This document shows, piece after piece, positions 1 to 64,000 of a stretch of DNA of 64,000 nucleotides (its first letter is position 1; each line of letters opens with the position of its first letter). The notes beneath the pieces were generated by a model that had not been told where the DNA came from, made no database searches, and was given only the letters and a program-made list of their open reading frames with translations. The translations under genes and the position numbers were made by a program. The stretch is taken from NCBI GenBank assembly GCA_005883305.1, contig VBAC01000001.1, forward strand, positions 1,612,001 through 1,676,000, read 5' to 3'. This stretch comes from Alphaproteobacteria bacterium. Its GTDB lineage: Bacteria; Pseudomonadota; Alphaproteobacteria; Sphingomonadales; Sphingomonadaceae.

Positions 1-2139
1 ATCTCGACGATCCACGCCGCCCGCTGGATCACCATCCCCGGCACGCGCACCCTGGTCTTCTTCTCCAATTTCGGCGGAAGCTGGGAGAGCTATCTCGAGG
101 ATTTCATCACCCGCGCGCACGAGGGGCTGACCGCCGTCTGGTCCAACTCGATCGGCTTCCCGCGCGCCAGGAACCTGTTCCAGGACGGCGCCACCGACGG
201 CGAGCGCTTCAAGCGCTACGCGCGGGCGAGCATGCAGCCGACCCTCTTCTGGTACAGCGCCTATCCCGATCTCACCACCGACAACGTGCGGTGCAACGCG
301 GCGCTTCGCCGGGGCCTGGCGAGCGCGCTCACCAACGATGAAGCGAAGCAGTGGCTGGCCCTGTTCGGCTCCGGCGCGCGGCCGGATTCGAAGCTCGAGA
401 CCAGCGAGATCCAGAGCCTCGTCTTCGGCGGGCTCGGCTTCATGAAGGAAGGCTCGGTCGTCCTCTACGATTTGCCGGACGACCGGGAGAAGGCGCGGGC
501 CTTCATGCGCGGCATCTATCCGGATGTCGGCTTCGGCGACGGCCGCAAGCTCAGGCACGACGCGATCGTCACCGTCGCGCTCGGCCCCCGAGCGCTCGAG
601 AAGCTCGGCCTTCCCGACGAATGCGTGAAGGGCTTCGCTCCCGCCTTCCTCGAAGGGATGAGCATCGAGGGGCGCAACCGCATTCTCGGCGATATCGGCA
701 AGAACGCTCCGAAGAACTGGCTTTGGGGCCGCGATCCTTTCGACCTCGCCCTGCTCGTCTATGGCAGGGACGAGAAATCCGTCCGCGCGCTGTGCAAGCG
801 GCTGGCCGAGCTCGCCGACGCGAACGGCCTCGGCGAGCCGCACCGGATCCCGCTGATCGAGACCAAGAAGCCGGCGATCGAGCCCTTCGGCTTCGTCGAC
901 GGCATTTCGCAGCCGATCATCCGCGGCTCATACCAGAGCTTTCGCAAGAACGATCCGATCCACCTCGTCGAGCCCGGCGAGTTCATCATCGGCTATCCCG
1001 ACAATCGCGACAATTTCCCGCCCGAGCCCGAGCTCAACGCGCTGGCCGATCCCGACAACCGGCTGCCGGTCGCCGACAGGAGCCGCGAGTTCGGCAACAC
1101 CATCGTCGAGGCGCCGCGAGCGGTCGGGCGCAACGGCACCTATCTCGTCATTCGCCAGCTCGAGCAGGACGTCGGCGGCTTCTGGCAATATTGCCGGCGC
1201 GAGGCCCGCCGGCTGAAGGACCGCCTGCCCGCGCCCTACGACATGCGCCCGGCCTATATCGCGGCCAAGCTGGTCGGCCGCTGGCGCGACGGATCGTCGC
1301 TGGTCCGAAACCCTTATTATCCCTTCCCGACGGAGCACGAGAAACGCGTCGAGCGGCGCGCGAACCTCAAGAATGCGGCAGGCTATGACGAGACGACCGC
1401 GGTCGCCGCCTCGGGCGAGCCGGTCGGCTCGGAAACGGTCCGGCCGGACAGCAACCCGCCCGACGGCGCCGCGATCGCCGCGCCGCCGCTGAGCGGCATG
1501 GCCGCCACCGCCGCGGCCGCCCCCGCGGTGGCGGACGGACCGGGCGTCGCGGGCGCGGCGCTCCAGGCGACGGGGGCGAAGGCGAAGACCGCCGCTGCCG
1601 ACGCTGCGGCAAGCGCGGCCGCGGCGGAAAAGGCCGCCGAAAGAAAGGGCGAGCCGCCGCCCGAGGAGAAATCGCCGGTCCGCTACAGCGACAACGACTT
1701 CCTGTTCGGGGTCGAGGATCCGCAGGCGTTGCGCTGCCCCTTCGGAGCCCATATCCGCAGGGCCAATCCGCGCGACAGCCTGTCGCCGGGATCGATGGAC
1801 CAGGTCTCGATTTCCAACCGCCACCGGCTGCTCCGAGTCGGCCGGCTCTACAAGCCGGAGCCGGGGCGCGACCCGGGCCTGCTCTTCATGTGCCTCAACG
1901 GCGACATCGAGCGGCAGTTCGAGTTCATCCAGCAGACCTGGCTGGTCAGCCCGACCTTCCACGGCCTGGCCGGCGAGCAGGATCCGCTGACCAGCAATTG
2001 CGAGGGCACGGGCTTCGTCGTCCCGTCCCTCGACGGGCCGGTGCGGCTGGAACCGTTGCCGCAATTCGTGACCACGCTCGGCGGCGGCTATTTCTTCATG
2101 CCGGGACGCGCGCTTCTCGCTTATCTGGGCGGGGTTTAG
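1..2139 (+). CDS. DyP-type peroxidase, 5' end outside the window
   Basis: The reading frame is open from base 1, so the start lies upstream; a Met at 232 is internal because the preceding 77 codons read as normal protein. It belongs to the dye-decolourising heme peroxidases. The distal motif GFVDGISQP lies near bases 889-915 and the proximal heme-ligand segment GAHIRRANPRD near 1744-1776, the latter supplying the axial His and its Asp partner. Between the two, at about 1381-1670, is an insertion rich in Ala, Pro and Gly that looks like a disordered linker and is not part of the usual fold. The N-terminal part before the ferredoxin-like repeats makes this one of the long DyP proteins. No signal peptide can be judged because the N-terminus is missing. 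The peroxidase assignment is firm; the substrate is unknown. Confidence 0.88.
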   Translation: MSTIHAARWITIPGTRTLVFFSNFGGSWESYLEDFITRAHEGLTAVWSNSIGFPRARNLFQDGATDGERFKRYARASMQPTLFWYSAYPDLTTDNVRCNAALRRGLASALTNDEAKQWLALFGSGARPDSKLETSEIQSLVFGGLGFMKEGSVVLYDLPDDREKARAFMRGIYPDVGFGDGRKLRHDAIVTVALGPRALEKLGLPDECVKGFAPAFLEGMSIEGRNRILGDIGKNAPKNWLWGRDPFDLALLVYGRDEKSVRALCKRLAELADANGLGEPHRIPLIETKKPAIEPFGFVDGISQPIIRGSYQSFRKNDPIHLVEPGEFIIGYPDNRDNFPPEPELNALADPDNRLPVADRSREFGNTIVEAPRAVGRNGTYLVIRQLEQDVGGFWQYCRREARRLKDRLPAPYDMRPAYIAAKLVGRWRDGSSLVRNPYYPFPTEHEKRVERRANLKNAAGYDETTAVAASGEPVGSETVRPDSNPPDGAAIAAPPLSGMAATAAAAPAVADGPGVAGAALQATGAKAKTAAADAAASAAAAEKAAERKGEPPPEEKSPVRYSDNDFLFGVEDPQALRCPFGAHIRRANPRDSLSPGSMDQVSISNRHRLLRVGRLYKPEPGRDPGLLFMCLNGDIERQFEFIQQTWLVSPTFHGLAGEQDPLTSNCEGTGFVVPSLDGPVRLEPLPQFVTTLGGGYFFMPGRALLAYLGGV

Positions 2140-2160
2140 AGTCGATCGTCAACCCTCGGT

Positions 2161-2244
2161 CGTCATTGCGAGGAGCGCAGCGACGAAGCAATCCAGTGGG
2201 CCTCGGAGGAGCAGCTGGATTGCTTCGCTTCGCTCGCAATGACG
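2161..2244. repeat. Repeat family A, copy 1
   Basis: An inverted repeat of about 84 bp. The left arm begins CGTCATTGCGAGGAGCG and the right arm is its near-perfect reverse complement ending CGCTCGCAATGACG. It lies between the convergent DyP and phage-shock genes. The same element recurs at 54114-54196 and 57784-57867. Confidence 0.9.
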
Positions 2245-2257
2245 GCCGGAATGCATC

Positions 2258-2491
2258 CTACAGATCGATGCACGAGGCGATCGATTCGAGCTTGCGCACG
2301 CGCTCCTTGAGGTCCGCCATCTCGATCATCTCGCCGGCGGGGCTGCGGCTCTCGTGGCGCACGGCCCCGGCCAATTCCAGCTTGCGGATCTCCAGCCAGC
2401 CGGCCCATCCCTTGAGCCCGGCCATGGTGGTTATGCCGAGGCCCGCGAGGCCGAAGCTCGCCAGGGTCAGCATCGTCGCTGCGTCGGTCAT
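2258..2491 (-). CDS. Small PspB-like membrane protein at the end of the psp operon
   Basis: A 77-residue protein with one hydrophobic segment at about residues 6-30, followed by a charged helix ending LKERVRKLESIA. That C-terminal helix is very like the RERIQxLESIL coiled coil of PspB. The gene follows pspC on the same strand after 41 bp and is the last of the run. It may be a second PspB-type subunit or a PspD-like partner that binds PspC and PspA at the inner membrane. Family membership is my inference from shape and the short coiled-coil motif; being a real gene is well supported by operon position. Confidence 0.65.
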   Translation of the reverse strand: MTDAATMLTLASFGLAGLGITTMAGLKGWAGWLEIRKLELAGAVRHESRSPAGEMIEMADLKERVRKLESIASCIDL

Positions 2492-2532
2492 CTTTCTTCC
2501 TCCCTTCGACAGATTTGCCTCCTGCGCTCCCC

Positions 2533-2883
2533 TCAGCGCAGCTCCTCGATCTCGCGCGCGAGCCTGCTGTTCGAGCTCGTCACGTAGCTTTCGATCGCCT
2601 GCATCCTGAGATCGATGGCGCGCATCCTTTCCCGCGCTTCCTCGCGGGCGGCGACGCGGCCGGGAGCGGCCTCGCGCCTGGCGCCGCCGCGCGGGGTGCC
2701 GATCACGGCGAGCACGCCATAGGCGATCAGCACCCAGGTGAAGTGCGTCAGCAGTGCAGCGATCACGAACGCCGCCCGGACGATGAGGGGATCGAGCCCG
2801 GTCCGGCCCGCGATCCCGGCGCAGACGCCGGCGACCTTGCGGTTCTTGCGGTCGACCTCGAAGCTGTGGCCACGGATATTCAT
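2533..2883 (-). CDS. pspC: Phage-shock protein C, PspC-domain membrane protein
   Basis: A 116-residue protein. The PspC domain sits at about residues 12-65: a basic NRKVAGVCAGIA segment followed by two hydrophobic stretches ending in GVLAVIG. The C-terminal half is a charged amphipathic helix likely to form a coiled coil. PspC senses envelope stress at the inner membrane and recruits PspA. The start was chosen at the ATG that overlaps the pspB stop as ATGA; longer open reading in this frame lies inside pspB. It is translationally coupled to pspB and followed by a small PspB-like gene. Confidence 0.9.
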   Translation of the reverse strand: MNIRGHSFEVDRKNRKVAGVCAGIAGRTGLDPLIVRAAFVIAALLTHFTWVLIAYGVLAVIGTPRGGARREAAPGRVAAREEARERMRAIDLRMQAIESYVTSSNSRLAREIEELR

Positions 2884-3227
2884 TTCGTCCCTCCTGATTC
2901 CCGGCCTTCCCCGGCCGGCGACAAAAGCCCGTCCTCGAAATCGTCCGCTATCGGGCGGCGCGCGATCCGCGGCGCCCGCTCCTCGGCGGAGACGGCGCGC
3001 TCGAGCACCTCGAGCCGCGAATCCATCCGGTCCATCAGCCGCCACATCTCCTCGAGCTCGCCCGGCCGCTCCTCGCGATCCCTGGCGCGCCGCTCGCGGA
3101 CATGCCTGGGCGGGCGGACCAGCAGGTAGACGATGAGCCCCGCGATCAACGTGGCGACGATGCTGCCGACAGTGGTCGCGATACCGACGATCTCGCCGAT
3201 GTCCGTTCCGTTGAGATGGATGCTCAT
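2880..3227 (-). CDS. pspB: Phage-shock protein B-like membrane protein
   Basis: A 115-residue protein with a transmembrane segment at about residues 11-38, then a basic stretch and a coiled-coil helix containing MWRLMDRMDSRLEVLERAV, which matches the PspB pattern. PspB works with PspC to sense membrane damage. The C-terminal tail of about 35 residues is longer than in enterobacterial PspB (about 75 residues in total). The gene overlaps both neighbours by 4 bases (ATGA at the pspA end and at the pspC start), so the three genes are clearly one translationally coupled operon. Confidence 0.8.
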   Translation of the reverse strand: MSIHLNGTDIGEIVGIATTVGSIVATLIAGLIVYLLVRPPRHVRERRARDREERPGELEEMWRLMDRMDSRLEVLERAVSAEERAPRIARRPIADDFEDGLLSPAGEGRESGGTK

Positions 3228-3886
3228 GCCGCGATCCTCCGCTGCTTCATCGCCTCGAGCTCGGCGTCCACGCGCTCGGCGACCCGAAGCTCGGCGATCT
3301 CGTCCTCGAGCGAGCGGGGGGCGGCGAGCGCAAGCACCTCGGCCTGGCCTTCCGCATAATCCGCCTCGCGCTCGAGCAGCTCGAAATTGGCGAAGGCGTC
3401 CTGGGTTCGGCCGCCGGCATACATTTCGCGCATCCGGATCTGGTTGTGGGCGGTCTCGACCCGGGTGGCGATGGCGCACTGGCGGGCGCGGGCCTCGCGC
3501 AGCTTGGCCTGGAGCTTGGCGATGTCGGCCTCGTAGGCGCGCAGGGTCCGGTCGATCAGAGCGATCTCGTCGGCGATCTCCTCGCCGAGGTCGGTGAGCT
3601 TCTCCTTCTCGACCAGAGCGAGGCGGGCGAGGTCGTCCCGGCCCTTGGAAAGCGCAAGCTCGGCGCGCTCGGTCCAGCTCGCCTGCAATGCGCCGAGCTG
3701 CTGCGTCTGGCGGCGCTTTTCCTTCTGGTCCGCGATCGACCGCGCGGCCGCGGCGCGCACCTCCACCAGCGTCTCCTCCATCTCCATGATGATCACCCGG
3801 ATCGTCTTGGCGGGGTCGTCCGACCGGTTGGTCAGATCGATGACGTTGGCGGCGATGATGTCGCGGGTCCTGGAAAAGATGCTCAT
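3224..3886 (-). CDS. pspA: Phage-shock protein A
   Basis: A 220-residue PspA/IM30 (ESCRT-III-like) protein, close to the 222 residues of the enterobacterial form. It begins MSIFSRTRDIIAANVIDL, the amphipathic membrane-binding helix, and continues as a long alpha-helical hairpin. It binds damaged inner membrane and helps to keep the proton motive force; in enterobacteria it also inhibits the activator PspF. Here no pspF lies next to it. The 85 bp upstream separate it from the 47-aa membrane peptide, and both are probably transcribed from the sigma-54 promoter at 4165-4180. Confidence 0.95.
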   Translation of the reverse strand: MSIFSRTRDIIAANVIDLTNRSDDPAKTIRVIIMEMEETLVEVRAAAARSIADQKEKRRQTQQLGALQASWTERAELALSKGRDDLARLALVEKEKLTDLGEEIADEIALIDRTLRAYEADIAKLQAKLREARARQCAIATRVETAHNQIRMREMYAGGRTQDAFANFELLEREADYAEGQAEVLALAAPRSLEDEIAELRVAERVDAELEAMKQRRIAA

Positions 3887-3971
3887 TGAAATGCGCTCCG
3901 GTCGGAAAATATTGGCGGGGGCCGGGTGGGGAAGCCGGGGGGCAGGCTTCGACCCGGCCCTCCGCCGCGGT

Positions 3972-4115
3972 TCAGGCGTTGGCCTGAACCGAAGTCTGGA
4001 CCTGGGCGATCTGGCCGGCCTGGACCGGGCCGATCGCCGAGCTGACGAACATGGTGGAAAGAACGATGGCGCCGATCGCGGCGGTGACCGTCTGGGGCAT
4101 GTTGATGTTGAACAT
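3972..4115 (-). CDS. 47-residue hydrophobic peptide at the head of the psp operon
   Basis: The chosen ATG at 4115 has a strong Shine-Dalgarno (AGGGAG, about 8 bases upstream). A longer frame from 4181 would run through the promoter and is rejected. The peptide has one hydrophobic stretch at about residues 9-34 and a short polar tail rich in Gln and Val. It is the first gene after the sigma-54 promoter, with a leader of about 39 bases, and precedes pspA. I do not recognise a family. Its position suggests a small inner-membrane component or regulator of the phage-shock response. Confidence 0.6.
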   Translation of the reverse strand: MFNINMPQTVTAAIGAIVLSTMFVSSAIGPVQAGQIAQVQTSVQANA

Positions 4116-4164
4116 TTGAAGTCTCCCTGAAATTCGAAATCGTGAACCTGATGCCCCAAAGGAT

Positions 4165-4180
4165 TGCATCAGCCGTGCCA
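4165..4180 (-). promoter_or_regulatory. Sigma-54 (-24/-12) promoter of the psp operon
   Basis: On the minus strand the sequence reads TGGCACGGCTGATGCA. This matches the RpoN consensus TGGCAC-N5-TTGC closely, with the invariant GG (4179-4178) and GC (4167-4166) exactly ten bases apart. Transcription would start near 4154, 39 bases before the ATG of the 47-aa peptide. psp operons of other proteobacteria are sigma-54/PspF dependent, so both sequence and context agree. Confidence 0.82.
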
Positions 4181-4188
4181 AACGGATT

Positions 4189-4200
4189 TTTCCGCGGAAA
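4189..4200. promoter_or_regulatory. Palindrome just upstream of the sigma-54 promoter
   Basis: TTTCCGCGGAAA is a perfect 12-bp palindrome nine bases upstream of the -24 element. A related string, GGATTTCCGCGAAAG, occurs near 4560. It could be an activator or repressor site, but an enhancer for a sigma-54 activator would usually be farther away. Only the palindrome itself is seen; the role is a guess. Confidence 0.3.
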
Positions 4201-4275
4201 TCCGCCGTTTTCGGCGAATGCGGCGTGGGTTCAGGAAATCAGGGAGCGCCGCGACTTGGCGGAAATTACCAATTC

Positions 4276-4527
4276 TTAGCGGACGATGATGAAGTCCGTC
4301 TTGCGGCGGCGCGGGCCGGCGTCCTTGCGCGTGATTTCGAGCAGGCGGGCGCCGGCCATGAAGACCGCGCCGGTGCAGGCCGCGAACAGCAGCCAGCCGC
4401 CGACGCCGGGATAGGTTTGCAGATAATGGAAGCCCCGCTCCGATGCCCCGAGCCCGAGCGCGTAGATCACCGCGCAGGCTTCGAAACGGGTCTTGATGAC
4501 GAACAGGCGGGCGATCTTTCTCATCAT
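4276..4527 (-). CDS. Small hypothetical membrane protein
   Basis: An 83-residue protein with a basic N-terminus (MMRKIARLFVIKTR), then two hydrophobic segments at about residues 15-28 and 41-65, and a basic C-terminal tail. It is transcribed towards the psp operon and ends 96 bases before the sigma-54 promoter, so its own promoter must lie upstream of 4527. The start could be either of two adjacent ATGs (4527 or 4524), and neither has a clear Shine-Dalgarno. I do not recognise the family. Confidence 0.6.
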   Translation of the reverse strand: MMRKIARLFVIKTRFEACAVIYALGLGASERGFHYLQTYPGVGGWLLFAACTGAVFMAGARLLEITRKDAGPRRRKTDFIIVR

Positions 4528-4633
4528 GCACGAAAGAGAGCAAGATGCGGGCCAATGGCGGATTTCCGCGAAAGGCGATCCTTAACGGGTAAGGATTTGT
4601 AAACCATGCCGACGCTTTCGCGCCCGGAAGGCC

Positions 4634-6772
4634 CTAGGGAACGCCCGGCACCGGCACCGACGGGCCCGCGGGCGCCGGCGGCTGCGGCTGGCCGGGGCGG
4701 CCGAGGCTGTAGGTCAGCGCCAGCTTGAAGCGCGGGCCATCCGAGACGTTCGTCGTTCGGGTAAGCGCCGTGTCGGAGATGGTGCTCCTGCGGAATTCCG
4801 TCGGGCCGAAAATGTCGTCGACGGTCACGACGCTCGACAGCCGGTCGGTGATCGCGTGCGACCAGGACGCGCTCGCGCGGAAGTAGGAATCGTTGCTGAC
4901 GAGCCCGTCATTGTAGGGGCCGGAATAGTTGGCGGTCACCGTGATCCGGTCCGCCCCGCGGCGGCCGTCCGAGCCGTCGCGATAGTCGATCTGGGCCGTC
5001 CCGGAATAATTGGTGCTGTGCTGGACTCTGAAAATCCCGAAATCGCGCTCGATCCGCCGGTCGATCAGATTGGCGTTGATCGAATAGGTGAAGCCCCGGA
5101 CGATAGGCCCCTGGACGGCCAGGGCCGCGCCGCGATCGGTGCGCTGCCCGACATTGACCGGCTGGGACACCAGCACGCCGTCGTCGGTCAGCGTGTTGAG
5201 GAACGAGAACAGATCGTCGGTCCGGCGATGGAACAGGGTCAGCGAAATCGTCTGCCCCTCGGTCTCGGCGCGCAGCTTCGCCTCGATGGCGTCGGTCAGC
5301 TCCGGGCGGAGCGCGGGGTTGCCGGCATTGGCGGTGGTGGCATCGGAAAAGCGAAGCGCCGGGCTGAGCTGCTGGATCGCGGGCCAGGCGACTCGGCGGG
5401 AATAGCTCAGCGTTCCCGTCAGCCAGCGCGCGAGGCGGCGCTCGAGCGTCATGCTGGGGAAGAGGTGGGCGTCGCTCGGCCCCTCGCCCAGGCTCGGATC
5501 GGCGAAATCATAGTCGCGGCTCTCGATCCTGAGCCCGGCGAGCATCGTTCCGCCAAGCAGCGGGAACTGGAAGCTCGCATAGGACGCGACCTCGAGCGTC
5601 GTACCGTCGATCGTCGAGACCGGGGGGAACGGATTGCCGCCGAGCGGCAGGTCGCCGCCTTGCTCCAGCCTGTTGAAGTCGTGCGTGTCGTTGATCGAGC
5701 CGCCGACGAGGAGGCGCTGCCTGCCGCGCAAGGGCCGGACATAGTCCAGCTTGAAGATCCGCGCCCGGGTGAAGGCGTCGGAGTGGAACCGGAATTCGCC
5801 GGCGCCGAAATCGGTCGTCACTTCGCTGGTGGGATCGAAGCGGTATTGCTGGATCGAGGTCGTCAGCAGCTCTCCTTGCCGGCTTCCCTCCTCGCGATAT
5901 TCCAGCGACGCATTATAGGCGTCGTAATCGAAATCGCTGGTGATGCGCTGAGCGAGCGGAGCGCCCGGACTGGCCGACGAGACGGTTACCGAATCTATCG
6001 TCGTTCGGGCGTCGGCGGTGATCATGCCGCCCTGGAACGTGATCGTCCGCTTGTCCGTCGGGCGGTAGCTGATCTGGCCGTTGCCGTTGACGAACTCGAA
6101 GCGGCTGCGCGAGTCTTGAGTCTCGATCGTGTCGGGCGCGGTGCCGGCCGGATCGAGGCTGAGGCGCTCGCGCGTCACTTCGGCGAGGCGGACGTCGCGG
6201 GTCCAGCCGAGGTTCCCGGAAAGGGTCCAGTCGCCATGGGTCCAGGTCGGCGAGGCCCTGAGCTCGGTGCCGCCGTAGCGGCTCGCGCTGGCGGTCGCCG
6301 AGCCGCGCAGGCCGTTGAGGGCGTTGCGCCGGGTGATGATGTTGATGATCCCGCCGGTGCCCGAGGCGGAGAATTGGGCGCTGGGGTTGGAGACGACCTC
6401 GATCCGCGCGATTTCCGAGCCCTGAAGGTCGCGCAGGATGTTCGGGTTCGGGGACGGGCGGCCGTCGACCAGGACGGTGACCCCGGACGTTCCGAGCAGG
6501 CGGATCGAATTGTCGGGCTGGACGGTGACGGCCGGAATCCGCCCGAGAATATCGAGCGCGTTGGACGATCGCGCTTCGGCGGTGTCGCGCACCGTGTAGG
6601 TGTCGCGGTCGATCGCGGTGCGCTGCTCGGGCTGCGCTCGGACGACGATCTCCTCGCCACCGGCCGGGCTCGCCGGCGGCGCGGGAGCCGGGGCTGGGGC
6701 CGGGCTGGCCTGAGCGAAGACAGGCGAAAACGGCGCGAAGGCCGCGCCGGAAAGCAACAATAACCGGCGCAA
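4634..6772 (-). CDS. TonB-dependent outer-membrane receptor
   Basis: A 712-residue protein that begins with a signal peptide ending near FAQA and a Pro/Ala-rich linker. The plug domain follows at about residues 40-150, with the typical LLGTSGVTVLVDGRPSPN and IARIEVVSNPSA segments and the GTGGIINIITRR stretch that closes the plug. The rest is a beta-barrel of the CarO/OMP_b-brl_3 type. It would take up a siderophore, vitamin or carbohydrate using TonB energy; nothing nearby tells which. No ATG is available in the correct place: the best start is TTG at 6772, just after a GGGGGGCGAG purine tract. The C-terminus ends in a Pro-rich tail, unusual for a barrel protein, which normally ends in an aromatic residue. 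Confidence 0.85.
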   Translation of the reverse strand: MRRLLLLSGAAFAPFSPVFAQASPAPAPAPAPPASPAGGEEIVVRAQPEQRTAIDRDTYTVRDTAEARSSNALDILGRIPAVTVQPDNSIRLLGTSGVTVLVDGRPSPNPNILRDLQGSEIARIEVVSNPSAQFSASGTGGIINIITRRNALNGLRGSATASASRYGGTELRASPTWTHGDWTLSGNLGWTRDVRLAEVTRERLSLDPAGTAPDTIETQDSRSRFEFVNGNGQISYRPTDKRTITFQGGMITADARTTIDSVTVSSASPGAPLAQRITSDFDYDAYNASLEYREEGSRQGELLTTSIQQYRFDPTSEVTTDFGAGEFRFHSDAFTRARIFKLDYVRPLRGRQRLLVGGSINDTHDFNRLEQGGDLPLGGNPFPPVSTIDGTTLEVASYASFQFPLLGGTMLAGLRIESRDYDFADPSLGEGPSDAHLFPSMTLERRLARWLTGTLSYSRRVAWPAIQQLSPALRFSDATTANAGNPALRPELTDAIEAKLRAETEGQTISLTLFHRRTDDLFSFLNTLTDDGVLVSQPVNVGQRTDRGAALAVQGPIVRGFTYSINANLIDRRIERDFGIFRVQHSTNYSGTAQIDYRDGSDGRRGADRITVTANYSGPYNDGLVSNDSYFRASASWSHAITDRLSSVVTVDDIFGPTEFRRSTISDTALTRTTNVSDGPRFKLALTYSLGRPGQPQPPAPAGPSVPVPGVP

Positions 6773-6806
6773 CTCGCCCCCCTGTTCATCCGCATCGTTC
6801 AGGCGA

Positions 6807-6829
6807 AAGTCCTTCTCGCGGAAGGACTT
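6807..6829. terminator. Hairpin between a hypothetical gene and the TonB receptor gene
   Basis: AAGTCCTTC-TCGCG-GAAGGACTT is a perfect 9-bp stem with a 5-base loop. It lies in the leader of the receptor gene and 32 bases after the stop of the upstream minus-strand gene. On the minus strand it is followed only by TTT, so termination is possible but not certain; it could equally act in the receptor leader. Confidence 0.4.
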
Positions 6830-6860
6830 GCGGCCTCAATCGGCCCGCCGCCCTAGCATC

Positions 6861-7181
6861 TTAATAGGTCACGTCCAGATCGAAATGACCGCCCTTGCGC
6901 AAAGTGACGGTGCAGCCTTTCCAGGGACGCGGATCCTCCTCGGCCATCTCCTTCTGGATCGTGCGCAACGTCTCCAGCATGTTCTGGACCGGCTCCTCGC
7001 TGAGCGGCACCTGGGCCTCCCAGCCGTTGTCCTGAGTGGCGACGATCCGGACCAGCGAGCGGCCCTGGTGCAGATCGAGCGCCATCACCGCCTTCTCGAA
7101 GCCCGGCGGGCATTGCGCCGCGATCAAGCGGCCGAGCGCCAGGCAGGCGATGTCGATCTTCTCGTTGCGCTGATCGGTCAT
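6861..7181 (-). CDS. Hypothetical cytoplasmic protein of 106 residues
   Basis: The ATG at 7181 was chosen over longer readings because GGAGAC sits just before it. The product starts MTDQRNEKIDIACLALGR and is a small alpha/beta protein with no signal peptide or membrane segment. The overall pattern (N-terminal helix, strands with an arginine-rich middle, closing helix and a GGHFDLDVTY strand) reminds me loosely of small YezG/DUF600-type immunity folds, but the match is too weak to name it. It is the gene before the TonB receptor on the same strand. Confidence 0.65.
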   Translation of the reverse strand: MTDQRNEKIDIACLALGRLIAAQCPPGFEKAVMALDLHQGRSLVRIVATQDNGWEAQVPLSEEPVQNMLETLRTIQKEMAEEDPRPWKGCTVTLRKGGHFDLDVTY

Positions 7182-7512
7182 GATGTCTCCAGTGCGGCCG
7201 GCCCCGGCATGCGGCGCCCCCCGCTCAGATGGGCGCCCGCCGCCCGGCGCGCAAGCGCCGCCGAGCGGCTCAACGCTCATGTGACATAAATCGCGGACCC
7301 TCCCGCATATGTTGCGCGACACCTGAAGACGTGACGACGGAGCAGCCCTCCGGCAGCGACCGGTCGACCAAAGCGAGCCGATCCCGCCATGGCGGTCGGC
7401 GCGGTCCCGGCGATGCCGTCCGAGCGCCCGGCTTCCGAAGTAACAATCCGAGCGATTGAAGAATCGCAATCGGCGTATATGAATGAAATCTCCGTCATAA
7501 GGAGACATCGCC
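7182..7512. other. 331-bp divergent intergenic region
   Basis: This region holds the promoters for the minus-strand 106-aa gene and the plus-strand 95-aa gene. Only the AAGGAGA ribosome site before 7513 is clear. I see no RNA gene, no member of the repeat families and no convincing -35/-10 pair. The part from about 7420 to 7500 is more AT-rich than its surroundings and is the likely promoter for the 95-aa gene. Confidence 0.5.
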
Positions 7513-7800
7513 ATGATTCCGGACGACCTTCAAAACCAGGGCATAAATTGGGTCGCGCAAATTGGGCCCGAAGTCGGTGGGACCGTAAGTGGCTATCTAT
7601 GGGGAGAGACGGTCGCCTTTTACCTGACGACGAGCGGCCCTTCGCAGGTCTATGCCGGCTATTCGACCGATAGCGGCGGATCCTACACACCAATCCCGCC
7701 GGATCAGGTCGTGACGGTTGCCGGCTCGGACGTCCTGTGGCTGGTCGAGGTGCCGCAGGACACTCAGGTCAAGTTTCTGCTCGGCATATCGGCCATCTGA
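7513..7800 (+). CDS. Hypothetical protein of 95 residues
   Basis: The ATG is preceded by AAGGAGACATCGCC, a clear ribosome site. The product is rich in Gly, Ser, Thr and Val, and reads like a beta-sandwich: alternating hydrophobic residues, YSTDSGGSYTPI and a closing strand VKFLLGISAI. There is no signal peptide. I do not recognise a family. It ends 60 bases before the convergent DUF2891 gene, one of the few convergent gaps here without a palindromic repeat. Confidence 0.65.
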   Translation: MIPDDLQNQGINWVAQIGPEVGGTVSGYLWGETVAFYLTTSGPSQVYAGYSTDSGGSYTPIPPDQVVTVAGSDVLWLVEVPQDTQVKFLLGISAI

Positions 7801-7860
7801 ACGCTCAGGCGGGGGCCTCCGTCGCGAAGTCGCCGCCGCGCGTCGGAGCGACGGCCACGC

Positions 7861-8856
7861 TCAATCCGCCGCTTCGAGCGCGAGAAGGGCGAAGGTGGCG
7901 AGCCAGTGCTCGCCCATATAGTCGCCCGCGACGTGGGGCAGGCTGGCGTCGAGATGGGCATCGGCGGCCTTCAGCGCAAGCGCCGCGAGCGCGCCCTCCA
8001 GCGCGTCGGCGATTCCGCGCCAGCACCAGGCGCGGCTCAAATTGACTCCGTCGAGATGGGCGATCTTGCCGTCCGAGCGGTCCGAGACGAAGGCGGGCGC
8101 GAACAGGCTGGCCGGCGTCCCGCCCGCGAGGCCTGGCAGGAAGGCGCCGAACCAGGTGGCGAATTCCGGCGGCGCCATCACCCGGCGCATCAGCAGCGCC
8201 TCGGTGAGCGAGGGCGAAAGGAAGTCGTCTCCGCCGGGCTCCCAGGCGGGGCAATCTCTGTCCTTGGCATAATAATCCGCCGCCCGCTCGCGGATCAGCC
8301 CGGCGAGCGGCGCGTCGTTCGCCTCGGCCCAGTCGAGCGCGAGGATCAGGGCGAAGGCGGTGTTGGAATGGGTGCCGGTACGGATCGGATAGGTCAGCTT
8401 GGGCAGATAAAGGGCGAACCGCTCGGCGAAAGCCGCGGCGAGCGGCGCGAGGTTGTCCGCCCATTCGGCCTCGTGCCGCTGCGCCTCGGCATGGAGCGCG
8501 AGCAGCCAGGCCCAGCCGTAAGGCCGCTCGAACCCGCCGGTATAGGCGCGGTCGAGATAAGCGCGCTCGCCGGAGACATTCTCGGGCGTCAGCATCTCGT
8601 CCAGCAGCGCGCGAACGCGCGGCGCGGCGTCCATCTCGGGGTAGAGCCGCAGCGTTCGCATCAGAAGCCAGTAGCCGTGGACGCAACTGTGCCAGTCGAA
8701 GCTGCCAAAGAAGATCGGGTGAAGCGCGCTCGGGGCCAGCAGGTCCTCCGGGCCTTCGAGCACCTGGTCCAGCTTGTGCGGATATTCGCGGCGGACATGG
8801 CCGAGCGCGATCTCCGCGAAGCGGTTGGCGGTATCGGCGGTGAGGTTGTGGGTCAT
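7861..8856 (-). CDS. DUF2891 family protein
   Basis: A 331-residue protein. The segment ALHPIFFGSFDWHSCVHGYW near residue 50 and the later GTHSNTAFALILALDWAE and HLDGVNLSRAWCWRGIA segments are typical of DUF2891. The family is thought to be an alpha/alpha toroid, with conserved His, Asp and Trp residues that recall glycan-modifying enzymes, but no activity is established. No signal peptide is seen. Its ATG lies next to the stop of the DUF979 gene (8858), so it is co-transcribed with the DUF969/DUF979 pair, an association also seen in other bacteria. Confidence 0.85.
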   Translation of the reverse strand: MTHNLTADTANRFAEIALGHVRREYPHKLDQVLEGPEDLLAPSALHPIFFGSFDWHSCVHGYWLLMRTLRLYPEMDAAPRVRALLDEMLTPENVSGERAYLDRAYTGGFERPYGWAWLLALHAEAQRHEAEWADNLAPLAAAFAERFALYLPKLTYPIRTGTHSNTAFALILALDWAEANDAPLAGLIRERAADYYAKDRDCPAWEPGGDDFLSPSLTEALLMRRVMAPPEFATWFGAFLPGLAGGTPASLFAPAFVSDRSDGKIAHLDGVNLSRAWCWRGIADALEGALAALALKAADAHLDASLPHVAGDYMGEHWLATFALLALEAAD

Positions 8857-8857
8857 A

Positions 8858-9808
8858 TTAGAAGGCCAGCCAGTAGATCAAAGCGACGTTGACCACCCAC
8901 AAAGGCAGCGCGGTGCCGGCTTGGGCCTTGATCACGCCGTTGCGGTCCTTGAGCTCGAGCAAAGCCGCCGGCACGATGTTGAAGTTGGCGGCCATCGGAG
9001 TCATCAGCGTGCCGCAAAAGCCAGCGAGCATTCCGATCGCCCCGATCACCGCCGGATCGCCGTGATAGGCCTGGATCAGCAGCGGCACGCCGATCGCCGC
9101 GGCCATTACGGGGAAGGCGGCGAAGGCGTTGCCCATGATGATCGTGAACAGCGCCATTCCGAGGCCGAAGACCAGCACGGTGAGGAAGACGCTGCCTTCC
9201 GGGATCACCGCCCGCGTCGCCTCGCCGATGATCGTTCCGACCCCGGCCGCGGCGAAGACCACGCCCAAAGCGGCGAGCATCTGCGGAAGCACCGCCGCCC
9301 AGCCGATCGCGTCGATCAGCCGCCGTCCTTCCTGAAGCGGTGCAAGCGCCGGCGGTCTCAGCCACGCGAACAACACCGCCAGCGCGATCAGGGCGCCGAG
9401 GCAGAGGAAGACGAAGGTCTCGCGCTTCGGCTCGATCCAGCCGAGCGAGCCCAGCGACGTGTGGCTCCACACCAGGGTCCCGACCAGAGCGACCGCGGGG
9501 ATGATAAGAGCCGGCAGGAACAGGCGATTGCCGAGCCGCTCCGACCAGGCCAGCCGTTCGCCCGCGCTCGTCGTCGGCGGATTGCTGCGGCCGAGCGCGC
9601 CGAAGCCGGCGAGGCCCGCGAGGCCGAGGACGAGCAGGCCGTTGGCGAAATCGCCGAGCCGGCTTCCGGCGAGCAGGCTCAGCGCCATCAAGCCCCAGAA
9701 GGCGGCATTGCCGAAGCGCTTGGCGTTGCTGCGGTCGAACGCGCTGAGGATCGCGTAAGCCGCGAACAGGGTGCCGACGATGCCGAACGTCCATTGCAGG
9801 GTGATCAT
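8858..9808 (-). CDS. DUF979 family membrane permease subunit
   Basis: A 316-residue polytopic membrane protein with about nine hydrophobic segments. GTLMTPMAANFNIVPAALLELKD near the C-terminus is the signature of DUF979. DUF979 and DUF969 proteins are always paired and resemble two halves of a secondary transporter; the substrate is not established, though linkage to peptidases and amidohydrolases suggests peptides or pyroglutamate-like compounds. The ATG overlaps the DUF969 stop (ATGA). The 5-oxoprolinase gene next door fits a route that imports and then opens a cyclic amide, but that is inference. Confidence 0.85.
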   Translation of the reverse strand: MITLQWTFGIVGTLFAAYAILSAFDRSNAKRFGNAAFWGLMALSLLAGSRLGDFANGLLVLGLAGLAGFGALGRSNPPTTSAGERLAWSERLGNRLFLPALIIPAVALVGTLVWSHTSLGSLGWIEPKRETFVFLCLGALIALAVLFAWLRPPALAPLQEGRRLIDAIGWAAVLPQMLAALGVVFAAAGVGTIIGEATRAVIPEGSVFLTVLVFGLGMALFTIIMGNAFAAFPVMAAAIGVPLLIQAYHGDPAVIGAIGMLAGFCGTLMTPMAANFNIVPAALLELKDRNGVIKAQAGTALPLWVVNVALIYWLAF

Positions 9809-10545
9809 GACGGTTCCCCGCCATCCCCGCGAACGCGGGGATCCAGTTCGGCCGTCGCTGGATTCCCGCTTTCGCGGGAATGACGGGAGAGCCGGCGGTC
9901 CAGCAGCAGGAGCCTCGTCCCATGGATCAGGAAGGCGGCGATCGCCGTGGGGATCGCCCACACCGCAAGCTCCAGCGGCGCAAGCATGTAGCCGTAGGTG
10001 GCGAGCGTCTGCTGGATCAGGATGATCGAGCCGATGGCGATGAAGATGTCCTCGCCGAAGATCACCCCGACATTGTCGGTCGCCGCGGCGTAGCTCTTCA
10101 CAATCTCCTCGCTCTCCTCGTCGGTCTCGCCGAGCTGGTTCTTCGCCGCCGCGAGCGCCATCGGGGCGACCAGCGGCCGCACCGTCTGGGGATGGCCGGC
10201 GATCGAGATCAGCCCGAGGGCGGCGGTCGCCTGGCGGAACAGCAGGTAGACGATCAGAAGCCGCCCGACCGTCGCCGCCCGGATTCCCGCGATCACCGCG
10301 CCGGCGCGCTGCTGAAGCCCGTAGCGCTCGAGCAGCCCGATCACCGGAAGCACGACCCACACGATGGCGATGATCCGGTTGTCGTTGAACGCCTTGCCGA
10401 AGGTGGAGACGATTTCGACCGCCCCCATCCCGCCGAGCAGCCCGGTCGCCAGCGCGGCGACCGTCACCACCAGCATCGGATTGAGCCTCAGCGCGAAGCC
10501 GAGGACGACGATGAGGACGCCGAGCAGGGGGAGGTAGTGGAGCAT
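9805..10545 (-). CDS. DUF969 family membrane permease subunit with a repeat-derived C-terminus
   Basis: A 246-residue polytopic membrane protein that starts MLHYLPLLGVLIVVLGFALRL; a longer frame upstream lies wholly in repeat DNA. The segment SIAGHPQTVRPLVAPMALAAA is typical of DUF969. The final 30 or so residues, beginning RHSRESGNPATAELDPRVRG, are encoded by a family B palindromic repeat (9821-9887) and not by family sequence, so the repeat has replaced or extended the original tail and still leaves the ATGA overlap with DUF979. The ribosome site GGGGAGGA of this gene is the end of a family C repeat. Confidence 0.87.
   Translation of the reverse strand: MLHYLPLLGVLIVVLGFALRLNPMLVVTVAALATGLLGGMGAVEIVSTFGKAFNDNRIIAIVWVVLPVIGLLERYGLQQRAGAVIAGIRAATVGRLLIVYLLFRQATAALGLISIAGHPQTVRPLVAPMALAAAKNQLGETDEESEEIVKSYAAATDNVGVIFGEDIFIAIGSIILIQQTLATYGYMLAPLELAVWAIPTAIAAFLIHGTRLLLLDRRLSRHSRESGNPATAELDPRVRGDGGEPS
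9821..9887. repeat. Repeat family B, copy 1, inside the DUF969 gene
   Basis: Arms CCATCCCCGCGAACGCGGGG and CCCGCTTTCGCGGGAATGACGG form the inverted repeat seen intergenically at 38154-38238 and 49261-49397. Read on the minus strand it encodes the RHSRESGNPA-type peptide at the DUF969 C-terminus. Confidence 0.88.
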
Positions 10546-10550
10546 CAATT

Positions 10551-10672
10551 CCTCCCCGGAACGGGGAGGGGGACCAGCCGAAGGCTGGTGGTGGGGCCGA
10601 GAGAGGTGGAGGCGCTTCGACCCCTCCACCACGCGCTCCGCGTGCGGTCCCCCTCCCCGTTCCGGGGAGGAT
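10551..10672. repeat. Repeat family C, copy 1
   Basis: Both arms are complete: CCTCCCCGGAACGGGGAGG hairpin, then CCAGCCGAAGGCTGG hairpin, a spacer of about 35 bp, a GC-rich hairpin and the reversed GGAGGGGAACGG arm. It fills the whole gap between the 5-oxoprolinase stop (10675) and the DUF969 start (10545), and its left end supplies the DUF969 ribosome site. Confidence 0.9.
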
Positions 10673-10674
10673 TT

Positions 10675-13600
10675 TTACCCCTCGCCATAGCCCCCTCCTC
10701 CCGGAGTCTCGATCGCGAAGGCGTCGCCCGCCGCCATCTCCGCCGCGTCGGTTGCGCCCAGCATCTCCTCGCGCCCGTCCGCGCGCACCACCTTGTTCAC
10801 CCCCGGCGCCGCGTCCCTGCCGCCCGCAAGCCCGCTCGGCGGCACGCGGCGGCGGTTGGAGAGGATCGAGGCGGTCATCGGCTCCAGGAAGCGGATCTGC
10901 CGAACCACGCCGTCCCCGCCGCGCCGCGCGCCCTCGCCGCCCGAGCCGTGCCGCACCGCGAACCGCTCCAGCACCACAGGATAGCGCGTTTCCAATATCT
11001 CGGGGTCGGTCAGCCGGCTGTTGGTCATGTGAGTCTGCACCGCGCTCGCCCCGTCGAAGTCCGGCCCGGCCCCGGCGCCGCCCGCGATCGTCTCATAATA
11101 TTGATGGTCCGAATTGCCGAAAGTGAAATTGTTCATCGTCCCCTGGCTCGGCGCGAGCGCTCCGCAGGCGGCGAAGAGGCAGTCGGTGATCACCTGGCTG
11201 GTCTCGACATTGCCGGCGACGACCGCGGCGGGGAAATGCGGGTTGAGCATCGAGCCTTCCGGCACCTTCAGCGTGATCGGCCGCATGCAGCCGTCGTTGA
11301 GCGGGATCGCGTCGTCGACCAGGGTGCGAAAGACGTAGAGCGTCGCCGCCCGGCAGATCGAATGAGGGGCGTTGAAATTGTTCGGCTGCTGATCGCTCGT
11401 CCCGGCGAAATCGACCACCGCCGAGCGCTCCTCCCGGTCGACCCGGATCGAAACCTGAACGAACGCGCCATTGTCCATCTCGTAGCGGAATTCCCCGTCC
11501 GAGAGCCGCCCGATCAGCCGCCGCACCGCCTCTTCGGCATAGGCCATGACGTGGCCCATATAGGCGTCGACGACCTCGCGGCCCTGCTCCGCGGCCACCC
11601 TGCGCAGCTCGTTCGCGCCGCGCGCGCAGGCGGCGACCTGCGCCTTCAGGTCGGCGATGTTGCGGTCCGGATTGCGCGCCGGCCATTCGCCCGAGCCGAG
11701 CAGCGCGCGAATCTCGGCTTCGAGGAAACGCCCCCGATCGACCAGCAGCACATTGTCGATCAGCACCCCCTCCTCGCCGACGTCGCGGCTGTCGGGCGGC
11801 ATCGATCCCGGAGCGATCCCGCCGATGTCCGCATGATGCCCGCGTGCAGCGACGTACCAGGCGGGCGCGGAATCGCTCTCGACGAACACCGGCATGATCA
11901 CCGTGATGTCGGGCAAGTGGGTGCCGCCGCGATAGGGGGCGTTCAGCACGTAGACGTCGCCGGGCTTCATCCCCCTTCCGTCGCGCGGAGCTCCGGTTGC
12001 ATCTGGGCCCCGCGCCTCGATCGCGGTCCGGATCGAATCGCCCATCGATCCCAGGTGGACCGGGATGTGCGGCGCGTTGGCAATCAGGGCGCCGTCGCGG
12101 TCGAACAGGGCGCAGGAGAAATCGAGCCGCTCCTTGATGTTCACCGACGAGGCCGTGCTCTGCAGCGCCACGCCCATCTCCTCGGCGATGGCCATGAAGA
12201 GGTTGCCCATCACCTCGAGCTGGACCGGATCGACCTCGGTGCCCATCGCGGGGACCGAGGAGCGCGGGCTGGCGCGGGTGAGGATGAGGTTGCCGAGAGC
12301 GTCCACTTCCGCCCGCCAGCCCCGCTCGACGACGGTGGTTTGCGAGGGATCGATGATGAGGGCGGGGCCGGTGACGATGTCGCCGGGGAAGAGGGAGGCG
12401 CGGTCGTACAAATCCTCCCCGGAACGGGGAGGGGGACCAGCCGAAGGCTGGTGGTGGGGCCGCGAGAGGTGGAGGCGCCCCGACCCCTCCACCACGCGCT
12501 CCGCGCGCGGTCCCCCTCCCCGTTCCGGGGAGGAATGTTCGCCCTTCCCCACCGCCTCGACGATCGCCGTTTCCACCACGACCTCGGTCTCCGGCGCGTC
12601 GAAGCCGAAGCGAAGCCGGTGCGCGGCCTCGAAATCCTCGCGCATCCGCCCCGACACCGCCACTTCCAGCGTCGAATCGCTCCCCTCGTAGCGAAGCGCG
12701 GCGCGGCGCCGGACCTCCGGCGCATCCACGCCCTGCGCCCTCAGCGCCGCCACGGCCTCCCTCTCGAGCTCGGCAAGCACCGCGTCCAAAGCCGCCCCGG
12801 CCAGCGTGCGCTGCCTGAGCTCGACCATGTCCGCCAAGCCCATGCCATAGGCGCTGAGCACTCCTGCGAGCGGGTGGATCATGACCTTGCCGATGCCCAG
12901 CGCGTCGGCGACCAGGCACGCATGCTGGCCGCCCGCGCCGCCGAAGCATTGCAGCGTGTAGCGGGTCACGTCGTGGCCGCGGGCGATCGAGATCTGCTTG
13001 ATCGCACCCGCCATGTTGTCGACCGCGATCCGGATGAACCCCTCGGCGACGTCGCGCGCATCCATCCCGGCGCGCGAGGCGATTTCCTCGCACCGCGCCA
13101 GCGCGGCGGAAACGTCGATCGGCTGGTCCCCTTCGGGCCCGAAGACCTGCGGAAAATGCTCGGGCCTGATCTTGCCCAGCACGACGTTGCAGTCGGTCAC
13201 CGTCAGCGGCCCGCCGCGCCGGTAGCAGGCCGGCCCGGGCACCGCTCCGGCGCTGTCCGGCCCGACCCGGAAGCGGCGCCCGTCATAGTGGCAGACGGAT
13301 CCGCCCCCCGCGGCGACGGTGTGGATCTCCAGCATCGGCGCGCGCAGGCGGACGCCCGCCACCGCCCGCTCGCTGGTCCGCTCATAGGCGCCGGCGAAGT
13401 GCGAGACGTCGGTCGAGGTGCCGCCCATGTCGAAGCCGATGACATGGCCCTCGCCCGCCTCGGCCGCGGTCTTCGCCATGCCGACGATCCCGCCGGCCGG
13501 GCCGGAGAGCACCGCATCCTTGCCGCGGAACGTCGCCGCGTCCGTGAGGCCGCCGTTCGATTGCATGAAGAAGAGGCGGAGACACTGGCCATTATCCCCG

Positions 13601-14385
13601 TTCGTCCCGAGCGAAGTCGAGGGACCCAGCCGAGCGAAGCCGAGGCCCTTGGTTCTCGGCTGCGCTCGAAAAGGTGTCTCGACTTCGCTCGACACGAACG
13701 GTTGGCGGGTTAGCCCCGCCACAACCTTGTCGACATAGCGCCGCAGCACCGGCGAGAGATAGGCGTCGGCCACCGCCGTGTCGCCGCGGCCGATCAGCTT
13801 GATCAGCGGCTCGACCTCGTGGCTGGCGGAGACCTGGGTGAAGCCGATCGCGCGCGCCATCCCCGCCACCGCCGCCTCGTGCGCGGTCCAGCGCCAGCCG
13901 TGCATCAATACGACCGCCAGCGCGCGAAAGCCCCGGTCGAACGCGGCCTGAAGCCCAACCTTGGCCCCCTCGCGATCAAGCGGCCGCAGCACCTCCCCCT
14001 CGGCGCTGACCCGCTCCTGGACCTCGATCACATGGGCGTAAAGCGGCTCCGGAAGCACGATCCGCCGCGCGAAGATATCGGGCCGCGACTGATAGCCGAT
14101 CCTGAGCGCGTCGCCGAGCCCGGCGGTGATCGCCAGCACGACCGGCTCGCCCTTGCGCTCGAGCAGCGCGTTGGTGGCGACGGTCGTCCCCATCTTGACC
14201 GAGCCGACCGTGCCGCCGCCCTCCTCCGCCAGAATGGCGCCGATCCCGGCCACCGCGGCGTCGGCATAGCGCTCCGGATTGTCCGACAGCAGCTTGCGAA
14301 CGATCAGCCGGCCATCGGGCGACCGGGCGACGATGTCGGTGAAGGTGCCGCCCCGGTCGATCGAGAAGGTCCAGGCGCCATGCAT
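10675..14385 (-). CDS. 5-oxoprolinase (ATP-dependent), fused HyuA-HyuB, with two repeat insertions
   Basis: A 1236-residue protein, the usual size of the fused enzyme that opens 5-oxoproline to glutamate with ATP. The HyuA half begins near [10 protein letters not shown] (residues 10-19, nucleotide-binding loop) and has [12 protein letters not shown] and [15 protein letters not shown]. The HyuB half starts at about residue 715 and has [32 protein letters not shown] and the closing GGGGYGEG. Two in-frame stretches are not family sequence: about residues 228-262 (family E repeat) and 617-658 (family C repeat). Both fall in loops before core strands, and all motifs I can check are intact, so the enzyme may still fold. 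The stop codon abuts repeat C copy 1. A hydantoinase specificity cannot be ruled out. Confidence 0.88.
12411..12535. repeat. Repeat family C, copy 2, in-frame inside the 5-oxoprolinase gene
   Basis: A complete element with both hairpin arms. On the coding strand it enters as [17 protein letters not shown] and leaves as [10 protein letters not shown] with no stop codon. It lies in the C-terminal part of the HyuA half, just before the [17 protein letters not shown] segment. Confidence 0.92.
13598..13702. repeat. Repeat family E, in-frame inside the 5-oxoprolinase gene
   Basis: Arms CGTTCGTCCCGAGCGAAGTCGA and TCGACTTCGCTCGACACGAACG form an inverted repeat of about 105 bp with an internal GCCGAGGCC-type centre. 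In the coding frame it gives [18 protein letters not shown] and [11 protein letters not shown], peptides I know from repeat-derived sequence in other sphingomonads. Confidence 0.85.
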
Positions 14386-14444
14386 GGCCGCCCGCCTAGC
14401 AAAGGCCGCTTGACCCGGCCAGCGGCTTGGGACAGCGCAAGGGC

Positions 14445-14924
14445 ATGAGCGATCACTATCCCGAGAAGAACGAGGCGGCGGGGATGACCTCCGCCGATTT
14501 CCACGGCCTCGCGCAGAAGCAGATCATGAACGCGCTGTTCGCGACGCTCGCCGAAACCAAGATGCCGTGGAACCTGGTCGAGCCGCTGCTCGATTCGGCG
14601 CGCGCCGTCTGCACCGCCGATTTCGAGCAGGCGCATGTCCGGCTGCACACGATGCGCGGCGAGGGCGAGGGATGGGTCGAGGCCGAGGAGGCCTTTCTCG
14701 GCCTGTCGGTCGCCGACCGCGACAGCGGCCGGGAATGGCTATCCGAAACCTGGTGGCTGTCGGATATCGCCACCCAGGATTCGAGCCGCGAGGAGGTCCA
14801 GGCGGTGGTCGCCGCGCTGGAGCGGACCATCGCCAGGCTGCACGAGTGGCTGGCGAACGGCGGCGTGAAAACGGGAGGCCCCGCCGAACCGGAGCCTCCC
14901 GCGGAGGATTCGACCGAATCCTAG
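14445..14924 (+). CDS. Hypothetical protein of 159 residues
   Basis: The ATG at 14445 was preferred to an in-frame TTG 18 bases upstream because AAGGGC precedes it. The product starts [14 protein letters not shown] and is an acidic, mostly helical cytoplasmic protein with several Trp residues ([22 protein letters not shown]) and an acidic Pro/Glu tail. No signal peptide or membrane segment is visible. I do not recognise a family. It is divergent from the 5-oxoprolinase gene, 59 bases away. Confidence 0.65.
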
Positions 14925-14949
14925 AGCGTATCAACCTGCAGCTTTTCTG

Positions 14950-15055
14950 CCCCTCCCCCTGAGGGGGAGGGTAGGGTGGGGGTTTACGGAGTCCGCGGTT
15001 TTCCGCCGATGCCGGAACCCCTCACCCCAACCCTCTCCCCATGGAGAGGGAGTCT
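14950..15055. repeat. Repeat family H, copy 1
   Basis: Begins CCCCTCCCCCTGAGGGGGAGGG and runs through GGGTGGGGGTTTACGG to ACCCTCTCCCCATGGAGAGGGAG. It lies between two convergent genes. The second copy, at 30730-30834, has the same order of blocks and also sits between convergent genes. Confidence 0.85.
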
Positions 15056-15078
15056 GTCGTAGCGGATGGTCGATACAG

Positions 15079-15768
15079 CTAACCGACGGCCGAGCCGCCG
15101 GGCTCGTCGCCCATGACCTCGCCGAGCGCGCCGTCGACCTTGCCGTCGCCGGCCATCTTGGTCTCGCTCTTCGTGTCCGCCGAGGCCCCGGCCGGCATGT
15201 CGATCGGCTCATAGGGGCCGCCGACGCCGGTTTCGGCGGGCGGCGACCAGCTGGCCAGCCGGTCGCGAACGCCGCGCTCGTAGAGCTGGATGCAATTGTC
15301 GTCGCCCGGCCCCGGGCTGCATGGCGGATAGGAATGGGTCGCCGGGTGCGGCGCCAGGTCGGCGGGGGAGACGGCGGCGGTGTCGACCTCCTCGAGCGGG
15401 CCGCCCATGCCGGTCGAGACCTGCTCGGGCTGGGTCATGTCCGGCTTCACGGCGAGGTCGAGGTCGGGATCGCCTTCGCCTTTCTTGGCGAAGATCAGCG
15501 CCTCGTCGTTCGCCGTCCAGGTCGCGGAGGCCTGCTCGATCTTGGGCTCGTCCTTGCCGGCCTTCGACCAGCCCCAGCTCGCCGCCGGCTGCGCCGCCTT
15601 GGACCAGTCCAGCGGCTTCGCCATTTCGGCCTTGGAGTCGACCGTCTTGGCGCCGACCTCCATGGCCTTCGCGCCCTTGTCGGCGAAGTCGGCCGGCTTG
15701 CCGCCGGCCCAGGCGAGAGTCGATGTTCCGAGGAGCAGCGCGGCCGCCCCGATATAGACCTGTTTCAT
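15079..15768 (-). CDS. Secreted or periplasmic hypothetical protein
   Basis: A 229-residue protein with a signal peptide (MKQVYIGAAALLLGTSTLAWAGG, cleavage likely after AWA). The mature part is hydrophilic, rich in Asp, Ala, Pro and Gly, and holds repeated short motifs of the form GMGGPLEEVD and GVGGPYEPID, plus the cysteine-containing stretch PCSPGPGDDNCIQLYERGVRDRL. GGAGATTCGTC precedes the ATG. I do not recognise a characterised family; related proteins are common in sphingomonads. It stands alone, with 282 bp of apparently featureless DNA upstream. Confidence 0.7.
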   Translation of the reverse strand: MKQVYIGAAALLLGTSTLAWAGGKPADFADKGAKAMEVGAKTVDSKAEMAKPLDWSKAAQPAASWGWSKAGKDEPKIEQASATWTANDEALIFAKKGEGDPDLDLAVKPDMTQPEQVSTGMGGPLEEVDTAAVSPADLAPHPATHSYPPCSPGPGDDNCIQLYERGVRDRLASWSPPAETGVGGPYEPIDMPAGASADTKSETKMAGDGKVDGALGEVMGDEPGGSAVG

Positions 15769-16050
15769 GACGAATCTCCGTGCTCTCCCGGCCCGCGCCG
15801 ACGAGGCGCAAACCGGCTCAAGCCCCACGCCGCCTTACGGGGAGACAAACGGATCGCCGGCCGCTTTTTATCCTGAAAACGGGTCGCCCCGTCAGAAATG
15901 GCGCTCGATTCGGCGCTTCCGGTGCTGCGACGAGCCGTTGGCGGAGCGCCGGAAACGGGGCGGGCGGCGCCTCTAGGGAAAGCGCCGCCCTTAAGCGCTC
16001 CTCATAGCCGCGATAAGCTGGACAGAGGCTGAATGATCAGGGTGAACGCG

Positions 16051-16902
16051 TCAGGAGGGGCCGGGGCCGGCCAGCGCGAGGATTCGCTGGGCCTGGACGA
16101 GGTGCGGCCGGTCGATCATCCGCCCCTCGAGCGAGAGCGCCCCCGCCTGCGGATCGGCCGCGAAGGCCGCCACCACGGCGCGCGCATGGGCGATTTCGGC
16201 GTCGCTCGGCGTGAACGCATCGTTGATGACGCTCACCTGGGCCGGATGGATGGCCATCATGCCGGCAAAGCCGTCGCGCCGCGCCCGCGCGGCATAGGCC
16301 GCGAGCCCATCCAGGTCCTTGTAGGCCGGATAGACCGTGTCGATCGCCGCCACGCCCGCCGCGGCCGCGCCGAACAGGCAGAGCGAGCGGGCGAGCTCGT
16401 AGGGCGCGGTATAGCGGCCGTCCTCCTCACGGCTGGTCGCGGCGCCGATCGCCGCCGGCAAATCCTCCGCGCCCCAGGTGAGGCCGGCGAGCCTCTTCGC
16501 GCCGCCATAGGTGCCGAGCTGGAAGATCGCCGCGGGAGTCTCGGTGGCGATCGCCAGGATCTGCGCCGCCGCGTTGCCGAGCCCGGTCATCCGCCGCGCC
16601 AGCTCGGCGACGGAAGCGCCCCCTTCCGCCTTGGGCAGGACGATCCCGTTCGGGTGCGAAGGAAGCACCGCGGAAAGGTCCCTGTCGCAGTCGGGCGTCC
16701 CCAGCGGGTTCACCCGAACCCAGATCTGCGCGCCCTGATGGCCGTTGAGGAAATGCGCCACCTCGCGCCGCGCCACCGCCTTGGCCGCGAGCGCGACCGA
16801 ATCCTCGAGGTCGAGGATCAGCGCGTCCGCCCCGGCGCCGAGCGCCTTCTCCATCCGGTCCGGCCGGTCCCCGGGCACGAACAGGAGGGAACGGAGCCTC
16901 AT
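16051..16902 (-). CDS. CitE-like CoA-ester lyase (HpcH/HpaI aldolase family)
   Basis: A 283-residue protein. The start MRLRSLLFVPGDRPDRMEKA is the family N-terminus. ALILDLEDSVA supplies the metal-binding acidic residues, and MAIHPAQVSVINDAFTPS is the conserved C-terminal segment. Members cleave malyl-, citramalyl- or related 3-hydroxyacyl-CoA esters to acetyl-CoA plus an acid. It is last on the strand of the leucine-degradation genes and follows a MaoC hydratase gene, which suggests a hydration-then-cleavage step on a CoA ester. The exact substrate cannot be read from the sequence. Confidence 0.85.
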   Translation of the reverse strand: MRLRSLLFVPGDRPDRMEKALGAGADALILDLEDSVALAAKAVARREVAHFLNGHQGAQIWVRVNPLGTPDCDRDLSAVLPSHPNGIVLPKAEGGASVAELARRMTGLGNAAAQILAIATETPAAIFQLGTYGGAKRLAGLTWGAEDLPAAIGAATSREEDGRYTAPYELARSLCLFGAAAAGVAAIDTVYPAYKDLDGLAAYAARARRDGFAGMMAIHPAQVSVINDAFTPSDAEIAHARAVVAAFAADPQAGALSLEGRMIDRPHLVQAQRILALAGPGPS

Positions 16903-16921
16903 TGGGAGACCCGGACCGAAA

Positions 16922-17031
16922 GCCCCTCCCCTTGATGGGGAGGGGTTGGGGTGGGGTGGACTCTTCGTGAAGGCGCCGCCCTCCGTTGACTCCACCCCCA
17001 CCCCAACCCTCCCCCATCAAGGGGGAGGGAG
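16922..17031. repeat. Repeat family D, copy 1
   Basis: Arms CCCCTCCCCTTGATGGGGAGGGG and CCCTCCCCCATCAAGGGGGAGGG around a GGGGTGGGGT / ACCCCCACCCC inner pair. It lies between the MaoC and CitE-like genes. Confidence 0.88.
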
Positions 17032-17047
17032 TCTGATAGGCGAGACC

Positions 17048-17500
17048 TCATCCCGGCCGCCTCTGCATCAGCGCCGTCCGCTCGGTCACGCAGACCAGCT
17101 CCTCCTTCTGGTTGTACATCCGGTGCTCGAAGGTGACGATCCCGGCCTCGGGTCGAGAGCCCGAATCCTTGAGCCCCACCACCTCGGTCTCGGCGCGCAA
17201 AGTGTCGCCGATGAACACGGGCTTCGGCATCCGCACCTTGTCGTAGCCCAGGTTCGCGACGAGCGTTCCGAGCGTGGTGTCGCCGACCGAAAGGCCGACG
17301 AGGAGCGCGAAGGTGAAGGTGCCGTTGACGACGATCCGCCCGAATTCGGTTCCTTCGGCATAGGTCTCGTCGAGGTGGAGCGGCTGCGGATTGTGCGTCA
17401 GCGCCGAGATCAGCAGGTTGTCGGTCTCGGTCACCGTCCGGTGCGGCTGGTGCCGAATTCGGTCACCCAGGGTCCATTGCTCGTAATAGCGCCCGGGCAT
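17048..17500 (-). CDS. MaoC-family (R)-hydratase
   Basis: A 150-residue single-hotdog MaoC dehydratase. Near the N-terminus HRTVTETDNLLISALTHNPQPLHLD carries the catalytic Asp and His dyad of R-specific enoyl-CoA hydratases; VNGTFTFALLVGLSVGDTTLG is the conserved hotdog helix. It adds water to an enoyl-CoA. Homologues act as mesaconyl-CoA, itaconyl-CoA or other branched-enoyl-CoA hydratases. It sits between liuD and the CitE-like lyase on one strand, with family D repeats in both gaps. Confidence 0.88.
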   Translation of the reverse strand: MPGRYYEQWTLGDRIRHQPHRTVTETDNLLISALTHNPQPLHLDETYAEGTEFGRIVVNGTFTFALLVGLSVGDTTLGTLVANLGYDKVRMPKPVFIGDTLRAETEVVGLKDSGSRPEAGIVTFEHRMYNQKEELVCVTERTALMQRRPG

Positions 17501-17506
17501 GTTTCT

Positions 17507-17654
17507 ACCTCCCCCCCTTGTGGGGGGAGGATAGCGCAGCTTGGCCGCAAAGCGGTCTAGCGAAGCTTGGAGAGGGGGTGCGGCGCTGCGCGCCGCGCGC
17601 TCGCCGGGCGAGCGCACCCCCACCCCTTGATCCCCTCCCCACAAGGGGGAGGGG
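17507..17654. repeat. Repeat family D, copy 2
   Basis: Arms CCCCCCTTGTGGGGGGAGG and CCCCTCCCCACAAGGGGGAGGGG with a long GC-rich centre containing CGGCGCTGCGCGCCG. It fills the gap between liuD and the MaoC gene. Confidence 0.85.
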
Positions 17655-17671
17655 AATTTTCGAGCCTGCCA

Positions 17672-19558
17672 TCATCCCTCCCCCTTCTCGATCCGCGCCA
17701 GCATCGCGCCCTCGCTCACTTGGGTGCCCTCCTCGGCGTTCAGCTCGGCGACGATACCGTCGAACGGCGCGGCCAGGCTATGCTCCATCTTCATCGCCTC
17801 GAGCGTCAGCAATTTCTGCCCCTTGGTCACCGTATCGCCCAGCTTCACCGCCAGCGCGATGATCCTGCCCGGCATCGGCGAGACGATCGCGCCGTCGCCC
17901 GCGGCGGCGCCGGCGGCGCCGTCCGTGCGGCTGATCGCGATCAGATACTGGGCGCCCTTTTTTTGCATGAGCTGCGCCTTGGGTCCGAGCTCGCGAAAGC
18001 TGCCCTCGTATCGGCCCGGTCTGTTAGGCTGGAAGTCAAACGCGGTACGCTCGCCATTTACATCGAGCGCCAGGCGCCGCTCGCGTTCCCGATTCAGGCG
18101 GAAGCCGAAGAGAGGCGCCGTCATGGGCGAGTAGTCCATCGACTGGCGCGCGAACCACATTGCGGCATCACTCAGGTCGCGCGCGGTTGGCGGTGGATCG
18201 AGCAAGATCGCCTTGCCTCGGCCCGCAATCAGCCCGGTATCGACATCGCCCGCCTTGACATCTGGATCGCGGAGCAGGCGAACGAGGAAGGCAATATTGG
18301 TTTTGACAGGCCAGACAGTGGTGTACTCGAGTTCGCTGGCAAGGGCATCTAACGCCTGCATCCGGCTCGGCGCGTGGACGATCACCTTGGCGATCATCGG
18401 ATCGTAGAAAGGCGATATGCTGGCCCCTTCTTCCACGCTGGTATCGACACGGGCGTCGCCGCAGGGCTGGAAAATGTCGAGCCGGCCCGTGCTCGGTAGG
18501 AAACCCGTCGCGGGGTTCTCGGCATAAAGCCGCGCCTCCATCGCCCAGCCGTTGATGCTGAGTTCGTCCTGCGTCTTCGGCAGCGTCTCGCCGCTCGCCA
18601 CCCGAAGCTGCCATTCGACCAGATCCTGCCCGGTAATCTCCTCGGTCACCGGATGCTCGACCTGGAGGCGGGTGTTCATCTCCATGAACCAGATGCGGTC
18701 GGCGCGCAGGCCCTCGCTCGCGTCGGCGATGAACTCGATCGTCCCCGCGCCGACATAGTCGATCGCCCTGGCCGCCTTGACCGCCGCCCCGCACACCGCC
18801 GCCCGCGTCGCCTCGTCCATCCCCGGCGCCGGCGCCTCCTCGATCACCTTCTGGTGGCGGCGCTGGAGCGAGCAGTCGCGCTCGAACAGATGGACGACAT
18901 TGCCGTGCGTATCGCCGAACACCTGCACCTCGATATGGCGCGGGCGCTCGACATATTTTTCGATCAGGACGCGGTCGTCGCCGAACGAGGAGACCGCCTC
19001 GCGCTTGCACGAAAGCAGCATTTCCTCGAACTCGCCGGTCGCATTGACCTTGCGCATCCCCTTGCCGCCGCCGCCCGCGACCGCCTTGATCAGCACCGGA
19101 TAGCCGATCGCGTCGGCCTCTTTTTGCAGCCGCTCGGGCGACTGATCCTCGCCGAGATAGCCGGGCGTTGTCGGCACGCCCGCTTCGTCCATCAGCTTCT
19201 TGGCCGCGTCCTTGAGCCCCATCGCGGTGATGCTTGCCGGTCGCGGCCCGACCCAGATCAGCCCCGCGTCGATCACCGCCTGGGCGAAGCCGGCGTTCTC
19301 GGACAGAAACCCGTACCCAGGATGGATCGCCTCCGCCTCGGTCTCCTTCGCCGCGGCGATGATCTTCTCGCCCACGAGATAGCTCTCCCGCGCCGGCGAA
19401 GGCCCGATATGCACCGCCTCGTCCGCCTCGCGCACGTGCAGCGCCCTGGCGTCCGCATCCGAATAGACCGCCACCGTCCGCACCCCCAGCCGCCGCGCGG
19501 TGCGAATGATCCGGCAGGCAATCTCGCCGCGATTGGCGATGAGCAGGGACTTGATCAT
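17672..19558 (-). CDS. liuD: Methylcrotonyl-CoA carboxylase, biotin-carboxylase/carrier subunit
   Basis: A 628-residue protein. It begins MIKSLLIANRGEIACRIIRTA (biotin carboxylase N-domain), has the ATP-grasp loop GGGGKGMRKV near residue 165 and the catalytic FMEMNTRLQVEHPVTE segment. A linker domain leads to a C-terminal biotinyl domain with LEAMKMEHSL; the biotinylated Lys is residue 590. With liuB it carboxylates 3-methylcrotonyl-CoA in leucine breakdown. Acetyl- or propionyl-CoA carboxylase subunits look alike, but the liuA/liuB neighbours favour this role. The ATG overlaps the stop of the NTF2-like gene (ATGA). Confidence 0.9.
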   Translation of the reverse strand: MIKSLLIANRGEIACRIIRTARRLGVRTVAVYSDADARALHVREADEAVHIGPSPARESYLVGEKIIAAAKETEAEAIHPGYGFLSENAGFAQAVIDAGLIWVGPRPASITAMGLKDAAKKLMDEAGVPTTPGYLGEDQSPERLQKEADAIGYPVLIKAVAGGGGKGMRKVNATGEFEEMLLSCKREAVSSFGDDRVLIEKYVERPRHIEVQVFGDTHGNVVHLFERDCSLQRRHQKVIEEAPAPGMDEATRAAVCGAAVKAARAIDYVGAGTIEFIADASEGLRADRIWFMEMNTRLQVEHPVTEEITGQDLVEWQLRVASGETLPKTQDELSINGWAMEARLYAENPATGFLPSTGRLDIFQPCGDARVDTSVEEGASISPFYDPMIAKVIVHAPSRMQALDALASELEYTTVWPVKTNIAFLVRLLRDPDVKAGDVDTGLIAGRGKAILLDPPPTARDLSDAAMWFARQSMDYSPMTAPLFGFRLNRERERRLALDVNGERTAFDFQPNRPGRYEGSFRELGPKAQLMQKKGAQYLIAISRTDGAAGAAAGDGAIVSPMPGRIIALAVKLGDTVTKGQKLLTLEAMKMEHSLAAPFDGIVAELNAEEGTQVSEGAMLARIEKGEG

Positions 19559-20007
19559 TGCGTGGGGCATCCGCTGGTGTGCGACGAGAAGGTCAGGTTC
19601 ATGACCTTCCAGTTCCCATTCTCGCGCACCAGATCGAAGTGATCGTAGCCGCAATTGACCACCCGCCCGCCAGCGCGGACGACGAACGGCGCCCAGACCA
19701 TCGCGATGTCGCCGTCGACGGCCACCCTGGGGCCGGAAATCCGCTCCTGGAAAGCGCCCTGCGGCGTCACCCGCCCGGCGAACTGGGTCCAGCTCATCTG
19801 CCGCACATTCGACGCCCCGTCGCCGCGCAGGCCCGAGGCGGTTACGCGCCCGTCGGGATAGACCTGGGCCAGCATCGCCGCCGAGTCGCCCGCCTCGAAA
19901 GCAGCGAACAGAGCATTCAGGGGCGCCATCACCGCCGCGCGGTCGGCCGGGGCCGGCTCCGCGGCCGGGACGGCCGACGCGAGCAGCAAGGCAGAGAATA
20001 TGGTCAT
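19555..20007 (-). CDS. Exported NTF2-like (SnoaL-type) protein
   Basis: A 150-residue protein with a short signal peptide (MTIFSALLLASAVPAAEP). The rest has the layout of the NTF2-like alpha+beta barrel: an N-terminal helix with AVMAPLNALFAAFEAGDSAAM, then strands ending GNWKVMNLTFSSHTSGCP. Such proteins are often periplasmic and without known activity. It overlaps liuD by 4 bases and is therefore translated in the same operon, although an obvious role in leucine breakdown is lacking. Confidence 0.75.
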   Translation of the reverse strand: MTIFSALLLASAVPAAEPAPADRAAVMAPLNALFAAFEAGDSAAMLAQVYPDGRVTASGLRGDGASNVRQMSWTQFAGRVTPQGAFQERISGPRVAVDGDIAMVWAPFVVRAGGRVVNCGYDHFDLVRENGNWKVMNLTFSSHTSGCPTQ

Positions 20008-20014
20008 CGCGCTT

Positions 20015-20410
20015 CTACTCCTCGACCGCCTGGACCGCGCCGACATAGCCGGGCCGCGGCCCCGAAATGTAGCCCGCGAAAATCTCGATCAGCTCTTCGG
20101 CGGAAAAGGTTTCGTTCCCTTCGTGCATGGGCCGGTTGTCGTACAGCAGATATTCCGGACCCGGCGGGCCGAGCCGCGAACGAATGACGAAGCCGCCGCC
20201 CCGCGCCTCGGCCGATAGGATGCAGCGGTCGCAGGTCTCGATCATGACGCTCGCGCAGCCCCCCGGCCGCGCGCACCGCGCGAGCGCCCGGCGCACCGCC
20301 GCCGCCGACGCGACCCGCACCGGCGCGGCGTCGTCGATCGACAGCATGCCGGGCATCGGGGGCTCGGCCGCGGCCATCGCGAGTAGCATGGCAATAAACG
20401 CGCCGATCAC
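20015..20410 (-). CDS. Exported cysteine-containing hypothetical protein
   Basis: The best start is GTG at 20410, because GGGGAGGATTTGCA directly before it is an ideal ribosome site, itself the end of the family C arm; the ATG at 20389 has none. The 131-residue product opens with a hydrophobic signal peptide ([17 protein letters not shown]). The mature part has four Cys in CARPGGCASVMIETCDRC, spaced for two disulfides or a metal site, and the segment GPPGPEYLLYDNRPM. I do not recognise the family. It lies 7 bases before the NTF2-like gene, in the same operon. Confidence 0.7.
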   Translation of the reverse strand: MIGAFIAMLLAMAAAEPPMPGMLSIDDAAPVRVASAAAVRRALARCARPGGCASVMIETCDRCILSAEARGGGFVIRSRLGPPGPEYLLYDNRPMHEGNETFSAEELIEIFAGYISGPRPGYVGAVQAVEE

Positions 20411-20898
20411 TGCAAATCCTCCCCGGAACGGGGAGGGGGACCGTCCGAAGGACGGTGAAGGGGGCCCAGCCTTTGACACCCGCTCACAATTCCGAGGATC
20501 ACACCCTCCAAATTGCGAAACACCTCGCGGGCAGGAATCCGCATCATCGTGAACCCCAACTCCTCAAGGTAGCGATCCCGCCCCGCATCGCGCTCCGGCT
20601 GGCCGGCCCGATCATGCGCTTCGCCATCGACCTCAATGGCAAGCCGGACGGCCAGGCAGGCAAAGTCGATCGAGAACGGCCTCTGTGGACATTGCTTGCG
20701 AAACCGAAACCCGCCCGGCCGCTCACGCAGCGCGCGCCAGAGCATCCGCTCGGGCGGGCTCATCTCCTTGCGCAGCTTGCGGGCGAGCTTGACCGTCTTG
20801 ATCGGCGCCCGAAGGACGCGCGGGCCCCCTCCACCAGCCTTCGGCTGGTCCCCCTCCCCGTTCCGGGGAGGATTTGGTGCAGCGCTTCCCACGATCAC
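20407..20898 (-). CDS. DUF559 Vsr-like nuclease carried between two family C repeat arms
   Basis: A DUF559 protein of the PD-(D/E)xK superfamily, related to the Vsr mismatch endonuclease. The core reads [20 protein letters not shown], then [20 protein letters not shown] with the catalytic Asp and Glu, and [22 protein letters not shown]. It appears intact. The start given is GTG at 20898, which overlaps the liuB stop as GTGA; this makes the first 25 residues ([17 protein letters not shown]) come from the right repeat arm. GTG at 20892 or ATG at 20763 are alternatives. The C-terminus [11 protein letters not shown] is encoded by the left arm, and the stop overlaps the next gene. DUF559 function is not established; its place inside a palindromic element suggests a role in spreading it. 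Confidence 0.8.
20414..20875. mobile_element. Repeat family C, copy 3: gene-bearing form with DUF559 between its arms
   Basis: The left arm (20414-20465) has the AATCCTCCCCGGAACGGGGAGG hairpin and a CCGTCCGAAGGACGG hairpin; the right arm (20822-20875) has CCAGCCTTCGGCTGG and the reversed outer hairpin ending GGGGAGGATTT. Gene-less copies have these same arms separated by only 20-50 bp, whereas here about 355 bp of DUF559 core lies between them. The whole unit sits inside the leucine-degradation operon between liuB and the next gene. Confidence 0.75.
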
Positions 20899-22490
20899 AT
20901 CCTGAACACGCCGAACTTCGCCCGCTCCGGAATGGGCGCGTTCAGCGTCGTTGCAAAGGCGAGGCCGAGAACGTCGCGGGTCTGGGCCGGATCGATGATC
21001 CCGTCGTCCCACAACCGCGCGGTGGCGTGGTAGGGGTTGCCTTCGTCCTCGTAGCGCTGGCGGATCGGGGCCTTGAAGGCTTCGGCCTCCTCCGCGCTCC
21101 AGCCTTCCGCATCCTTATGCACGGTGGCGAGTACGGATGCGGCCTGCTCGCCGCCCATCACCGAGATGCGGCTGTTCGGCCAGCTGAATAAGAATCGAGG
21201 GCTGTAGGCCCGCCCGCACATGCCGTAATTGCCCGCGCCGAAGCTGCCGCCGATCAAAACGGTGATCTTGGGCACGCTCGCTGTCGCCACTGCCGTCACC
21301 AATTTGGCGCCGTCCTTGGCGATTCCGCCGGCCTCGTATTTGCCGCCGACCATGAAGCCCGAGATGTTCTGGAGGAACAAGAGGGGCGTTCGCCGCTGGC
21401 AGGCGAGCTCGATGAAATGGGCGCCCTTCATCGCGCTCTCGCTGAACAGGATGCCGTTATTGGCGAGGATCGCGACCGGCATCCCCCAGATCCGGGCGAA
21501 GCCGCAGACCAGCGTGCTCCCGTAAAGCGCCTTGAACTCGTGGAACTCGGAGCCATCGACGAGCCGGGCGATCACCTCGCGCACGTCGTAGGGCGTGCGC
21601 ACGTCGTCCGGGATCACGCCGTAGAGCCCCTCGGGGTCGAATTTCGGCGGCGCCGGTTCGGCAAGGTCGATGTCGATCGCCTTCGCTGTGTTCAGCCGCG
21701 CCACGATGTCGCGAACGATGGTCAGCGCATGCTCGTCATTCTCGGCCAGGTGATCGACCACGCCCGATTTGCGCGCGTGAAGGTCGCCGCCGCCCAGATC
21801 CTCGGCGCTGATCACCTCGCCCGTCGCCGCCTTCACCAGCGGCGGCCCGCCGAGGAAGATCGTGCCCTGATTGCGGACGATCACGCTCTCGTCGCTCATC
21901 GCCGGCACGTAGGCCCCGCCCGCGGTGCAGCTGCCCATCACGCAGGCGATCTGCGCCAGCCCCTCCGCCGACATCTGCGCCTGGTTGTAGAAGATCCGCC
22001 CGAAATGCTCGCGGTCGGGGAAGACCTCGGCCTGGTGCGGCAGGTTGGCGCCGCCCGAATCGACCAGGTAGACGCTCGGAAGCCGGTTCTGCAGCGCGAT
22101 CTCCTGGGCGCGCAGATGCTTCTTCACGGTCATCGGATAATAAGTGCCGCCCTTCACCGTCGCGTCGTTGCACACGATCATCGTCTCGCGTCCGGAAACG
22201 CGGCCGATCCCGGCGATCACCCCGGCGCCCGGAACCTCGCTTTTGTACATGTCGCAGGCGGCGAGCTGGCCGATCTCGAGGAAGGGGGAGCCCGGATCGA
22301 GCAGCCGCTCCACCCGCTCGCGCGGAAGCAGCTTGCCGCGCGAGACGTGGCGCTCGCGCGACGTCTCGTTGCCCCCGAGCGCCGCCTCCGCCACCCGCGC
22401 GCGCAGCTCATCCGCCAGGGCGCGGTTGTGGGCCGCGTTGGCGCGAAAGGAGTCGCTGGTGTCGTCGAGCTTTGAGGTCAGGACTGTCAT
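20895..22490 (-). CDS. liuB: Methylcrotonyl-CoA carboxylase, carboxyltransferase subunit
   Basis: A 531-residue protein, close to the usual 535. It starts [20 protein letters not shown]; longer readings upstream come from repeat DNA. Both halves of the carboxyltransferase fold are present, with [36 protein letters not shown] and, in the C-half, [17 protein letters not shown] and [18 protein letters not shown] (oxyanion-hole regions). It transfers the carboxyl group from biotin on LiuD to 3-methylcrotonyl-CoA. Its stop overlaps the probable GTG start of the DUF559 gene. Confidence 0.94.
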
Positions 22491-22510
22491 GTTTGCCGGC
22501 CCCGGAACGT

Positions 22511-22617
22511 CCCTCCCCCCCTGTGGGGGAGGGTAGGGTGGGGGGTGCGGGCCATGAGGCCCGCGCGCGGCGACGCCGCGCACCCCCACCCCAGCCCCTC
22601 CCCACAAGGGGGAGGGA
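22511..22617. repeat. Repeat family D, copy 3
   Basis: Arms CCCTCCCCCCCTGTGGGGGAGGG and CCCCTCCCCACAAGGGGGAGGG with GTGGGGGGTGCG / CGCACCCCCACCCC inside. It lies between liuB and the 92-aa membrane gene. Confidence 0.88.
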
Positions 22618-22641
22618 TTATGAAAGAGCGCATCCCGACCC

Positions 22642-22920
22642 TCACGCCTTCGCCCCCTCGGCATGAACCGGCTTCTTGCGGATCAGGTAGCGATACACCC
22701 CGATCACGTTGATCATGAGGAGCACCACGTTCTGGGTCCCGATTCCTTCGCCCTCGTCGTTGAGGAAGCCCCAGAAGATCAGCGCCAGCGAGGAGGTGAC
22801 GAAGATGACGAACGCCCACCCCGTGGGCCTCCGCCCGAGATCGAGGCTGACGATCAGCGCCGCCAGCGCCCCGGCCGCGGCCCCGTAATATTGGAGCGCA
22901 TTCAGCAGGCCTTCGCTCAT
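22642..22920 (-). CDS. Small membrane protein of 92 residues
   Basis: Three hydrophobic segments at about residues 10-26, 34-52 and 62-78, and a basic C-terminus ([17 protein letters not shown]). The last segment, [20 protein letters not shown], resembles the end of several small inner-membrane families, but I cannot name one. It lies upstream of liuB on the same strand, separated by a family D repeat, so it may share that transcript. Confidence 0.65.
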
Positions 22921-23063
22921 CCGTCTCCCCTCGAAGCTTTCAAAACCGGTTAGCCGCGTCGCCCGTCGATGGGAAGTGGCGGTTGGCCGAAGGCTCTAGG
23001 CGGCACGGGCCCGGCGGCCTAAGGCCGTCCGGTTCAGCCAACACAGCTTTCGGAAGATCGCCC

Positions 23064-25112
23064 ATGACCCGCTTCGCGCTGCTTGCCGCCGCCACCTTCC
23101 TCGCCGCCGCCTCCGCCCCATCCCAGCCGCCGGCCCATAACGGCATCGGAGTCGACGTCGCAGGAATGGACCGTTCCGTCGCCCCCGGGGACAGCTTCGA
23201 CCGCTACGCCAACGAAGGCTGGCGCACCCGCACCGAAATGCCGGCGGACCGCACAAGGATCGGATCCTTCGTCGGAGTCGCCGACATGGTCGACGCGCGC
23301 AACGTCGACATCATCGCCGGCGCCGCGGCGCGCAACCCTGCGCCGGGCAGCGAGGAGCGCAAGATCGCCGATTATTACGCCGCCTATCTCGATGTGGCCG
23401 CGATCGATCAGCGCGGCCTCGCCCCGCTCCAGCCGGTCCTCCAGCGGATCGCCGCCGTCTCCAGCCGCCGCGATCTCTCGGCGGCGCTCGGGGCCAGCCT
23501 TCGCGCCGACGTCGATCCGCTCAACGCGACCAATTTCTGGACCGAGAACCTGTTCGGCCTGTTCGTGACCCAGGGCCTTCAGGACCCGAGCCGGACCATG
23601 CCCTATCTGCTCCAGGGCGGCCTCGGCATGCCCGAGCGCGACTATTACCTCTCCGACGACGCCGACATGGTGCGAATCCGCACAGCCTACCGCACCTACA
23701 TCGCCGCGATGCTCGGCCTGCTCGGAACGCCCGAGGCCGAGGCCCGCGCGCAGCGCATCTTCGATCTCGAAACGAAGATCGCCCGCGCCCAGGTCGGCGC
23801 CGTCGACGCCCAGAATGCCGGCGCGGTCGAAAATTGGGCCCGGGCCGATTTCGCGCGCCGGGCGCCGGGGATCGATTGGGACGCCTTCTTCGAGGCGGCG
23901 CAGCTTTCCAGCCAGCCGAACTTCCTCGCCTGGCATCCGGCGCCGATCCGCGACCTCAGCGCGCTGGTCGCGTCCGAGCCGATCGAGGTGTGGAAGGACT
24001 GGCTCGCCTTCCACACCGCAAGCCGGATGGCCTCGGTCCTTCCGAAGCGCTTCGACGATCTTCGCTTCTCCTTCTACGGCACGACTCTCTCCGGCCAGCA
24101 GCAGCAGCGCCCGCGCGAGCGCCGCGCCCTTCTCGCCACCTCGGGCGCGCTCGGCGACGCGGTCGGCCAGATCTACGTCCAGCGACACTTCTCCGCCGCG
24201 GCCAAGGCCGACGTTCAGAATATGGTCCGCAACATCGTCCAGGCCTTCGATCGCCGCCTGGTGGCGATCGACTGGATGAACCCGGCGACCCGCACCGAGG
24301 CTCGCCGCAAGGTCGAGACGCTCCGGGTCGGGGTCGGCTATCCCGACGTGTGGCGCGATTATTCGGGCCTCGACATCCGCGCCGGCGACGCGTTCGGCAA
24401 CGCCTGGCGCGCGCAGCTTTACGAATACCGCCACCAGCTTTCGAAGATCGGCCGGCCGGTCGACCGCGGCGAATGGTGGATGTTCCCGCAGACGGTCAAC
24501 GCGATCAACATGCCGCTGCAGAACGCGATCACCTTCCCGGCCGCGATCCTTCTGCCGCCTTTCTACGATCCGGACGCCGATCCGGCCTTCAACTATGGCG
24601 CGATCGGATCGGTGATCGGCCACGAGGTCAGCCACAGCTTCGACAATCTCGGCGCCGGCTTCGACGCCGAGGGACGCCTGAGGAACTGGTGGACGCCCGA
24701 GGACCTCGCCCATTTCAACGCCGCCGGCCAGGCGCTCGTCCGCCAGTACAATTCCTACGAGCCCTTCCCCGGAGTCCACATCAACGGCCAGCTGACGCTC
24801 GGCGAGAACATCGCCGATCTCGCCGGCCTCGCCGCCGCCTACGACGCCTATCACGCCTCGCTGGACGGCCGCGAGGCGCCGGTGATCGGCGGCCTGACCG
24901 GCGACCAGCGCTTCTTCCTCGCTTACGCCCAGGCCCACCGCGCCAAGGCCCGCGAGGCGGCGATGCGCTCGCAGATCGCAACCAACGAGCACGCGCCCGA
25001 CCAGTATCGCGCCGAGACCGTCCGCAACATCGACGCCTGGTACGCGGCGTTCGGGGTGAGGCCGGGGCAGGCGATGTACCTGCCGCCGGCGGAAAGGGTC
25101 AGGGTTTGGTGA
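23064..25112 (+). CDS. M13 (neprilysin/PepO-type) metallopeptidase, exported
   Basis: A 682-residue protein with a signal peptide (MTRFALLAAATFLAAASAPSQPP). The zinc site is HEVSH at residues 520-524, inside VIGHEVSHSFDNLGAGFD. The third ligand lies in GENIADLAG at about residue 580, and the NAxY-type substrate segment (VNAINMPLQNAITFPA) is present. It ends with the family CxxW-like zone altered to MYLPPAERVRVW. It would cleave peptides in the periplasm. It is on the opposite strand to the leucine genes. The ATG at 23064 was chosen because signal peptide sequence begins there. Confidence 0.92.
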   Translation: MTRFALLAAATFLAAASAPSQPPAHNGIGVDVAGMDRSVAPGDSFDRYANEGWRTRTEMPADRTRIGSFVGVADMVDARNVDIIAGAAARNPAPGSEERKIADYYAAYLDVAAIDQRGLAPLQPVLQRIAAVSSRRDLSAALGASLRADVDPLNATNFWTENLFGLFVTQGLQDPSRTMPYLLQGGLGMPERDYYLSDDADMVRIRTAYRTYIAAMLGLLGTPEAEARAQRIFDLETKIARAQVGAVDAQNAGAVENWARADFARRAPGIDWDAFFEAAQLSSQPNFLAWHPAPIRDLSALVASEPIEVWKDWLAFHTASRMASVLPKRFDDLRFSFYGTTLSGQQQQRPRERRALLATSGALGDAVGQIYVQRHFSAAAKADVQNMVRNIVQAFDRRLVAIDWMNPATRTEARRKVETLRVGVGYPDVWRDYSGLDIRAGDAFGNAWRAQLYEYRHQLSKIGRPVDRGEWWMFPQTVNAINMPLQNAITFPAAILLPPFYDPDADPAFNYGAIGSVIGHEVSHSFDNLGAGFDAEGRLRNWWTPEDLAHFNAAGQALVRQYNSYEPFPGVHINGQLTLGENIADLAGLAAAYDAYHASLDGREAPVIGGLTGDQRFFLAYAQAHRAKAREAAMRSQIATNEHAPDQYRAETVRNIDAWYAAFGVRPGQAMYLPPAERVRVW

Positions 25113-25118
25113 CAAAAG

Positions 25119-25228
25119 CCCCTCCCCCCTTGTGGGGAGGGGTTGGGGGTGGGGGTGCGCGACCTTGTCGCGCGCGGGCCTTAAGGCCCGCACCCCCCAC
25201 CCTGCCCTCCCCCACAAAGGGGGAGGGA
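25119..25228. repeat. Repeat family D, copy 4
   Basis: Arms CCCCTCCCCCCTTGTGGGGAGGGG and CCCTCCCCCACAAAGGGGGAGGG, inner GTTGGGGGTGGGGGTGCG / CGCACCCCCCACCC. It fills the gap between the convergent M13 peptidase and liuA genes almost base for base. Confidence 0.9.
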
Positions 25229-25229
25229 A

Positions 25230-26381
25230 TTACGCCCCGATAAGCTCCCGCCCGATCAGCATCCGCCTGATCTCGTTCGTCCCCGCGCCGATGTCGAGCA
25301 GCTTGGCGTCGCGGAAGTAGCGCTCGACCGGCCAGTCCTTGGTATAGCCCGCCCCGCCCAGCGCCTGGATCGCCTCGCCCGCCACCCGCACCGCATTCTC
25401 GCTCGCGTAGAGGATCGCCCCGGCGGCGTCGAAGCGGGTCGTCTTGCCCGCGTCGCAGGCCCGAGCCACCTGGTAGACATAGGCCCGCGCCGAATTGAGC
25501 GCGACGTACATGTCGGCGACCTTGGCCTGCATCAGCTGAAAGCTCCCGATCGCCTTGCCGAACTGCTTCCGCTCGCGGACATAGGGCAGCACGACGTCGA
25601 GGCAGGCCTGCATGATGCCGAGCTGGATTCCGGCGAGCACGGTGCGCTCGTAATCGAGCCCGCTCATCAGCACGCCGACCCCGCCGTTCACGGGCCCCAT
25701 CACATTCTCCTCCGGAACCTCGCAATCGTCGAAAATCAGCTCGGCCGTCGGCGAGCCGCGCATGCCCATCTTGTCGAGCTTCTGGCCGATCGAGAACCCC
25801 TTCATCCCCTTCTCGATCAGGAAGGTGGTGATCCCGCGGCTCCCCTCGCCCGTCTTGGCGTAGACCACCAAAGTGTCCGCATATTGCGCGTTGGTGATCC
25901 AGAACTTCGTGCCGTTGAGCACGTAGCCGCCCTGCACCTTCTCGGCCTTGAGCTTCATCGACACCACGTCGCTGCCCGCCCCCGCCTCGGACATGGCGAG
26001 GCTCCCGACATGCTCGCCGGAGATCAATTTCGGCAGGTACTTGGCCTTCTGCTCCGCGCTCGCCCAGCGCCGGATCTGGTTGACGCAGAGGTTCGAATGC
26101 GCGCCGTAGGAAAGGCCGATCGAGGCCGAGGCCCGCGCCACCTCCTCCTGCGCGATGACATGCTCGAGATAGCCGAGCCCGAGCCCGCCATCCTCCTCGG
26201 CCACGGTGATCCCGTGAAGCCCGAGCGCGCCCATTTCGGGCCACAGCTCGGCGGGAAACCAGTCCTCCGCGTCGATCCGCGCCGCCAGCGGCTGGATCCG
26301 CTCGCTGGCGAACCTTTGAGTCGTGTCGCGAATGGCCTCGGCCATCTCGCCCAGCTCGAAATCGAGGCCCAGCCCGGACAT
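25230..26381 (-). CDS. liuA: Isovaleryl-CoA dehydrogenase
   Basis: A 383-residue acyl-CoA dehydrogenase. [20 protein letters not shown] and [14 protein letters not shown] are the FAD/substrate signature segments. [20 protein letters not shown] places the catalytic Glu in the position typical of isovaleryl-CoA dehydrogenases, unlike the C-terminal Glu of most family members. It oxidises isovaleryl-CoA to 3-methylcrotonyl-CoA, the substrate of LiuB/LiuD nearby. The ATG at 26381 is preceded by GGGAGAAT. It is divergent from the thiolase gene. Confidence 0.93.
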
Positions 26382-26465
26382 GTCATATTCTCCCGTTGAG
26401 GGCCGACTAATGCGCCGGGCGGGTTTGAACAAGCGCGGGAGCCGCCCTATGTGCCCGGCACCACC

Positions 26466-26577
26466 TCCCCTCCCCCTTGTGGGGAGGGGACCGAGGGGTG
26501 GGGGTGCGCGGCGCGAGCCGCGCGCGGTCCTTCGGACCGCACCCCCCTCCCTACCCTCCCCCACAAGGGGGGAGGGA
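26466..26577. repeat. Repeat family D, copy 5
   Basis: Arms TCCCCTCCCCCTTGTGGGGAGGGG and CCCTCCCCCACAAGGGGGGAGGG. It lies in the divergent region between liuA and the thiolase gene, so it must be inside the leader or promoter of one of them. Confidence 0.88.
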
Positions 26578-26594
26578 TCAGTTCAGGAGCCGTC

Positions 26595-27794
26595 ATGAGC
26601 ACGCAATCCACCGCCACCGATCCCGTCGTCATCCTCTCCTACGCCCGAACCCCGATGGGCAGCTTCCAGGGCAGCCTCGCCGGCGCCAGCGCCACCGAGC
26701 TCGGCGCCGCCGCGGTCCGCGCCGCGGTCGAGCGCGCCGGGGTCGCGCCGGAGGACGTCGAGCGCTGCTACATGGGCTGCGTCCTCCCCGCCGGCCTGGG
26801 GCAAGCCCCCGCGCGCCAGGCCGCGCTCGGCGCCGGGCTGCCGAAATCCACCGAGGCGGTGACCATCAACAAGATGTGCGGATCGGGCATGAAGGCGGCG
26901 ATGATGGCCGCCGACGCGATCGCCGCGGGCAGCTCGGACGTGATCGTCGCCGGCGGCATGGAATCGATGTCCAACGCGCCCTACCTGATGAAGAAGCACC
27001 GCGCCGGCGCGCGCATCGGCCACGACACGGCCTACGATCACATGATGCTCGACGGGCTCGAGGACGCCTACGAGCCCGGCCGCGCCATGGGCACCTTCGC
27101 CGAGGCGACCGCCTGCGACTATCAGCTGACCCGCGGCGCGCAGGACGATTATGCGGTCGAGAGCCTGACCCGCGCCCAGGCCGCCCAGCGCAGCGGCTGG
27201 TTCGACCGCGAGATCACTGCCGTCGAGGTCAAGACCCGCAAGGGCTCCGAGACCGTCGACAAGGACGAGCAGCCGCTGAAGGGCGACCCGACGAAAATCC
27301 CCGGCCTTCGCCCCGCTTTCTCGAAGGACGGCACGATCACCGCCGCCAACGCCTCCTCGATCAGCGACGGCGCCGCCGCCCTCGTCCTCACCCGCGCCTC
27401 GACCGCCGAGGCCAAGGGCCTCAAGCCGATCGCCCGGATCGTCGCCCACACCGCCCACGCCCGCGAGCCGGCCCAGTTCACCACCGCGCCCGTAGGCGCG
27501 ATCGAGAAATTGCTCGCCCAGACCGGCTGGAAGGTCGGCGACGTCGACCTGTTCGAGATCAACGAGGCCTTCGCCTGCGTCACCATGTTCGCGATGCACG
27601 ATCTCGGAATCCCGCACGACAAGGTGAACATCCACGGCGGAGCCACCGCCATGGGCCACCCGATCGGCGCCAGCGGCGCCCGGATTTTGGCCACGCTCAT
27701 CTCCGCCCTCGAACGCACCGGCGGCAAGCGCGGAATCGCGAGCCTGTGCATCGGCGGCGGCGAAGCGACGGCCATGGCCGTGGAGCTAATCTAA
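26595..27794 (+). CDS. Acetyl-CoA C-acyltransferase (thiolase)
   Basis: A 399-residue thiolase. The acylated Cys is residue 95 (INKMCGSGMKA), the catalytic His is 355 (GGATAMGHPIGASGAR) and the second Cys is 385 (SLCIGGGEA). FEINEAFACVTM is the conserved central motif. It forms or cleaves acetoacetyl-CoA and would finish leucine breakdown beside liuA. The ribosome site CAGGAG lies 5 bases before the ATG, after the family D repeat. Confidence 0.93.
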   Translation: MSTQSTATDPVVILSYARTPMGSFQGSLAGASATELGAAAVRAAVERAGVAPEDVERCYMGCVLPAGLGQAPARQAALGAGLPKSTEAVTINKMCGSGMKAAMMAADAIAAGSSDVIVAGGMESMSNAPYLMKKHRAGARIGHDTAYDHMMLDGLEDAYEPGRAMGTFAEATACDYQLTRGAQDDYAVESLTRAQAAQRSGWFDREITAVEVKTRKGSETVDKDEQPLKGDPTKIPGLRPAFSKDGTITAANASSISDGAAALVLTRASTAEAKGLKPIARIVAHTAHAREPAQFTTAPVGAIEKLLAQTGWKVGDVDLFEINEAFACVTMFAMHDLGIPHDKVNIHGGATAMGHPIGASGARILATLISALERTGGKRGIASLCIGGGEATAMAVELI

Positions 27795-28159
27795 AATCCG
27801 CCCCGGAACGGGGAGGGGGACCAGCCGTAGCCGAAGGCGAAGGCTGGTGGAGGGGCCACGAGCGAAGCGAGCTCTTCATTCATTCCAGCGAAGCTGGATC
27901 TCTTTTTCCTCGTGGCGAGCGACCAGAGAAGTGAGATTCCAGCCTTCGCTGAAATGACGAGGGATACGCCGGCGCCTTTGCGTCTTCGCGTCTTTGCGTG
28001 AGAAAATCCGCCGCAATGGCTCACGCAAAGCCGCGAAGACGCAAAGATGTCCCGTCCAATCGTAACTCCGGACTTGATTCCGGACCGCCCTTGACGTTCC
28101 ATCCGCCGGACAAGGTGGATTCCAGCTCCGCTGGAACGAAGAGGAAGGGAGCGAAGCCC
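27795..28159. repeat. 365-bp mosaic of three different palindromic repeats
   Basis: No gene is present. From left to right I see a single family C arm (27793-27858: CCCCGGAACGGGGAGGGGGACC plus an imperfect second hairpin); an inverted pair built on CATTCCAGCGAAGCTGGATCTC and GAGATTCCAGCCTTCGCTG (about 27878-27961); a family I inverted repeat (27977-28046: TTTGCGTCTTCGCGTCTTTGCG against CGCAAAGCCGCGAAGACGCAAAG); and a further GGATTCCAGCTCCGCTGGAA hairpin at about 28109. Confidence 0.8.
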
Positions 28160-28627
28160 ATGCCCCACGAAATCCGCCACCTCACCGCCGAAGACCTCCC
28201 CCTCCTCGACTCGATCCTCGATCTCTTCGCCGAGGCCTTCGACGCCCCCGAGGCGTACAGCGCCGCCCGCCCCTCCCCCGCCTGGGCGCGGCGGCTCCTG
28301 GGAGGCGAGGCGTTCATCGCCCTCGCCGCCGTCGAGCAAGGCGCGGTCACCGGAGCGCTGGCCGCCTACATGCTCGACAAGTTCGAGCAGGAGCGGCGCG
28401 AAATCTACATCTACGACCTGGCAGTCGCCGCCCCTCACCGCCGCCGAGGCATCGCCACGGCTTTGATCGCGGAGCTGCAGCAAATCGCCGCCGAGCGCGG
28501 CGCGTGGGTGATCTACGTCCAGGCCGATTATGGCGACGCCCCGGCGGTGGCGCTCTACACCAAGCTCGGGGTGCGGGAGGACGTGATGCATTTCGATATT
28601 GCGGTGCCGGGGCGGGCGGACGGCTGA
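28160..28627 (+). CDS. AAC(3)-I-like GNAT acetyltransferase
   Basis: A 155-residue GNAT protein. The segments LFAEAFDAPEAYSAARPS, DKFEQERREIYIYDLAVA and VIYVQADYGDAPAVALYTKLG follow the AAC(3)-I aminoglycoside 3-N-acetyltransferase pattern closely, and APHRRRGIATALI is the acetyl-CoA binding loop. Chromosomal members of this family in environmental bacteria need not confer resistance. GGAAGGGAGCGAAGCCC precedes the ATG. The region before it is repeat DNA. Confidence 0.82.
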   Translation: MPHEIRHLTAEDLPLLDSILDLFAEAFDAPEAYSAARPSPAWARRLLGGEAFIALAAVEQGAVTGALAAYMLDKFEQERREIYIYDLAVAAPHRRRGIATALIAELQQIAAERGAWVIYVQADYGDAPAVALYTKLGVREDVMHFDIAVPGRADG

Positions 28628-28672
28628 CCGCATTTTGCAACGCCCAAGGATACCGGCAGACAGCTTTGGAAT

Positions 28673-29596
28673 CTAAGCTTCAGACATTCGGCGAACAATA
28701 TACGATGCTGCCTTATCGAGTTCCGGAAACAATGCGCTTTCGGTGACGCCGAGACTAGCTAGCTCTTGCCTGATCGCTCCCTTCGCTCCGGCGTCTACCC
28801 GCAGGCGATCGAGTTCCATAGTGACCGAGGTGCTAGGGAGTTTGGTCCGGTCTAGCCCGAAAACAACAAATGATCCGGATTGTGCCACGATCCTCGGATT
28901 GCTCATTTTAGGAACGACATGAACGCGCGAGAAAAGGTCGGCGTGCCTAACTCTCGCGCGAAATGATGGCTTCTCTGATCTAATGAATTGAATGAGACGA
29001 TCGGTTGCCTGAAGTTTATTGAACTCTGCAACATTTCTCGCCGTCGTTCCCTCGATAGTAGCTCTTTCCTCGACGGTCAGATTGGCCAAATTCGTGAGGC
29101 AGCTAACAGTGTCACTGTCATAAAATTTTCGCTCACTCCGCTTGCCCCGAACGACCACCACAGCCCCATCGTCGTCCTCTGGAGTTGCCTCCGTAGCGAA
29201 ATATAGGGCCACCAACGGATTGGACGTTGTATCGAGGAGTCTAGTGGGTATGCCGAAGTGCTGCATTCTGACTAATCTATCAAACATTGTCTGATCAAAT
29301 TGAAATTCACGGGGCGCGACAGACACGATTTCGCGTACTAGTTCATTTTCTCTTTCACGAACAGTTACACTTGATCGGTTTATTGGAGGACTCATCCGCC
29401 AATCATAGTCGGCGTGGCCTCGAAATATCAAAAATTCTTCCGTGTCGCTGGGGATACTAGAAAAGAAGGCCACGGCCTCCCCCACAGACCGAATCGGCTC
29501 CGCAGCAGCAATCTTAGTGCGCAAGTCGGCTCTGATACTTCCCACAGTGCTCGCCCCTACCACCCCATTCTTCGATTCTAGGCACGCGGCGAGCAA
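28673..29596 (-). CDS. FRG-domain protein, probably horizontally acquired
   Basis: A 307-residue protein with an FRG domain at about residues 35-150: SDTEEFLIFRGHADYDWRMSPP (the FRG motif itself) and MQHFGIPTRLLDTTSNPLVALYFAT. The function of FRG is not known; it often occurs in mobile or defence-linked genes. The DNA is near half G+C, far below the neighbours, and codon use is correspondingly different, so recent transfer is likely. The listed start is TTG at 29596; GTG at 29545 has a better purine tract (GGGGCGAG) before it. It is not obviously paired with another gene. Confidence 0.85.
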   Translation of the reverse strand: MLAACLESKNGVVGASTVGSIRADLRTKIAAAEPIRSVGEAVAFFSSIPSDTEEFLIFRGHADYDWRMSPPINRSSVTVRERENELVREIVSVAPREFQFDQTMFDRLVRMQHFGIPTRLLDTTSNPLVALYFATEATPEDDDGAVVVVRGKRSERKFYDSDTVSCLTNLANLTVEERATIEGTTARNVAEFNKLQATDRLIQFIRSEKPSFRARVRHADLFSRVHVVPKMSNPRIVAQSGSFVVFGLDRTKLPSTSVTMELDRLRVDAGAKGAIRQELASLGVTESALFPELDKAASYIVRRMSEA

Positions 29597-29691
29597 GATT
29601 CAACATTTCCGGGGCTTCGAATCGTGCATTCAAAATGCCCAGTGTAAGAAAACTCTTTCCTACACCCAACCTTTATGGTTCATATGGCTAA

Positions 29692-30600
29692 ATGGCAGAG
29701 AACCGATTCGCATCTGACGGTGCATCCGCTCCGGAGGCGGCGGCCGATGAGCCCGCCTCCCCCTTCACCCCTTCCAGCGCGACCGACGCGCTGATCGATT
29801 TCGATCCGGTCCCGCTGCGCTATCGCCGCGACGGGCTGACGCCCGACAAGCAGCGCGAATATGTCGAGGCGCTGGCCGATACCGGCGTCGCCAAGGCGGC
29901 GGCCGCGCGGATCGGGGTGTCCGAGCAGGCGGTCGCCCGCGCCCGGCGGCGGCCCGACGCGCGCGCCTTCGACCGCGCCTGCGAGGGCGCTTTGCGCTTC
30001 TGCGCCCGCCGCGTCCGCTCGATCGCGTTCGAGCGGGCGATCGAGGGCACGATCAAGCGCCATTATTATCATGGCGAGCTGAAGAGCGAGGAAAGGATCT
30101 TCGACAACCGCCTCTTGATCTACCTGCTCGGCAAGCTCGACAGCCAGCTCGCGCCGGAGCCCGAGGCCGATGCGGTCGCCGACAATTGGGACCCTTGGAT
30201 GGAGGCGATCGAGCAGGGTCTTCCCGCGCCCCCCCAGCCCGAGCCGGAGACCGCCCGGCCACCGTCGCCGCCTTTCGGGGTGGACGAGGATGGCTTTGAC
30301 GGCAGCGAGGTCTGGCAATCCGGGGGCGAATGGTGGACCGATTTCCCGCCGCCCGCGGGCTTCGACGGCATCGAGGAGCGCGAGCCGGGCGCGTTCGGCT
30401 ACAAGCGGACGCTGAGCGAAGCCGAGTTGGCCGTCATCGAGTCCCAACTCGCCGGGGAGGCCCAAGAGAAGGCCGCGCTTAACCCCCGCACCGCCGCCCG
30501 CCGTGACCTCTTTTTCGGTTTCGAGGGCGGGATCGAAGGCGAATTTTTTTCGCCCAGGGGACCTGAAACTTATGAAACTTCCGGCGGGAGCCGCCCGTGA
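29692..30600 (+). CDS. Hypothetical protein with a helix-turn-helix-like segment
   Basis: A 302-residue cytoplasmic protein. Residues about 50-90 (TPDKQREYVEALADTGVA, then KAAAARIGVSEQAVARARRR) look like a helix-turn-helix of the terminase-small-subunit/transposase type. FERAIEGTIKRHYYHGELKSEER and IYLLGKLDSQL follow, then an acidic Pro-rich second half. Similar proteins occur across sphingomonads without a named function. The base composition is that of the host, unlike the FRG gene beside it. No clear Shine-Dalgarno is seen. Confidence 0.7.
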   Translation: MAENRFASDGASAPEAAADEPASPFTPSSATDALIDFDPVPLRYRRDGLTPDKQREYVEALADTGVAKAAAARIGVSEQAVARARRRPDARAFDRACEGALRFCARRVRSIAFERAIEGTIKRHYYHGELKSEERIFDNRLLIYLLGKLDSQLAPEPEADAVADNWDPWMEAIEQGLPAPPQPEPETARPPSPPFGVDEDGFDGSEVWQSGGEWWTDFPPPAGFDGIEEREPGAFGYKRTLSEAELAVIESQLAGEAQEKAALNPRTAARRDLFFGFEGGIEGEFFSPRGPETYETSGGSRP

Positions 30601-30620
30601 ATAGCCCACGCTATTCACGG
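30595..30620. terminator. Perfect hairpin across the stop codon of the HTH-like gene
   Basis: CCGTGAATAGC-CCAC-GCTATTCACGG is a perfect 11-bp stem with a 4-base loop, and it includes the TGA stop at 30598-30600. There is no T-run after it, so a rho-independent terminator is only one possibility; a transcript-stabilising end or a protein-binding site also fits. Confidence 0.5.
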
Positions 30621-30729
30621 AGTCGGCGCCCGCACGGCCGACGGGTCGGCATCGCCGAACCCGATCGACGGCGCGGCTTCGCCGCGACGGGGCCGCTCAC
30701 GCTGGGTCATATGGATGTTCAGCCTTCTA

Positions 30730-30834
30730 GCCCTCCCCCTGAGGGGGAGGGTTGGGTGGGGGTTTACGGTGTCGGCGAGCTATCCCGGATGTCTGGACCC
30801 CTCACCCCCGCCCTCTCCCCATGGGAGCGGGAGC
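30730..30834. repeat. Repeat family H, copy 2
   Basis: CCCTCCCCCTGAGGGGGAGGG, GGGTGGGGGTTTACGG, CTCACCCCCGCCCTCTCCCC: the same block order as 14950-15055. It lies between two convergent genes. The remaining 110 bases before it contain only the hairpin at 30595 and no gene. Confidence 0.85.
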
Positions 30835-30860
30835 TTTCACGCGCTGACTGTCGAAACCAC

Positions 30861-32312
30861 CTAGAAAACGAAATCGCTGGCCAAAATCACCGTCCCGCCG
30901 GCGATGATGTGCAGGTCCGCCCGCCCGTCCCCGTTCATGTCGCCAAGGATATGGACATGGTCCTCCAGAACCTCGGCGCGAAGCTGCCCCGCAACCCCGG
31001 TGAAGGCGCCCGCCCCGATCCAGGCGAAGGCGTCGTTGGCCTCGGTGCCGGCATCGGCGTCGATCGCGCTGAGGTCGATCTTGTCCGTGCCCGAGACGAA
31101 ATCGGTGATGATGTCCGGGCTCAGCTTCTTGCCGTCCGATCGGTAGGTGTAGTCCATGCTGTCGCCGGGCCCGCCGAAGGCGAAGACGTCGCCGCCCGCG
31201 CCGCCCTCGATCCGGTCGGTGCCCTTGCCGCCCAGAATAACGTCGTTGCCGCCATTGCCGATCAGCAGGTTGCTGGCGTTGTTGCCGGTCAGGCTGTCGT
31301 CGCCGCCGCCGGCGATCGCGTTCTCGATGGTCGCGCCGAACGCGATCTGGACGTTGCGGGTCTGCCCTCCGCCGTCGCTCGAAGCGCCGGGGTTGAGGTC
31401 TATCCGCGAGGGGCCGCTCCAGCCGGAAAAATCGAGCGTGTCGCGCCCGCCCGCATCCCAGATCGCGACCACCGGGGCGGTGTTCAGGGCGAAGTCGAAC
31501 GCCGCGCGGCCGGCGTCGCTGTTGAATCCGTAATGGGTGTCGCCGGCGCGCGTGTTCATGTTCGGCCCGTAGAGGCTCTGCATCGCGGCGATGTCGTGGG
31601 CCATCGGGGTGGCGGCGAAGCTGGTCCTGGTCGCTCCGGTCGAGCTCGAGGCGAAATAGGACATGATCGTATATTCGAGGCTGTCCTGGTAATATTCCGC
31701 GTTCTGGGCGTAGGTGATCTCGACTCCTTCGGTCGCGTTGTAGGCGCCCGGATGGGACAGGCCGAGCGCGTGGCCGATTTCGTGCAGCAGCGTCCGGAAT
31801 CCCGCCTGCGACAGCCCGACCTCGTTGACGTTGGTCGGCACGTCCGACCGGATCCAGACGTCGCCCGCGGCGGCGGAAAAGCCGGGATAATTGGCGTAGG
31901 CCGAGTAATAATCCACGTCCGGATCGATGCCGCCGATGTTGATGTCGGCGGTGGCGACCGTTCCCTCGACGAACGTGATGCCGGCGATCTCGCCCCAGAT
32001 GGCGAAGGCGTCGCGCACCGCGATTCGCTGGGCCTCGCTCAGCGGCTGGAACTGGGTCTTTTCCGAGGAATAGACCTCGGCCGAGCTATTGAAGAAGGCG
32101 TAGGTGACCGTTCCGAGGCCCGCATGGGGAATCGGGTGGCCCGGGGCGCCGTCCCACGCCTGGTGGCTGGCGGTCAGCTTCTGGATGACTTGCGGAAGGT
32201 CGAGGATCGGCTTTCCGTTGGGCGCGAGCACGCCATGGCGAAAAACGTCCTCGCCAAGGTCGGGGACTGCCGCGAGGCGCTCCGCTTCGGCCTGTCGCAA
32301 GGGCTTTCGCAT
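30861..32312 (-). CDS. Serralysin-type M10 metalloprotease with RTX repeats
   Basis: A 483-residue secreted zinc protease. HEIGHALGLSHP gives the three zinc ligands His177, His181 and His187 with Glu178, and EYTIMSYF supplies the Met-turn. The C-terminal part has glycine-rich calcium-binding nonapeptides (AGGGDDSLTGNNASNLLIG, GNGGNDVILGG, GGAGGDVFAFGG), then a type I secretion tail ending ASDFVF. There is no N-terminal signal peptide, as expected for type I export. No ABC exporter is in the window, so it must be elsewhere. It probably degrades extracellular protein. Confidence 0.93.
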   Translation of the reverse strand: MRKPLRQAEAERLAAVPDLGEDVFRHGVLAPNGKPILDLPQVIQKLTASHQAWDGAPGHPIPHAGLGTVTYAFFNSSAEVYSSEKTQFQPLSEAQRIAVRDAFAIWGEIAGITFVEGTVATADINIGGIDPDVDYYSAYANYPGFSAAAGDVWIRSDVPTNVNEVGLSQAGFRTLLHEIGHALGLSHPGAYNATEGVEITYAQNAEYYQDSLEYTIMSYFASSSTGATRTSFAATPMAHDIAAMQSLYGPNMNTRAGDTHYGFNSDAGRAAFDFALNTAPVVAIWDAGGRDTLDFSGWSGPSRIDLNPGASSDGGGQTRNVQIAFGATIENAIAGGGDDSLTGNNASNLLIGNGGNDVILGGKGTDRIEGGAGGDVFAFGGPGDSMDYTYRSDGKKLSPDIITDFVSGTDKIDLSAIDADAGTEANDAFAWIGAGAFTGVAGQLRAEVLEDHVHILGDMNGDGRADLHIIAGGTVILASDFVF

Positions 32313-32475
32313 TGTAATCCTTACTCAAAACGCGCGGACGATCCTGCGCTCTTCGCGCCGGTCCGTCAAATAGTCTCGCGCGGGGCGGGCCCATTGCGCT
32401 CGCTCGCCCGTTTCCCCTTCATCCCTCGCTCATGTAATACGTGCGACCGACACCCACAGAAAGGGAGTTCACCTA

Positions 32476-33030
32476 ATGAAAATCAGCCTTATCGCCTTGG
32501 CGGCGACTCTCGCCGCCACCACCTTCGCCGTCCCCGCCGTTGCCCAGCCCCGCTCCGATCAGGCGCGCTGGGAGCAGGCGCAGCGGCGCTTCGAAAACGA
32601 GCGCTCGATCTACGAGTCGGAGCGCCAGCGCTACGAAGCCGCCCGCCGGCGCTATGGCGGCGGTTACAATAACGGCTACAACAACGCCTACAATAACGGC
32701 GGCGCCGCGGGCGCCGGCGCCTATCGCGACGATTACAGCCAGTATCAGACCGATTACGACGCGACCCAATATTATCGCGACGATCCGCGCTACCAGGAGC
32801 GCGTGCTGACCGCGAACGACCAGGTCTATCGCGGCTCGGACGGCCGCTATTACTGCCGCCGCAACGACGGCACGACCGGCCTGATCATCGGCGGCGCCGG
32901 CGGCGCCCTGTTCGGCAACATGGTCGATGGCGGCCACAACCGCGTCGGCGGCACCCTGATCGGCGGCGCGCTCGGCGCCCTGCTCGGCCGCTCGATCGAC
33001 CAGAACAGCCAGCCGGTCCGCTGCCGCTGA
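32476..33030 (+). CDS. Exported protein with a glycine-zipper 2TM domain
   Basis: A 184-residue protein with a signal peptide (MKISLIALAATLAATTFAVPAVAQ), a charged coiled-coil stretch with repeated Glu/Arg/Tyr (ERSIYESERQRYEAARRR), an Asn/Tyr/Gly-rich linker, and a C-terminal glycine zipper (GLIIGGAGGALFGNMVDGG, GGTLIGGALGALLGRSID) of the Rick_17kDa/2TM type. It probably sits in the cell envelope. AAAGGGAG precedes the ATG at a suitable distance. The gene is divergent from the serralysin gene, with 163 bp between them for both promoters. Confidence 0.88.
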   Translation: MKISLIALAATLAATTFAVPAVAQPRSDQARWEQAQRRFENERSIYESERQRYEAARRRYGGGYNNGYNNAYNNGGAAGAGAYRDDYSQYQTDYDATQYYRDDPRYQERVLTANDQVYRGSDGRYYCRRNDGTTGLIIGGAGGALFGNMVDGGHNRVGGTLIGGALGALLGRSIDQNSQPVRCR

Positions 33031-33049
33031 GCCCTGGGTATGCTCACTC

Positions 33050-33077
33050 GCCGGCCTGGGCGCGCGCTCAGGCCGGC
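33050..33077. terminator. Hairpin between convergent glycine-zipper and otsA genes
   Basis: GCCGGCCTG (33050-33058) and CAGGCCGGC (33069-33077) form a perfect 9-bp stem with a 10-base loop; the right arm covers the stop and last codons of otsA. It has no U-tract on either strand. It takes the place that palindromic repeats hold in other convergent gaps. Confidence 0.45.
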
Positions 33078-34474
33078 ACCGGCTCCGCGGTCGAGGGCAT
33101 CGCCTGCCCGAGCGCCTCGACGAAGGCGCGGCGCCAGGCCTGCACGTCGTCGCGCCTGACCCCCTCGATCAGCTGCTCCCAGCGCCGGGCGCGCTCGCGC
33201 CTCGGCATGTCGAGCGCCTTGCGGATGGCGTCGGAAATCTCGTCCTTGCTGTACGGGTTGACCAGCAATGCCTCGCTCATCTGGTGCGCGGCCCCGGCGA
33301 AGCGCGAGAGGATGAGGACTCCCGGATCGTCCGGGTCCTGCGAGGCGACATATTCCTTGGCGACGAGGTTCATCCCGTCGCGAAGCGGAGTGACCAGGCC
33401 GATGTCCGCGGCGCGGTAGAAGCCCGAAAGGGCCGCGCGGGGATAGCCCTGGTTGACGTAGCGGATCGGCACCCAGTCGACATGGGCGAACTCGCCGTTG
33501 ATCCGCCCGGACAGCTCGTCGAGCTCGGCGCGGATGTGCGAATAGGTGTGGACCTCGCCACGCGAGGGCGGAGCGATCTGCAGCAGCGAGACCCGCCCGC
33601 GCATATCCTCATGCTCCTCGAGGAACCGGCGATAGCCCTCGAAGCGCTCGGCGATGCCCTTGGAGTAATCGAGCCGGTCGACTCCGATGATCACCTTCTT
33701 GCCCTCGGCGCTTCGCCGCAGGGTCTCGTAGGCGTTGCGCGCGTCGGCGGCGGCGAGCGGCTCGTCGAACTCGGCGACGTCGATGCCGATGGGGAAGGCC
33801 GCGGCGCGCGTGACGCGGTCGCCGACCCGGATCGTCCCGTCCGCCTCCACCGTCCCGCCGAGCTCGCGCTCGATATAGTGATGAAAGCTCTCCAGCCACT
33901 CCTCGGTCTGGAAGCCGATCAGGTCGTAGGCGAGCATCGAGCGGACGAGCCGCTGGTGATAGGGCAGCGAGACCATCAGCCGGTGCGGCGGCCAGGGGAT
34001 GTGAAGGAAGAAGCCGATCCGGTTCTTCACCCCGCGCTGGCGCAATTGCTGGCCGAGCGGCACGAGGTGGTAATCGTGGACCCAGACGAGGTCGTCGGGC
34101 TCGATCAATGGGGTCACCGTCTCGGCGAAGCGCTCGTTGACCCGCTCGTAGCCCGCGCCGAAGCTGCGGTCGTACTCGGCAAGGTCGATGCGGTAGTGGA
34201 ACAGCGGCCACAAGGTGCGGTTGGCGTAGCCGTTATAATATTCGTCGACGTCCTGCTCCTGAAGGTCGATCGTCGCCGTCGTCACGCCGTGCCGGCGCTG
34301 AAGATCGATATGGCCGGTGAACTCGTCGGTCTTCTCGCCCGACCAGCCGAACCAGATGCCGCGCGATTCCCTCAGCGCCGCCTCGAGGGCCGGAGCGAGT
34401 CCGCCCTGCGCCCCGCTTCCATCCCTGCCCTTCGGCACCGATACGCGATTGGAAATGACGATCAACCTGGTCAT
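33068..34474 (-). CDS. otsA: Trehalose-6-phosphate synthase (alpha,alpha-trehalose-phosphate synthase)
   Basis: A 468-residue GT20 glycosyltransferase. It begins MTRLIVISNRVSVPKG, and has LVWVHDYHLVPLGQQLRQ, IGFFLHIPWPPH, GVDRLDYSKGIAERFEGY and DGMNLVAKEYVASQ, all OtsA signatures. It joins UDP-glucose and glucose-6-phosphate to trehalose-6-phosphate. The ATG begins directly after the TAG of the GH15 gene, so it is coupled to otsB-GH15. The operon would make trehalose for osmotic and desiccation stress. Confidence 0.95.
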   Translation of the reverse strand: MTRLIVISNRVSVPKGRDGSGAQGGLAPALEAALRESRGIWFGWSGEKTDEFTGHIDLQRRHGVTTATIDLQEQDVDEYYNGYANRTLWPLFHYRIDLAEYDRSFGAGYERVNERFAETVTPLIEPDDLVWVHDYHLVPLGQQLRQRGVKNRIGFFLHIPWPPHRLMVSLPYHQRLVRSMLAYDLIGFQTEEWLESFHHYIERELGGTVEADGTIRVGDRVTRAAAFPIGIDVAEFDEPLAAADARNAYETLRRSAEGKKVIIGVDRLDYSKGIAERFEGYRRFLEEHEDMRGRVSLLQIAPPSRGEVHTYSHIRAELDELSGRINGEFAHVDWVPIRYVNQGYPRAALSGFYRAADIGLVTPLRDGMNLVAKEYVASQDPDDPGVLILSRFAGAAHQMSEALLVNPYSKDEISDAIRKALDMPRRERARRWEQLIEGVRRDDVQAWRRAFVEALGQAMPSTAEPVPA

Positions 34475-36253
34475 CTATCGGACAGAGCTCCACGGCCGGG
34501 ACAGGAGCCCGGCGCAATTGATCAGCCCAACAAGCGAATAAGTCTGCGGATAGTTGCCCCACAATTCGCCCGTTTCGAAGTCCGTATCTTCAGAGAGGAG
34601 ACCGGCCGGCGTCAGGCGTTCGAGCATCTTCTCGTAGAGCGCGCGGGCCTCGTCGGTCCGGCCGACTAGATGGAGGGCCTCGATCAGCCAGAAGGTACAG
34701 AAGTTGAAGGCCGTTTCGGGCAGCCCGAAATCGTCCTCGTCGGCGTAGCGGAGCATGTGCTCGCCGCGCCTCAGGCCCTTCTCGACCGCGTTGAAGGTGG
34801 CGAGGAAGCGCGGGTCGCCGGGCTCGAGGAAGCGCATGTCGACCAGCTGGAGCAGGCTGGCGTCCAGCTCGTCGCCGCCGAAGGTCGCGGCGAAGCGCTT
34901 CTCACCCTCGTGCCAGGCGCGCTGCTCGATCGTCGCGCGCACCTTGTCGGCCCGCTGCCGCCAGACCCGGGCGCGCGCCTTCTCACCGAGCACCGCGGCG
35001 ATGTTCGCCAGCCGGTCGCAGGCGGCCCAGCTCATTACCGCGCTGTAGGTGTGGACGCTGGTGCGCGTGCGGAATTCCCACAGCCCCGCATCGGGCTTGT
35101 CGTGCATCCTCCACGCGCGCTCGCCGACCTTCTCGAGGGCGGCGAAATCGTCGCCCGTCGCGGGGCGAAAGAGGCGCCGGTCGAAGAAGGCCTGGGCATT
35201 GGAAAGGACGATCTGGCCGTAGGCGTCGTGCTGGACCTGGGTGTAGGCCGCGTTGCCGACCCGCACCGGCCCCATGCCGCGATAGCCGGCCAGGCTATCG
35301 GCGGCGCCCTCCTCAAGCCTCGGCTCGCCCGACACGGCATAGAGCGGCTGGACTTCGCCGTGCTCGGCCTGGTCGACGATGTTCCTGAGGTAGGAGAGAT
35401 AATTCTCCAGCACGTCGAGCGCGCCGAGCCGGTTGAGCGCCTGGACGGTGTAATAGGCGTCGCGGATCCAGCAGTAGCGATAGTCCCAGTTGCGGCCCGA
35501 ATTGGCGGCCTCCGGGATCGACGTGGTCATCGCCGCGACGATCGCCCCGGTCTCCTCGTGCTGGCAGAGCTTGAGCGTGATCGCCGCGCGGATGACGACC
35601 TCCTGCCACTCGAGCGGGATGGCGAGCCCGCGCACCCATGCCTGCCAGTGATCGACCGTCTGGTGGAGCATCCCGGCGAGCGTCTCGCGCACGTTGCCGA
35701 CGAACGGCTCGTCCGGGCCGAGGAAGAAGTGGAGCGATTCCTCGAGCCGGAAGCTGCGGCCTTCGAGCAAATGGATCACCGGGGCGTCGGTGGTGAGGCG
35801 AAGCGGCTGGGGCTCCGTGAGGAAACGAATGTGGTTGGTGCCGCTGGTGCGCTGCGCCGGGCGGGCGCCCCACCCCGCGGCGGGATGAAGGGCGACCTTG
35901 ATCCGGGGCACTCCGACCAGCGGCCGCACGATCCGAATGAAGGCCACGGGGCGGTACATCCGGCCGCGCCGTTCGAGCCTGGGGCAGAAATCGTAGACGT
36001 CGGCCACGCCGCCATTGGCGTCGGTCAAACGGGTCACGAGCACGGGCGTGTTCTTGAGGTAGCGCTGGGTGGCGGAAACCTGGTCGTCGAGCTCTATGCG
36101 CCATTCGCCAGGCGTCCCCGCCGGGTCGAGCAGCGAGCAGAACAAGGGATCGCCGTCGACTCGGGGCTGGCAGGCCCAGACGAACCCGGCGGCGGCGTCG
36201 ATCAGCGCGCTGACCTGGCAATTGCCGATCGGCCAGAGATCGAGAGTCCTCAT
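34475..36253 (-). CDS. GH15 family glycosidase (trehalase- or glucoamylase-like)
   Basis: A 592-residue GH15 protein. The N-terminal beta-sandwich starts MRTLDLWPIGNCQVSALID. The (alpha/alpha)6 barrel has GRNWDYRYCWIRDAYYTVQAL with a catalytic-site Glu/Asp region, and GYRGMGPVRVGNAAYTQVQHD. GH15 includes glucoamylases and also bacterial trehalases; between otsB and otsA a trehalase is more likely. No signal peptide is seen, so it would act in the cytoplasm. It overlaps otsB by 4 bases (ATGA), and its stop touches the otsA start. Confidence 0.9.
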   Translation of the reverse strand: MRTLDLWPIGNCQVSALIDAAAGFVWACQPRVDGDPLFCSLLDPAGTPGEWRIELDDQVSATQRYLKNTPVLVTRLTDANGGVADVYDFCPRLERRGRMYRPVAFIRIVRPLVGVPRIKVALHPAAGWGARPAQRTSGTNHIRFLTEPQPLRLTTDAPVIHLLEGRSFRLEESLHFFLGPDEPFVGNVRETLAGMLHQTVDHWQAWVRGLAIPLEWQEVVIRAAITLKLCQHEETGAIVAAMTTSIPEAANSGRNWDYRYCWIRDAYYTVQALNRLGALDVLENYLSYLRNIVDQAEHGEVQPLYAVSGEPRLEEGAADSLAGYRGMGPVRVGNAAYTQVQHDAYGQIVLSNAQAFFDRRLFRPATGDDFAALEKVGERAWRMHDKPDAGLWEFRTRTSVHTYSAVMSWAACDRLANIAAVLGEKARARVWRQRADKVRATIEQRAWHEGEKRFAATFGGDELDASLLQLVDMRFLEPGDPRFLATFNAVEKGLRRGEHMLRYADEDDFGLPETAFNFCTFWLIEALHLVGRTDEARALYEKMLERLTPAGLLSEDTDFETGELWGNYPQTYSLVGLINCAGLLSRPWSSVR

Positions 36254-36975
36254 GCCGCCTCCAGCCAGCGGCGCACCGCAGCGACCGACGCCAGGCGGAA
36301 CCGCGCCGCGGTTTGGCGCGGGGGCCCGACCAGGATGCCCACGCCGCCAAGGTCGGCGGCGGCCTCGAAACCGTGCTCGTCCGTCAGATCGTCTCCCACG
36401 AACCAAGGACGCGCACCGGCGAAGCGTTGTTCCGTCATGAACGCGCGCAGGGCATCGCCCTTGGTCGCTCCCAGCGTGCGAAGCTCGATCACCATCGAGC
36501 CGCGCTGGACCGAAAAGCCGTGCCTTTCGGCCAGATCCTCCATGAACCCCTGGACATGCTCCTCAGCGTCGGGAGCGAGGCGATAATGGAGCGCGATTCC
36601 GGCGGGCTTTTCCTCCGCGATGAGGCCTGGAATCTCCGCGGCGAAGCGGCGCACCTCGTCGTTCACGTTATCGAGGCCGATCGGCACGCTGAGCGGAACG
36701 CGCGCTCCGTCGGCGAGCCTGAGCTCGAGTCCGTGGGACCCCGAAAAGGCGATGCCCGACGCCGGCAAGTGCCGATCGAGGTCGGCGAGAGACCGCCCGC
36801 TGACGATCGCAAGCCGCCCGCGCAGGCGCTGTCGCAGTTGCTCCAGCAACGGGGCGAGCCCAGCGGGCACGCGAATCGAATCCGGCGTATCGGCGAGATC
36901 GACGAGGGTCCCGTCGAAATCGAGGAACAAGGCGGCGTTCTCGGGCAAAGCGGGGGGCGGCTCAAGCTCCGGCAT
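36250..36975 (-). CDS. otsB: Trehalose-6-phosphate phosphatase
   Basis: A 241-residue HAD-superfamily phosphatase. The nucleophile motif is AALFLDFDGTLVDLAD near residue 17, motif II is LAIVSGRS, and PWFVGDDLTDEHGF is motif IV. It removes the phosphate from trehalose-6-phosphate made by OtsA. It is first of the three-gene operon. The ATG at 36975 was taken because the earlier in-frame sequence has no family similarity; the 185 bp up to the divergent TAT protein should hold the operon promoter, though I found no clear match to the EcfG (GGAAC...CGTT) consensus. Confidence 0.93.
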   Translation of the reverse strand: MPELEPPPALPENAALFLDFDGTLVDLADTPDSIRVPAGLAPLLEQLRQRLRGRLAIVSGRSLADLDRHLPASGIAFSGSHGLELRLADGARVPLSVPIGLDNVNDEVRRFAAEIPGLIAEEKPAGIALHYRLAPDAEEHVQGFMEDLAERHGFSVQRGSMVIELRTLGATKGDALRAFMTEQRFAGARPWFVGDDLTDEHGFEAAADLGGVGILVGPPRQTAARFRLASVAAVRRWLEAA

Positions 36976-37160
36976 GGGGCTCCCGTTGGCAAGGCGCGCA
37001 GCAAAGCTCAAGCGCGGAGTCCACTCCGTGACAGCATTTCGGCTGCATAACAAAGCTGTTTCCACGAGCCGGCGTTTAGGCCATACTCCTGCGGGCGCGA
37101 GCGGCGCTCCAGACGACGGCCAACGCTCCAACACGCCGCTCCTTTTGGGGGATTTTTCAA

Positions 37161-37619
37161 ATGGAAGACACACGCGGCACTCTTTCCCGGCGTAACATGC
37201 TGATCGCGGGCGGGGGCGCGGTCGCTGCTCTCGGGGCGTCGATCGCCCTTCCATCGGGCGCGACGGCCAGTCCACGCGCTCGCACCCAATCGAGCACTCA
37301 GCGCCGTCTCTCCGGCGCGCGGCCGCTGGCCAGCGCGGGCCATGACGAATGGGCGGCGCAGGTCGGCTCGACCTTCGCCGTCGCCGGAGCCCAGGGACTG
37401 ACCCTCGCCCAAGTGCGGCCGCTCGAATCCTCCGGCCGGCGCCCCGCCGGAGCGCGCGACCGCGCCTTTCTCGCGGAGTTCGAAATCGTCGGGCGCGGTC
37501 GGATCGCCGGGGACCAGACCTATATGGTCAGCCACCCCGAGTCTGGCCCGTTCCAGATGTTCCTGACGGCCGCCGGCGACGCGCGAAATCCGGGCCGGAT
37601 GCACGCGGTCTTCAACTGA
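37161..37619 (+). CDS. TAT-exported DUF6916 family protein
   Basis: A 152-residue protein that starts with a twin-arginine signal (TLSRRNMLIAGGGAVAALGASIAL). The mature domain, with VGSTFAVAGAQGLTLAQVRPLE, FLAEFEIVG and YMVSHPESGPFQMFLTAAG, is a small beta-barrel of the DUF6916 type. A second, shorter DUF6916 protein is encoded at 38294-38587 on the other strand. DUF6916 genes are often near tail-collar-like (microcystin-dependent) protein genes; none is here. The GNAT gene starts 4 bases after the stop. Confidence 0.78.
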   Translation: MEDTRGTLSRRNMLIAGGGAVAALGASIALPSGATASPRARTQSSTQRRLSGARPLASAGHDEWAAQVGSTFAVAGAQGLTLAQVRPLESSGRRPAGARDRAFLAEFEIVGRGRIAGDQTYMVSHPESGPFQMFLTAAGDARNPGRMHAVFN

Positions 37620-37623
37620 GCCT

Positions 37624-38130
37624 ATGACCTTCAGCCTGCGGCGCGCGGCCACGCTCGGCGTGACCGCGCGCCCAATGACCGACGAAGACTTGCCGTTCGT
37701 CGCTGCGCTTTATCGTTCGGTACGCGCCGCGGAGCTGGCGATGAGCGGCTGGCCCGAGGAAATGCAGGCCGCCTTCTTCGATCAGCAGCACCGCGCCCAG
37801 CACCACCATTATCGCACCCATTATCCGGACGCGGCCTGGCTGATCCTCGAGCGCGGCGGCGAGCCGATCGGCCGGCTCTACTTCCATGAAACGCCATCGG
37901 ACCTTCACCTGATCGACATATCGCTGGCGGAGACTTGCCGCGGCGCCGGCATCGGCCGGGCGATCATGAGCGACCTGATCGAGCGCGCCGGCGGGGAAGC
38001 GGGCAAATCGATGTCGCTGTTCGTCGAGCCGAACAATCGGGCGCGGCGCCTCTATCTCCGCCTCGGCTTCGTCGGCGAGGGCAATGCGGGCGCCTATGAA
38101 GCGATGCGCTGGCGCGCCGGCGGGGCTTAG
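37624..38130 (+). CDS. GNAT family N-acetyltransferase
   Basis: A 168-residue GNAT protein. DISLAETCRGAGIGRAIMSDLIERA is the acetyl-CoA-binding loop and helix, and SLFVEPNNRARRLYLRLGF the family C-terminal strand and helix. The N-terminal ARPMTDEDLPFVAALYRSVRA is the substrate region. The acceptor is unknown. It follows the DUF6916 gene so closely that the two are one operon. Confidence 0.87.
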   Translation: MTFSLRRAATLGVTARPMTDEDLPFVAALYRSVRAAELAMSGWPEEMQAAFFDQQHRAQHHHYRTHYPDAAWLILERGGEPIGRLYFHETPSDLHLIDISLAETCRGAGIGRAIMSDLIERAGGEAGKSMSLFVEPNNRARRLYLRLGFVGEGNAGAYEAMRWRAGGA

Positions 38131-38153
38131 GACGGATCGACATTCCATTTCAT

Positions 38154-38238
38154 CGTCATTCCCGCGAAAGCGGGAATCCAGCTTCTTCAATCGCCTGGGA
38201 GAAGAAACAAGCTGGACCCCCGCTTTCGCGGGGTGACG
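38154..38238. repeat. Repeat family B, copy 2
   Basis: Arms CGTCATTCCCGCGAAAGCGGGAATCCAGC and GCTGGACCCCCGCTTTCGCGGGGTGACG, with a short centre. It lies between the convergent GNAT and DUF6916 genes. Confidence 0.92.
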
Positions 38239-38293
38239 AGCAAGGGGAATATTCGAAGCTAAACAAGCGAATTACGCTGAATGTCGATGCGCC

Positions 38294-38587
38294 CTAGAAG
38301 AACACCGCCTCGTAGCGGGTACAGCTCTGGTCACGGGCAATGGGGACGACGAAGATCTCGTAGCGATCGCGGGCAATCTCGAACGGAAATATCCCCTGCG
38401 CCAATACCGGATCGAGCGGCCCGATGAATTCCAGGCGAAAGCCGCCCCCGATGCGCGACGAGCCCGGCAGCTCCTGCGCGGCGTCCAGCCGCATCTCCAG
38501 CCGATGGCCGCGCACGGGCACCGCGAAGGTCTTGCCGACGCGGGGCGCGAAGTCGCCAACGGTGATCGGACGTTCCACTTCCATCAT
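38294..38587 (-). CDS. DUF6916 family protein, cytoplasmic paralogue
   Basis: A 97-residue protein consisting of a DUF6916 domain: GDFAPRVGKTFAVPVRGHRLEM, FRLEFIGPLDPVLAQGIFPFE, then YEIFVVPIARDQSCTRYEAVF. It lines up region by region with the exported protein at 37161-37619 but has no signal sequence. Two adjacent ATGs are possible (38587 or 38584); the stop of the SH3 gene overlaps them, so translation is coupled. Confidence 0.75.
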   Translation of the reverse strand: MMEVERPITVGDFAPRVGKTFAVPVRGHRLEMRLDAAQELPGSSRIGGGFRLEFIGPLDPVLAQGIFPFEIARDRYEIFVVPIARDQSCTRYEAVFF

Positions 38588-39069
38588 CGCAGCACCTCGT
38601 CCGGATCGACGCCCCATATGTCGGTGGAGCGGATGTAGCCCGCGCGGCCATGGACGTCGAGCCGGCACCAGCCTGAAGCGCAGTGCGAGATGCGGCCGAC
38701 CACCCCGGGTTCGGCCCGATAGCGGACCGGCGAGCCTTCATCGGGCGATTCGTGCAATGGCCGCGGACCGTCACCCCTGACGAGCGCGGTTCGGCGGTCG
38801 GCGAGCATCACCGCCGACATCCAGCCGGTCGTTCCGTCCGGATCCTGAATTTTGCGCCAGCTTTCGTATACCTCGATCACCCGGATCGGCAGATCGGCGC
38901 GCCGATACTCCCAGGTGGCGGGGTAATTCTGGCTCGGCCCGGTGCGCATCATCGCCCGCCCCGAAGCGATCGAGGCCCAATAAGGCGTCGCACGCTGCTG
39001 TTGCGCCGCCGCCGCCCCGGCGACCAGGCTCGCCGCAAGCAGCAACAACGCCAGGCCGCGCTTGATCAT
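38584..39069 (-). CDS. Exported bacterial-SH3 domain protein
   Basis: A 161-residue protein with a signal peptide (MIKRGLALLLLAASLVAGAAAAQQ). Two SH3-like repeats follow: SGRAMMRTGPSQNYPATWEYRRADLPI with WRKIQDPDGTTGWM, and YRAEPGVVGRISHCASGWCRLDVHGRAGYI. Such proteins bind peptidoglycan or act in the envelope. The ATG at 39069 was preferred over a GTG at 39084, which would sit directly after the preceding stop codon. It is co-directional with the dioxygenase-like gene upstream. Confidence 0.82.
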   Translation of the reverse strand: MIKRGLALLLLAASLVAGAAAAQQQRATPYWASIASGRAMMRTGPSQNYPATWEYRRADLPIRVIEVYESWRKIQDPDGTTGWMSAVMLADRRTALVRGDGPRPLHESPDEGSPVRYRAEPGVVGRISHCASGWCRLDVHGRAGYIRSTDIWGVDPDEVLR

Positions 39070-39084
39070 CCTCACGCCGTCCAC

Positions 39085-40491
39085 TCAGTCGCCGGTCTGG
39101 ATGCGCTCGACGAGCTGCTTCACCGTGGGCACGAAGCCGTTCGAGTAGAACGGGTCCTGCCTGAAGCGGAAGGCGGAGTGGCCGGCGAACATCAGATTGT
39201 TCTCGGTCGGCCCGCCGTGAGCGATGTCCTGCAGCGTCTTCTGAATGCAGAAGCTGCGCGGATCGGCGAGACGGCCAGTGGTATTCTTCTCGTTGTCGGC
39301 CCAGGAGGAGAAGCCGCACTGCGAAAGGCAGCCCATGCAGTCCGCCTGATCCTTGCGGATGTCGTGCTTCTCCTCGGGCGTGACGAAGACCAGCGTCTCG
39401 TCCGGAGTCTTGAGCGCCTCGGTGAACCCTTGCGCGTACCAGGTGCGGGCATGATTGAGATCGCCCTTGGTCACCCAGTAATTCTTCTTGCCCATCACCC
39501 CGACGTCGAGCTGGAAGGCGTGATCGCCGAGCGGCTCCTTGGTGAAGGCGATCTGGCGATGCGAACGCGCCTCGAGATTGCGCAGGAACGGGTTGCGGAC
39601 GGCCGAGCTGTAGAAGCCGGTCGGCGAGAAGCGGTGGAGCAGGATGTCGCCTTCCTCGAGCGTCATCAGCCGCTCCTTCCACGCCTCCGGGATCGGGCTC
39701 TCCTTGGTCAACAGCGGCCTGGTGCCGAACTGGAAGGCGATCTGGCCGAGCTCCGGATTGTCGATCCAATTCTCCCATTCCTTGAGGTTCCACACGCCGC
39801 CGGCCATCACGATCGGCGTCGAATCGGGAATTCCGCCCTCGCGCATGGTCTGCCGAAGCGCCGCGACCCGCGGATAGGGATCCTGCGGCTGCAGCGGATC
39901 CTCGGCGTTGGAGAGGCCGTTATGCCCTCCGGCGAGCCAGGGATCCTCGTAGACGACCGCCGACAGCCATTCCGCCGCCTTCGAATAAGCGCGCTTCCAC
40001 AGTGCCGAGAAGGCGCGCGCCGAGCTGATGATCGGCAAATAGGAGACGCCGTAGGACGCGGCGATCTCGCTCAGCTTGTAGGGCATCCCGGCGCCGCAGG
40101 TGACGCCGGAGACGAGGCCCTTGGTCCGTTCGAGCACCCCGTGGAGCACGCGCTGTGCGCCGCCCATCTCCCAAAGCACGTTGATGTTGATCGCGCCGCG
40201 GCCCGACGCGATCTCGTAGGCGCGCTGCACCTGCGCGACGGCGCCGTCGATCGCATATTGGATCAGCTCTTCGTGGCGCTCGCGGCGGGTCAGCGCGTGG
40301 TAGATCTGGGGAATGATCCGGCCTTCGGGATCGTAGCTGTCGGCGTTGACCGCAGAGACGGTGCCGATGCCTCCCGCCGCCGCCCACGCGCCCGAGCTCA
40401 TGCCGTTGGTCGCCGAAACGCCTTTGCCGCCCTCGATCAGGGGCAGCACTTCGCGGCCCGCATAGAGGATCGGTTTGATACCCTTGAACAT
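39085..40491 (-). CDS. Nitronate monooxygenase/2-nitropropane dioxygenase-like flavoprotein
   Basis: A 468-residue protein that begins MFKGIKPILYAGREVLPLIEGGKG after a GGAGGAACG ribosome site. GAGMPYKLSEIAASYGVSYLPIISS and TPIVMAGGVWNLKEWENWID fit the FMN-binding TIM barrel of the NPD family. The C-terminal third with QADCMGCLSQCGFSSWAD is longer than in standard nitronate monooxygenases and carries a Cys cluster that might bind metal. Activity is probably oxidation of a nitronate or a related substrate; the family is firm, the substrate is not. Confidence 0.8.
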   Translation of the reverse strand: MFKGIKPILYAGREVLPLIEGGKGVSATNGMSSGAWAAAGGIGTVSAVNADSYDPEGRIIPQIYHALTRRERHEELIQYAIDGAVAQVQRAYEIASGRGAININVLWEMGGAQRVLHGVLERTKGLVSGVTCGAGMPYKLSEIAASYGVSYLPIISSARAFSALWKRAYSKAAEWLSAVVYEDPWLAGGHNGLSNAEDPLQPQDPYPRVAALRQTMREGGIPDSTPIVMAGGVWNLKEWENWIDNPELGQIAFQFGTRPLLTKESPIPEAWKERLMTLEEGDILLHRFSPTGFYSSAVRNPFLRNLEARSHRQIAFTKEPLGDHAFQLDVGVMGKKNYWVTKGDLNHARTWYAQGFTEALKTPDETLVFVTPEEKHDIRKDQADCMGCLSQCGFSSWADNEKNTTGRLADPRSFCIQKTLQDIAHGGPTENNLMFAGHSAFRFRQDPFYSNGFVPTVKQLVERIQTGD

Positions 40492-40543
40492 CGTTCCTCC
40501 GGAGACCCTGTTGCCCAGCCTATAGGCTGGGACGCGCGAAAAG

Positions 40544-41668
40544 TCATGTATTCGCGGCGAATGCGCCGGGGCGGCCGATAGCGGCGCCGTAAAGCTCTGC
40601 ATAGGCCGCGATCATTGTCCGCTCGTCGTAGAGGCGCGCGGCCTTTTCCCGGTTGGCCGCGCCGATCGCCTTCCTGAGGTGCGGCTGCTCCGCCAGGCTT
40701 GCGAGCGCGGCGGCGAAGCCGGCTTCATCCTCGGCCTCGACGATCAGCGGCGCATTGTCCTCCGAAACCATCGCGCGCACGTCGCCGACCGCGGTCGCCA
40801 CCACCGGCAGCCCTGCGGCCATCGCCTCGACCAGCGAGATCGGGAATTGCTCGCTGTGCGAGGAGAGGGCGAAGATGTCGAAATGCCCGATCCATTGCGC
40901 GGGATCGGCAAGGAAGCCGGGCATCAGCACCCGGGCGGCCACGCCGGCCCCGCGCGCCGCGTCGGCGATCCGCTCGCTCTCCGGCCCCTCGCCGACGATA
41001 ACCAGCCGGGCGGTCGATTTCCCCATCGCCGCGAAGCAGCGCACCAGCCGGGGCAGATTCTTGACTGCCCGAAGCCCCGCGACCGTTCCGATCACGACCT
41101 CGTTTTTGACGGATTTGAGGCCGGGAATCGCCTGCGTCGGCGCGAGCGCGTAGCGCGCCACGTCGATCCCGTTCGGGATTCGCACCGGCACAATGCCCCA
41201 TTCGGATCGCGAGATCTTCTCGAGCCGCGCCGAGGGAACGACCAACCGGTAGGCCGCGCCGAGCCCGGTCCGGCGGTAGAGGTTGCGGCTTGGCTTCAGC
41301 CGCTCGCGCTCGTCCTCGTTGAACCCGTCCTCGTGATGGACCAGCGGTGGGCCGCCAAAAAGGCGTTTCGCCATCACCGCGTCGAACGCGCCCCAATTGT
41401 AGCTCAGCACCAGATCGAACCGGCGCATGTAGCGCGCCAGCCGCCAGAGCCTGAGCGGCGCGGGCGGCCCGGTGAGCGACGGCGCGTCGGCGGGAAACGC
41501 GACCTTGATGCCCCGATCGATCGCACCCCGCGCGCCGAGCCGATCCGGCATGGCGCTCAGCACGACATGCTCGGCCGCATCGCCGAACGCGTTCATCAGC
41601 CGAACCGCGCGCGCCTCCTTGCCGCCGAGCGAAAAGGTCGAATGGCAGTGGAGGATGCGCAGGACCAT
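40544..41668 (-). CDS. Glycosyltransferase family 4-type protein
   Basis: A 374-residue GT-B glycosyltransferase. The N-domain has LHCHSTFSLGGKEARAVRL and the C-domain has VVIGTVAGLRAVKNLPRLVR, LVIVGEGPESERIADAARG and ALSSHSEQFPISLVEAMAAGLPVVAT, the nucleotide-sugar binding segment with its E-x7-E motif. It would add a sugar to a polysaccharide, lipid or exopolysaccharide precursor. No other polysaccharide genes are beside it. It ends 52 bases before the NPD-like gene and follows the alpha/beta hydrolase by 14 bases. Confidence 0.9.
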   Translation of the reverse strand: MVLRILHCHSTFSLGGKEARAVRLMNAFGDAAEHVVLSAMPDRLGARGAIDRGIKVAFPADAPSLTGPPAPLRLWRLARYMRRFDLVLSYNWGAFDAVMAKRLFGGPPLVHHEDGFNEDERERLKPSRNLYRRTGLGAAYRLVVPSARLEKISRSEWGIVPVRIPNGIDVARYALAPTQAIPGLKSVKNEVVIGTVAGLRAVKNLPRLVRCFAAMGKSTARLVIVGEGPESERIADAARGAGVAARVLMPGFLADPAQWIGHFDIFALSSHSEQFPISLVEAMAAGLPVVATAVGDVRAMVSEDNAPLIVEAEDEAGFAAALASLAEQPHLRKAIGAANREKAARLYDERTMIAAYAELYGAAIGRPGAFAANT

Positions 41669-41682
41669 GGGGCCTTATCGCG

Positions 41683-42552
41683 TCATTTCTTGCGCGCTGC
41701 GACCCGCTTCAGCAGCCGGTCGATGGCCTCGATGGCCTCGGGCTCGTCCAGCGTCGGCGCGTGTCCGACATGGGGAATTGTAACGCTCTCGAGGCTCGGA
41801 ACCTCGGCTTTCATGCGCTCCACCGTCTCCGCGCTGAGCAAGTCCGAAATCTCGCCATGGACGACCAGCGAGGGAATACCCTCGAGCGCGCGAAAGGCGG
41901 GCCAGAGGTCGAACCCCGCTTCACCCTGCGGCAGCTTGAACGGCTCGGCGATGCGCATGTCGTAATCGAGCACGATCCGGCCCGACTGGGTCAGCCTGGC
42001 GAGCCTCTTGGCGTAGCGGAGCCACTGATCGATCGTCCAGTCCGGATAGCGATCGCCCTGCGCCTCGGCGATCGCCCGCGCCGCGTGGAGCCAGGTCGGC
42101 CAGTTCTGCGAGCGGCCGACATAGGAGCGGATATGCTCGAGTCCGCGAGTCTCCATCACCGGCCCGATGTCGTTGAGCAACGCCCCGGCGATGCGATCCC
42201 GGCCCGAGGCGGCGAGCAGCATCGTCATGAGCCCGCCGAGCGAGGTGCCGAACAGGACGAAGCGGCCGAGCTTCAGCTCCGCGATCAGCGCCTCGATGTC
42301 CTGGAGGTAGGTCAGCGGCACATAGGACATCGGGTCCTTGGCGTAGGCGCTTTCGCCCCGGCCCCTGAGCTCGACGCAGATCACCCGGCACTTTCCGGCG
42401 AGGCGCTCGGCAACCCCTTCGAAGTCGCGCGCGTTTCGGGTCAGGCCCGGAATGCAAAGGATCGGGGGGCGGCTCGCCGGGCCTGCATAATCGCGGTAGT
42501 GCAGCCTCAGGCCATCGTTCGACAACCAATAGCCATCGGACCATAAGACCAT
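41683..42552 (-). CDS. Alpha/beta hydrolase
   Basis: A 289-residue alpha/beta-hydrolase. ILCIPGLTRNARDFEG has the oxyanion region, LFGTSLGGLMTML is the nucleophile elbow with Ser, and SLVVHGEISDLLS and IPHVGHAPTLDEPEAI give the Asp and His of the triad. It is likely an esterase or lactonase with unknown substrate. The start at 42552 leaves 36 bp to the divergent selO gene. A much longer open frame upstream of it on this strand is the antisense shadow of selO. Confidence 0.88.
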   Translation of the reverse strand: MVLWSDGYWLSNDGLRLHYRDYAGPASRPPILCIPGLTRNARDFEGVAERLAGKCRVICVELRGRGESAYAKDPMSYVPLTYLQDIEALIAELKLGRFVLFGTSLGGLMTMLLAASGRDRIAGALLNDIGPVMETRGLEHIRSYVGRSQNWPTWLHAARAIAEAQGDRYPDWTIDQWLRYAKRLARLTQSGRIVLDYDMRIAEPFKLPQGEAGFDLWPAFRALEGIPSLVVHGEISDLLSAETVERMKAEVPSLESVTIPHVGHAPTLDEPEAIEAIDRLLKRVAARKK

Positions 42553-42588
42553 GCGTTTACCCCTGTCGCCCGCTTTCCCTATCGTCTG

Positions 42589-43953
42589 ATGGCGGCGCTT
42601 CCGCAACCCGCCCCCGCCATCCTCGAGCTCGGTGGCGATTTCTACGATCCGGTCGAGCCGGCGGATTTTCCGCAGACGATCCTGCGCTTCCGCAACGACC
42701 GCGCCGCGGCGACGATCGGGCTGGATGGACTGAACGACGCGGAGTGGATTCGCCACTTCGGACGCTTCACGCCCCTTCCGGACAACCTCCCGGAGCCGTT
42801 GGCGCTCAGATATCACGGCCATCAATTCCGCGTGTACAATCCCGATATCGGCGACGGGCGCGGCTTCCTGTTCGCGCAGCTGCGGGACGGCGACGGACGG
42901 CTGCTGGATCTCGGAACCAAGGGCTCGGGCCAGACGCCCTACAGCCGCTTCGGCGACGGCCGGCTGACCCTGAAAGGCGGCGTGCGCGAGTTGCTCGCCA
43001 CCGAGATGGTGGAAGCGCTCGGAGTCGACACTTCCAGGACCTTCTCGCTGATCGAAACCGGCGAGCCGCTGGAGCGGGGCGACGAGCCCTCCCCGACCCG
43101 CTCGGCCGTCCTCGTCCGCCTCCAGCACAGCCACATCCGCATCGGCACCTTCCAGCGTTTGGCAACGCTCGGCGAGGCGGACAATCTGCGCAAGCTCACC
43201 GCTTATTGCCTGCGCCATTACTACGCCGACGACAGCGGCGACCCCGCCATGCTGCTCGGTCATGTGACGGTCCAGGCCGCCCGCCTCGCCGCCTCCTACA
43301 TCGCCGCCGGTTTCGTCCACGGCGTGCTCAATTCGGACAATATCGCGATCACCGCGCAGAGCTTCGATTACGGCCCGTGGCGCTGGACGCCCTACTGGGA
43401 CGGCCACTTCACCGCCGCCTATTTCGATCATGCCGGCCTCTACAGCTTCGGCCGCCAGCCCGAGGCGATCCACTGGGACCTCGTCCAGCTCGCGCGGTCC
43501 CTGCGCGAGATCGAGGAGGCCGCGCCTCTGACGGCAGCGCTGGAGCGCTTCCCGGACCTGTTCCAGCACGCGCTGCGCGACGCCCTGTTCGCCAGGCTCG
43601 GCCTGCTCCCGGGCGCGCTCGACGAGGATATGAAGCTCGTCGTGGCGATCGAGGAGGCGCTGGCGAGGAAGACGGTGACCATCGACCGCTTCTTCTTCGA
43701 CTGGCGCGGCGGACGCGCGCCGGAGGACGGCTATGAAGGCTTCGACGACCTCGCGGCCCTGATCGCCCGCCGCGAGTCCGCGCCCGGTGCGCGCGACCAT
43801 CCCTATTGGTCCGATCCCAAGCCCTGCGCGATGCATATCGACGAAGTCGAGGCGATCTGGTCGGCGATCGACGAGCGCGACGATTGGGCGCCACTCCACG
43901 CCAAGATCGCCGCCATTCGCCGCATGGGCGAGGCGCTAAATGCAAATGCTTGA
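42589..43953 (+). CDS. selO: SelO (YdiU/UPF0061) protein adenylyltransferase
   Basis: A 454-residue pseudokinase-fold protein. FAQLRDGDGRLLDLGTKGSGQTPYSR, GDGRLTLKGGVRELLATEMVEAL and GFVHGVLNSDNIAITAQSFDYGP are the SelO signature segments; the last holds the Asn/Asp metal ligands. SelO transfers AMP to Ser, Thr or Tyr of target proteins under oxidative stress. It is somewhat shorter than the 478-residue E. coli form, and ends ALNANA without the C-terminal selenocysteine/Cys seen in eukaryotes. Confidence 0.93.
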   Translation: MAALPQPAPAILELGGDFYDPVEPADFPQTILRFRNDRAAATIGLDGLNDAEWIRHFGRFTPLPDNLPEPLALRYHGHQFRVYNPDIGDGRGFLFAQLRDGDGRLLDLGTKGSGQTPYSRFGDGRLTLKGGVRELLATEMVEALGVDTSRTFSLIETGEPLERGDEPSPTRSAVLVRLQHSHIRIGTFQRLATLGEADNLRKLTAYCLRHYYADDSGDPAMLLGHVTVQAARLAASYIAAGFVHGVLNSDNIAITAQSFDYGPWRWTPYWDGHFTAAYFDHAGLYSFGRQPEAIHWDLVQLARSLREIEEAAPLTAALERFPDLFQHALRDALFARLGLLPGALDEDMKLVVAIEEALARKTVTIDRFFFDWRGGRAPEDGYEGFDDLAALIARRESAPGARDHPYWSDPKPCAMHIDEVEAIWSAIDERDDWAPLHAKIAAIRRMGEALNANA

Positions 43954-43986
43954 AAAATCCGCGCGTCCCGGCATGAGAGTCCGGCA

Positions 43987-45426
43987 ATGGCCAGCCTGAC
44001 CTCGATCGAACCCGCGACCGGCGCAACGCTCTGGACGGGCGAGGCGGGAGACGTCGAGGCCGAGGTCGCCGCCGCGCGCGCCGCCTGGGCCGGCTGGGCC
44101 TCGCGCCCGCTCGCTTACCGCATCGAGACTCTGCGGCGCTTCGTGAACATCGCGCGGGGGAAGCTTGAGCCCTTCGCCGACATTATCGCCCGGGAGACCG
44201 GAAAGCCGCTCTGGGAGGCGCGGACCGAGGTCGAGGCGGTGGTCGCCAAGGTCGACATCTCGGTCTCGGCCTATGCCGAGCGGACCGCGCAGCGCCGGCT
44301 CGAAGGGGCGATGGGGACCCGCGTCGCGGTGCGCCACAAGCCGCACGGCGTGCTCGCGGTGCTCGGCCCCTACAATTTCCCGGCGCACCTGCCCAATGGC
44401 CACATCGTCCCGGCGCTGATCGCCGGTAACGCGATCGTCTTCAAGCCGAGCGAGAAGACTCCGGCGGTCGGCGAATATCTGGCCGGGCTCTATCACGAGG
44501 CGGGCGTGCCCGAAGGCGTGGTCCGCCTCGTCCAGGGCGGTGCCGAGACGGGCCGGGCGCTCGCCGCCCACCCGGGCATAGACGGGCTGCTCTTCACCGG
44601 ATCGGCCCGCGCCGGTCTCGCGCTCAGCCGCCAGTTCGCCGACATGCCGAACAAGATCCTGGCGCTGGAGATGGGAGGCAACAACCCGCTCGTGGTCTGG
44701 GAGGCGCGCGACATCCACGCCGCCGCGGCGATGGCCGTCCAATCGGCCTTCATGAGCGCGGGCCAGCGCTGCACCGCGGCGAGGCGCCTGATCGTCCAGG
44801 ACGGGCGCCATGAGGAGCTGGTCGAAACGATCCTCGGCCTGATCGACCGGGTGATCGTCGATCATCCCCACGCCACGCCCGCGCCATTCATGGGCCCGGT
44901 AATCGACAACCAGGCGGCCGACCATCTCCAGGAGGCGTTCCTCGACCTGATGGGCAAGGGCGGCCGCGCGCACCGCCGCCTCGACCGGCGCGACGACACC
45001 AAGCCCTTCCTCACGCCGGCCTTGATCGACGTGACCGAGGTCCAGCGGCGCAGCGACGAGGAGCTGTTCGGGCCGGTCCTCCAGATCGTCCGGGTGCCCG
45101 ATTTCGACGCCGCGATCGCCGAGGCCAACGCCACCCGCTACGGCCTTTCCGCCTCGCTGATCGGCGGAGCGCCGGAGCTTTACGACCGCTTCTGGGCGAA
45201 CGTCCGCGCCGGGGTGATCAACTGGAACAAGCCGACCAACGGCGCGCCCTCCAACGCCCCGTTCGGCGGCATCGGCCTTTCCGGCAACCACCGCCCGAGC
45301 GCCTATTACGCGGCGGATTATTGCGCCTATCCGGTGACCAGCTCGGAGGCCGAGGCGCCGCGCGCCACGATCGGCATCGGGCTGGCGGACCCGAAGGCCG
45401 CGCGGGCGGAGAATCTGGAGGGGTAA
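43987..45426 (+). CDS. astD: AstD-like succinylglutamate-semialdehyde dehydrogenase
   Basis: A 479-residue aldehyde dehydrogenase. GVLAVLGPYNFPAHLPNGHIVPAL is the NAD-binding region, LEMGGNNPLVVW contains the catalytic Glu, and FMSAGQRCTAARR has the nucleophile Cys262. This combination is typical of AstD, which oxidises succinylglutamate semialdehyde in arginine breakdown by the AST pathway. The other ast genes are not in the window, so assignment rests on sequence alone. It follows selO by 33 bp. Confidence 0.85.
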   Translation: MASLTSIEPATGATLWTGEAGDVEAEVAAARAAWAGWASRPLAYRIETLRRFVNIARGKLEPFADIIARETGKPLWEARTEVEAVVAKVDISVSAYAERTAQRRLEGAMGTRVAVRHKPHGVLAVLGPYNFPAHLPNGHIVPALIAGNAIVFKPSEKTPAVGEYLAGLYHEAGVPEGVVRLVQGGAETGRALAAHPGIDGLLFTGSARAGLALSRQFADMPNKILALEMGGNNPLVVWEARDIHAAAAMAVQSAFMSAGQRCTAARRLIVQDGRHEELVETILGLIDRVIVDHPHATPAPFMGPVIDNQAADHLQEAFLDLMGKGGRAHRRLDRRDDTKPFLTPALIDVTEVQRRSDEELFGPVLQIVRVPDFDAAIAEANATRYGLSASLIGGAPELYDRFWANVRAGVINWNKPTNGAPSNAPFGGIGLSGNHRPSAYYAADYCAYPVTSSEAEAPRATIGIGLADPKAARAENLEG

Positions 45427-45553
45427 AATCCTCCCCTCGATTTCGAGGGGAGGGGGACCGCACGAAGTGCGGTGGAGGGGGCTTCTTGCGACGAGAGAGC
45501 CCCTCCACCATGCTTCGCATGGTCCCCCTCCCCTGCAAATGCAGGGGAGGATT
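45426..45553. repeat. Repeat family C, copy 5 (variant arms)
   Basis: The outer hairpins differ from the standard: CCTCCCCTCGATTTCGAGGGGAGG on the left and CCCCTCCCCTGCAAATGCAGGGGAGG on the right. The inner GGGGACC and GGTCCCC blocks and the second hairpins (CCGCACGAAGTGCGG and ACCATGCTTCGCATGGT) keep the family C plan. It fills the gap between convergent astD and the S9 peptidase gene. Confidence 0.82.
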
Positions 45554-45557
45554 CAGG

Positions 45558-47663
45558 CTAATCCACCAGCCTTCTTGCCGCGTAGGTATATTCCAGCGCC
45601 AGGCGCCGCGCGGTCTCCTGCAAATTGGCCGCCGCGGCGTGGCCGCCCTCCATGTTCTCGTAATAATAATAAGGCTGGCCGAGCGCGGCGAGGCGGGCGG
45701 CCGCCTTGCGGCCGTGCCCCGGATGGACCCGGTCGTCGGCGGTCGAGGTCTCGATCAGCGGCATCGGATAGTCGCGCCCTGCGGTGAGGTGCTGGTAGGG
45801 CGAATAGGGCGCGATCCAGGCCCTTTGCTCGGGAATGCGCGGATCGCCATATTCGCCGATCCACGACGCGCCCGCGCCCATCAGGTGGAAGCGAAGCATG
45901 TCGAACAACGGCACCTGGATGATCGCCGCGCGGAACAGCTCGGGCCGCTGGGTGATCGCCGTGCCGACGAGCAGGCCGCCCTGGCTCCCTCCGACCAGGC
46001 CGAGCCGGCGCGCGCTGGTGACCCGGCGCCGGATCAAATCCTCGGCGACCGCGATATAATCGTCCCAGGTGCGCTGCTTGTGCTCGCCCTGAGCGCTCTG
46101 GTGCCAATCGGGGCCGAACTCGCCGCCGCCGCGCAGGTTTGCGACGACATAGGCGTTGCCCTGCTCGAGCCACAGCCGTCCCATCGTCCCCGAATAAGCG
46201 GGCAGCTGCGAGGACTGGAAGCCGCCATAGCCGTAGAGCAGGGTCGGCGTGGTCCCGTCCATCGCCATGTTTCGCGGACGGATCAGGAAATAGGGGACCC
46301 GAGTCCCGTCGCGCGAGACGGCCTCGAGCTGGTCGACGATATGGTTGGAGGCATCGAACCGTGCGGGCGTCGACTTGATCCGCTCCAGCGTCCCGCTCGC
46401 GCCGTCGAAATACCAGAGCGAGGTGGGCGAGAGATAGTCGGTGACGCTGAGCAGCGCCTCGTCGCTATGGTCGGCCGCGCTCGTCAGGCTGATCGTCGCG
46501 TTGGCCGGCAGTCGCAGCTCCTGAGCGCGCCAGCGGCGGCCAACATAATCGAGCGCGAACGCCCGGCCGCGGACATTGTCGAGCACGCCGAGGATGAGCT
46601 TGCCCCGGGTGGTGGCGATCCCGCCCAGCGTCTGCCGCGGGCCCGGCGCCCAGATCAGGGTCGGCCGGGCGCGAAGCGGGTCGCGCTCCCAGGCGGCCAG
46701 ATCGTAGGAGACGAGCGAATCCGCCGCGAAACGGCGCCCTGGGCCGAAATCCCACGGCTCGTCAGTGCTGACCAGAAGCCGCCCGTCGACCATCCCGGCG
46801 ATCGAGGCGCGGCGCGGAATCGGCACGGTCAACGGGCCGCCCGGACGGAACAGGACATATTCGCGGTGGAAGAAATCGATTCCGCGATAGGCGCCGATGC
46901 CGTGCACGACGCCCTCGGCGTCGCGAAGCACGAAGGGGGCGACGCGCACGTCCTCCGCCGTGCCGCGATAAACCTCCTCCGCCTCGGCCAGCGCCTGCCC
47001 CCGGCGCAGTCTCTTGACCACGAAGGGGTAGCCGGACGCGGTCATCGTCCCCGGCCCCCATTCGCGGGCGACGAGCAACGTATCGCGGTCCTCCCAGGAG
47101 ATGATCTGCTTGCCTTCGGGCAGGGAGAATCCACCCTCGACGAAGCGGCCGTCGCGCAGATCGAACTCGCGGACGTAATGGGCGTCGCGGCCGCCGTCCG
47201 AAAGGTAGAGCAGGCAGCGCCGCTCCTCGGGGCCGAGGCAGAGCATGCCCTGATAGACCCAGGATTTGGCTTCGGCCCGCGCCAGCGCGTCGAGATCGAG
47301 AACGGTCTCCCATTCGGGCGAATCGGTGCGGAAGCTGGCGAGGGTGGTGCGCCTCAGCAGGCCGCGGACATGATCGGAATCCTGCCAGAAATTGTAGAGC
47401 CCGTCCGGGCGGATGGTGACTCCCGGGATGCGGTCGCGCGCCTCGAGGATTTCGAGCGCCCGATCGTAGTAAAGCTGGTAGCGCGGATCGCTCTGGAGCG
47501 CGCCGAGAGTCCGTGTGTTTTCGCCGCGCGCCCAGGCAAGCGCGCGCTGCCCCTGGATTTCCTCGAGCCAGGTGAAGGGATCGTCGGCGGGAGGCGAGTC
47601 CTGCGCGATTGCGGCTCCGGTCACCGCCAGCAACCCTGCCAGGAGCCATGCACGAACGCCCAC
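45558..47663 (-). CDS. Prolyl oligopeptidase (S9) family serine peptidase, exported
   Basis: A 701-residue protein. The GTG start at 47663 has a near-perfect ribosome site (GGAGGAGTCT), and a signal peptide follows (MGVRAWLLAGLLAVTGAAIAQ). Upstream in-frame ATGs lie inside the dnaB region and are rejected. After the seven-bladed propeller comes the catalytic domain with RRLGLVGGSQGGLLVG (Ser560), and TADDRVHPGHGRK supplies the Asp and His. It cleaves proline-containing peptides in the periplasm. Confidence 0.92.
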   Translation of the reverse strand: MGVRAWLLAGLLAVTGAAIAQDSPPADDPFTWLEEIQGQRALAWARGENTRTLGALQSDPRYQLYYDRALEILEARDRIPGVTIRPDGLYNFWQDSDHVRGLLRRTTLASFRTDSPEWETVLDLDALARAEAKSWVYQGMLCLGPEERRCLLYLSDGGRDAHYVREFDLRDGRFVEGGFSLPEGKQIISWEDRDTLLVAREWGPGTMTASGYPFVVKRLRRGQALAEAEEVYRGTAEDVRVAPFVLRDAEGVVHGIGAYRGIDFFHREYVLFRPGGPLTVPIPRRASIAGMVDGRLLVSTDEPWDFGPGRRFAADSLVSYDLAAWERDPLRARPTLIWAPGPRQTLGGIATTRGKLILGVLDNVRGRAFALDYVGRRWRAQELRLPANATISLTSAADHSDEALLSVTDYLSPTSLWYFDGASGTLERIKSTPARFDASNHIVDQLEAVSRDGTRVPYFLIRPRNMAMDGTTPTLLYGYGGFQSSQLPAYSGTMGRLWLEQGNAYVVANLRGGGEFGPDWHQSAQGEHKQRTWDDYIAVAEDLIRRRVTSARRLGLVGGSQGGLLVGTAITQRPELFRAAIIQVPLFDMLRFHLMGAGASWIGEYGDPRIPEQRAWIAPYSPYQHLTAGRDYPMPLIETSTADDRVHPGHGRKAAARLAALGQPYYYYENMEGGHAAAANLQETARRLALEYTYAARRLVD

Positions 47664-47685
47664 AGACTCCTCCCCCTCACGATTT

Positions 47686-49173
47686 TCAGCCGCGGATCTC
47701 CGGCAGATAGTCGGCATCGGCATGGTCGGAGAAGCGTGTGATCTTCGCTTCGAACTTCAGCCTCACCTTGCCCGTCGCGCCATGCCGCTGCTTGGCCACG
47801 ATCATCTCGGCGAGGCCGTAGGCCCGCTGCATATCCTCCTGCCATTTCTGAAGGTCGGGATGATCGTCGGCCGGCTGCTTGGCGGCCAGATAATATTCCT
47901 CGCGATAGACGAACCAGACCATGTCGGCGTCCTGCTCGATCGAGCCGGATTCGCGAAGGTCGGAAAGCTGCGGGCGCTTGTCCTCGCGCTGCTCGACGGC
48001 GCGGCTCAGCTGCGAAAGCGCCAGCACCGGCACGCCAAGTTCCTTGGCGAGCGTCTTGAGGCCGCGGCTGATTTCCGAAATCTCGTTGACGCGGTTGTCG
48101 TTGCTGCTCTTGCCGGTGCCTTGGAGAAGCTGGAGATAGTCGACCACGACGAGGCCGATGCCGCGCTGGCGCTTCATCCGCCGCGCGCGCGTGCGAAGCG
48201 CGGCGATGGTCAGGCCCGGCGTGTCGTCGATGTAGAGCGGCAGAGTCTCCAGCTCGGCCGCGGCCCGGGCGAGGTTGCGGAAATCGTGCTGGCTGATCTT
48301 GCCCATGCGCAGCGCTTCCGAGCTGATTCCGCTATTTTCGGCGAGGATACGCGTGGCGAGCTGGTCGGCCGACATTTCGAGGCTGAAGAAGGCGACTCCG
48401 GCGCCGGCCGATTTCTCGGGCGCGATGCCGTCCTCCATGTCCTGGAGGTAGCGGCGCGCGGTATTGAAGGCGATGTTCGTCGCAAGCGCGGTCTTGCCCA
48501 TGCCCGGGCGGCCGGCGAGAATGACGAGATCGGAATGATGGAGACCGCCGGTCTTGGCGTTGATGGTCTCGAGGCCGGTGGTGATGCCGGAAAGGCCGCC
48601 CCCGGTGTTCAGCGCCTTCTCCGCCATCTGCACGGCCATGCGGGTGGCGACCGCGAAGGTCTTGACCGAGCCCTCCCCGCCGCCTTCCTCCGCGACTCGG
48701 TAGAGTGCGGCCTCGGCCTCCTCGATCTGGCCCTTGGGCTCGACCTCCTCGGACGTGTCGAGGGCTCTTTCGACCATCTCGCGGCCGACGCCGACCAGGG
48801 CGCGCAGCAAAGCGAGGTCATAAATCTGCTCGGCGAAGTCGCGCGCGCCGATGATCGCCGCGCCGCTCCCGGTCAGTTGGGCGAGATAGGAGGGGCCGCC
48901 CAGCTCCTTCATTTCCTCGTCGGCTTCGAACAGGGGACGGAGCGTGACGGGCGAGGCGATCATGTTGCGATCGAGCAGGCGAAGGATCTGCTCGTAGATT
49001 CGCCCGTGCAGCGGCTCGAAGAAATGCTCGGGACGGAGCTTGAGCTGAATATCCTCGGCCAGCCGGTTGTCGATCATCAGCGCGCCGAGCAGGGCGGCCT
49101 CGGCCTCGACATTGTGAGGCAGGGATTGGGCCGCGGGCGGCGCGGTGTCGTTTACGGGCAGCGGATGGATCAT
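47686..49173 (-). CDS. dnaB: Replicative DNA helicase DnaB
   Basis: A 495-residue helicase. The N-terminal domain starts around PHNVEAEAALLGALMID. The RecA-like motor has the Walker A motif LAGRPGMGKTALA near residue 220, FFSLEMSADQLATRI, the Walker B region GLVVVDYLQLL, and VPVLALSQLSRAVEQREDKRPQLSDLRES. It unwinds DNA ahead of the replication fork as a hexamer. No intein is present. Upstream is a family B/I repeat composite before the divergent UPF0262 gene. Confidence 0.97.
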   Translation of the reverse strand: MIHPLPVNDTAPPAAQSLPHNVEAEAALLGALMIDNRLAEDIQLKLRPEHFFEPLHGRIYEQILRLLDRNMIASPVTLRPLFEADEEMKELGGPSYLAQLTGSGAAIIGARDFAEQIYDLALLRALVGVGREMVERALDTSEEVEPKGQIEEAEAALYRVAEEGGGEGSVKTFAVATRMAVQMAEKALNTGGGLSGITTGLETINAKTGGLHHSDLVILAGRPGMGKTALATNIAFNTARRYLQDMEDGIAPEKSAGAGVAFFSLEMSADQLATRILAENSGISSEALRMGKISQHDFRNLARAAAELETLPLYIDDTPGLTIAALRTRARRMKRQRGIGLVVVDYLQLLQGTGKSSNDNRVNEISEISRGLKTLAKELGVPVLALSQLSRAVEQREDKRPQLSDLRESGSIEQDADMVWFVYREEYYLAAKQPADDHPDLQKWQEDMQRAYGLAEMIVAKQRHGATGKVRLKFEAKITRFSDHADADYLPEIRG

Positions 49174-49260
49174 GAGGGAATCTCTGGACCGATAAGCCCG
49201 GCCTCACAACCCGCATTAACTCTGTGGAATCGATGTGGATAAGGCCGCGATCGGCTTCAC

Positions 49261-49397
49261 CGTCATTCCCGCGGAAGCGGGAATCCACCTTTTCTTCTTC
49301 GCGTCCTTCGCGGCTTCGCGTGAAAAAATGAGATCGGGCTCACGCGAAGGCGCGAAGAATTGAAGGAAGCTGGATCCCCGCTTTCGCGGGGATGACG
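49261..49397. repeat. Repeat family B, copy 3, with a family I repeat in its loop
   Basis: The outer arms are family B (CGTCATTCCCGCGGAAGCGGG and CCCCGCTTTCGCGGGGATGACG). Inside, 49290-49366 is a family I inverted repeat (CTTCGCGTCCTTCGCGGCTTCG against CACGCGAAGGCGCGAAGAATTGAAGG), related to 27977-28046. It looks like one repeat inserted into another. Confidence 0.85.
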
Positions 49398-49434
49398 ACT
49401 GGCGAGGAACAGCGGCCCCGGCTAACACTCTCTT

Positions 49435-49938
49435 ATGGCCGATCCCCGCATCATCGACATCCAGCTCGACGAGCGCTCGATCCTCAAGCGCAACGCCGAC
49501 ATCGAGCAGGAGCGGCGGATCGCCATTTTCGACTTGCTCGAGAACAATCGCTTCGATGTCACCGGCCATGACGGCCCGTTTCGCGTCACGCTTAGGGTCG
49601 AGGAAGGGCGGCTCGCCATTGAGCTGGAGGGCGCAGCCGGGCCGATCGCGCCGATCCGAATGAGCCTGGGCCGCTTCCGCCGCCCGATCCGCGACTATTT
49701 CCAGATCTGCGATTCCTATTTCCGAGCGGTGCGCAATGACGGGGCCAAGGGGATCGAAGCGATCGACATGGCCCGCCGCGCGCTCCACAACGAAGGCGCC
49801 GAGCTGCTGAAGGAATGCCTCGCGGACAAGGTCGACGTGGATTTCGACACCGCCCGGCGCCTCTTCACCCTGATCTGCGTCCTCCACATCAAGCAGCCGG
49901 CGGCGGCCTTCGGCGGCCACGTGGCGCACGCCGGATGA
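49435..49938 (+). CDS. UPF0262 family protein
   Basis: A 167-residue protein. It begins with ADPRIIDIQLDERSILKRNAD, and IRMSLGRFRRPIRDYFQICDSY and LFTLICVLHIKQP complete the UPF0262 pattern. This family is nearly confined to Alphaproteobacteria and has no known function. The gene often precedes low-molecular-weight phosphatase or cell-division genes; here it precedes dcd by 60 bp. Confidence 0.92.
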   Translation: MADPRIIDIQLDERSILKRNADIEQERRIAIFDLLENNRFDVTGHDGPFRVTLRVEEGRLAIELEGAAGPIAPIRMSLGRFRRPIRDYFQICDSYFRAVRNDGAKGIEAIDMARRALHNEGAELLKECLADKVDVDFDTARRLFTLICVLHIKQPAAAFGGHVAHAG

Positions 49939-49998
49939 AGCGCGCGCGCTGGCGCGAAGGCCATTGACGCGCCTCCACCGCGCCCGCATCGACAGGGC

Positions 49999-50553
49999 AT
50001 GAGCATCCTTTCCGACAAATGGATTCGCGAGCGGGCCCAGGCCCACGGCATGATCGAGCCGTTCGTCGAATCGCAGCGGCGCGAGGGCTGCATCTCCTAC
50101 GGCCTTTCCTCCTACGGCTACGACGCTCGCGTCGCCGACGAGTTCAAGATCTTCACCAATGTCGACAGCGCCGTGGTCGACCCCAAGAATTTCGACGCGA
50201 ACAGCTTCGTCGACCGCAAGACCGATTGCTGCATCATCCCGCCCAACAGCTTCGCGCTTGCCCGGACGGTCGAATATTTCCGGGTGCCGCGCGACGTGCT
50301 CGTCATCTGCCTCGGCAAATCGACCTATGCGCGCTGCGGGATCATCGTCAACGTGACCCCGCTGGAGCCCGGCTGGGAAGGCCACGTGACGCTCGAATTC
50401 TCGAACACGACGCCGCTCCCGGCCAAGGTCTACGCCAATGAGGGCGCCTGCCAGTTCCTGTTCCTCAAGGGCAACGAGCCCTGCGAGACGAGCTACGCCG
50501 ACCGCGCCGGCAAATATATGGGGCAGCGCGGCGTCACGCTGCCCAAGCTGTAG
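49999..50553 (+). CDS. dcd: dCTP deaminase
   Basis: A 184-residue protein of normal length. [13 protein letters not shown] starts the family, [17 protein letters not shown] is the nucleotide-binding region, and [30 protein letters not shown] contains the catalytic Glu/Arg area. [20 protein letters not shown] completes the active site. It makes dUTP from dCTP for thymidylate synthesis. Confidence 0.97.
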
Positions 50554-50585
50554 GACTCTGAAGAGTTCCGGAAATCCACAATATG

Positions 50586-50683
50586 CGCTCATCCTGAGGA
50601 GGGACTGGGCCTGGCGAAGGCCCGTCTCGAAGGATCCTTCGAGACGCCATTTCGACAAGCTCAATGGCTCCTCAGGATGAGCG
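50586..50683. repeat. Repeat family F
   Basis: GCTCATCCTGAGGAG on the left and CTCCTCAGGATGAGC on the right, with inner CGTCTCGAAGGATCCTTCGAGACG (a perfect palindrome) and TTTCGACAAGCTCAATGG. It fills the gap between convergent dcd and the FMN reductase gene. Only one copy is in the window, though I know this sort of repeat from related genomes. Confidence 0.85.
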
Positions 50684-50707
50684 GGAGGGAATTCCGAGTG
50701 CTTCCGC

Positions 50708-51292
50708 CTATTTCGGCGCGAGCAGCGCGCGGGCCTCGTGGATCAGGTGGACCCAGTCGGAGAAGGCCTTCGCCAATCCGACGACCAGCTCCTTGAGCGG
50801 CCCCTCCACGAGGCAGCCGCTTTCATCGAAGCTGCCGTCGCTGACGTGCCCCAGATAAGCCTCGGGATGCTGCATCACCGGCATGTTGAGGAACACGCAG
50901 GCCTGCCTGAGCTGGTGGTTGGCGCCGAAGCCGCCGATGCTCCCCGGCGAGGCGCTGACGATCGCCGCCGGCTTCCGGTTCCAGACGCTGGCGCCATAGG
51001 GCCGCGAGCCGACGTCGATCGCGTTTTTGAGCACGCCCGGAACGCCGCGATTATATTCGGGCGTGACGAAGAGGATTCCGTCCGCGGCGCGGATCTCGTC
51101 GCGGAAACGCGTATAGGCGGCCGGCTGCTCGCCCGAATCGTAATCCTGGTCGTAGAGCGGCAGATCGCCGATCTCGACGATGTCGCAGTCGAGCCGGTCG
51201 CCGGCGAAGGCGCAGAGCGAGCGCGCCACTCTGCGGTTGATCGAGGCGCGCCTCAGGCTGCCGACGACGATCGCGATCTTGTAGCGGGCCAT
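50708..51292 (-). CDS. NADPH-dependent FMN reductase family protein
   Basis: A 194-residue flavodoxin-like protein. VVGSLRRASINRRVARSL is the FMN phosphate loop, FVTPEYNRGVPGVLKNAID the P-Y-N-R signature, and IVSASPGSIGGFGANHQLRQ the isoalloxazine contact. It would reduce FMN, azo or quinone compounds with NAD(P)H. It ends in EARALLAPK. It is transcribed towards dcd. Confidence 0.92.
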   Translation of the reverse strand: MARYKIAIVVGSLRRASINRRVARSLCAFAGDRLDCDIVEIGDLPLYDQDYDSGEQPAAYTRFRDEIRAADGILFVTPEYNRGVPGVLKNAIDVGSRPYGASVWNRKPAAIVSASPGSIGGFGANHQLRQACVFLNMPVMQHPEAYLGHVSDGSFDESGCLVEGPLKELVVGLAKAFSDWVHLIHEARALLAPK

Positions 51293-51331
51293 CGACGCTC
51301 CTCTTTTGCGGCAGCCCCCCGCGCTCCCGCC

Positions 51332-51559
51332 CTAGCCCCCGTCGGCCTTGGCTTCAATGCGGTCCTTGTCCCTTTGCTCGATCCGATGCGAGATCCAGCG
51401 CATCGTCATGCCGAGGATCGAGGCGATCATTCCGCCGATCAGGCAGGCGAACAGCAAAGGCTGCTCGGACGCGCTTTTCCACGCGACGATCCCGAGCAGA
51501 ACGACGCTGAGGGACGAAACGAGATAGCCGAGGCCCTTGAAGGTTGAAGCTGCGCGCAT
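51332..51559 (-). CDS. Small membrane protein of 75 residues
   Basis: Two hydrophobic segments at about residues 9-27 and 33-51, with a charged C-terminus (RIEQRDKDRIEAKADGG). It lies between the FMN reductase gene and rnr on the same strand, with 33 bp to rnr, so it may be co-transcribed with it. I do not recognise a family. Confidence 0.6.
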   Translation of the reverse strand: MRAASTFKGLGYLVSSLSVVLLGIVAWKSASEQPLLFACLIGGMIASILGMTMRWISHRIEQRDKDRIEAKADGG

Positions 51560-51592
51560 GCGGAAGCAAAAACGCGAAATGGACTTCGGTTC

Positions 51593-54106
51593 CTAGCGCC
51601 GCCCTTGGTGGCGGATATTGCCCGGGCGACCGCGGCGTCCCTGCTGCCTTTTGCCGCCCCGCTCTTCGCGCGGCTTCGGCGCCCGGCCGGCGCCGCGCGG
51701 GGCGTCGGGAAGCTCGAAGCGCAACGCCCCGCTCACCGGATCGGCCTCGGCGAGTCGAAGAGTCAGGCGCTGGCCCAGCGCATAGGTCTCGCCGCTCTCG
51801 TCGCCGGCCAGGGTCTGGCTTGCCTCGTCGTAGCGGAAATATTCGCGGCCGAGCGTCGCCGCCGGCACCAGGCCATCGCCGCCCAGCTCCTCGACCGTCG
51901 CGAAGAAGCCGAACGGCTGAACGCCCGTGATCCGGCATTTGACCAGCGCGCCGACCTGCTCGGAAAGGTAAGCGGCGACGTAGCGGTCCATCGTCTCGCG
52001 CTCGGCCACCATCGCCCGGCGCTCGAGGTTGGAGATGAGCTCGCCGATCACGTCCATCGACGTCGCCTCCTCGTCGGTCAGCCCCCCTTCTCCGAGCCGG
52101 TAGGCGCGGACGAGGGCGCGGTGGACGACGAGGTCGGCATAGCGCCGGATCGGCGAGGTGAAATGGGCGTAGGAGCCGAGCGCGAGCCCGAAATGGCCGT
52201 GATTGTGCGGGCCGTAATAGGCCTGCGTCTGGGTGCGCAGGATCTGCTCCATGATCTGGGGAAGGATGGGGGATTCCTGGTCCTCCCCGGAACGGGGAGG
52301 GGGACCGCTCGCGGAGCGGGTGGTGGCGGGGCCGGTGCGCCGGCTCGCTTCGCTCGCGACCCCTCCACCAGCTGCGCTGGTTCCCCTCCCCGTTCCGGGG
52401 AGGATTTTTGCCTCTCGAACCCGCTCGATGATGTGGTTGAACGTCGCCGGCCGCACGACCTGGCCGAGCGCGAACTCGATGCCGAAGGTCTTGAGGTAGT
52501 CGCGCAGGGCAACCAGCTTCTCGCGGCTCGGCGGCTCGTGGACGCGGTACATGACGCCGGCCTTCTTCGCCTCCAGCGCCTTGGCCGCGGCGACGTTGGC
52601 GGCGATCATGTAATCCTCGATCAATTTGTGCGCATCGAGCCGCTCGCGCGGAGCGACCGAGAGGATCCGCCCCTTCTCGTCGAGCGTCACCCGGCGCTCG
52701 GGCAGGTCGAGCTCGAGCGGGGCGCGCTTGACCCGCGCCGCGTAGAGCGCCCGCCAGCAATCCCAGAGCGGGCGCAGCTGGTCGAGGATCGTACCCTCGA
52801 TCTCGGGCATCGAGCACGGCGAGGAGGAGACTTCGACCGGCTCGTCCGAGTCGATCGCCGCCTGCGCGTCCTCATAGGCGATGTTGGCCGCGATTCGCAC
52901 CCGCGCCCGGCTGAACCGCCAGCTCTTGAGCGCGCCCGCCTTGGTCACCTGAAGATGGCAGACGAGCGCCGCCCGGTCCTCGCCTTGTTTCAGCGAGCAG
53001 ACCTCGGCGGAAAGAATCTCGGGCAGCATCGGCACCACCCGGTCCGGGAAGTAGACGCTGTTGCCGCGCTTCCTCGCCTCCTTGTCGAGCGCCGAGCCGG
53101 GGCGGACGTAGAAGCTGACGTCGGCGATGGCGACGATCGCCTTCCAGCCGCCGGCATTGGCGGGATCGTCGTCGCTCGCCGCCCAGACCGCGTCGTCATG
53201 GTCGCGCGCGTCGGCCGGATCGATCGCGACGATCGGAATGTGGGTCAGGTCCTCACGCAAATCCTCCCCGGAACGGGGAGGGGGACCGCCGAAGGCGGTG
53301 GTGGGGTCGGAGGCGGTCGGCCCCTCCACCAGCCTGCGGCTGGTCCCCCTCCCCGTTCCGGGGAGGATTGGGAGTTTCGCCACCCGCTCAGCTTCATCGG
53401 TGACGGCGTCGGGAAACTCGTGCGGGATGCCGTGCTTGTGGATCGCGATCAGGCTGAAGCTGCGCGGTGCGAACGGGTCGCCGAGGATCGTGTCGACCCG
53501 TGCCGCCAGCCGCGGCGGCCGCCCGACCTTCTCGGCCAGCACCAGATCGCCGACCTCAGCCTCTCCCAGGTCGGATATCGGAAGCTCGCGCCGCTCCTTC
53601 TTCTCGACCGGCCGCAGCCAATGCCCCTCCCCCTCCTTGTGAACGACTCCGAGCACCAGCTCGCTGCCCTTCAGCAGCTTCTTCATCGGATGCGCGATCC
53701 AGCCGTCGCGCCCTTCTTCGTTGCGCGCGAGAATGCGGTCGCCGACGCCGAGCGCCGCGGCCCCGCGCCCCTTGCGCTCCATGACGCGCAGCCGCGGCGG
53801 CGGCCCGTCCGCCTCCCAGCGCTCGGGCACCGCGAAGGCGCGCCCCGAATCGTCGATGTCGGCGACTCGAAGCACGGTGACCTTCGGCACCCCACCCATC
53901 TTGTGGAAGGCGCGGCCCGGCCCGGCGTCGATCAGCCCCTCGTCGCCCATGTCGCGAAGCAATGCCTTGAGCGCGATCTTCTCATTGCCCTTGAGCCCGA
54001 ACGCCCGCGCGATCTCGCGCTTGCCCGCCGGGTCTCCGGAGGAGGCGATGAACTCCAGAATCTGCTGGCGGCTGGGAAGGCCGGCCTGTCTCGGTTTGCG
54101 TGGCAT
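51593..54106 (-). CDS. rnr: Ribonuclease R with two repeat-derived insertions
   Basis: An 837-residue 3'-to-5' exoribonuclease. It has an N-terminal winged helix (LPSRQQILEFIASSGDPAGKR), cold-shock domains, the RNB catalytic core (VAIDPADARDHDDAVWA with the metal-binding Asp residues, and NSVYFPDRVVPMLPEI), a C-terminal S1 domain (GALVKCRITGVQPFGFFATV) and a basic Gly/Arg tail. Two stretches are foreign: about residues 246-282, just before the catalytic domain, and about 566-608, within the RNB domain before the segment HNHGHFGLALGSYAHFTSPIRR. Both come from family C repeats and keep the frame. The active-site residues I can check are intact. Confidence 0.94.
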   Translation of the reverse strand: MPRKPRQAGLPSRQQILEFIASSGDPAGKREIARAFGLKGNEKIALKALLRDMGDEGLIDAGPGRAFHKMGGVPKVTVLRVADIDDSGRAFAVPERWEADGPPPRLRVMERKGRGAAALGVGDRILARNEEGRDGWIAHPMKKLLKGSELVLGVVHKEGEGHWLRPVEKKERRELPISDLGEAEVGDLVLAEKVGRPPRLAARVDTILGDPFAPRSFSLIAIHKHGIPHEFPDAVTDEAERVAKLPILPGTGRGTSRRLVEGPTASDPTTAFGGPPPRSGEDLREDLTHIPIVAIDPADARDHDDAVWAASDDDPANAGGWKAIVAIADVSFYVRPGSALDKEARKRGNSVYFPDRVVPMLPEILSAEVCSLKQGEDRAALVCHLQVTKAGALKSWRFSRARVRIAANIAYEDAQAAIDSDEPVEVSSSPCSMPEIEGTILDQLRPLWDCWRALYAARVKRAPLELDLPERRVTLDEKGRILSVAPRERLDAHKLIEDYMIAANVAAAKALEAKKAGVMYRVHEPPSREKLVALRDYLKTFGIEFALGQVVRPATFNHIIERVREAKILPGTGRGTSAAGGGVASEASRRTGPATTRSASGPPPRSGEDQESPILPQIMEQILRTQTQAYYGPHNHGHFGLALGSYAHFTSPIRRYADLVVHRALVRAYRLGEGGLTDEEATSMDVIGELISNLERRAMVAERETMDRYVAAYLSEQVGALVKCRITGVQPFGFFATVEELGGDGLVPAATLGREYFRYDEASQTLAGDESGETYALGQRLTLRLAEADPVSGALRFELPDAPRGAGRAPKPREERGGKRQQGRRGRPGNIRHQGRR
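52281..52407. repeat. Repeat family C, copy 6, in-frame inside rnr
   Basis: Both hairpin arms are present, with an inner CCGCTCGCGGAGCGG hairpin. In the rnr frame it enters as [15 protein letters not shown] and leaves as GPPPRSGED. It sits in the RNB domain region, before LPQIMEQILRTQTQAYYG. Confidence 0.92.
53260..53369. repeat. Repeat family C, copy 7, in-frame inside rnr
   Basis: Both hairpin arms, with inner CCGCCGAAGGCGG and CCAGCCTGCGGCTGG hairpins. In the rnr frame it enters as [17 protein letters not shown] and leaves as [10 protein letters not shown], just before REDLTHIPIVAID, the start of the RNB core. Confidence 0.92.
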
Positions 54107-54113
54107 CTCAATC

Positions 54114-54196
54114 CGTCATTGCGAGGAGTGTAGCGACGAAGCAATCCAGGAATGCGGAGGTTCCGCCTGGATTGCCGCGCTTCGCTCGCAATGACG
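54114..54196. repeat. Repeat family A, copy 2
   Basis: CGTCATTGCGAGGAGTGTAGCGACG on the left, CGCTTCGCTCGCAATGACG on the right. It lies between the rnr start (54106) and the stop of the M28 peptidase gene (54199), so the rnr promoter or leader must include it. Confidence 0.9.
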
Positions 54197-54198
54197 GC

Positions 54199-55629
54199 CT
54201 ACGGATTCTGCGCCGGCGGCGGGTTCGTCCAGGGCCTGAACGCCCCGCCCGGCACCGCCGAGGCGACCGGACTCTCCGATCCGTCCGCCGCCACCGAGGA
54301 GACGCCGAACACCCAATCGTCGACGCGCACGCCGGGCAGGGTGGCCCGTCGGGCAGTGGAGTTGTCGAGCACCCTCAGGCAATCATCGTCGGGGCAATTG
54401 TAGGCGGCGACATAGCGGCGGCTATGCTCCCAATGACGAGCATCCGTTCGCCGCCAACGAACGACATATGTGTTCGCTTCGGCAACCGGCTCCCAGATGA
54501 TCGTCGTATCGGTCGACACTGCCCCTTCCACTCTTGGCTCGGGCGGCATCGGCGCCCGCGCCAGCGCCGCCAGCGCGGCGACGTTAAGTTGAGTCACCTT
54601 CCGCAGATAGGGGAAATCCATGTGATCGATCGTGTCGCCGTAGACGATTCCGTTCTCCGTCCGCAGATCCTGGTGCTGCCAGTTGTAATTCTCGATCGCC
54701 ACCGAGAAGCGGATGGCGGGGAAGCCGAGGCGTTGGAACGGGATATGGTCGCCGCCGCGGCCGAAGCGGTCGGTGCGCCAGATCTGACGCACGTCGAGGC
54801 CGAGCGCGAGATCGTCCGCCAGCGTGGAGACGAATCGCGACAGGTTGCGCGAGGGCGCGTCGTTCTCGCCGCCGAGGCTGCGCTGGGCGGCGATCAGCTC
54901 GCTCGTCGCGTCGGCGCGCACCCCCTCCGAAATCACCCGGACGTGCGAATCGTCGCAGACGCCGTCCGACGAGCAGCTGTTGCCGATGATGTCGTTGTTG
55001 AGCTCGGCCTCGACCCGCCAGTGATGATCCTTGGCATATTGGGCGAGGATCGTGCTGCCGTTCAGCCCCTGCTCCTCGCCCGAGACGACGCCGTAGACGA
55101 TCGTCGCCGGGAAGCGGTAGCGCGAGAGGATCCGGGCCGCCTCGATCACCGCCGCGGTGCCCGATCCGTCGTCGTTGGCGCCGGGCGCATCGGAGGTCGC
55201 GTTGAGCGGGTCCGTGACTCGGCTGTCGATATGGCCGGTGATGACGATCACGCGGTCGGGATCGGTCGTTCCGCGCTGGATCGCGACCACGTCCTCGACC
55301 AGCGTCGGCGTCGGGATTCGCCGGTTGGTCACCGTGTCCGACGGCCGGACGATCTCGAGGCAGCCGCCGCAGGCGCGCGAGAAGCCGCGGAATTGCGCCT
55401 CCGTCCAGTTCAGCGCAGCGCCGATGCCGCGCATGGGATTGTCGCGCACCGACAAAGTGTGGCGCGTGCCGAAGGCCACCAGCCGCTCGACCGTCGCATG
55501 CATATTGTCTTGCGACACCTGGTCGGCGAGCGCGCGCAGAGTCGGCGGCGCGGCGGGCGGGGCGGAATGACGGGATTGGGACAGCGCGGGCGCGGCCGCG
55601 AGCGCGGCGAGGATGAGCAGCTTCTTCAT
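54199..55629 (-). CDS. M28 family zinc aminopeptidase, exported
   Basis: A 476-residue protein with a signal peptide (MKKLLILAALAAAPALSQS). VIVITGHIDSRV carries the first zinc His and GANDDGSGTAAVIEAARI the bridging Asp; SGEEQGLNGS has the catalytic Glu. GRGGDHIPFQRLGFPAIRFSV supplies the last His. A C-terminal beta-rich domain (about residues 360-476) follows the peptidase. It releases amino acids from peptides outside the cytoplasm. It lies upstream of rnr on the same strand, and its stop abuts repeat A. Confidence 0.9.
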   Translation of the reverse strand: MKKLLILAALAAAPALSQSRHSAPPAAPPTLRALADQVSQDNMHATVERLVAFGTRHTLSVRDNPMRGIGAALNWTEAQFRGFSRACGGCLEIVRPSDTVTNRRIPTPTLVEDVVAIQRGTTDPDRVIVITGHIDSRVTDPLNATSDAPGANDDGSGTAAVIEAARILSRYRFPATIVYGVVSGEEQGLNGSTILAQYAKDHHWRVEAELNNDIIGNSCSSDGVCDDSHVRVISEGVRADATSELIAAQRSLGGENDAPSRNLSRFVSTLADDLALGLDVRQIWRTDRFGRGGDHIPFQRLGFPAIRFSVAIENYNWQHQDLRTENGIVYGDTIDHMDFPYLRKVTQLNVAALAALARAPMPPEPRVEGAVSTDTTIIWEPVAEANTYVVRWRRTDARHWEHSRRYVAAYNCPDDDCLRVLDNSTARRATLPGVRVDDWVFGVSSVAADGSESPVASAVPGGAFRPWTNPPPAQNP

Positions 55630-55769
55630 GGCGCTTCGGATGAACCCGTTCGCGCCCGAAAGGCAAGGGGGACCACTTTGATCGAAAGCAAGGCCGACCT
55701 TCGTCGAACGCGAGATGCGCCTTCCGGCGAGGCCGGCCATTCCTCCCTGCAGTCTTAAAGGGGTGTCCC

Positions 55770-56657
55770 GTGATCCGTAACGTCCTCGCCGCGATCGTCC
55801 TGCTCGTCTTCGCCGGACCGCTCCACGCGCAGAGCGCCAGGGCCAATGTCGAGGCTCTGCTCGCCGCGGACCGCGCCTTCTCCGCGGCCGCTGCCCACGC
55901 GCCGAGCATCCCAGACGCCTTCGCGGCGATGTTCGACGAACAAGTGGTGGTGCCCATCCCCGGCCGCGGCCATCTGATCGGCCGCGACGCCGTGATGGAG
56001 GCCTATCGCGCCAGCACGTCGTTCCGCGAGGGCACGATCTCCTGGGCTCCGATACGGGGCGGCATCTCCGCCGACGGCACGCAGGGCTTCACGCTCGGCT
56101 ATCTCAACGTCAGCGCCGGCCCTCCCGAACGCCGCAACCGCAAATATCTCGCTTACTGGATTCGGCGTCCGCAAGGCTGGCGGATCGTCGCCTACCGCCT
56201 GCTTCCGCGCGCACCCGGCGAGGTCTCGACCGACCTGCTCGAACCCTCGCTCCCCGGTTTCACGGCCGCGCCGTCCACCAACGCCGCCCACATCGCGTCG
56301 CTCCGGGCTAGCCTGTCGGCCGCCGAGCAAGCCTTCTCCGACCGCGCCCAGCAGGTCGGCCTGCGCGCCGCCTTCCTCGAGTTCGGCCGCGCCGATGCGG
56401 TCAACATGTCGGATGGCCCGGGCTTCGCCGTCGGCCTCGCCGCCGTCACGGCCCATTTCCCTGAAAACGCGACGACCAGCCCGCTGCGCTGGAGCACCGA
56501 GCGAAGCTTCGTCGCCTCCTCGGGCGACCTCGGAGTCTCGATCGGAACGATCCACGCCAACGGCCCGGTGCCGGAAGGCCAGGGCGCGGATTTCCCCTTT
56601 TTCACCGTGTGGCGGAGGGACAGGCCCGGCGCGCCGTGGCGGTACATCGCCGAATGA
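55770..56657 (+). CDS. Exported protein with two NTF2-like domains
   Basis: The start is a GTG preceded by AAAGGGG. The 295-residue product has a signal peptide (MIRNVLAAIVLLVFAGPLHAQ). Two tandem SnoaL/NTF2-like units follow: residues about 24-150, with VEALLAADRAFSAAAAHAP and RRPQGWRIVAYRLLPR, and about 165-295, with LSAAEQAFSDRAQQVGLRAAFLEFG and APWRYIAE. No catalytic residues are obvious. Its stop touches repeat C copy 8. Confidence 0.78.
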   Translation: MIRNVLAAIVLLVFAGPLHAQSARANVEALLAADRAFSAAAAHAPSIPDAFAAMFDEQVVVPIPGRGHLIGRDAVMEAYRASTSFREGTISWAPIRGGISADGTQGFTLGYLNVSAGPPERRNRKYLAYWIRRPQGWRIVAYRLLPRAPGEVSTDLLEPSLPGFTAAPSTNAAHIASLRASLSAAEQAFSDRAQQVGLRAAFLEFGRADAVNMSDGPGFAVGLAAVTAHFPENATTSPLRWSTERSFVASSGDLGVSIGTIHANGPVPEGQGADFPFFTVWRRDRPGAPWRYIAE

Positions 56658-56767
56658 AAATCCTCCCCGGAACGGGGAGGGGGACCTGCCGGAGGCGGGT
56701 GGGGGGTCGGAGGCTGTCGGCCCCACCACCATGCTTCGCATGGTCCCCCTCCCCGTTCCGGGGAGGA
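56658..56767. repeat. Repeat family C, copy 8
   Basis: Both arms with CCTGCCGGAGGCGGG and ACCATGCTTCGCATGGT inner hairpins. It occupies every base between the stop codons of two convergent genes (56657 and 56768). Confidence 0.92.
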
Positions 56768-57775
56768 CTAAGCCGCGACCACCTCCTGCTCGATCGCTCC
56801 GAAGATCGAGTGGCCCTCGCCGTCCTCCATCCAGATCCGCACCCTGTCGCCTACCTTGAGAAAGGGCGTCGCCGCCGCGCCGTCGAGGATCGTCTCGACT
56901 GTGCGCAGTTCGGCGAGGCAGGAATAGCCGCTCCCGCCGCGGTCGACCGGCTTGCCTGGGCCGCCATCCACGCCCTTGTTGGATACCGTGCCGGAGCCAA
57001 GGATCGTGCCCGCGCCCAGATTGCGGGTCCTGGCGAGGTGGGCGACTAGGGTGCCGAAATCGAAGGTCATGTCCTGCCCCGCATCGGCCCGGCCGAAGGG
57101 CTGGCCGTTGAGATCGACGCTGAGCACGCCGCGCAGCTTGCCGTCCGCCCAGGCCTCGCCCAGCTCGTCGGGCGTCACGAACACCGGCGACAGGGCGGAG
57201 GCAGGCTTGGACTGGAGGAAGCCGAAGCCTTTGGCCAGCTCGGCCGGAATCAGGTTGCGCAGGGAGACGTCGTTCACCAGCCCGACCAGCTTGATATGCT
57301 CCAGCGCCTCGTCGCGCGACACGCCCCGCGGCACGTCGTCGGTCACCACCACGATCTCCGCCTCGAGGTCGCAGCCCCAGGCCTCGTCGGCGAGCGGGAT
57401 CGGGTCGCGCGGACCCAACATTTCGTCGGATGCGCCCTGATACATGAGCGGGTCGGTCCAGAAGCTCTCGGGCATCTCGGCGCCGCGCGCCTTCCGCACC
57501 AGCTCGACATGGTTCACGTAAGCCGATCCGTCGGCCCACTGGTAAGCGCGCGGCAGCGGCGCGTCGGCGGCCCGCTCGTGGAAGCGGTCGCGCGGGATGA
57601 CCCCATGTTCGAGGTCGGTGGCGAGCAGCTGCAGCTGCGGCGCGATCCGCTCCCAGTCGTCGAGCGCGGCCTGAAGCGTGGGGGCGAGGTGGCCGGCCTC
57701 CGCGCACCAGGCGAGATCGCGGCTGGCGACGACGAGCCGCCCGTCGCGGCCGGATTTCAGGGAACCGAGTTTCAT
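56768..57775 (-). CDS. Fumarylacetoacetate hydrolase family protein
   Basis: A 335-residue FAH-family protein. WTDPLMYQGASDEMLGP and WGCDLEAEIVVVTDD hold the metal-binding Glu residues; LVGLVNDVSLRNLIPAEL and KPASALSPVFVTPDELG are typical of the bacterial two-domain form. It hydrolyses a C-C bond in a beta-diketone acid such as fumarylacetoacetate, but no tyrosine-degradation partners are beside it. The ATG at 57775 lies 9 bases from repeat A copy 3. Confidence 0.88.
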   Translation of the reverse strand: MKLGSLKSGRDGRLVVASRDLAWCAEAGHLAPTLQAALDDWERIAPQLQLLATDLEHGVIPRDRFHERAADAPLPRAYQWADGSAYVNHVELVRKARGAEMPESFWTDPLMYQGASDEMLGPRDPIPLADEAWGCDLEAEIVVVTDDVPRGVSRDEALEHIKLVGLVNDVSLRNLIPAELAKGFGFLQSKPASALSPVFVTPDELGEAWADGKLRGVLSVDLNGQPFGRADAGQDMTFDFGTLVAHLARTRNLGAGTILGSGTVSNKGVDGGPGKPVDRGGSGYSCLAELRTVETILDGAAATPFLKVGDRVRIWMEDGEGHSIFGAIEQEVVAA

Positions 57776-57783
57776 TGCTTCTC

Positions 57784-57867
57784 CGTCATTGCGAGAAGCG
57801 AAGCGACGAAGCAATCCAGAACCGCCGTCGCGCCGCACTGGATTGCTTCGCTGCGCTCGCAATGACG
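57784..57867. repeat. Repeat family A, copy 3
   Basis: CGTCATTGCGAGAAGCGAAGCGACG and CTGCGCTCGCAATGACG arms. It is in the divergent gap between the FAH gene and mmsA, directly upstream of the FAH start. Confidence 0.9.
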
Positions 57868-57940
57868 ACAGCAACTGGCATTTCCGCTTGGCCTTGGCTA
57901 GGGCCGCAGCCGATCAAACCATCCGAGTCACGAGGAAATC

Positions 57941-59437
57941 ATGCGTAATATCGATCATTTCGTCGCGGGCGGCGCCTATGCGTCGGGCGAGCGGCACGGC
58001 GACGTCTTCGATCCCAACAATGGCGGCGTTCAGGCCCAGGTGCGCCTCGGCACTGCGGCCGATCTCGCAAAGGCGGTCGCCGCCGCGCGCGAGGCCTTCC
58101 CCGGCTGGGCCGCGACCAACCCGCAGCGCCGCGCCCGGGTGATGTTCAACTTCAAGGCGCTGGTCGAAGCCAATATGGACGACCTCGCCCTGATGCTCTC
58201 CAGCGAGCACGGCAAGGTGATCGCCGACGCGCGCGGCGACGTGCAGCGCGGCCTCGAAGTGATCGAATATGCCTGCGGCATCCCCCACGCGCTGAAGGGC
58301 GAGTACACGCAGGGCGCGGGCCCGGGCATCGACGTCTATTCGATGCGCCAGCCGCTCGGCATCGTCGCCGGCATCACCCCGTTCAACTTCCCGGCGATGA
58401 TCCCGATGTGGATGTTCGGCGTCGCCATCGCCTGCGGCAACGCCTTCATCCTCAAGCCCTCCGAGCGCGACCCTTCCGTCCCGGTCCGCCTCGCCGAGCT
58501 GATGAAGGAAGCCGGCCTTCCCGACGGAATCCTCCAGGTCGTCCACGGCGACAAGGAGATGGTCGACGCGATCCTCGATCACCAGGACATCCACGCGATC
58601 AGCTTCGTCGGCTCGTCCGACATCGCCCAGTACATTTACGGCCGCGGCACCGCGAACGGGAAGCGCGTCCAGGCCTTCGGGGGCGCCAAGAACCACGGCA
58701 TCGTCATGCCCGACGCCGACCTCGACATGGTGGTCAACGACCTCGCCGGCGCCGCCTTCGGAAGCGCCGGCGAACGCTGCATGGCCCTTCCGGTCGTCGT
58801 CCCCGTCGGCGACAAGACCGCCGACGCGCTGCGCGAGAAGCTGATCCCCGCCATTCGCGCCCTGCGTGTCGGCATCTCCACCGACGCCGAGGCCCATTAC
58901 GGCCCGGTCGTCACCGCCGCGCACAAGGCGAAGATCGAAAGCTACATCCAGATGTGCGCCGACGAGGGCGGCGAGCTGGTGATCGACGGTCGCGGCTTCA
59001 GCCTCCAGGGCCATGAGGAGGGCTTCTTCATCGGCCCGACCTTCTTCGATCATGTGAAACCGAGCTTCCGCTCCTACAAGGAGGAGATTTTCGGCCCCGT
59101 CCTCCAGATGGTCCGCGCCGACAGCTTCGAGGAGGCGGTGCGCCTTCCGAGCGAGCACGAATATGGCAACGGCGTCGCCATCTTCACCCGCAACGGCCAC
59201 GCCGCGCGCGAATTCGCCGCGCGGGTCAACGTCGGCATGGTCGGGATCAACGTGCCGATCCCGGTCCCGGTCGCCTACCACACGTTCGGCGGCTGGAAGC
59301 GCTCGGGCTTCGGCGACATCGACCAGCACGGCCCCGAGGGCGTGCGCTTCTGGACCAAGAACAAGAAGGTCACCCAGCGCTGGCCGGACGGCTCGGCGAC
59401 GGGCGAAAATGCCTTCGTCATCCCGACGATGGGTTGA
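57941..59437 (+). CDS. mmsA: Methylmalonate-semialdehyde dehydrogenase (CoA-acylating)
   Basis: A 498-residue aldehyde dehydrogenase. GIVAGITPFNFPAMIPMWMF is the family N-terminal signature, and FGSAGERCMALPVVV has the catalytic Cys280; the lack of the usual catalytic Glu and the CoA-binding GGAKNHGIVMPDAD stretch mark the CoA-acylating class. It turns methylmalonate semialdehyde into propionyl-CoA in valine breakdown. It leads an operon with GST, isobutyryl-CoA dehydrogenase, phaC and the hydrolase gene. Confidence 0.95.
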   Translation: MRNIDHFVAGGAYASGERHGDVFDPNNGGVQAQVRLGTAADLAKAVAAAREAFPGWAATNPQRRARVMFNFKALVEANMDDLALMLSSEHGKVIADARGDVQRGLEVIEYACGIPHALKGEYTQGAGPGIDVYSMRQPLGIVAGITPFNFPAMIPMWMFGVAIACGNAFILKPSERDPSVPVRLAELMKEAGLPDGILQVVHGDKEMVDAILDHQDIHAISFVGSSDIAQYIYGRGTANGKRVQAFGGAKNHGIVMPDADLDMVVNDLAGAAFGSAGERCMALPVVVPVGDKTADALREKLIPAIRALRVGISTDAEAHYGPVVTAAHKAKIESYIQMCADEGGELVIDGRGFSLQGHEEGFFIGPTFFDHVKPSFRSYKEEIFGPVLQMVRADSFEEAVRLPSEHEYGNGVAIFTRNGHAAREFAARVNVGMVGINVPIPVPVAYHTFGGWKRSGFGDIDQHGPEGVRFWTKNKKVTQRWPDGSATGENAFVIPTMG

Positions 59438-59443
59438 GCCGGG

Positions 59444-60049
59444 ATGAAGCTCTACCTCGCCCCGGGAGCCTGCTCGCAGGCGCCGCACATCGCGCTCCTG
59501 GAAACCGGATTGCCGTTCGAGGCGGTGAAGGTCGATCTGAAGACCAAGCGGCTGGAGACGGGCGAGGATTACACCGCGATCAATCCCAAGGGCGCGGTGC
59601 CGGCGCTCGCGCTGGACGACGGCACGCTGCTCACCGAGAACGCTGTCGTCCTCCAATATATCGCGGATCGGACGCCGGAAGCGCGCCTGATCCCGCCGGT
59701 CGGCACGCTGGCGCGCTACCGCGCGCTCGAATGGCTGAACTATATCGCGACCGAGCTGCACAAGGGCTTCGCGCCGCTCTTCCACCCGACCGGCGAACCG
59801 CGCGCCCACGTCATCGAGCAGCTCTCGGCGAAATTCGATTATGTGAACGCGCGGCTCGGCGACGGCCCCTATCTGGCCGGCGCGGACCTCAGCGTCGCCG
59901 ATCTGTACCTGTTCGTGATCCTCGGCTGGACCCGAATCTTCCACATCGATCTCGCCCGCTGGCCGGCCCTCGCCGCCTTCCGGGCGCGCCTGCTGGAGCG
60001 CGAATCAGTGCGAGAGGCCCTGCACGCCGAGGGCTTCGCGCCGAAGTGA
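59444..60049 (+). CDS. Glutathione S-transferase
   Basis: A 201-residue beta-class GST. It begins MKLYLAPGACSQAPHIALLE with the Cys/Ser active-site region typical of beta GSTs; AINPKGAVPALALDDGTLLTENAVVLQYI is the glutathione-binding domain, and LSVADLYLFVILGW is in the C-terminal domain. It starts 6 bases after mmsA, so it is in the same operon, although a role in valine catabolism is not known. Confidence 0.92.
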   Translation: MKLYLAPGACSQAPHIALLETGLPFEAVKVDLKTKRLETGEDYTAINPKGAVPALALDDGTLLTENAVVLQYIADRTPEARLIPPVGTLARYRALEWLNYIATELHKGFAPLFHPTGEPRAHVIEQLSAKFDYVNARLGDGPYLAGADLSVADLYLFVILGWTRIFHIDLARWPALAAFRARLLERESVREALHAEGFAPK

Positions 60050-60104
60050 CAGAGGCGCTGCGATTCAGGTTCAGCCTGACGAATCTCCGCGCTATGGGGC
60101 CAGC

Positions 60105-61247
60105 ATGAGCCAGTTCGACCTCACCGACGAGCAGCGCCAGATCCAGGAGATGGCGCGAGCGTTCACCGCGGACGCGATCACCCCCCACGCGAGCGAATGG
60201 GACGAGAAGCACATCTTCCCGCGCGAGACGATCCGTGCAGCGGCCGAACTCGGCTTCGGCAGCATCTACGTGTCCGAGGATTCCGGCGGCATCGGGCTCG
60301 GGCGGCTCGAGGCGGCCCTGATCATGGAGGCGATGGCCTATGGCTGCCCCTCGACCAGCGCCTTCATCTCGATCCACAACATGGCGAGCTGGATGATCGA
60401 CCGGTTCGGCGGACAGGCGGTCAAGGACAAATATCTCCCCTCGATGGTGACGATGGAGCGGATCGGCTCCTATTGCCTGACCGAGCCCGGCTCCGGCTCC
60501 GACGCCGCCGCGCTCAAGACCCGCGCGGTCAAGGACGGCGACCACTATGTCGTCTCCGGCTCCAAGGCGTTCATCTCCGGTGGCGGCGAGAATGAAATCT
60601 ACGTGACCATGGTCCGCACCGGCGTCGACGGCCCCAAGGGCATTTCCTGTCTGGTGATCGAAAAGGACATGCCGGGCGTCTCGTTCGGCGCTCAGGAAAA
60701 GAAGCTCGGCTGGCATTCGCAGCCGACCGCCCAGGTCAATTTCGACGAGGTCCGCGTTCCGGCCGAGAATTTGGTCGGCGGCGAGGGCGAGGGCTTCCGG
60801 ATCGCGATGATGGGTTTGGACGGCGGCCGGCTCAACATCGGCGCCTGCTCGCTCGGCGGCGCCCAGCGCTGCCTCGACGAGGCGGTCAGCTACACCAAGG
60901 AGCGCAAGCAGTTCGGCTCGGCCATCGCCGATTTCCAGAACACGCAGTTCATGCTCGCCGACATGGAGACCGAATTACAGGCCGCGCGGATGCTGCTCTA
61001 CGCCGCGGCGGTGAAGGTCACCGAGAACGCGCCCGACAAGACCAAATTCGCGGCGATGGCCAAGCGGCTCGCGACCGATTCGGGCTCGTCGATCGTCGAC
61101 CGCGCGCTCCAGCTCCACGGCGGCTACGGCTATCTCCAGGATTATCCGATCGAGCGCTTTTGGCGCGACCTTCGGGTCCATTCGATCCTCGAAGGCACCA
61201 ACCAGGTGATGCGGATGATCGTCGGGCGGGAGCTGACCCGCCAGTGA
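60105..61247 (+). CDS. mmsC: Isobutyryl-CoA dehydrogenase-like acyl-CoA dehydrogenase
   Basis: A 380-residue acyl-CoA dehydrogenase. YCLTEPGSGSDAAALKTRA and GSKAFISGGGENEIYVTMVRTG are the FAD and substrate segments. The C-terminal VHSILEGTNQVMRMIVGREL holds the catalytic Glu (about residue 362), as in short-branched-chain enzymes. The neighbours mmsA and the 3-hydroxyisobutyryl-CoA hydrolase point to isobutyryl-CoA as the substrate. It overlaps phaC by 4 bases (GTGA). Confidence 0.92.
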   Translation: MSQFDLTDEQRQIQEMARAFTADAITPHASEWDEKHIFPRETIRAAAELGFGSIYVSEDSGGIGLGRLEAALIMEAMAYGCPSTSAFISIHNMASWMIDRFGGQAVKDKYLPSMVTMERIGSYCLTEPGSGSDAAALKTRAVKDGDHYVVSGSKAFISGGGENEIYVTMVRTGVDGPKGISCLVIEKDMPGVSFGAQEKKLGWHSQPTAQVNFDEVRVPAENLVGGEGEGFRIAMMGLDGGRLNIGACSLGGAQRCLDEAVSYTKERKQFGSAIADFQNTQFMLADMETELQAARMLLYAAAVKVTENAPDKTKFAAMAKRLATDSGSSIVDRALQLHGGYGYLQDYPIERFWRDLRVHSILEGTNQVMRMIVGRELTRQ

Positions 61248-62980
61248 CCGACGCAGCGACGGACGCCGGCGAGGGCATCGCCGGGCAGTGGACATCGGCG
61301 ATGGCGCGGCTTTCGGAAGCGGCGCAGTCCGCGCTCGCCGCGGGTCCCGGCCTCGCCGGCACGCGGCCCTACGATCCGCTGGCCCTGTTCCGGACGATGG
61401 CCGATTTCGCAGCCGGCTTCCGACCCGATCAGCTGCTCCAGGTCCAGATCGAGGCGGCGCGCGAATGGGGACGCTTCTGGGCCGAGGCCTGGTCGCCGGG
61501 CGAGCCCGCCGAGGCGAAGCCGCGCGACCGGCGCTTCGCCCATCCCGAGTGGGAGACCCAGCCCTATCGCACGCTTCGCGACGCCTATCTGCTCGCCTCG
61601 AAGCAGCTTCGCGGCGGCGTCAAGGCGGCGGGCGGCGACGGGCCCGACGCGGCGATGATGAACTTCCTGGTCGACCAATATCTGAACGCGGTCGCGCCGA
61701 CCAACTTCGCGATGACCAATCCTGCGGTGGTCGAGCGCACGGTCGAGACCGGCGGCGCCAATCTCGCCGCTGGCTTCGCCCATTTGCTCGAGGATGTGGC
61801 GAGCGGCAAGGGCATCGTTCGCCGGCGCACGGAGAGCGATTTCGTCGTCGGCGAGACGCTCGCCGCAACCCCCGGGGCGGTCGTCTTCCAGAACGAGCTG
61901 TTCCAGCTCATCCAGTACGACCCGGCGACTTCGGACGTCGCGGCCGAGCCCCTGCTCTACGTGCCGCCGCTGGTGAACAAATATTACATGATCGATCTCC
62001 AGCCCCGCTCCAGCCTGGTCAAATGGCTGGTCGACCAGGGCCGGACGGTATTCGTCATCTCCTGGGTCAATCCCGACGAGCGCCACCGCGACATGGGCGT
62101 CGAGCAATATGTGCTCCAGGGCATCGTCGAGGCGATCGGCGCGGCGCGCAAGGCCGCGAATGCGGACAAGCTCGACCTGTTCAGCTTCTGCCTCGGCGGC
62201 ACCCTCGTGGCGATCGCCCTCGCCTGGCTCGAAGCGAAGGGCCGGGCAAGCGAGGTCGCCAGCGCCACTTTGATCGGCTCGATGGTCGATTTCGCCGACA
62301 TGCGCGACTGGTCGGCCTTCGTCCACGAGGCGCATTTGGAGGCACTCGAGGACCATCTCGCCAAACGCGGCTTTATCGACTCGACCGAGCTCCAGCAGCT
62401 CTTCGCCGCGGTCCGCTCGAACGACCTGATCTGGTCGTCGGTGGTCAACCACTACCTCCTCGACAAGCCCGCCCCCGCCTCCGACCTTCTCCACTGGTTC
62501 GAGGACGGCGCCCGCATCCCCGAGGCGTTCCTCAAGAGCTACAATCGCGGGCTGCTCGCCAGCAACGCGCTCAAGGAAGGCACCGGCTTCACGGTCGGCG
62601 GAGTGGCGATCGACCTTTCGGCGGTGAAAACTCCGGTGACGGTGATCGCCCTCAAGGACGATCACGTCTCGGCCTGGGAAGCGGTCTATGACGGCACGCA
62701 TCTGTTCGGCGGCCCGGTCCAGTTCATCCTCGGCGGCTCTGGCCACAATGCCGGCGTGATCAACCCGCCGGCCGCCAACAAGCACGGCTACTGGACCAGC
62801 GAAGCCAGGCCCGCCTCTGCCGGGGAATGGCTGGAGGGCGCCACCCGCCACGAAGGCACGTGGTGGCCGGCTTGGAACGCCTGGCTCGACGCCCACAGCT
62901 CCGGCAAGGTGAAGGCGCGCAAGCCGAAGAATCCGATCGAGCCGGCGCCGGGAAGCTATGTGAGGGTGGTGCATGATTAA
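61244..62980 (+). CDS. phaC: Class I polyhydroxyalkanoate synthase
   Basis: A 578-residue PHA synthase. The GTG start at 61244 overlaps the dehydrogenase stop. FVDQYLNAVAPTNFAMTNP-like sequence in the N-domain and LLYVPPLVNKYYMIDL are family marks. The lipase-like box LFSFCLGGTLVAI holds the nucleophile Cys316, with Ser at its first position where Gly is usual. VTVIALKDDHVSAWEAVY and LGGSGHNAGVINPP give the Asp and His. It polymerises 3-hydroxyacyl-CoA into storage granules. Its place inside a valine-degradation operon is unusual, as phaAB and phasin genes are absent. Confidence 0.94.
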   Translation: MTDAATDAGEGIAGQWTSAMARLSEAAQSALAAGPGLAGTRPYDPLALFRTMADFAAGFRPDQLLQVQIEAAREWGRFWAEAWSPGEPAEAKPRDRRFAHPEWETQPYRTLRDAYLLASKQLRGGVKAAGGDGPDAAMMNFLVDQYLNAVAPTNFAMTNPAVVERTVETGGANLAAGFAHLLEDVASGKGIVRRRTESDFVVGETLAATPGAVVFQNELFQLIQYDPATSDVAAEPLLYVPPLVNKYYMIDLQPRSSLVKWLVDQGRTVFVISWVNPDERHRDMGVEQYVLQGIVEAIGAARKAANADKLDLFSFCLGGTLVAIALAWLEAKGRASEVASATLIGSMVDFADMRDWSAFVHEAHLEALEDHLAKRGFIDSTELQQLFAAVRSNDLIWSSVVNHYLLDKPAPASDLLHWFEDGARIPEAFLKSYNRGLLASNALKEGTGFTVGGVAIDLSAVKTPVTVIALKDDHVSAWEAVYDGTHLFGGPVQFILGGSGHNAGVINPPAANKHGYWTSEARPASAGEWLEGATRHEGTWWPAWNAWLDAHSSGKVKARKPKNPIEPAPGSYVRVVHD

Positions 62981-62981
62981 T

Positions 62982-63122
62982 TGCTCCCCGGCGAAGGGGC
63001 ACCCCGCAAAGTACTACTTTGCGGGGACCCCGAAGGCCGGGGCCCAGGCGGCGCGGAGCGCCGAACGCGCTACCGCGCGCTGTTTTTCTAAGGCCTGGAC
63101 CCCGGCCTTCGCCGGGGAGCAG
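62982..63122. repeat. Repeat family G with a nested hairpin
   Basis: The outer arms are GCTCCCCGGCGAAG...GGCCGGGGCCCAGGC and GCCTGGACCCCGGCCTTCGCCGGGGAGC. Within the left arm, 63002-63027 is a hairpin CCCCGCAAAG-TACTA-CTTTGCGGGG that looks inserted. It lies between phaC and the hydrolase gene on the same strand. Confidence 0.85.
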
Positions 63123-63133
63123 GGTGGGACCGA

Positions 63134-64000
63134 ATGACCGATATTGACGACACGCTCACCTACATAGACGGCCGCGCCGGCCGCCTGAGGCTCAACCGGC
63201 CAAAGGCGCTCCATGCGCTCAACCTGCCGATGGTCCGCCAGATGACCCGCGCGTTGCTCGACTGGCGCCACGATCGCAGCGTGCGCCTCGTCATCATCGA
63301 CCATGCCGAGGGGCGCGGCTTCTGCGCCGGCGGCGACGTGGTGAGCATCGCGCAGAGCGCGCAAGGGCAGAGCGAGGCCGGCCGCGCCTTCTTCTTCGAG
63401 GAATATCGGCTGAACCACCTGATGTACACCTACGCCAAGCCCGGCGTGGTGTTCATGGACGGGATCACGATGGGCGGCGGGGTCGGCATCGCCTGCCCCT
63501 GCCGCTATCGCGTGGCGACCGAGCGGACCATCTTCGCCATGCCGGAAACCACGATCGGCCTGTTCCCCGACGTCGGCGGCGGCCGCTACCTCTCGCGCCT
63601 GCGCGGCCGGATCGCGCAATATCTGGCGTTGACGGGCGCTCGGATCGACGGCGCCGACTGCGTCGCGCTCGGCCTCGCCAATTTCTATATTCCCTCGGAC
63701 CGGCTTGAAGCGCTCAAGGCGCAGCTCTGCCGCGAGCCCCAGAAAGCGGAAAGCCTCCTCGCCGGGGCCGCGGTTCCTGCGCCGCCGTCCAAGATCGCCG
63801 AGGTCCTGCCGCTGATCGACCGCCTGTTCGCCTCGGACGATTATGAGGAGATCCTGGCCGCGCTCCGCGCCGACGCCGGCGATTGGGCGAAGGCGCAGCT
63901 AGAAGGACTCGCGGCCAAGTCGCCGACCGCCTGCAAGGTCTCCGTGCGCATGCTGGTCGAGAGCCCGCACCAGCCGCACTTTCTCGACGAGATGCGGATG
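63134..64000 (+). CDS. 3-hydroxyisobutyryl-CoA hydrolase (enoyl-CoA hydratase/isomerase family), 3' end outside the window
   Basis: The first 289 codons of a crotonase-fold protein. VIIDHAEGRGFCAGGDVVSI is the oxyanion segment; ITMGGGVGIACPCRYRVATE and FAMPETTIGLFPDVGGGRYLSRL follow, and the Glu/Asp pair in the last marks the HIBCH subgroup over ordinary hydratases. It hydrolyses 3-hydroxyisobutyryl-CoA in valine degradation, the step between the dehydrogenase and MmsA. The ATG at 63134 is 12 bases after repeat G. The C-terminus is cut by the window end. Confidence 0.9.
   Translation, partial: MTDIDDTLTYIDGRAGRLRLNRPKALHALNLPMVRQMTRALLDWRHDRSVRLVIIDHAEGRGFCAGGDVVSIAQSAQGQSEAGRAFFFEEYRLNHLMYTYAKPGVVFMDGITMGGGVGIACPCRYRVATERTIFAMPETTIGLFPDVGGGRYLSRLRGRIAQYLALTGARIDGADCVALGLANFYIPSDRLEALKAQLCREPQKAESLLAGAAVPAPPSKIAEVLPLIDRLFASDDYEEILAALRADAGDWAKAQLEGLAAKSPTACKVSVRMLVESPHQPHFLDEMRM

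Follow-up and report, generated by a model that had tools for sequence, protein, structure and literature searches.

A DUF559 nuclease gene enclosed by inverted palindromic arms: a possible homing-like partner of bacterial repeats

What is a nuclease gene doing inside a palindromic repeat? The question is raised by a locus at 20.4 kb of the window, as we call the whole 64,000-nucleotide stretch of sphingomonad DNA analysed here. At this locus a DUF559 gene lies between two arms of a repeat (family C, arm type I) that also occurs in gene-less copies. The arms, at 20413–20467 on the plus strand and, inverted, at 20822–20876 on the minus strand, were paired by an inverted-repeat search: they are 55 nt each, 91% complementary and separated by a 354-nt spacer, and the unit comes to about 455 bp in total. 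The left arm consists of a hairpin, CCTCCCCGGAACGGGGAGG, which recurs genome-wide, an inner hairpin and a G-rich tail. As judged by the list of open reading frames and the Pfam match, the nuclease reading frame takes in the arms and spans 20407–20898 on the minus strand, with the family-aligned core (locus L006) at 20488–20787 by profile alignment. The GTG at 20898, a putative start codon, matches the start given in an earlier note on this DNA, and translation of the arms is putative likewise; upstream, the open frame reaches as far as a GTG at 21012, within the neighbouring gene. From their protein sequences, we take this neighbour (20895–22664) to be a liuB-type carboxyltransferase gene and the gene at 17672–19654 to encode a biotin carboxylase subunit. 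The element had been described as sitting between liuB and the next gene: the liuB-type gene does adjoin it, but on the other side at least two short frames precede the biotin carboxylase-like gene.

The protein itself has the marks of a nuclease. In a Pfam profile search it matched DUF559 with 87.7 bits (PF04480; cut-off 20.6, E 5.7e-25). PF18741 followed with a weaker score (41.8 bits, cut-off 38.2), and PF10881 stayed below its own cut-off; these three were the only Pfam matches, the latter two being families of nuclease type or of unknown nature, and no transposase domain was among them. Because the window protein retains all 12 invariant columns of a 46-sequence alignment (R43, E50, W54, F66, Q69, D78, E89, D91, G92, H95, D104 and R107), the nuclease active site looks intact. 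A structure model built from the 46-row alignment has a mean pLDDT of 80, with values of at least 83 in nine of the ten blocks of residues 41–140; residues 1–30 and 151–163 are modelled with low confidence and carry no secondary structure. Searched with Foldseek, the model matches the Neisseria gonorrhoeae protein 3hrl (E 7.1e-7), the homing endonuclease I-Bth0305I (3r3p, E 3.6e-4) and, weakly, Vsr (1vsr, E 0.015). A sequence profile also finds 3hrl and 3r3p (E 0.0013), its remaining matches having E values of 0.32 or worse. Model and profile thus point to a single DUF559 domain of about 100 residues, predicted to be related to the EDxHD homing endonucleases and Vsr. The DUF559 genes furthermore show signs of purifying selection: pN was below pS in 137 of 137 pairs from six same-place gene groups, at ratios of 0.23–0.43 that are rough since pS is near saturation.

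To see how general the arrangement is, we took 250 nt on each side of every DUF559 core, reverse-complemented the piece after the core and aligned it with the piece before it. Windows shifted off the core at the same loci served as controls, and the threshold of 15.5 is the 99th percentile of 214 of them. From the 130 matches of the genus and order sample, 118 loci were examined; without two entries from the window's own genome (L008, the second piece of L007, and the truncated L009) and four loci at contig ends, 112 remained. Paired arms enclosed 100 of these 112 as compared to 1 of the 214 shifted windows, with median scores of 32.5 and 10, respectively. The same threshold was passed by 36 of 56 loci in a class and phylum sample (57 loci, taken as the best match per genome and the best 30 loci per search, less one that was too short) as compared to 1 of 111 controls. 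In a collection-wide sample of the best 80 of more than 571 loci, 57 of 77 passed after three too-short loci had been dropped, or 56 of 76 once L290, a run of N, was removed; none of 148 controls did. One collection-wide core (L255) is identical to a core of the class and phylum sample (L229). The shifted windows rule out chance pairing of flanks. When flanks of different loci from the class and phylum sample were randomly combined, 16% exceeded the threshold, as different loci have arms of the same families. The pairing of DUF559 genes with arms, whose recurrence the earlier note had offered as its own test, therefore extends well beyond this locus. Enclosure at the locus itself, which had likewise been claimed, is borne out by the inverted repeat and the PF04480 match, control windows almost never reaching such scores.

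Enclosure is not universal, failing at 12 of 112, 20 of 56 and 20 of 76 loci, that is, at a tenth to over a third. By this test the arm pair is absent from two E. coli loci (L252 and L253) and two Neisseria loci (L254 and L330). Four enclosed loci (L323, L307, L308 and L217) lie in low-GC records (0.33–0.43), and their arms are still GC-rich. The window's own genome (3.03 Mb in three contigs) contains nine DUF559 matches that make up eight loci, L007 and L008 being two pieces of one frameshifted gene, and six of its seven testable loci pass the threshold. The arms around them come from different repeat families, which makes family C one case of a wider pattern. The sole full-length DUF559 gene of this genome to fail, L004 (G000:C1:2208731-2209036), is flanked by palindromes on just one side.

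That nuclease and arms diverge as partners is shown by the arm type, which follows the nuclease clade. We sorted the arms into five classes by patterns written after inspecting the arms. The two arms of a locus fell into the same class at 65 of 112 loci and into different classes at none; at 33 loci only one side was classifiable and at 14 neither was. In the protein tree, the nucleases with type I arms (family C, 36 rows) make up one side of a branch with an SH-aLRT of 100, and six arm labels, including the unclassified one, require 14 changes on the tree as compared to 67.3 when shuffled. Since places recur across species, we then took one locus per place, 'same place' groups being chains of flank matches, and excluded the 14 of 112 unclassified rows from neighbour tests: the nearest relative had the same arm class at 43 of 45 places, the permuted mean being 11.7 and the maximum 24 in 5000 permutations. 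Type I nucleases were seen at 20 separate places, always with type I arms. At one shared place with eight loci, the arms are of type III at three loci, of type II at four and unclassified at one, which indicates that the two arms of a resident gene can switch type jointly. Many DUF559 placements are common to several species, which suggests that movement is rare or has ceased.

A comparison of liuB loci with and without the unit, as proposed earlier, brings out gene-bearing, gene-less and bare states among 26 genomes of the genus, all of which have the carboxyltransferase gene that neighbours the element. The interval on the liuB side holds a DUF559 gene with arms in ten genomes, in one orientation in seven (G000, G002, G006, G008, G012, G015 and G016) and in the opposite one in three (G001, G007 and G020). 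G024 and G041 have a gene-less arm pair at this place, G011 has three hairpins in an interval that is truncated before the next gene, and G004 has a single hairpin; the remaining 12 genomes have neither nuclease nor arms (with the interval closed in nine). A nuclease without arms was seen at this place in none of the 26 genomes, which speaks against arms having been added later to an old core, and we reject the idea that an ancestral core gained its arms separately here.

The window contains five gene-less family C units with a perfect hairpin, of 104–122 bp from the first to the last hairpin base. This span corrects the spacing previously given for gene-less arms (20–50 bp), as it leaves a gap of about 6–24 bp with the arm limits of the earlier note. 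Four of the units fold far better as DNA than their shuffles (z from -8.1 to -12.9). The first (10551–10670; z -8.66) was found by the hairpin search, the second (12414–12533; z -8.09) lies within a minus-strand open frame of 1282 aa, and a unit between genes (56662–56766; z -10.37) is missing in G006. The other two, at 52282–52403 (from the hairpin search and protein alignment) and 53263–53366 (z -12.94), both lie in frame within one 840-residue frame (about 51590–54113, minus strand), which from its motif we take to be RNase R-like. They add about 34 and 46 residues; the aligned RNase R-like proteins from G006 and G008 lack this extra sequence but are nearly identical on either side of it. 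These two units support the part of the earlier reading that concerns gene-less copies, which here are in-frame insertions. Having the same arms, the gene-less family C copies are most likely passengers of the DUF559 element. Their flanks are often AT-rich (AAAT/ATTT-like), and the genus relatives are too diverged to provide base-exact empty sites.

Gene-bearing units can lie within genes as well. In genome G253, a DUF559 unit with arms (L235) is in frame inside a gene that we take to be type I restriction methylase-like; the gene is uninterrupted in nine compared relatives, which have a short variable loop at the spot, with repeat-like residues in two. Similar open frames run through the units of L307, L308 and L323. 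L307 and L323, from different low-GC records, have the unit in frame at apparently the same spot of a presumably peptidase-like gene. Such placements inside coding sequence, shared by the gene-less copies, together with the 20 different places at which the type I nuclease keeps type I arms, make it very improbable that the protein is a resident host enzyme for Vsr-like repair or maintenance, with arms that act as terminators or autoregulatory sites and with no mobility. The signs of purifying selection, the placements common to several species and the strong hairpins of the arms would suit a host enzyme, as would the Caulobacter DUF559 protein VsrA, which its authors, in the part of PMC12907096 consulted, take to be a mismatch-repair endonuclease.

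Type I arm motifs number 2–233 (median 39.5) in the 22 genomes of the genus that have a type I nuclease and 0, 1, 1 and 25 in the four that lack it (p 0.0047), the 25 being those of G041. Upon subtraction of the nuclease's own arms the association gave p 0.014 for type I and a non-significant p 0.11 for type II; these p values are generous, as the genomes are related, and for G021, G023 and G041 the best blastp match supplied the nuclease type. With a nuclease of one type set against arms of another, p was 0.087 and 0.099, so the association may partly reflect general repeat richness. The type III arm motif had few matches in the genus, with a nearly equal reversed control in several genomes. 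Type I copies that bear the gene are limited to 1–4 per genome having any.

Could another enzyme own the arms? Y1 transposases (PF01797) were matched in 11 of the 26 genus genomes, and genomes that have them tend to be richer in type I motifs (medians 57 and 12, p 0.011). However, 15 genomes have no Y1 match, one of them being G012 with its 233 type I motifs. In 16 stretches that cover 18 of the 19 Y1 matches, the type I motif was not found at all. For the matches examined, we accordingly reject the idea that RAYT owns the type I arms. Pairing of the flanks at Y1 loci is not informative: a score over 17 is reached by 13 of 17 loci and also by 60 of 182 cross-paired flanks, and the score does not separate the two. 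The Y1 genes of the genus often have GGTGACAGTGCACT-like or GGGGACA-like sequence on their flanks (L374–L389), which differs from the DUF559 arms.

E. coli strains offer a closer look at how arms change. At yjdP-phnP (L360–L365), six strains have a gene-less arm pair that is full, reduced to a single hairpin, collapsed or absent, a polymorphism that looks like deletion between hairpins and not insertion; recombination or slippage of this kind thus happens. At sapF-fabI (L354 and L358), only pieces of arms are left beside the DUF559 gene ycjD. A query containing ycjD matched over at least 80% of its length in 3364 of 5426 genomes, and in two strains lacking ycjD other genes occupy the place. 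The deletion- or slippage-like pattern at yjdP-phnP, like the higher type I counts in genomes with Y1, is what one would expect if the palindromes were spread by Y1/RAYT transposases or replication slippage and the DUF559 genes merely sat inside them as passengers. We regard this as improbable: genomes lacking a Y1 match reach the highest type I count, the examined surroundings of Y1 genes are free of the motif, and at 43 of 45 places the arm type agrees with the DUF559 clade.

The earlier note had gone further and cast the nuclease as the mover of the palindromes, a claim that we do not uphold: neither a clean target-site duplication nor an excision product was found among genus relatives, which are too diverged for base-exact junctions, placements are shared between species, and copy number follows the nuclease loosely. 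In true transposition the nuclease would serve as the transposase: it would recognise the hairpins of the arms, perhaps in single-stranded form, and move or copy the whole palindrome to new sites, with gene-less units as MITE-like derivatives. The in-frame position of two units in a gene whose counterparts in two relatives are free of them, the strong hairpins, and the type I motif counts (up to 233 per genome, and higher in genomes that have the type I nuclease) could all be read in this way. The missing duplications and excision products and the handful of gene-bearing type I copies per genome count against it; moreover, we know of no strand-transfer activity in a single domain of about 100 residues. 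On this evidence we judge transposition to be unlikely.

We favour instead a homing-like conversion of existing palindromes, which fits the evidence no less well than transposition does. Our reasons are the lack of any observed duplication and the flips and gene-less states at one place, which suit recombination between inverted arms. On balance, we think it rather likely that the unit at 20.4 kb is a very small self-contained element in which inverted palindromic arms and one DUF559 nuclease form a homing-like partner system. The nuclease would recognise its own arm class, probably through the hairpin and G-rich tail, as the congruence of arm type and clade suggests; judging by its predicted fold and intact-looking active site, it may then nick or cut DNA at or beside such palindromes. 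Repair of the break by copying another unit through the arms could lead to the gene being gained, lost or flipped, flips being possible because the arms are inverted repeats. Copying of this kind agrees with the mixed states seen beside liuB. Rarer events may seed new gene-less copies, which would be tolerated because the arms often read through in frame.

Among the closest known systems, REP/REPIN sequences and their RAYT (TnpA-REP) enzymes are similar in logic, and what we describe is perhaps a nuclease–palindrome partner system of REP/RAYT-like logic and homing-like behaviour. Both have short palindromes arranged as inverted pairs with many gene-less copies, and both have one or few enzyme genes per genome that are flanked by cognate palindromes and are long-term residents (for RAYT, as covered in the consulted parts of PMC8049555 and PMC3733652). 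The comparison is apt because in both the enzyme clade matches the palindrome type. The enzymes differ, however, a DUF559 nuclease here and an HuH tyrosine transposase (PF01797) there, and the family C arm lacks a GTAG tag, in addition to the type I motif being absent around the Y1 matches examined. With the EDxHD homing endonuclease I-Bth0305I, the element shares a related nuclease fold, by predicted structure and sequence profile, and a gene that is small and may favour its own inheritance. It differs in having repeated palindromes as flanks, with no intron or intein recognised around it, and in consisting of the catalytic domain alone, whereas I-Bth0305I is described in the consulted part of PMC3943268 as a multi-domain dimer acting on nearly 60 bp. 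By description, Rickettsia palindromic elements are similar in that gene-less palindromes lie in frame in protein genes, but the sections of PMC10969869 consulted mention no encoded partner enzyme. The DUF559 proteins YcjD and VsrA are, along with Vsr, relatives of the PD-(D/E)XK type; the consulted parts of PMC1189080 and PMC12907096 do not link a DUF559 protein to flanking palindromic repeats. Pairs of MITEs and autonomous insertion sequences resemble the element in that gene-less copies have the terminal inverted repeats of the gene-bearing copy, but the latter here totals about 455 bp, with no transposase domain in the window protein and no target duplication seen.

In titles and the openings of abstracts, with subscription journals and most preprints lying outside the scope of the search, we found no report that connects DUF559 with palindromic repeats. 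Some bacterial palindromic repeats, such as the CGTC class, have no known mover according to the part of PMC3733652 consulted. The recurrent pairing suggests a kind of very small mobile DNA that has not been described, which may explain the origin of many bacterial palindromic repeats. More broadly, and with slightly less than an even chance of being right, DUF559 genes with GC-rich CCCTCTCCC...GGGAGAGGG palindromes could be widespread minimal mobile elements (about 0.45 kb, with one nuclease domain and no transposase) that seed and maintain a very common family of bacterial palindromes and enter low-GC genomes with their GC-rich arms kept. If so, the DUF559 family, whose function is unsettled, would gain a biology, repeats that are often treated as background would gain a partner enzyme, and the unit would stand out as an unusually small autonomous element. 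The pairing also lends itself to a direct test, in which binding and cutting by a DUF559 protein are compared between its own arm and an arm of another type.

Finally, one query protein gave no match in phage records at E 1e-5. The two Neisseria loci at which the arm test failed (L254 and L330) have a TTTTCAGACG-like motif on both flanks, which we take to resemble the DNA uptake sequence.
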